The notes beneath the pieces are model-generated. The model was not told where the DNA came from. It searched no databases and saw only the letters and a program-made list of their open reading frames with translations. A stretch of DNA of 10,121 nt from Tannerella sp. (GTDB lineage Bacteria > Bacteroidota > Bacteroidia > Bacteroidales > Tannerellaceae): the NCBI GenBank assembly GCA_031259505.1, contig JAIRLL010000224.1, forward strand, positions 1-10,121. Direction: 5' to 3'. This document shows, piece after piece, positions 1 through 10,121 of the stretch. Made by a program: the position numbers and the translations under genes. The stretch's first letter is position 1, and every line of letters starts with the position of its first letter.

Positions 1-183
1 CTTCCGGATGCGCCGGCGCAGGATGACGGCTAAATGTCGACAGGAGGCGACCCGATTCTTCGATTTGTATATTTTAACTCAACTCGGCAAAAATGCCCAT
101 CAAAACTTAACTTCCCGCCCATTTTCGTCCGGACTTTCTTCGGACTTCCTTCGAAGTGTGTTCGAAGCGCGCTTATGTCGAAC
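1..183. other. Non-coding stretch at the window start
   Basis: No convincing gene is seen here. A perfect 12-bp palindrome, TGCGCCGGCGCA, lies at 9-20 in a short G+C-rich patch, after which the sequence becomes mixed. Plus frame 1 reads ten codons from the window edge to a TAA at 31-33, which could be the tail of an upstream plus-strand gene but is too short to support. The right part (128-171) holds an 11-bp tandem repeat listed separately. The stretch occupies the place where the rest of the truncated minus-strand ATPase gene would be expected. Confidence 0.5.
128..171. repeat. Degenerate 11-bp tandem repeat, four units
   Basis: Four consecutive 11-base units are visible: TCCGGACTTTC, TTCGGACTTCC, TTCGAAGTGTG and TTCGAAGCGCG. 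They share a start of the form TYCGRA. The array ends 12 bases before the stop codon of the truncated minus-strand gene (184-186). Read through on the minus strand, that gene's frame would run from its stop straight into the array. The period is exact although the second half of each unit drifts. Function is unknown; it may be a local slippage product or a member of a dispersed intergenic repeat. Confidence 0.5.
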
Positions 184-549
184 TCAGGTATGTACTGCCT
201 GTGAGAAATCTTCTACAAAACCTTTCTCGGAAGAGGTATTCAATCCCGAAAAATCAAATTCCATTATTGCGTAACCGTTTCGTTCGCGTGTCGGATGTTT
301 GCCGATGTACAGATTGCCGAACATTTGATCAAATTCGTCTTTCGTATTGATGTCGTAATAATTGCGCAGCATTGTAAGAAACGTTGACTTGCCAAATTTG
401 CGCGGACGAACAAAAAAATGATTCCGGTTACTTTCTTTTTCCAACTCTTCGATAAATCGTGTTTTGTCGATATAGGCATAACCATTCAGGATAATGTCCC
501 TGAAATCCGAATTGCCGCTTGGCAGTTGTTTGCATAATCCTGGTGTCAT
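184..549 (-). pseudogene. Truncated AAA-ATPase-like protein (N-terminal part only)
   Basis: The 121-residue product matches the N-terminal region of the AAA-ATPase-like family (Pfam PF09820 type) that usually carries a C-terminal PD-(D/E)XK nuclease-like domain. Visible hallmarks are the opening KQLPSGNSDFRDII, the YAYIDKTRFIEELE segment, and the nucleotide-binding stretch FFVRPRKFGKSTFL, a Walker-A-like loop typical of this family. The full family is roughly 500 or more residues, so everything after the first quarter is missing, including sensor motifs and the nuclease domain. The frame ends at TGA (184-186) and continues only into repetitive non-coding sequence. I chose the ATG at 549; an upstream TTG at 567 would add six residues that look unlike the family. 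These genes are abundant, variable and often decayed in Bacteroidetes; a cellular role is not established. It is probably a remnant, though a short expressed protein cannot be excluded. Confidence 0.7.
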
Positions 550-578
550 TGCTATATGTCTCAACAATAAAATATCCG

Positions 579-586
579 CAAAGGTA
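579..586 (-). promoter_or_regulatory. -7 box (TACCTTTG) for the truncated ATPase gene
   Basis: Read on the minus strand this is TACCTTTG, an exact match to the Bacteroidetes -7 consensus TAnnTTTG. It lies 29 bases before the proposed ATG at 549. No clear -33 TTTG is seen at the usual spacing. The remnant gene may therefore still be transcribed. Confidence 0.4.
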
Positions 587-741
587 ATAAAAATATATAC
601 TTAAATATGCTTTTCCCGACTAATATACAAGTCATTTATTTTTCAACTTCAACACATCCATTCGCACACGCTGCCGAACGAAAGTTTGACCTGCGCAATG
701 TTTCTCAATTTCAGTTGAGTGACGGTTTGCTGTTTTTGCTG

Positions 742-749
742 TACCTTTG
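742..749 (+). promoter_or_regulatory. -7 box (TACCTTTG) with no obvious downstream gene
   Basis: This is an exact TAnnTTTG match followed by GCGCCC. A -33 element at the usual 19-base spacing is not clear; the nearest upstream TTG is at 715-717, about 24 bases away. Transcription would start near 755, exactly where a set of inverted repeats begins. The nearest gene on this strand is rplS, 270 bases downstream with its own promoter, so this box may serve a separate short transcript. Confidence 0.4.
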
Positions 750-754
750 CGCCC

Positions 755-840
755 GTGTGCAAGTCATACACAAAAACAGGTGAAATCCTGCACATAGCAA
801 AGCGTTGTACAATTTATCTTACATCAGCGCTTTGTCTTTT
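755..840 (+). ncRNA. Candidate small structured RNA
   Basis: The 86 bases after the -7 box at 742 contain several paired segments. GTGTGCA (755-761) can pair with TGCACAT (789-795). Inside that, CAGG (777-780) can pair with CCTG (787-790), and GTGTG (755-759) can alternatively pair with TACAC (767-771). A second hairpin pairs CAAAGCG (798-804) with CGCTTTG (828-834), with an inner TGTA/TACA helix (806-809, 820-823). It is followed by the T-rich TCTTTT (835-840), so it could end transcription. No family such as 6S, SRP or a known riboswitch is recognised. Low to moderate confidence; the alternative is an unrelated intergenic fold. Confidence 0.3.
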
Positions 841-902
841 ACAGATAACTCGTGAACTGCGGATTTAAAGATTTACACCAATAAAAAATATTGTCTATAT
901 AT

Positions 903-933
903 TTTGTGATACAATAATTTTTTTGTTCCTTTG
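903..933 (+). promoter_or_regulatory. rplS promoter, Bacteroidetes type
   Basis: TTTG at 903-906 is separated by exactly 19 bases from TTCCTTTG at 926-933. This fits the -33/-7 consensus TTTG-N19-TAnnTTTG apart from T for A in the second -7 position. Transcription would start near 940, leaving a leader of about 80 bases before the rplS ATG at 1021. Confidence 0.6.
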
Positions 934-950
934 CACCCGCTTTACGTAAT

Positions 951-978
951 CTCTGGTGGGAAAAGAGTAGTCCGCTAC
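951..978 (+). promoter_or_regulatory. Possible structured leader of rplS
   Basis: Two small adjacent hairpins are possible in the presumed rplS leader: CTCT (951-954) with AGAG (964-967), and GTAG (967-970) with CTAC (975-978) around a TCCG loop. They share the G at 967, so they would compete or stack. Ribosomal-protein leaders that bind their own product are known for L19 in other bacterial groups, but I do not recognise this one as a member of a named family. Confidence 0.25.
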
Positions 979-1020
979 ATTGCGTTTCGTTGTAAACAAA
1001 ATATAAAAAGCTGAAAGATA

Positions 1021-1368
1021 ATGGATTTAATTAAAGTTGCAGAAGAAGCATTTGCTACCGGAAAAGAACATCCGGCATTCAAAAGCGGTGACACGATAAC
1101 GGTTTCGTATCGAATTACCGAAGGAAACAAAGAACGTATCCAGCAATACAAGGGCGTTGTTATCCGCATTTCGGGACATGGCAGCAAAAAGCGTTTTACC
1201 GTTCGTAAAATGTCCGAAAATGTAGGCGTTGAAAGAATCTTCCCGATGGATTCTCCGTTTATCGAAAGTATTGCGCTGAACAAGGTCGGAAAGGTACGCA
1301 GAGCGAAATTGTACTATTTGCGCCAGCGCACCGGAAAGAAGGCACGTATTAAGGAAAAACGTATTTAA
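1021..1368 (+). CDS. rplS: 50S ribosomal protein L19 (bL19)
   Basis: The 115-residue product has the usual length and sequence of bacterial L19. Recognisable family segments are [20 protein letters not shown] (about 20-39), the QQYKGVVI strand followed by [17 protein letters not shown] (about 60-76), and the basic C-terminal part [19 protein letters not shown]. In other bacteria L19 sits at the interface of the 30S and 50S subunits and helps form an intersubunit bridge. The ATG at 1021 is the only sensible start; only a weak GAAAG lies upstream, as is normal for Bacteroidetes, which rely little on Shine-Dalgarno pairing. The gene has its own promoter at 903-933 and a strong terminator at 1386-1423, so it is probably monocistronic rather than part of the rpsP-rimM-trmD-rplS operon seen in many other bacteria. 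Confidence 0.97.
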
Positions 1369-1385
1369 TTTGGAGTTAATATGGG

Positions 1386-1423
1386 AAAAAGGTCATGTTG
1401 CATCTGTAATGTGACTTTTTTTT
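1386..1423 (+). terminator. Intrinsic terminator after rplS
   Basis: AAAAAG (1386-1391), one bulged G, then TCATGTT (1393-1399) pairs across an 8-base loop with AATGTGA (1408-1414) and C (1415). The final run of eight T (1416-1423) pairs with the A-tract. Two G-T wobbles occur in the stem. The A-tract, stem and T-tract arrangement is that of a rho-independent terminator, and it lies 18 bases after the rplS stop codon. Because of the A-tract it could also work from the minus strand. Confidence 0.85.
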
Positions 1424-1433
1424 GCCGTGAAAA

Positions 1434-1449
1434 CAGGAAAATATTCCTG
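1434..1449. promoter_or_regulatory. Palindrome upstream of the transketolase promoter
   Basis: CAGGAA (1434-1439) and TTCCTG (1444-1449) form a perfect inverted repeat around AATA. It ends 28 bases before the -7 box at 1478, so it covers the region at and just upstream of the -33 position. This placement would suit an activator or repressor site for the pentose-phosphate cluster. The hairpin has no T-tract, so it does not look like a second terminator. Confidence 0.4.
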
Positions 1450-1477
1450 ATGTGGACACAGTTTCGGAGGAAATGGT

Positions 1478-1485
1478 TACCTTTG
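1478..1485 (+). promoter_or_regulatory. -7 box (TACCTTTG) of the tkt-rpiB-tex cluster
   Basis: This is an exact TAnnTTTG match, 51 bases before the tkt ATG and downstream of the rplS terminator. No perfect -33 TTTG lies at 19 bases; TGTG at 1451-1454 is 23 bases away. The position between a terminator and the first gene of a tight cluster supports it as the operon promoter. Confidence 0.6.
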
Positions 1486-1536
1486 CAGACATACATGCAT
1501 AATTGTCATTGAATAAGTTAAGATAAAAAAATCACT

Positions 1537-3567
1537 ATGAGTGAAATCAAAGTAATGAATCGTGCGGCGGACAACATCAGAATACTGTCCGCTGCGATGG
1601 TCGAAAAAGCAAAGTCCGGCCATCCTGGAGGCGCTATGGGCGGCGCCGATTTTGTGAATGTGCTTTATGCCGGGTTTTTGAACTACAATCCGGAAAAACC
1701 GGACTATCCGTTCAGAGATCGCTTCTTTCTTGATCCGGGACACATGTCGCCGATGCTTTATTCTGTCCTGTCGCTTACGGGATTGATTCCGCTGGAAGAA
1801 TTAAAAAGTTTCCGTCAGTGGGGCAGCCTCACGCCCGGACATCCCGAAGTGGACTTCTCGCACGGCATCGAAAATACTTCCGGGCCGCTGGGACAGGGAC
1901 ATGCCATGGCGCTGGGCGCAGCTATCGCCGAGCGTTTTATGGCGGCGCGTTTCGGAGAATGGATGGCGCACAAGACGTATGCCTACATCTCGGACGGAGG
2001 CATACAGGAGGAAATTTCGCAGGGCGCAGGGCGCGTCGCAGGACATTTGGGTCTCAGCAACCTGATCATGTATTACGACTCGAACAACATCCAGCTATCC
2101 ACGAAGGTAGAAGAAGTAGATACCGAAGACGTGGCTGCGAAATACAGAGCCTGGAACTGGAATGTCATCAGCGTCAACGGCAGTTCGGCAGACGAGATAC
2201 GCAAGGCGCTGAATGCCGCCCTGACCGAAACGGAGCGTCCGACGCTGATTATCGGGCATACCGTCATGGGTAAAGGCGCGGTAGACGCTTCGGGCAATAA
2301 CTACGAAAACAAAGTATCTACCCACGGACAGCCGCTCTCGGCAGCAGGAGCCGATTTTGCAGCAACCGTCAGAAATCTGGGTGGCAACCCCGACGAGCCG
2401 TTTGTAATCTTCCCGGAAGTCAAAACGCTCTACAACAACCGCCGCGGCGAACTGCTGAACTGGTATCGGGAACGCATTGAGACGGAGAAAAAATGGCGTG
2501 CGACAAATCCCGCACTGTCCGCCAAATTAGACCTTTTCCTGAGCGGAGCCGCGCCCGAAATAGATTATTCGGCCATCGCCATGAAAGAAAATGTGGCCAC
2601 CCGCGCAGCTTCGGCTACGGTGCTCGGTACGTTCGCCGAAAAAATAGAAAACATGATCGTGGCATCGGCAGACCTGAGCAACTCGGATAAAACCGATGGC
2701 TTCCTGAAAAAGACAAAAGCCTTCACGAAAGGCGATTTCAGCGGACAGTTCCTGCAAATGGGCGTGTGCGAACTGACCATGGCGTGCGTCATGAACGGAA
2801 TGGCGCTGCATGGCGGCGTGATCCCTGCCTGCGGGACATTCTTCGTTTTTTCGGACTACATGAAGCCGGCCGCACGGTTGGCTGCCCTGATGCATCTGCA
2901 CGTGATTTACATCTGGACGCACGACTCGTTTCGCGTAGGCGAAGACGGGCCGACGCATCAGCCTGTTGAACATGAAGCGCAAATCCGTCTGCTCGAACAT
3001 CTGCACAATCACAGGGGCGAACGTTCCATGACAGTGTTGCGTCCGGCCGACGGCGCGGAAACAATCGCAGCATGGAAAATGGCTGTCGAAAGTAAACGCC
3101 CCGTCGCCCTGATTCTCTCTCGACAGAACATAACCGATTTGCCCTCGACTTCGGGCAACCGTCTGGCCGACGCGATGCAGTTGTTCAAGGGGGCGTATGT
3201 TATCTCGGACTGCAACGGCGCGCCTGATGCGGTCTTGCTTGCAAGCGGTTCGGAAGTGGCGACGCTTGTCGAAGGCGCGGCGCTGCTCGACAGGGAAGGA
3301 ATCAGGACGCGAATTGTATCCGTACCTTCCGAAGGACTGTTTCGCGACCAGTCCGAAGAATACCGGCAACAGGTGTTGCCTCCGGGCATTGTCCGTTACG
3401 GTCTGACGTCGGGGTTGCCCGTCACGCTGGCCACGCTGGTCGGCGATAATGGATATATCCACGGAATGACGCATTTCGGCTATTCGGCTCCATACAAGGT
3501 GTTGGACAAAACGTTTGGCTTCACAGGAGAAAACGTGTACGGGCAGGTGAAGAAACTTGTTAAATGA
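1537..3567 (+). CDS. tkt: Transketolase
   Basis: This 676-residue single chain has the standard transketolase length and domain order. It contains the N-terminal thiamine-diphosphate (pyrophosphate-binding) domain at about 1-330, the pyrimidine-binding domain at about 350-530, and the C-terminal domain at about 550-676. It transfers two-carbon ketol units between sugar phosphates in the cytoplasmic non-oxidative pentose-phosphate pathway. Visible motifs are SGHPGG (27-32, active-site His29), GPLGQG (116-121), SDGGIQEE (152-159) followed by DSNN (181-184) for metal and diphosphate binding, STHG (261-264), GVCELTM (409-415) with the presumed cofactor-activating Glu412, and GEDGPTHQP (468-476). 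The diphosphate motif starts with Ser instead of the usual Gly (SDG for GDG), and GVCELTM replaces the common GVRE-type sequence; I believe both occur in other Bacteroidetes enzymes. The ATG at 1537 gives the expected N-terminus. It is the first gene of a cluster, four bases before rpiB. Confidence 0.96.
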   Translation: MSEIKVMNRAADNIRILSAAMVEKAKSGHPGGAMGGADFVNVLYAGFLNYNPEKPDYPFRDRFFLDPGHMSPMLYSVLSLTGLIPLEELKSFRQWGSLTPGHPEVDFSHGIENTSGPLGQGHAMALGAAIAERFMAARFGEWMAHKTYAYISDGGIQEEISQGAGRVAGHLGLSNLIMYYDSNNIQLSTKVEEVDTEDVAAKYRAWNWNVISVNGSSADEIRKALNAALTETERPTLIIGHTVMGKGAVDASGNNYENKVSTHGQPLSAAGADFAATVRNLGGNPDEPFVIFPEVKTLYNNRRGELLNWYRERIETEKKWRATNPALSAKLDLFLSGAAPEIDYSAIAMKENVATRAASATVLGTFAEKIENMIVASADLSNSDKTDGFLKKTKAFTKGDFSGQFLQMGVCELTMACVMNGMALHGGVIPACGTFFVFSDYMKPAARLAALMHLHVIYIWTHDSFRVGEDGPTHQPVEHEAQIRLLEHLHNHRGERSMTVLRPADGAETIAAWKMAVESKRPVALILSRQNITDLPSTSGNRLADAMQLFKGAYVISDCNGAPDAVLLASGSEVATLVEGAALLDREGIRTRIVSVPSEGLFRDQSEEYRQQVLPPGIVRYGLTSGLPVTLATLVGDNGYIHGMTHFGYSAPYKVLDKTFGFTGENVYGQVKKLVK

Positions 3568-3571
3568 CCGG

Positions 3572-4009
3572 ATGCGAATCATTGGTTTTGCCGGCGATCA
3601 TGCCGGTTTTGAACTTAAGGAAATTACCCGGAAATACGTTGAATCGCTTGGGTATTTGAGTAAGGATTTCGGTGCGTATTCGGCCGAGAGTTCCGATTAT
3701 CCGGACTATGCCCATCCGCTTGCCTCGGCCGTCGAGTCGGGGCAAGTGGAGTTGGGGATGGCGTTCTGCGGGACGGGAAACGGCATCAGCATCACACTGA
3801 ACAAGCACCGGACGATTCGCTCCGCCATCTGCTGGCTACCGGAGATTGCCCGGCTGGCGCGCGCTCACAACGACGCCAATATTCTTGTCCTGCCTGCGCG
3901 ATTCATCACGCCCGACGAAATGAAAGCGATTGTCAACGTCTTTTTGAACACAGCTTTTGAAGGCGGACGACATCTGCGGCGCGTGGAAAAGATTTCGGCC
4001 AACATATAA
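3572..4009 (+). CDS. rpiB: Ribose-5-phosphate isomerase B
   Basis: The 145-residue product belongs to the RpiB/LacA/LacB family and interconverts ribose 5-phosphate and ribulose 5-phosphate. Motifs are the start MRIIGFAGDHAGFELK (1-16), DYPDYA (42-47), the catalytic FCGTGNG (65-71) with Cys66, the NKHRTIR segment, and RAHNDANILVLPAR (97-110) with His99. Cys66 and His99 fall at the same numbers as the known catalytic residues of the E. coli enzyme. I chose the ATG at 3572, four bases after the tkt stop. The frame is open back to a TTG at 3557, but that would add five residues absent from the family and overlap tkt. The spacing implies co-transcription with tkt: the two enzymes act in adjacent steps of the pentose-phosphate pathway and together supply ribose for nucleotides. 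LacAB-type galactose-6-phosphate isomerase is less likely given this context. Confidence 0.95.
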   Translation: MRIIGFAGDHAGFELKEITRKYVESLGYLSKDFGAYSAESSDYPDYAHPLASAVESGQVELGMAFCGTGNGISITLNKHRTIRSAICWLPEIARLARAHNDANILVLPARFITPDEMKAIVNVFLNTAFEGGRHLRRVEKISANI

Positions 4010-4030
4010 TTAATATATATCCTTAGAAAC

Positions 4031-6160
4031 TTGGAAACATCTTTATTTTATACTCTGATATCGAATAGGCTGTCCATCCCGGCCGGTCAGGTCGAACGAA
4101 CTGTGGGCCTGCTGGACGGAGGAGCGACCATTCCGTTCATCAGCCGCTACCGGAAAGAGATGACGGGAGGGCTGGACGAGGTGCAAATCGGCGACATAAA
4201 AGATTATTACGAAAAACTTCGCGAGTTGGCGAAGAGAAAGAATACTATCCTCGCCGCCATCGAAGAACAGGGCAAGTTGACCTCCGAACTGAAACAGCGC
4301 ATCGACGATTCGTGGGATGGCGCCGAACTGGAAGATCTCTACATGCCATACAAGCCCAAACGGACAACCCGCGCGGAAATCGCCCGTAAAAAAGGTCTGG
4401 AACCGCTGGCGCAAATCATCATGAAACAGAACGAACGGGACCTGACCCTGCGTGTGAAGACGTTTGTTACCGGCGAAGTGAAAGACGCGGGCGAAGCCTT
4501 GCAGGGCGCCCGCGACATTATCGCCGAATGGGTGAACGAAGACGAGGACGCCCGCCGGATGGTGCGCAATTCCTTTGCACGCACGGCCGTCATCACGTCG
4601 AAAGTAGTGAAAGGCAAGGATGAAGAAGGCGACAAGTATCGCGATTACTTTGATTTCAGCGAACCGTTGAACCGCTGTTCGTCGCACCGGCTGCTGGCGT
4701 TGCGCAGGGGAGAGAGCGAAGGTATTTTGCGTGTAAGCATCTCGCCCGATACGGAAGAATGCGTCGAACGGTTGCATCGCCGCTTTGTGAAAGAGCGAAA
4801 CGAATCGTCCGAACACGTGACCGAAGCGGTCGGCGATGCTTTCAAACGTCTGCTCAAACCATCTATCGAAACGGAGTTTGCCAACCTCGGCAAAACCCGC
4901 GCCGACGGGGAAGCGATTCGCGTCTTTGCCGAAAACCTGCGTCAGTTGCTGCTGGCGCCGCCGCTGGGTCAACGCCGCGTGCTGGCCATCGACCCCGGCT
5001 ATCGCACCGGCTGCAAACTGGTCTGCCTCGATGCACAGGGGAACCTGCTGCACAACGAAACGATATATCCGCATCCGCCGCGCAGCGAAGCGGGAAAGGC
5101 TGCCGCCAAAGTATCTCATCTGGTTTCGAGCTACGCCATCGAAGCCATCGCCGTGGGAAACGGAACGGCAAGCCGCGAAACGGAACAGTTTATTACCGGC
5201 ATACGGTTCGACCGCAAAATAAATGTCTTCTCCGTCAGCGAAAACGGCGCGTCGGTCTATTCGGCGTCGAAGGTTGCCCGCGAGGAATTTCCCGAATACG
5301 ACGTCACCGTGCGCGGGGCTGTCAGCATCGGCCGCCGCCTGATAGACCCGCTGGCCGAACTGGTGAAAATAGACCCGAAAAGCATCGGCGTCGGACAGTA
5401 TCAGCACGACGTTGACCAGATGCTGCTGAAAAAAAGTCTCGACCAGACGGTAGAAAACTGCGTGAACCTTGTAGGTGTCAATGTGAACACTGCCGGCAAA
5501 CATTTGTTGACGTATGTATCGGGACTTGGCCCTGCGCTGGCGCAAAACATTGTCGACTACCGTGCGGAACACGGGGCTTTCAAAAATCGCAAAGACCTGC
5601 TGCACGTTCCCCGGATGGGAGCGAAGGCTTTCGAACAGTGTGCAGGGTTCCTCCGCATCGAAGGAGGCGACAACCCGCTCGACAATTCGGCCGTTCATCC
5701 CGAAAGCTATCCGGTAGTGCAAAGCATGGCGTGCGATCTCAACTGTACCGTCATGGCGCTGATTGTCGACAGGGATTTGAAAAAGAAACTGAATCTCGAA
5801 CTCTATACTTCAGCTACGGTCGGGATGCCCACGCTGCTCGACATCATGGCCGAACTGGACAAACCGGGTCGCGACCCGCGACAGTCAATACAGGTGTTTG
5901 CCTTCGACCCGTCGATAAAAACCATCGAAGACCTGCGCGAAGGACAGGTGTTGCCGGGCATCGTGACGAACATCACCAATTTCGGATGCTTTGTCGACAT
6001 CGGCATCAAGGAAAACGGGCTTGTGCATATTTCGGAAATGGCTGACCGTTTTGTTTCCGACCCGACGCAGATTGTTTCGGTTCATCAGCACGTGACGGTA
6101 AAAGTGTTGAGCGCCGATGTTGCCCGCAAGCGCGTACAACTGTCCATGAAAGGACTTTAG
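4031..6160 (+). CDS. tex: Tex-family transcription accessory / RNA-binding protein
   Basis: The 709-residue protein has the full architecture of Tex. The N-terminal helical domain (about 1-190) contains GATIPFISRYRKE (31-43) and GLDE. The YqgF/RNase-H-like fold (about 315-445) contains LAIDPGYRTGCKL (318-330) and VGNGTASRETE (375-385). The signature RRLIDPLAELVKIDPKS (435-451) leads into helix-hairpin-helix repeats (about 490-620, e.g. SGLGPALAQNIVDYR). An S1 RNA-binding domain (about 637-706) contains GIVTNITNFGCFVDIG and GLVHISEM. Tex is a cytoplasmic nucleic-acid-binding protein linked to transcription and RNA metabolism; its exact activity is debated. The start is TTG at 4031: an in-frame stop lies at 4007-4009 and the first in-frame ATG would delete the conserved RYRKE region. 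It begins 21 bases after rpiB with no terminator between, so it is probably the third gene of the tkt operon. Confidence 0.94.
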   Translation: METSLFYTLISNRLSIPAGQVERTVGLLDGGATIPFISRYRKEMTGGLDEVQIGDIKDYYEKLRELAKRKNTILAAIEEQGKLTSELKQRIDDSWDGAELEDLYMPYKPKRTTRAEIARKKGLEPLAQIIMKQNERDLTLRVKTFVTGEVKDAGEALQGARDIIAEWVNEDEDARRMVRNSFARTAVITSKVVKGKDEEGDKYRDYFDFSEPLNRCSSHRLLALRRGESEGILRVSISPDTEECVERLHRRFVKERNESSEHVTEAVGDAFKRLLKPSIETEFANLGKTRADGEAIRVFAENLRQLLLAPPLGQRRVLAIDPGYRTGCKLVCLDAQGNLLHNETIYPHPPRSEAGKAAAKVSHLVSSYAIEAIAVGNGTASRETEQFITGIRFDRKINVFSVSENGASVYSASKVAREEFPEYDVTVRGAVSIGRRLIDPLAELVKIDPKSIGVGQYQHDVDQMLLKKSLDQTVENCVNLVGVNVNTAGKHLLTYVSGLGPALAQNIVDYRAEHGAFKNRKDLLHVPRMGAKAFEQCAGFLRIEGGDNPLDNSAVHPESYPVVQSMACDLNCTVMALIVDRDLKKKLNLELYTSATVGMPTLLDIMAELDKPGRDPRQSIQVFAFDPSIKTIEDLREGQVLPGIVTNITNFGCFVDIGIKENGLVHISEMADRFVSDPTQIVSVHQHVTVKVLSADVARKRVQLSMKGL

Positions 6161-6178
6161 CCCGGACTGGGGGCATGA

Positions 6179-6199
6179 TTGCGTGTTACGCAACGTATT
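6179..6199 (+). terminator. Weak hairpin after tex, possible terminator
   Basis: TTGCGT (6179-6184) and ACGCAA (6188-6193) form a 6-bp stem with a GTT loop, followed by CGTATTTT. It lies 18 bases past the tex stop. The T-tract is short and displaced, so termination is plausible but not strong. The same arm takes part in a longer-range inverted repeat with 6279-6287. Confidence 0.3.
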
Positions 6200-6287
6200 T
6201 TCCCCGCCACACTGTGAGGGAAAAAACACGCGCGGTGCATACGGTTTGGGGAGAAAAATTACCCGGTTTGTCCGATTATGCGTAACA
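6184..6287. repeat. 9-bp inverted repeat in the convergent tex/GH78 spacer
   Basis: TGTTACGCA at 6184-6192 is exactly complementary to TGCGTAACA at 6279-6287. The enclosed segment holds a further hairpin, TTTTCCC (6198-6204) with GGGAAAA (6218-6224) and an inner CAC/GTG pair. That hairpin has its T-rich side on the left and A-rich side on the right, the wrong order for an intrinsic terminator in either direction. The whole spacer (6161-6357) contains no gene; mutual exclusion of folds could shape 3' ends of the two convergent transcripts. Confidence 0.3.
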
Positions 6288-6357
6288 TGAATTATTTGAA
6301 GATTCAGGAATTAATCAGACGCAGTCCGGGCAATATTTCCTTCGGTTATGTTCACGG

Positions 6358-8124
6358 CTACCGGACGATTTTCACACCCCTGGGGGCTTTCACGCTGGAG
6401 ATAATTCTGCCCGAGGCGTCTTTCCTGTGACTGATTTTCACCACTCCGTGCGGTGTCGGGAAGGTGCCTTCCACCCACTGGAGGTCGCCCAGATGCGGTT
6501 CGATGCGAAGCGTCCGGCATCCGGGGTCTACCACCTGCACGCCCAGTACGTGTTCGGTCAGCCAGGGCGCGGGTCCCGATGCCCATCCGTGACACAGACT
6601 GTGTCGCAACTGTTTGTAACAATACGCGCCGAAGTCAGCATGAATGTCTTTTTTCCCTTCCGGGACAAGTTCGTCAATCCCCGCAGCGTTTTCCATCCAC
6701 TCCAGATTGAAATCTTCCCAGAAGGTGGTGGCTCCCATGTCAAGCATTCCACCCCAGAATTGCCGGATGTTGTCGATGGCAGCCTGATAGTCGCCTGCCC
6801 TGGCCTGTGCCTGCAGCATGTAGTATCCGTAGAAGGTGGAAAAGTCTTTCGCGCCGCCGTCGGCAATCACTTCGTCGATGGCCTGCCGTGCCGGTAACAT
6901 GCCTGCGAGCGCCAGCAGCGATGCGGCCTGTTTCAGTTGGTTGTGGTGCGGGACATACTGCTGCATGAGAGCAGCGACGTCGGTACATTCGGTCGCCAGT
7001 TGTCTGTCGCCGAGTATGCCGCACAGTTCGGCGCCTGCCTGAAAGGCTATCACCATCAGCGCCTGCAGTCCGGCATCGACGCCTTGCGTGTTCGGACTCG
7101 AAGGCCAGTCGAGGAAACGCCCGCCGCCGTCCAGCCGTTCTTTTCCCGATGCGTCGACTTTTGTAAACAGCAGCCGCAGCAGTTCGGCGAGGTATTCCTG
7201 CTGATTTTTCAGGTATGCCAGGTCGCCCTGATAGCGATACCAGTCGCGATGGATGATGATCCACCACAGGGAATAGGAACACATGCCGTTCATCCAGCCG
7301 GGGAGGGGAGTGATGTCGCGCGCCAGGTCGAGGCTTTTGGGAACGACTTCGTTGTATCCGAAGACAGCGCTTATCGTCATCACTTCCGGGTGCAGGTCGC
7401 CCAGCCACACCAGCCGGTCGCGTTTGATGCCGTCCCAGATGTATTCCTGCATGTTGAGATGCACGGTGTAGGCGGCGGTCATCCATATCCGGTTCAGCCG
7501 CTCGTCGCTGCTTTTAAATGAGCCGTGATAAGGGATGTCGCGATAGGAGAATATGGCGTTGACTTCTTTCAGGTCGAGCCTTACGTTGGGTTCTATCAGG
7601 TCGATGCGTACAAAGCGGAAGCCGCTGTTGCCCGTTTCGGCCACTCCGAGCCAGGGTAATTCCATGACGAAGTCGCGCATGGCATGGTCGTTGGTTGCAC
7701 CCTGCGCTCCGCCCGCCTGGCTCATGGCCTCGCTGACCGATTCGCCGAAGCGTATGCGTACTTTTGCGGGAGTGCTCGATGCGGCGGTTACCAGTTGTAT
7801 GCCGCCCTGTATCTCTTTACCGAAGTCGAGCAGGATGGACGGATATTCGTTGTCCGTACTGCGCATGGAACATGACGGGCGATCGGTCAGTTCGCTCTGT
7901 CCGTTGTTTCCGCCCGCAAGCAGCGCGTCGGGACGGGAAATCAGTTTTCCTCCACCATCGTATTTCCATACAATGCGCTGAGGGGTAATGTACGACCGCA
8001 CGCGGGAATCCTGAAATGTCCTGCTTGCGTATTCCGATCCGAATACTGGAGGGAGACGGTGTTCCTGGGCGTGCACTGCGCCTGCAAGGATAACCGATAC
8101 GAGAAATAATGATAAAAGTTTCAT
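6358..8124 (-). CDS. Secreted GH78-type alpha-L-rhamnosidase
   Basis: The 588-residue product begins with a Sec signal peptide (MKLLSLFLVSVILAGAVHA, cleavage after residue 19 at AVHA|QE) and has no lipobox, so it is exported to the periplasm or beyond. A beta-sandwich region (about 90-200) precedes an (alpha/alpha)6 catalytic domain of the Bac_rhamnosid6H type (about 200-515). A C-terminal beta domain of the Bac_rhamnosid_C type follows (about 516-588: GPAPWLTEHVLGVQVVDPGC). The acidic cluster DGIKRDRLVWLGD (231-243) and GATTFWED (464-471, Glu470 probable general base) match active-site regions of inverting alpha-L-rhamnosidases, and SLCHGWASGPAPWL (509-522) is a further family signature. GH78 enzymes release terminal alpha-L-rhamnose from plant glycans, pectin or glycosides. 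At 588 residues it is shorter than many GH78 proteins, lacking extra N-terminal beta domains. It stands alone: no SusC/SusD-like genes are in the window. Substrate is inferred from family only. Confidence 0.82.
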   Translation of the reverse strand: MKLLSLFLVSVILAGAVHAQEHRLPPVFGSEYASRTFQDSRVRSYITPQRIVWKYDGGGKLISRPDALLAGGNNGQSELTDRPSCSMRSTDNEYPSILLDFGKEIQGGIQLVTAASSTPAKVRIRFGESVSEAMSQAGGAQGATNDHAMRDFVMELPWLGVAETGNSGFRFVRIDLIEPNVRLDLKEVNAIFSYRDIPYHGSFKSSDERLNRIWMTAAYTVHLNMQEYIWDGIKRDRLVWLGDLHPEVMTISAVFGYNEVVPKSLDLARDITPLPGWMNGMCSYSLWWIIIHRDWYRYQGDLAYLKNQQEYLAELLRLLFTKVDASGKERLDGGGRFLDWPSSPNTQGVDAGLQALMVIAFQAGAELCGILGDRQLATECTDVAALMQQYVPHHNQLKQAASLLALAGMLPARQAIDEVIADGGAKDFSTFYGYYMLQAQARAGDYQAAIDNIRQFWGGMLDMGATTFWEDFNLEWMENAAGIDELVPEGKKDIHADFGAYCYKQLRHSLCHGWASGPAPWLTEHVLGVQVVDPGCRTLRIEPHLGDLQWVEGTFPTPHGVVKISHRKDASGRIISSVKAPRGVKIVR

Positions 8125-8178
8125 GTCATTTAAGTCAAATTAAGAAATATTACAGCAATAAAAATATTTTTTCGCGGG

Positions 8179-8186
8179 CAAAATCA
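8179..8186 (-). promoter_or_regulatory. -7-like box (TGATTTTG) for the rhamnosidase gene
   Basis: Read on the minus strand this is TGATTTTG, differing from TAnnTTTG only at the second base. It lies 54 bases before the ATG at 8124. Its upstream edge overlaps the end of the 27-bp palindrome at 8185-8211, as expected for a regulated promoter. Confidence 0.35.
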
Positions 8187-8211
8187 CATGAAAATTTCGA
8201 ATTTTCATGTG
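8185..8211. promoter_or_regulatory. 27-bp palindrome, candidate operator upstream of the rhamnosidase
   Basis: Twelve-base arms CACATGAAAATT (8185-8196) and AATTTTCATGTG (8200-8211) are perfect complements around TCG. The site lies immediately upstream of, and overlaps by two bases, the -7-like box of the minus-strand gene, and thus covers its -33 region. Such a long symmetric element fits a dimeric repressor or activator site. It could also fold as a hairpin, but no T-tract directly follows on either strand. The G+C-poor arms make a terminator less likely. Confidence 0.45.
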
Positions 8212-8250
8212 CGTAAAAAAAATCAAGACCACCGGGTTCTGCTTACCACC

Positions 8251-8264
8251 GTACTTTGAAGTAC
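8251..8264. repeat. Short inverted repeat at the left flank of the IS110 remnant
   Basis: GTACTT (8251-8256) and AAGTAC (8259-8264) are perfect complements separated by TG. It sits 7 bases before the -7-like box TAACTTTG. It may belong to the left non-coding end of the IS110-type element, a region which in this family can encode the guide (bridge) RNA, or it may be a small operator. The exact element boundary cannot be placed by eye. Confidence 0.3.
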
Positions 8265-8270
8265 AATTGC

Positions 8271-8278
8271 TAACTTTG
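8271..8278 (+). promoter_or_regulatory. -7 box (TAACTTTG) before the IS110 remnant
   Basis: An exact TAnnTTTG match 42 bases before the ATG at 8320, oriented toward the transposase remnant. No TTTG is present at 19 bases upstream. It was probably the transposase promoter when the element was active. Confidence 0.35.
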
Positions 8279-8319
8279 CAGCAAAAAATAATCGTAAAAC
8301 AATTAAAAAACGTAAGTTT

Positions 8320-8642
8320 ATGTACACATACAGTAGTCTTGACGTGCCAAAGGTAGTGTTTTTACATGTATAATAGACGAAAAACGGGAAAAGATTTTTG
8401 AAAAGCGTTACGGGACACTCACCCCCGACTTGCAAGAACTTAGAGACACGCTACTTAAGTGTGGCGTAAAAGAAGTAGCGATGGAAAGCACAAGTATCTA
8501 CTGGATGCCGGTATGGCGAACTTTGCAACCTCATTTTTCGATGAAATTAGCCAATCCGTGTTTCATCAAACAGTTGCCGGGACGCAAGAGTGATGCAAAG
8601 GACGCACAGTGGATAGCAGAATGTTTGCAAAATGATCAATAA
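8320..8642 (+). pseudogene. IS110-family transposase, frameshifted and truncated
   Basis: This is the N-terminal, RuvC-like DEDD half of an IS110-family recombinase. The first frame (ATG 8320) reads MYTYSSLDVPK and hits stops at 8371. The next frame continues the family sequence with CIIDE, FEKRYGTLTPDLQEL, VAMESTSIYW and QLPGRKSDAKDAQWIAECLQ. A one- or two-base indel between about 8349 and 8366 therefore broke the gene. All four acidic residues are recognisable (Asp in SSLDV, Glu in MEST, two Asp in KSDAKD). The frame then ends at TAA 8640-8642, where family members continue for some 200 more residues, so the C-terminal transposase_20 (PF02371) domain with its catalytic serine is missing. 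The element is dead. It lies in the A+T-rich region between the rhamnosidase and tetR, and marks past mobile-element activity. Confidence 0.85.
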
Positions 8643-9001
8643 ACAGTATCGCGAATGAAAGTGCGTATAAGACCGGAAAGCTCGCAGAGGAAGTATTTTA
8701 TTTTTTATTTTTTTTGTCTGCCCGGCTATATTCTATCGTAAGCGCTGCATAAAAGGCGGCTATATATTGTTTTTGAAACTTAATAATGAGTTGCCTATCT
8801 TAACTTAACAACACCATAGAACGAAATGCTTTTCAGGGGAATGGAATTATATTATAGCTCCAAATTGAAACTGTAATTTATTGACAGTTCCTTATAGCAC
8901 AGCTACAATATAAGCAGACACTGATTCTTTTTTTCTGAAGATCCTTACGGCAGACGCTCCCCAAATTGCGCCGAAAAGAAAATAAAAAAAATCGAAGAAC
9001 G
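8643..9001. other. A+T-rich gene-free region between the IS110 remnant and tetR
   Basis: No coding frame with recognisable content is present. It contains a long T-rich run (about 8694-8715) and a 9-bp direct repeat CGGCTATAT at 8723-8731 and 8757-8765. Two hairpins are possible: AACTGT (8869-8874) with ACAGTT (8884-8889), and AATCG (8990-8994) with CGATT (9000-9004), the second adjoining the tetR -33 region. The left part may include decayed right-end sequence of the IS110 element, but no boundary repeat is evident. Confidence 0.5.
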
Positions 9002-9031
9002 ATTGCAGATTAAAAATAATTCGTACCTTTG
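9002..9031 (+). promoter_or_regulatory. tetR promoter, Bacteroidetes type
   Basis: ATTG (9002-9005) lies 18 bases upstream of TACCTTTG (9024-9031), an exact -7 consensus. The predicted start of transcription is near 9038, inside the palindrome at 9028-9055. The transcript would have a leader of about 40 bases before the ATG at 9079. Confidence 0.65.
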
Positions 9032-9055
9032 TTTCGACAATATTGTCGAAACAAA
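9028..9055. promoter_or_regulatory. 28-bp perfect palindrome, probable TetR operator
   Basis: The 14-base left arm TTTGTTTCGACAAT (9028-9041) is the exact reverse complement of the right arm ATTGTCGAAACAAA (9042-9055). It overlaps the -7 box at 9024-9031 and the presumed transcription start, a classic position for autorepression by TetR-family dimers. Its 12-bp centre GACAATATTGTC recurs at 9719-9730 after the gene. Confidence 0.75.
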
Positions 9056-9078
9056 ATTATGTAATTTGCAATAATAGG

Positions 9079-9699
9079 ATGATTGATAGAGAATTAACTA
9101 CCGAACAGATCGTTTTGAGAGCCGCCGAAGCGGAGTTTCTCGAAAAAGGCTACGGCAATACAAAAACCGTTGCTATTGCGCGGCGAGCAGGTATAAGCCA
9201 TTCCATGCTGCATTACTATTTTCGCAGCAAAGAGCAGTTGTTTCAAAAGATTTTCAAGGAAAAAGTGCATACTTTAACACAAATGTTCAGTGGTATATTT
9301 GAAAAAGACAGGCCGTTTACCGAAACTATACGGCTTGTTGTGGAAACGCAATTTAATTTTATAGCGCAAAACCCGCAGATGCCACAATTCATTATCAGCG
9401 AACTTTTATCAAACAGGGACAATCGCGATTGGGCTATCGAAACGCTGTTTCCACAGCTATATCCCATTTATTGCACATTAGAAAAAATGTTGAATGAGGA
9501 AATTGCGAAAGGGACTGTGCGCGCTGTTTCAATACGTAATTTGATACTCAACATTGTCTCAATTAATGTTTTCGGCTTTATTGCTTTACCTGTTTTTAAA
9601 GAAGCGTTTCAACTCAAAACAGGCGAGGCATTGGAAAGTTTTCTCAACGAAAGGCTGGAAAACAATGTGCAACTTATTTTAAATGCATTAAAGCCATAA
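9079..9699 (+). CDS. TetR/AcrR-family transcriptional regulator
   Basis: The 206-residue product has the size and layout of TetR-family repressors. An N-terminal helix-turn-helix (about 8-55) contains IVLRAAEAEFLEKGYGNTKT, then VAIARRAGISHSMLHYYF and the typical SKEQLFQKIF. An all-helical ligand and dimer domain (about 60-206) follows, too variable to name a ligand. The frame is open back to a TTG at 9043, but that codon lies inside the operator palindrome; the ATG at 9079 places the protein start where family members begin. Two sites sharing the core GACAATATTGTC flank the gene, so it probably represses itself and the next gene. Only 60 bases and no hairpin terminator separate it from the activase gene, so the two may also be co-transcribed. 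A ligand such as an acyl-CoA or fatty acid is a guess from the neighbour only. Confidence 0.92.
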   Translation: MIDRELTTEQIVLRAAEAEFLEKGYGNTKTVAIARRAGISHSMLHYYFRSKEQLFQKIFKEKVHTLTQMFSGIFEKDRPFTETIRLVVETQFNFIAQNPQMPQFIISELLSNRDNRDWAIETLFPQLYPIYCTLEKMLNEEIAKGTVRAVSIRNLILNIVSINVFGFIALPVFKEAFQLKTGEALESFLNERLENNVQLILNALKP

Positions 9700-9718
9700 T
9701 ATTTTTTTAGATGAAATA

Positions 9719-9730
9719 GACAATATTGTC
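9719..9730. promoter_or_regulatory. Second operator-like site before the activase gene
   Basis: GACAATATTGTC is a perfect 12-bp palindrome identical to the centre of the 28-bp operator at 9028-9055. The match extends to the right with GAA (9731-9733) but not to the left. It lies 29 bases before the ATG at 9760. A weak -7-like TAGTGTTG follows at 9737-9744. Shared sequence suggests binding by the same TetR protein, probably with lower affinity. Confidence 0.65.
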
Positions 9731-9759
9731 GAACAATAGTGTTGAATAAAAAATAAGCT

Positions 9760-10121
9760 ATGAAGGCGATAAATAAAATCGGCATTGATATTGGTTCCAC
9801 AACACTGAAAATTGTTGTATTGGACAATAAGAACAATGTAGTATATAAAAACTACGTGCGGCACAAAGCGGGTATCGGCGAGGTGTTTCTTGCCGAACTC
9901 GCGGAAATATCAGTGCGTTTTCCCGAAGCTGCTTTCAAAATCAACATGACAGGCTCGGCGGGAATGGGCATAGCGGAACGGACACGATGTACTTTTGTTC
10001 AGGAAGTTGTTGCAGAAATTGAAGTGATAGAAACACTATACCCCGACACGCGCACGCTCATCGATTTGGGCGGCGAAGATGCGAAAATCGTCTTTTTTGA
10101 GCAGGGGAAGCAACTCGATAT
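9760..10121 (+). CDS. Acyl-CoA dehydratase activase (BadF/BadG/BcrA/BcrD ATPase), 5' part
   Basis: Only the first 120 residues are inside the window. They show the ASKHA-type ATPase fold: phosphate-1 loop IGIDIGSTTLKIVVLD (7-22), MTGSAGMGIAE (63-73), FVQEVVAEIEVIE (79-91), and LIDLGGEDAKIVFF (100-113) as the second phosphate motif. Proteins of this family hydrolyse ATP and pass an electron from an iron-sulfur cluster to a 2-hydroxyacyl-CoA dehydratase or a benzoyl-CoA-reductase-like partner. The GGEDAK form (rather than GGQDxK) is, as I recall, that of the large fused activase-related proteins of about 1400 residues in anaerobes. In that case domains such as DUF2229 should follow outside the window. 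The cluster-binding cysteines lie beyond the window edge and cannot be checked. The ATG at 9760 gives a normal start. It is preceded by an operator-like site, so it is a likely TetR target. Confidence 0.88.
   Translation, partial: MKAINKIGIDIGSTTLKIVVLDNKNNVVYKNYVRHKAGIGEVFLAELAEISVRFPEAAFKINMTGSAGMGIAERTRCTFVQEVVAEIEVIETLYPDTRTLIDLGGEDAKIVFFEQGKQLD

Follow-up and report, generated by a model that had tools for sequence, protein, structure and literature searches.

The stretch of DNA analysed here, referred to as the window (10,121 nucleotides, Tannerella sp.), carries a tetR gene with a short palindrome at its promoter and the same palindrome again before the next gene, an acyl-CoA dehydratase activase gene. 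This arrangement raises the question of whether both sites are operators of the TetR encoded between them, and of how this regulator came to stand before an activase gene.

Paired repeats in the window

The palindrome at the tetR promoter (9028-9055) was perfect over 28 bp, with two arms of 14 nt each (9028-9041 and 9042-9055) that were 100% complementary with a spacer of 0 nt. A 15 nt sequence, GACAATATTGTCGAA, was present as exact copies at 9036-9050 and 9719-9733, and a third copy with 80% identity was found at 9732-9746. Scanning of the window with up to two mismatches produced three matches compared to 0.47 expected. Both the 28-bp palindrome and the repeat at 9719 had been described by a sequence-only reading of this DNA and were confirmed as exact by computation. 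The assembly that contains the window (G000) has 2,649,612 bases in 417 contigs and is 80.8% complete. The 12-mer GACAATATTGTC occurred in it at exactly two places, both in the window and both flanking tetR, and both sites were kept in relatives, which bears out the earlier view that the recurrence goes beyond chance. With one mismatch, 11 more places were found in the assembly compared to three for the control in which the pattern was read backwards, so that near-matches exceeded the reversed control. Inspection of eight of the 11 places showed that seven were inside long open frames and one (C8:4484) was outside. The latter, at G000:C8:4484-4495 (L006), is a weak lead for a further target.

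The tetR gene, the activase gene and the putative operators

The tetR gene (9079-9699, forward strand) encodes a TetR-family regulator of 206 aa that was placed in an efflux-linked clade by trees, and its start was supported by relatives. Its product has the N-terminal helix-turn-helix of the TetR type (TetR_N, PF00440; 1.1e-14, 54.4 bits, cut-off 24) and a TetR_C_29 domain (3.6e-6). The nearest solved structures by sequence included HlyIIR (2jj7, 1.6e-10; 2fx0, 1.8e-10) and a fatty acid metabolism regulator (3whb, 3.9e-8), the similarity to these being weak and no orthology being claimed. The activase gene (9760-10121, forward strand) is cut by the contig end. The remaining fragment of 120 aa matched the BcrAD/BadFG ATPase domain (PF01869, 8.9e-8) with 32.4 bits at a cut-off of 31.5, so that the product may activate a 2-hydroxyacyl-CoA dehydratase. 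The remainder of the gene was not found in its assembly.

The same tetR-activase pair was found in three other loci (L014, L015 and L016), all from draft metagenome assemblies, which together with the window are called window-type here. Their TetRs were 82, 74 and 70% identical to that of the window, and the activase fragment shared 85% identity with the first part of the L014 protein (989 aa), 82.5% with L015 and 72% with L016. The L014 activase has two BcrAD_BadFG stretches and DUF2229. A comparison of the intergenic regions in relatives had been proposed by the sequence-only reading, and here both sites were retained, with one before tetR and one in the tetR-activase gap in each of the three loci.

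A -7-like box of tetR (TACCTTTG) was identified at 9024-9031 on the forward strand, TAnnTTTG being the -7 type of Bacteroidota. Unit 1 of putative operator A (GACAATATTGTC, 9036-9047) begins 4 bp behind this box and is conserved in relatives, and a degenerate unit 2 (AACAAAATTATG, 9050-9061) follows at +14 compared to +13 in the aligned relatives. Putative operator B lies between tetR and the activase gene and consists of unit 1 (GACAATATTGTC, 9719-9730), an exact repeat of the first unit of operator A, and unit 2 (AACAATAGTGTT, 9732-9743) at +13, which corresponds to the third repeat copy. It starts after 19 nt past the tetR stop codon, and 16 nt separate the end of unit 2 from the activase ATG. 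No TAnnTTTG box was found in the tetR-activase gap ahead of operator B. Examination of the tetR promoters of the window and L014-L019 showed a distance of 3-4 bp from the end of the -7-like box to unit 1 in the window, L014, L015, L016 and L019 and of 7 bp in L018, with no such box before unit 1 in L017.

The conserved unit of the putative operators

Alignment of nine tetR promoters showed GACAA(A/T)(A/G)TTGT(C/T) at a short distance after a TAnnTTTG box in eight of the nine rows. An extra A behind unit 1 was present in the window only, and the window has a 28-bp palindrome because of this extra A and the TTTG of the -7 box. The longer palindrome was also sought in 35 loci with a non-canonical TetR, which were those with a best unit of at least 9/10 positions within approximately 200 bp out of 44 with enough sequence, some of these best units possibly being chance. 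It was present in one of the 35, the window itself, while in the other 34 the perfect palindrome at the chosen unit measured 0-16 bp. The 28-bp palindrome was therefore rejected as the conserved operator unit, as relatives do without it and its outer arms derive from the -7 box and a single inserted A.

In the same 35 loci, a second unit at +13 scored a mean of 7.43 of 10 and reached at least 8 in 18 loci. Other offsets from -20 to +30 reached this score in at most one of the 35 loci except for -13 (four) and +26 (six), which have the same period. In the window, operator B conforms to this period (9719 and 9732), whereas operator A has its second unit at +14. Judged by this conservation, the putative operator is a palindrome of 12 bp, RACAANNTTGTY, which frequently recurs at +13.

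The tandem pattern RACAANNTTGTYNRACAA matched the assembly exactly at 9719 only. With one mismatch, five rows were obtained, of which one was the place at 9719 on the opposite strand and the other four fell within coding frames or close to the start of a gene, and the total (2+4) equalled that of the reversed control (3+3). A genome-wide search for such palindromes, suggested by the sequence-only reading as a way to define a regulon, thus produced the two exact GACAATATTGTC sites at this locus, and a wider regulon in the genome of the window was unsupported by the tandem-pattern search of the assembly. One of the one-mismatch tandem sites, at G000:C238:13723-13740 (L056), is at the start of a frame that resembled a heavy-metal efflux transporter by eye and is a weak lead.

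Relatives of the TetR

A search of a contig collection with the TetR of the window produced 10 related loci, of which nine were named as Bacteroidota groups and one (L020) as actinobacterial. L020 (WRHK01000080.1), labelled Promicromonosporaceae, has a Bacteroidales-type tetR and promoter and is perhaps misbinned. For five of the 10 loci (L019-L023) the contig ends inside tetR, hiding the next gene, and near-identical copies may break the assemblies at these places. Searches for TetR homologues also covered three overlapping sets of genomes, from which best matches only were taken as loci: 100 related genomes, 123 from the family (E up to 1e-46) and 393 from the order (E up to 1e-48). Together with the contig-collection loci and the activase loci these searches produced 60 TetR loci, including one duplicate (L033, the same DNA as L022 over 561 bases compared; both were included in the operator-motif counts and only L022 in the palindrome and period counts). 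The tetR gene stood before a TolC-type outer-membrane efflux gene in 33 loci, before an activase gene in 17, at a contig edge in nine and before another gene in one. Of the TolC-linked calls, 32 were made by script and L024 by eye from its TolC-like start, and the label efflux refers to a TolC-type gene downstream only.

Most activase-linked TetRs belong to another type. Among 36 activase loci with a TetR-like ORF directly upstream, 23 had what is referred to here as the canonical TetR of other Bacteroidales, with the operator TAAACNNNNGTTTA that is often paired. A TetR tree was constructed with 51 rows after nine of the 60 loci were dropped (fragments and the duplicate). The TetRs of the window, L014, L015 and L016 were placed inside the TolC-linked clade near L017, L089, L090 and L024, and the other 12 activase-linked TetRs lay apart. 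The placement of the TolC-linked L017 among the four window-type TetRs was unresolved in this tree. A single clade of all 16 activase-linked TetRs was rejected (AU p 0.002). In a 73-row tree built by a quick method with L086 dropped, the activase-linked label needed three changes, and the starred branches forced two. The TetR of the window therefore grouped with TetRs that precede TolC-type genes but is followed by an activase gene, and it shared neither the grouping nor the TAAACNNNNGTTTA operator of the canonical activase-linked TetRs.

With a canonical TetR as query, only the TetR of the window and a paralogue on contig C351 were found in G000, and the genomes of L014-L017 returned only the TetRs of those loci themselves at 25-30% identity, all of these being draft assemblies. 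The paralogue (G000:C351:319-921, L002) is 39% identical to the TetR of the window, stands before a TolC-type gene and has GTTAACA...TGTTAAA-like repeats upstream. Going beyond the sequence-only view, the TetR of the window is of the efflux-linked type, standing where other TetRs usually stand. The recognition-helix region read SHSMLHYYF in 4/4 window-type TetRs, TNVAMVNYY in eight of 10 canonical TetRs shown and INLALLNYYF in both TetRs of a third type (L068 and L070).

Operator type and TetR type

The strict motif RACAANNTTGTY was found upstream of tetR in 4/4 window-type, 15/31 efflux-linked and 8/9 contig-end loci, and in 0/1 other-context, 0/9 canonical and 0/2 third-type loci. It was missing upstream in the remaining 16 of the 31 efflux-linked loci. 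The canonical motif TAAACNNNNGTTTA was found upstream in 7/9 canonical loci and in 0/47 other loci, and shuffles of the strict upstream motifs gave at most 0.18 loci per group. In the tetR-activase gap of the window-type loci, the strict motif was present in three of four and the relaxed motif ACANNNNTGT in all four; the corresponding shuffles, upstream and in the gap, gave 0.00 and 0.00 for the strict and 0.26 and 0.14 for the relaxed motif. The gap downstream of tetR in efflux-linked loci had the strict motif in 2/33 and the relaxed motif in 4/33 (shuffle 0.74), which indicates that a second operator is not a general feature of that lineage. Canonical loci had their own operator in the tetR-activase gap in 5/11 cases.

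Since the motifs were derived from the first loci, a held-out set matters here, and 39 new activase loci were used, 22 of them with a TetR upstream. Held-out TetRs of the canonical type, defined by at least 43% identity to a canonical seed with the line drawn after seeing the rows, had TAAACNNNNGTTTA upstream in 12/12 and in the gap in 5/12. Three loci (L114, L121 and L125) had their best match to a canonical seed at 28-33%, were without the canonical motif and grouped elsewhere with L115; counting them as canonical gives 12/15 upstream. Only L114 among the 10 non-canonical held-out loci had RACAANNTTGTY. A third-type motif, GATTAAAA-N6-TTTTAATC, derived from L068 and L070, was found in 0/4 third-type-like held-out loci (L111, L120, L126 and L128). 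Overall, the operator sequence goes with the TetR type rather than with the target gene.

Relatives of the activase and a probable exchange of the regulator

Activase matches were found in 37 of 100 relatives (E up to 0.001, including the genome of the window, fragments and weak matches), and in 85/393 genomes of the order and 34/123 of the family (E up to 1e-150). A total of 69 activase loci were fetched, 30 from the relatives and 39 new ones from the order and family searches. The 36 with a TetR-like ORF directly upstream comprised the 23 of the canonical type and 13 others, and in 33 no upstream TetR was seen, in some because the contig ends. The other TetR types directly before orthologous activases were those of L068, L070, L086, L111, L114, L115, L120, L121, L125, L126, L128, L130 and L131, and some of these loci have tandem GACA....TGTC-like or GATTAAAA...TTTTAATC palindromes (identified partly by eye). 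The activase frame is approximately 1,400 aa in most loci fetched and is in pieces in the relatives of the window. In L014 (6671-10862) it consists of two adjacent ORFs. The activase genes of L015 and L016 appear interrupted, the former (6663-8718) being apparently incomplete and the latter (1594-6812) having two activase pieces parted by ATPase-like and nitroreductase-like ORFs that were named by eye.

In the activase tree, L014, L015 and L016 formed one group (SH-aLRT 100) beside L062, which has a canonical TetR, and L068 and L070 with third-type TetRs (98). The enclosing group of 13 rows had five canonical, two third-type and three TetR-less loci in addition to L014, L015 and L016. The 120-aa activase of the window was absent from this tree and is therefore placed by identity only. 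The activases of L014-L016 are thus close relatives of those under other TetR types, while their TetRs are not. Because these activase genes nest among those under canonical and third-type TetRs, a joint replacement of the repressor and its two operators appears to have taken place with the layout kept.

The tetR-tolC gap of L017 aligned with the tetR-activase gaps of the window, L014, L015 and L016 through the operator and was unlike them after it, which is consistent with a join immediately past operator B, irrespective of which gene moved. Movement of the activase gene to a position downstream of a resident efflux-type tetR and its operators, instead of tetR entering an activase locus, is compatible with the exchange, would bring both operators at once and finds the needed tetR-operator-tolC arrangement in L017. 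However, of 17 loci checked, several of them short contigs, only L015 shared transketolase and rpiB with the window, and we hold this origin to be possible at slightly under an even chance. The transketolase and rpiB genes are upstream of tetR-activase at 1537-4009 in the window and at 2183-4752 in L015 and were absent from the other 16 loci checked.

Proposed regulation and alternative explanations

The explanation that we consider probable is that both sites are operators of the TetR encoded between them, and that a TetR of the efflux lineage was exchanged in together with its two operators while the layout was kept. At operator A, the TetR would bind just behind the -7 box and over the start region, the usual place for autorepression, and would shut off its own transcription. 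At operator B it may block an internal promoter, possibly a weak one in the T-rich stretch, or act as a roadblock to read-through from tetR. A putative ligand would lower DNA binding and release tetR and the activase gene together. Each operator would consist of tandem 12-bp palindromes of the RACAANNTTGTY type at a 13-bp period, presumably with one dimer per palindrome. In an ancestor of the window and L014-L016, an efflux-lineage TetR would have ended up upstream of the activase gene together with its two operators, at the position that the canonical TetR with its operators occupies in other Bacteroidales. What is observed comprises the sites and their conservation, the agreement between operator type and TetR type, and the discordance of the two trees; from these we infer binding, repression, release by ligand and a single exchange. 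Autoregulation by the TetR and control of the activase gene by the same protein, as put forward by the sequence-only reading, receive comparative support from the conservation of the sites and from the operator-TetR match, with the difference that the predicted unit is the 12-bp and not the 28-bp palindrome.

A chance recurrence of an AT-rich palindrome would be in line with the AT-rich region and with the one-mismatch versions (11 vs three), but two exact copies in 2.65 Mb that both flank one gene and are both kept in relatives leave this explanation with practically no weight. Short AT-rich palindromes can serve many proteins, and another regulator than the TetR between the sites might bind them; this would be very improbable given that operator type follows TetR type over the 60 TetR loci and the held-out loci and that the exact 12-mer is nowhere else in the assembly. 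A further alternative is that operator A works and operator B is a relic of the ancestral tetR-tolC gap with no control of the activase gene, for which the alignment of the L017 gap with that of the window through the operator and the lack of a TAnnTTTG box in the tetR-activase gap can be cited. However, operator B is present in 4/4 window-type loci despite the 70-82% identity of the other three TetRs to that of the window, its 12-bp core in the window is the same as the core of operator A, and 5/11 canonical loci (5/12 in the held-out set) contain the canonical operator in the same gap, and this alternative is accordingly regarded as unlikely.

Comparison with known systems

Paired palindromic TetR operators are known from autoregulation of the TetR/tetA type, in which the regulator acts at its own promoter and at that of a neighbouring target, according to PMC3511530. 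As in that system, the window has a TetR-family gene with palindromic, here putative, operators for its own and a target promoter. Unlike the TetR/tetA arrangement given there, with two operators in one divergent intergenic region, tetR and its target in the window have the same direction with an operator before each, 683 bp apart, and the operators have 12-bp units at a 13-bp period. The canonical Bacteroidales tetR-activase loci (L059, L060, L064, L134 and others) have an orthologous activase in the same order and an operator before tetR, often also in the tetR-activase gap, but their TetRs are 28-34% identical to that of the window and their operator is TAAACNNNNGTTTA. The TolC-linked loci have TetRs of the same clade (L017 65%, L089 54%, L090 52% and L024 47% identical) and the same kind of operator, but a TolC-type outer-membrane efflux gene follows and a gap operator is rare (2/33 with the strict motif). 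No literature on a TetR of this activase was found among the matches listed in open-licence PMC.

Displacement of regulators with new motifs is also known, as the rhamnose genes have at least seven non-orthologous regulator types (PMC3870299). The L-rhamnose regulons described there resemble the present case in that one target set is under non-orthologous regulators with different DNA motifs by lineage, and differ in that the regulators exchanged here belong to a single family and the paired arrangement flanking their gene was retained. Since there is precedent for paired TetR operators as well as for regulator displacement, the joint exchange of a regulator with its paired operators is the part worth following.

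For the Bacteroidales, we lean towards the view that this activase gene repeatedly swaps both its TetR and the operators, among at least two and, judged by the 73-row tree, perhaps at least three unrelated TetR types, that the lineage of the window re-created the paired layout with a new code, and that an efflux-type repressor gates the activator of an anaerobic CoA enzyme. The locus would be a natural example of a joint change of regulator and operators at a single gene with the circuit layout preserved. It provides two predicted operator codes for Bacteroidales TetR groups, RACAANNTTGTY at a 13-bp period and TAAACNNNNGTTTA, and the two TetR types should answer the same ligand if the target enzyme dictates the signal.
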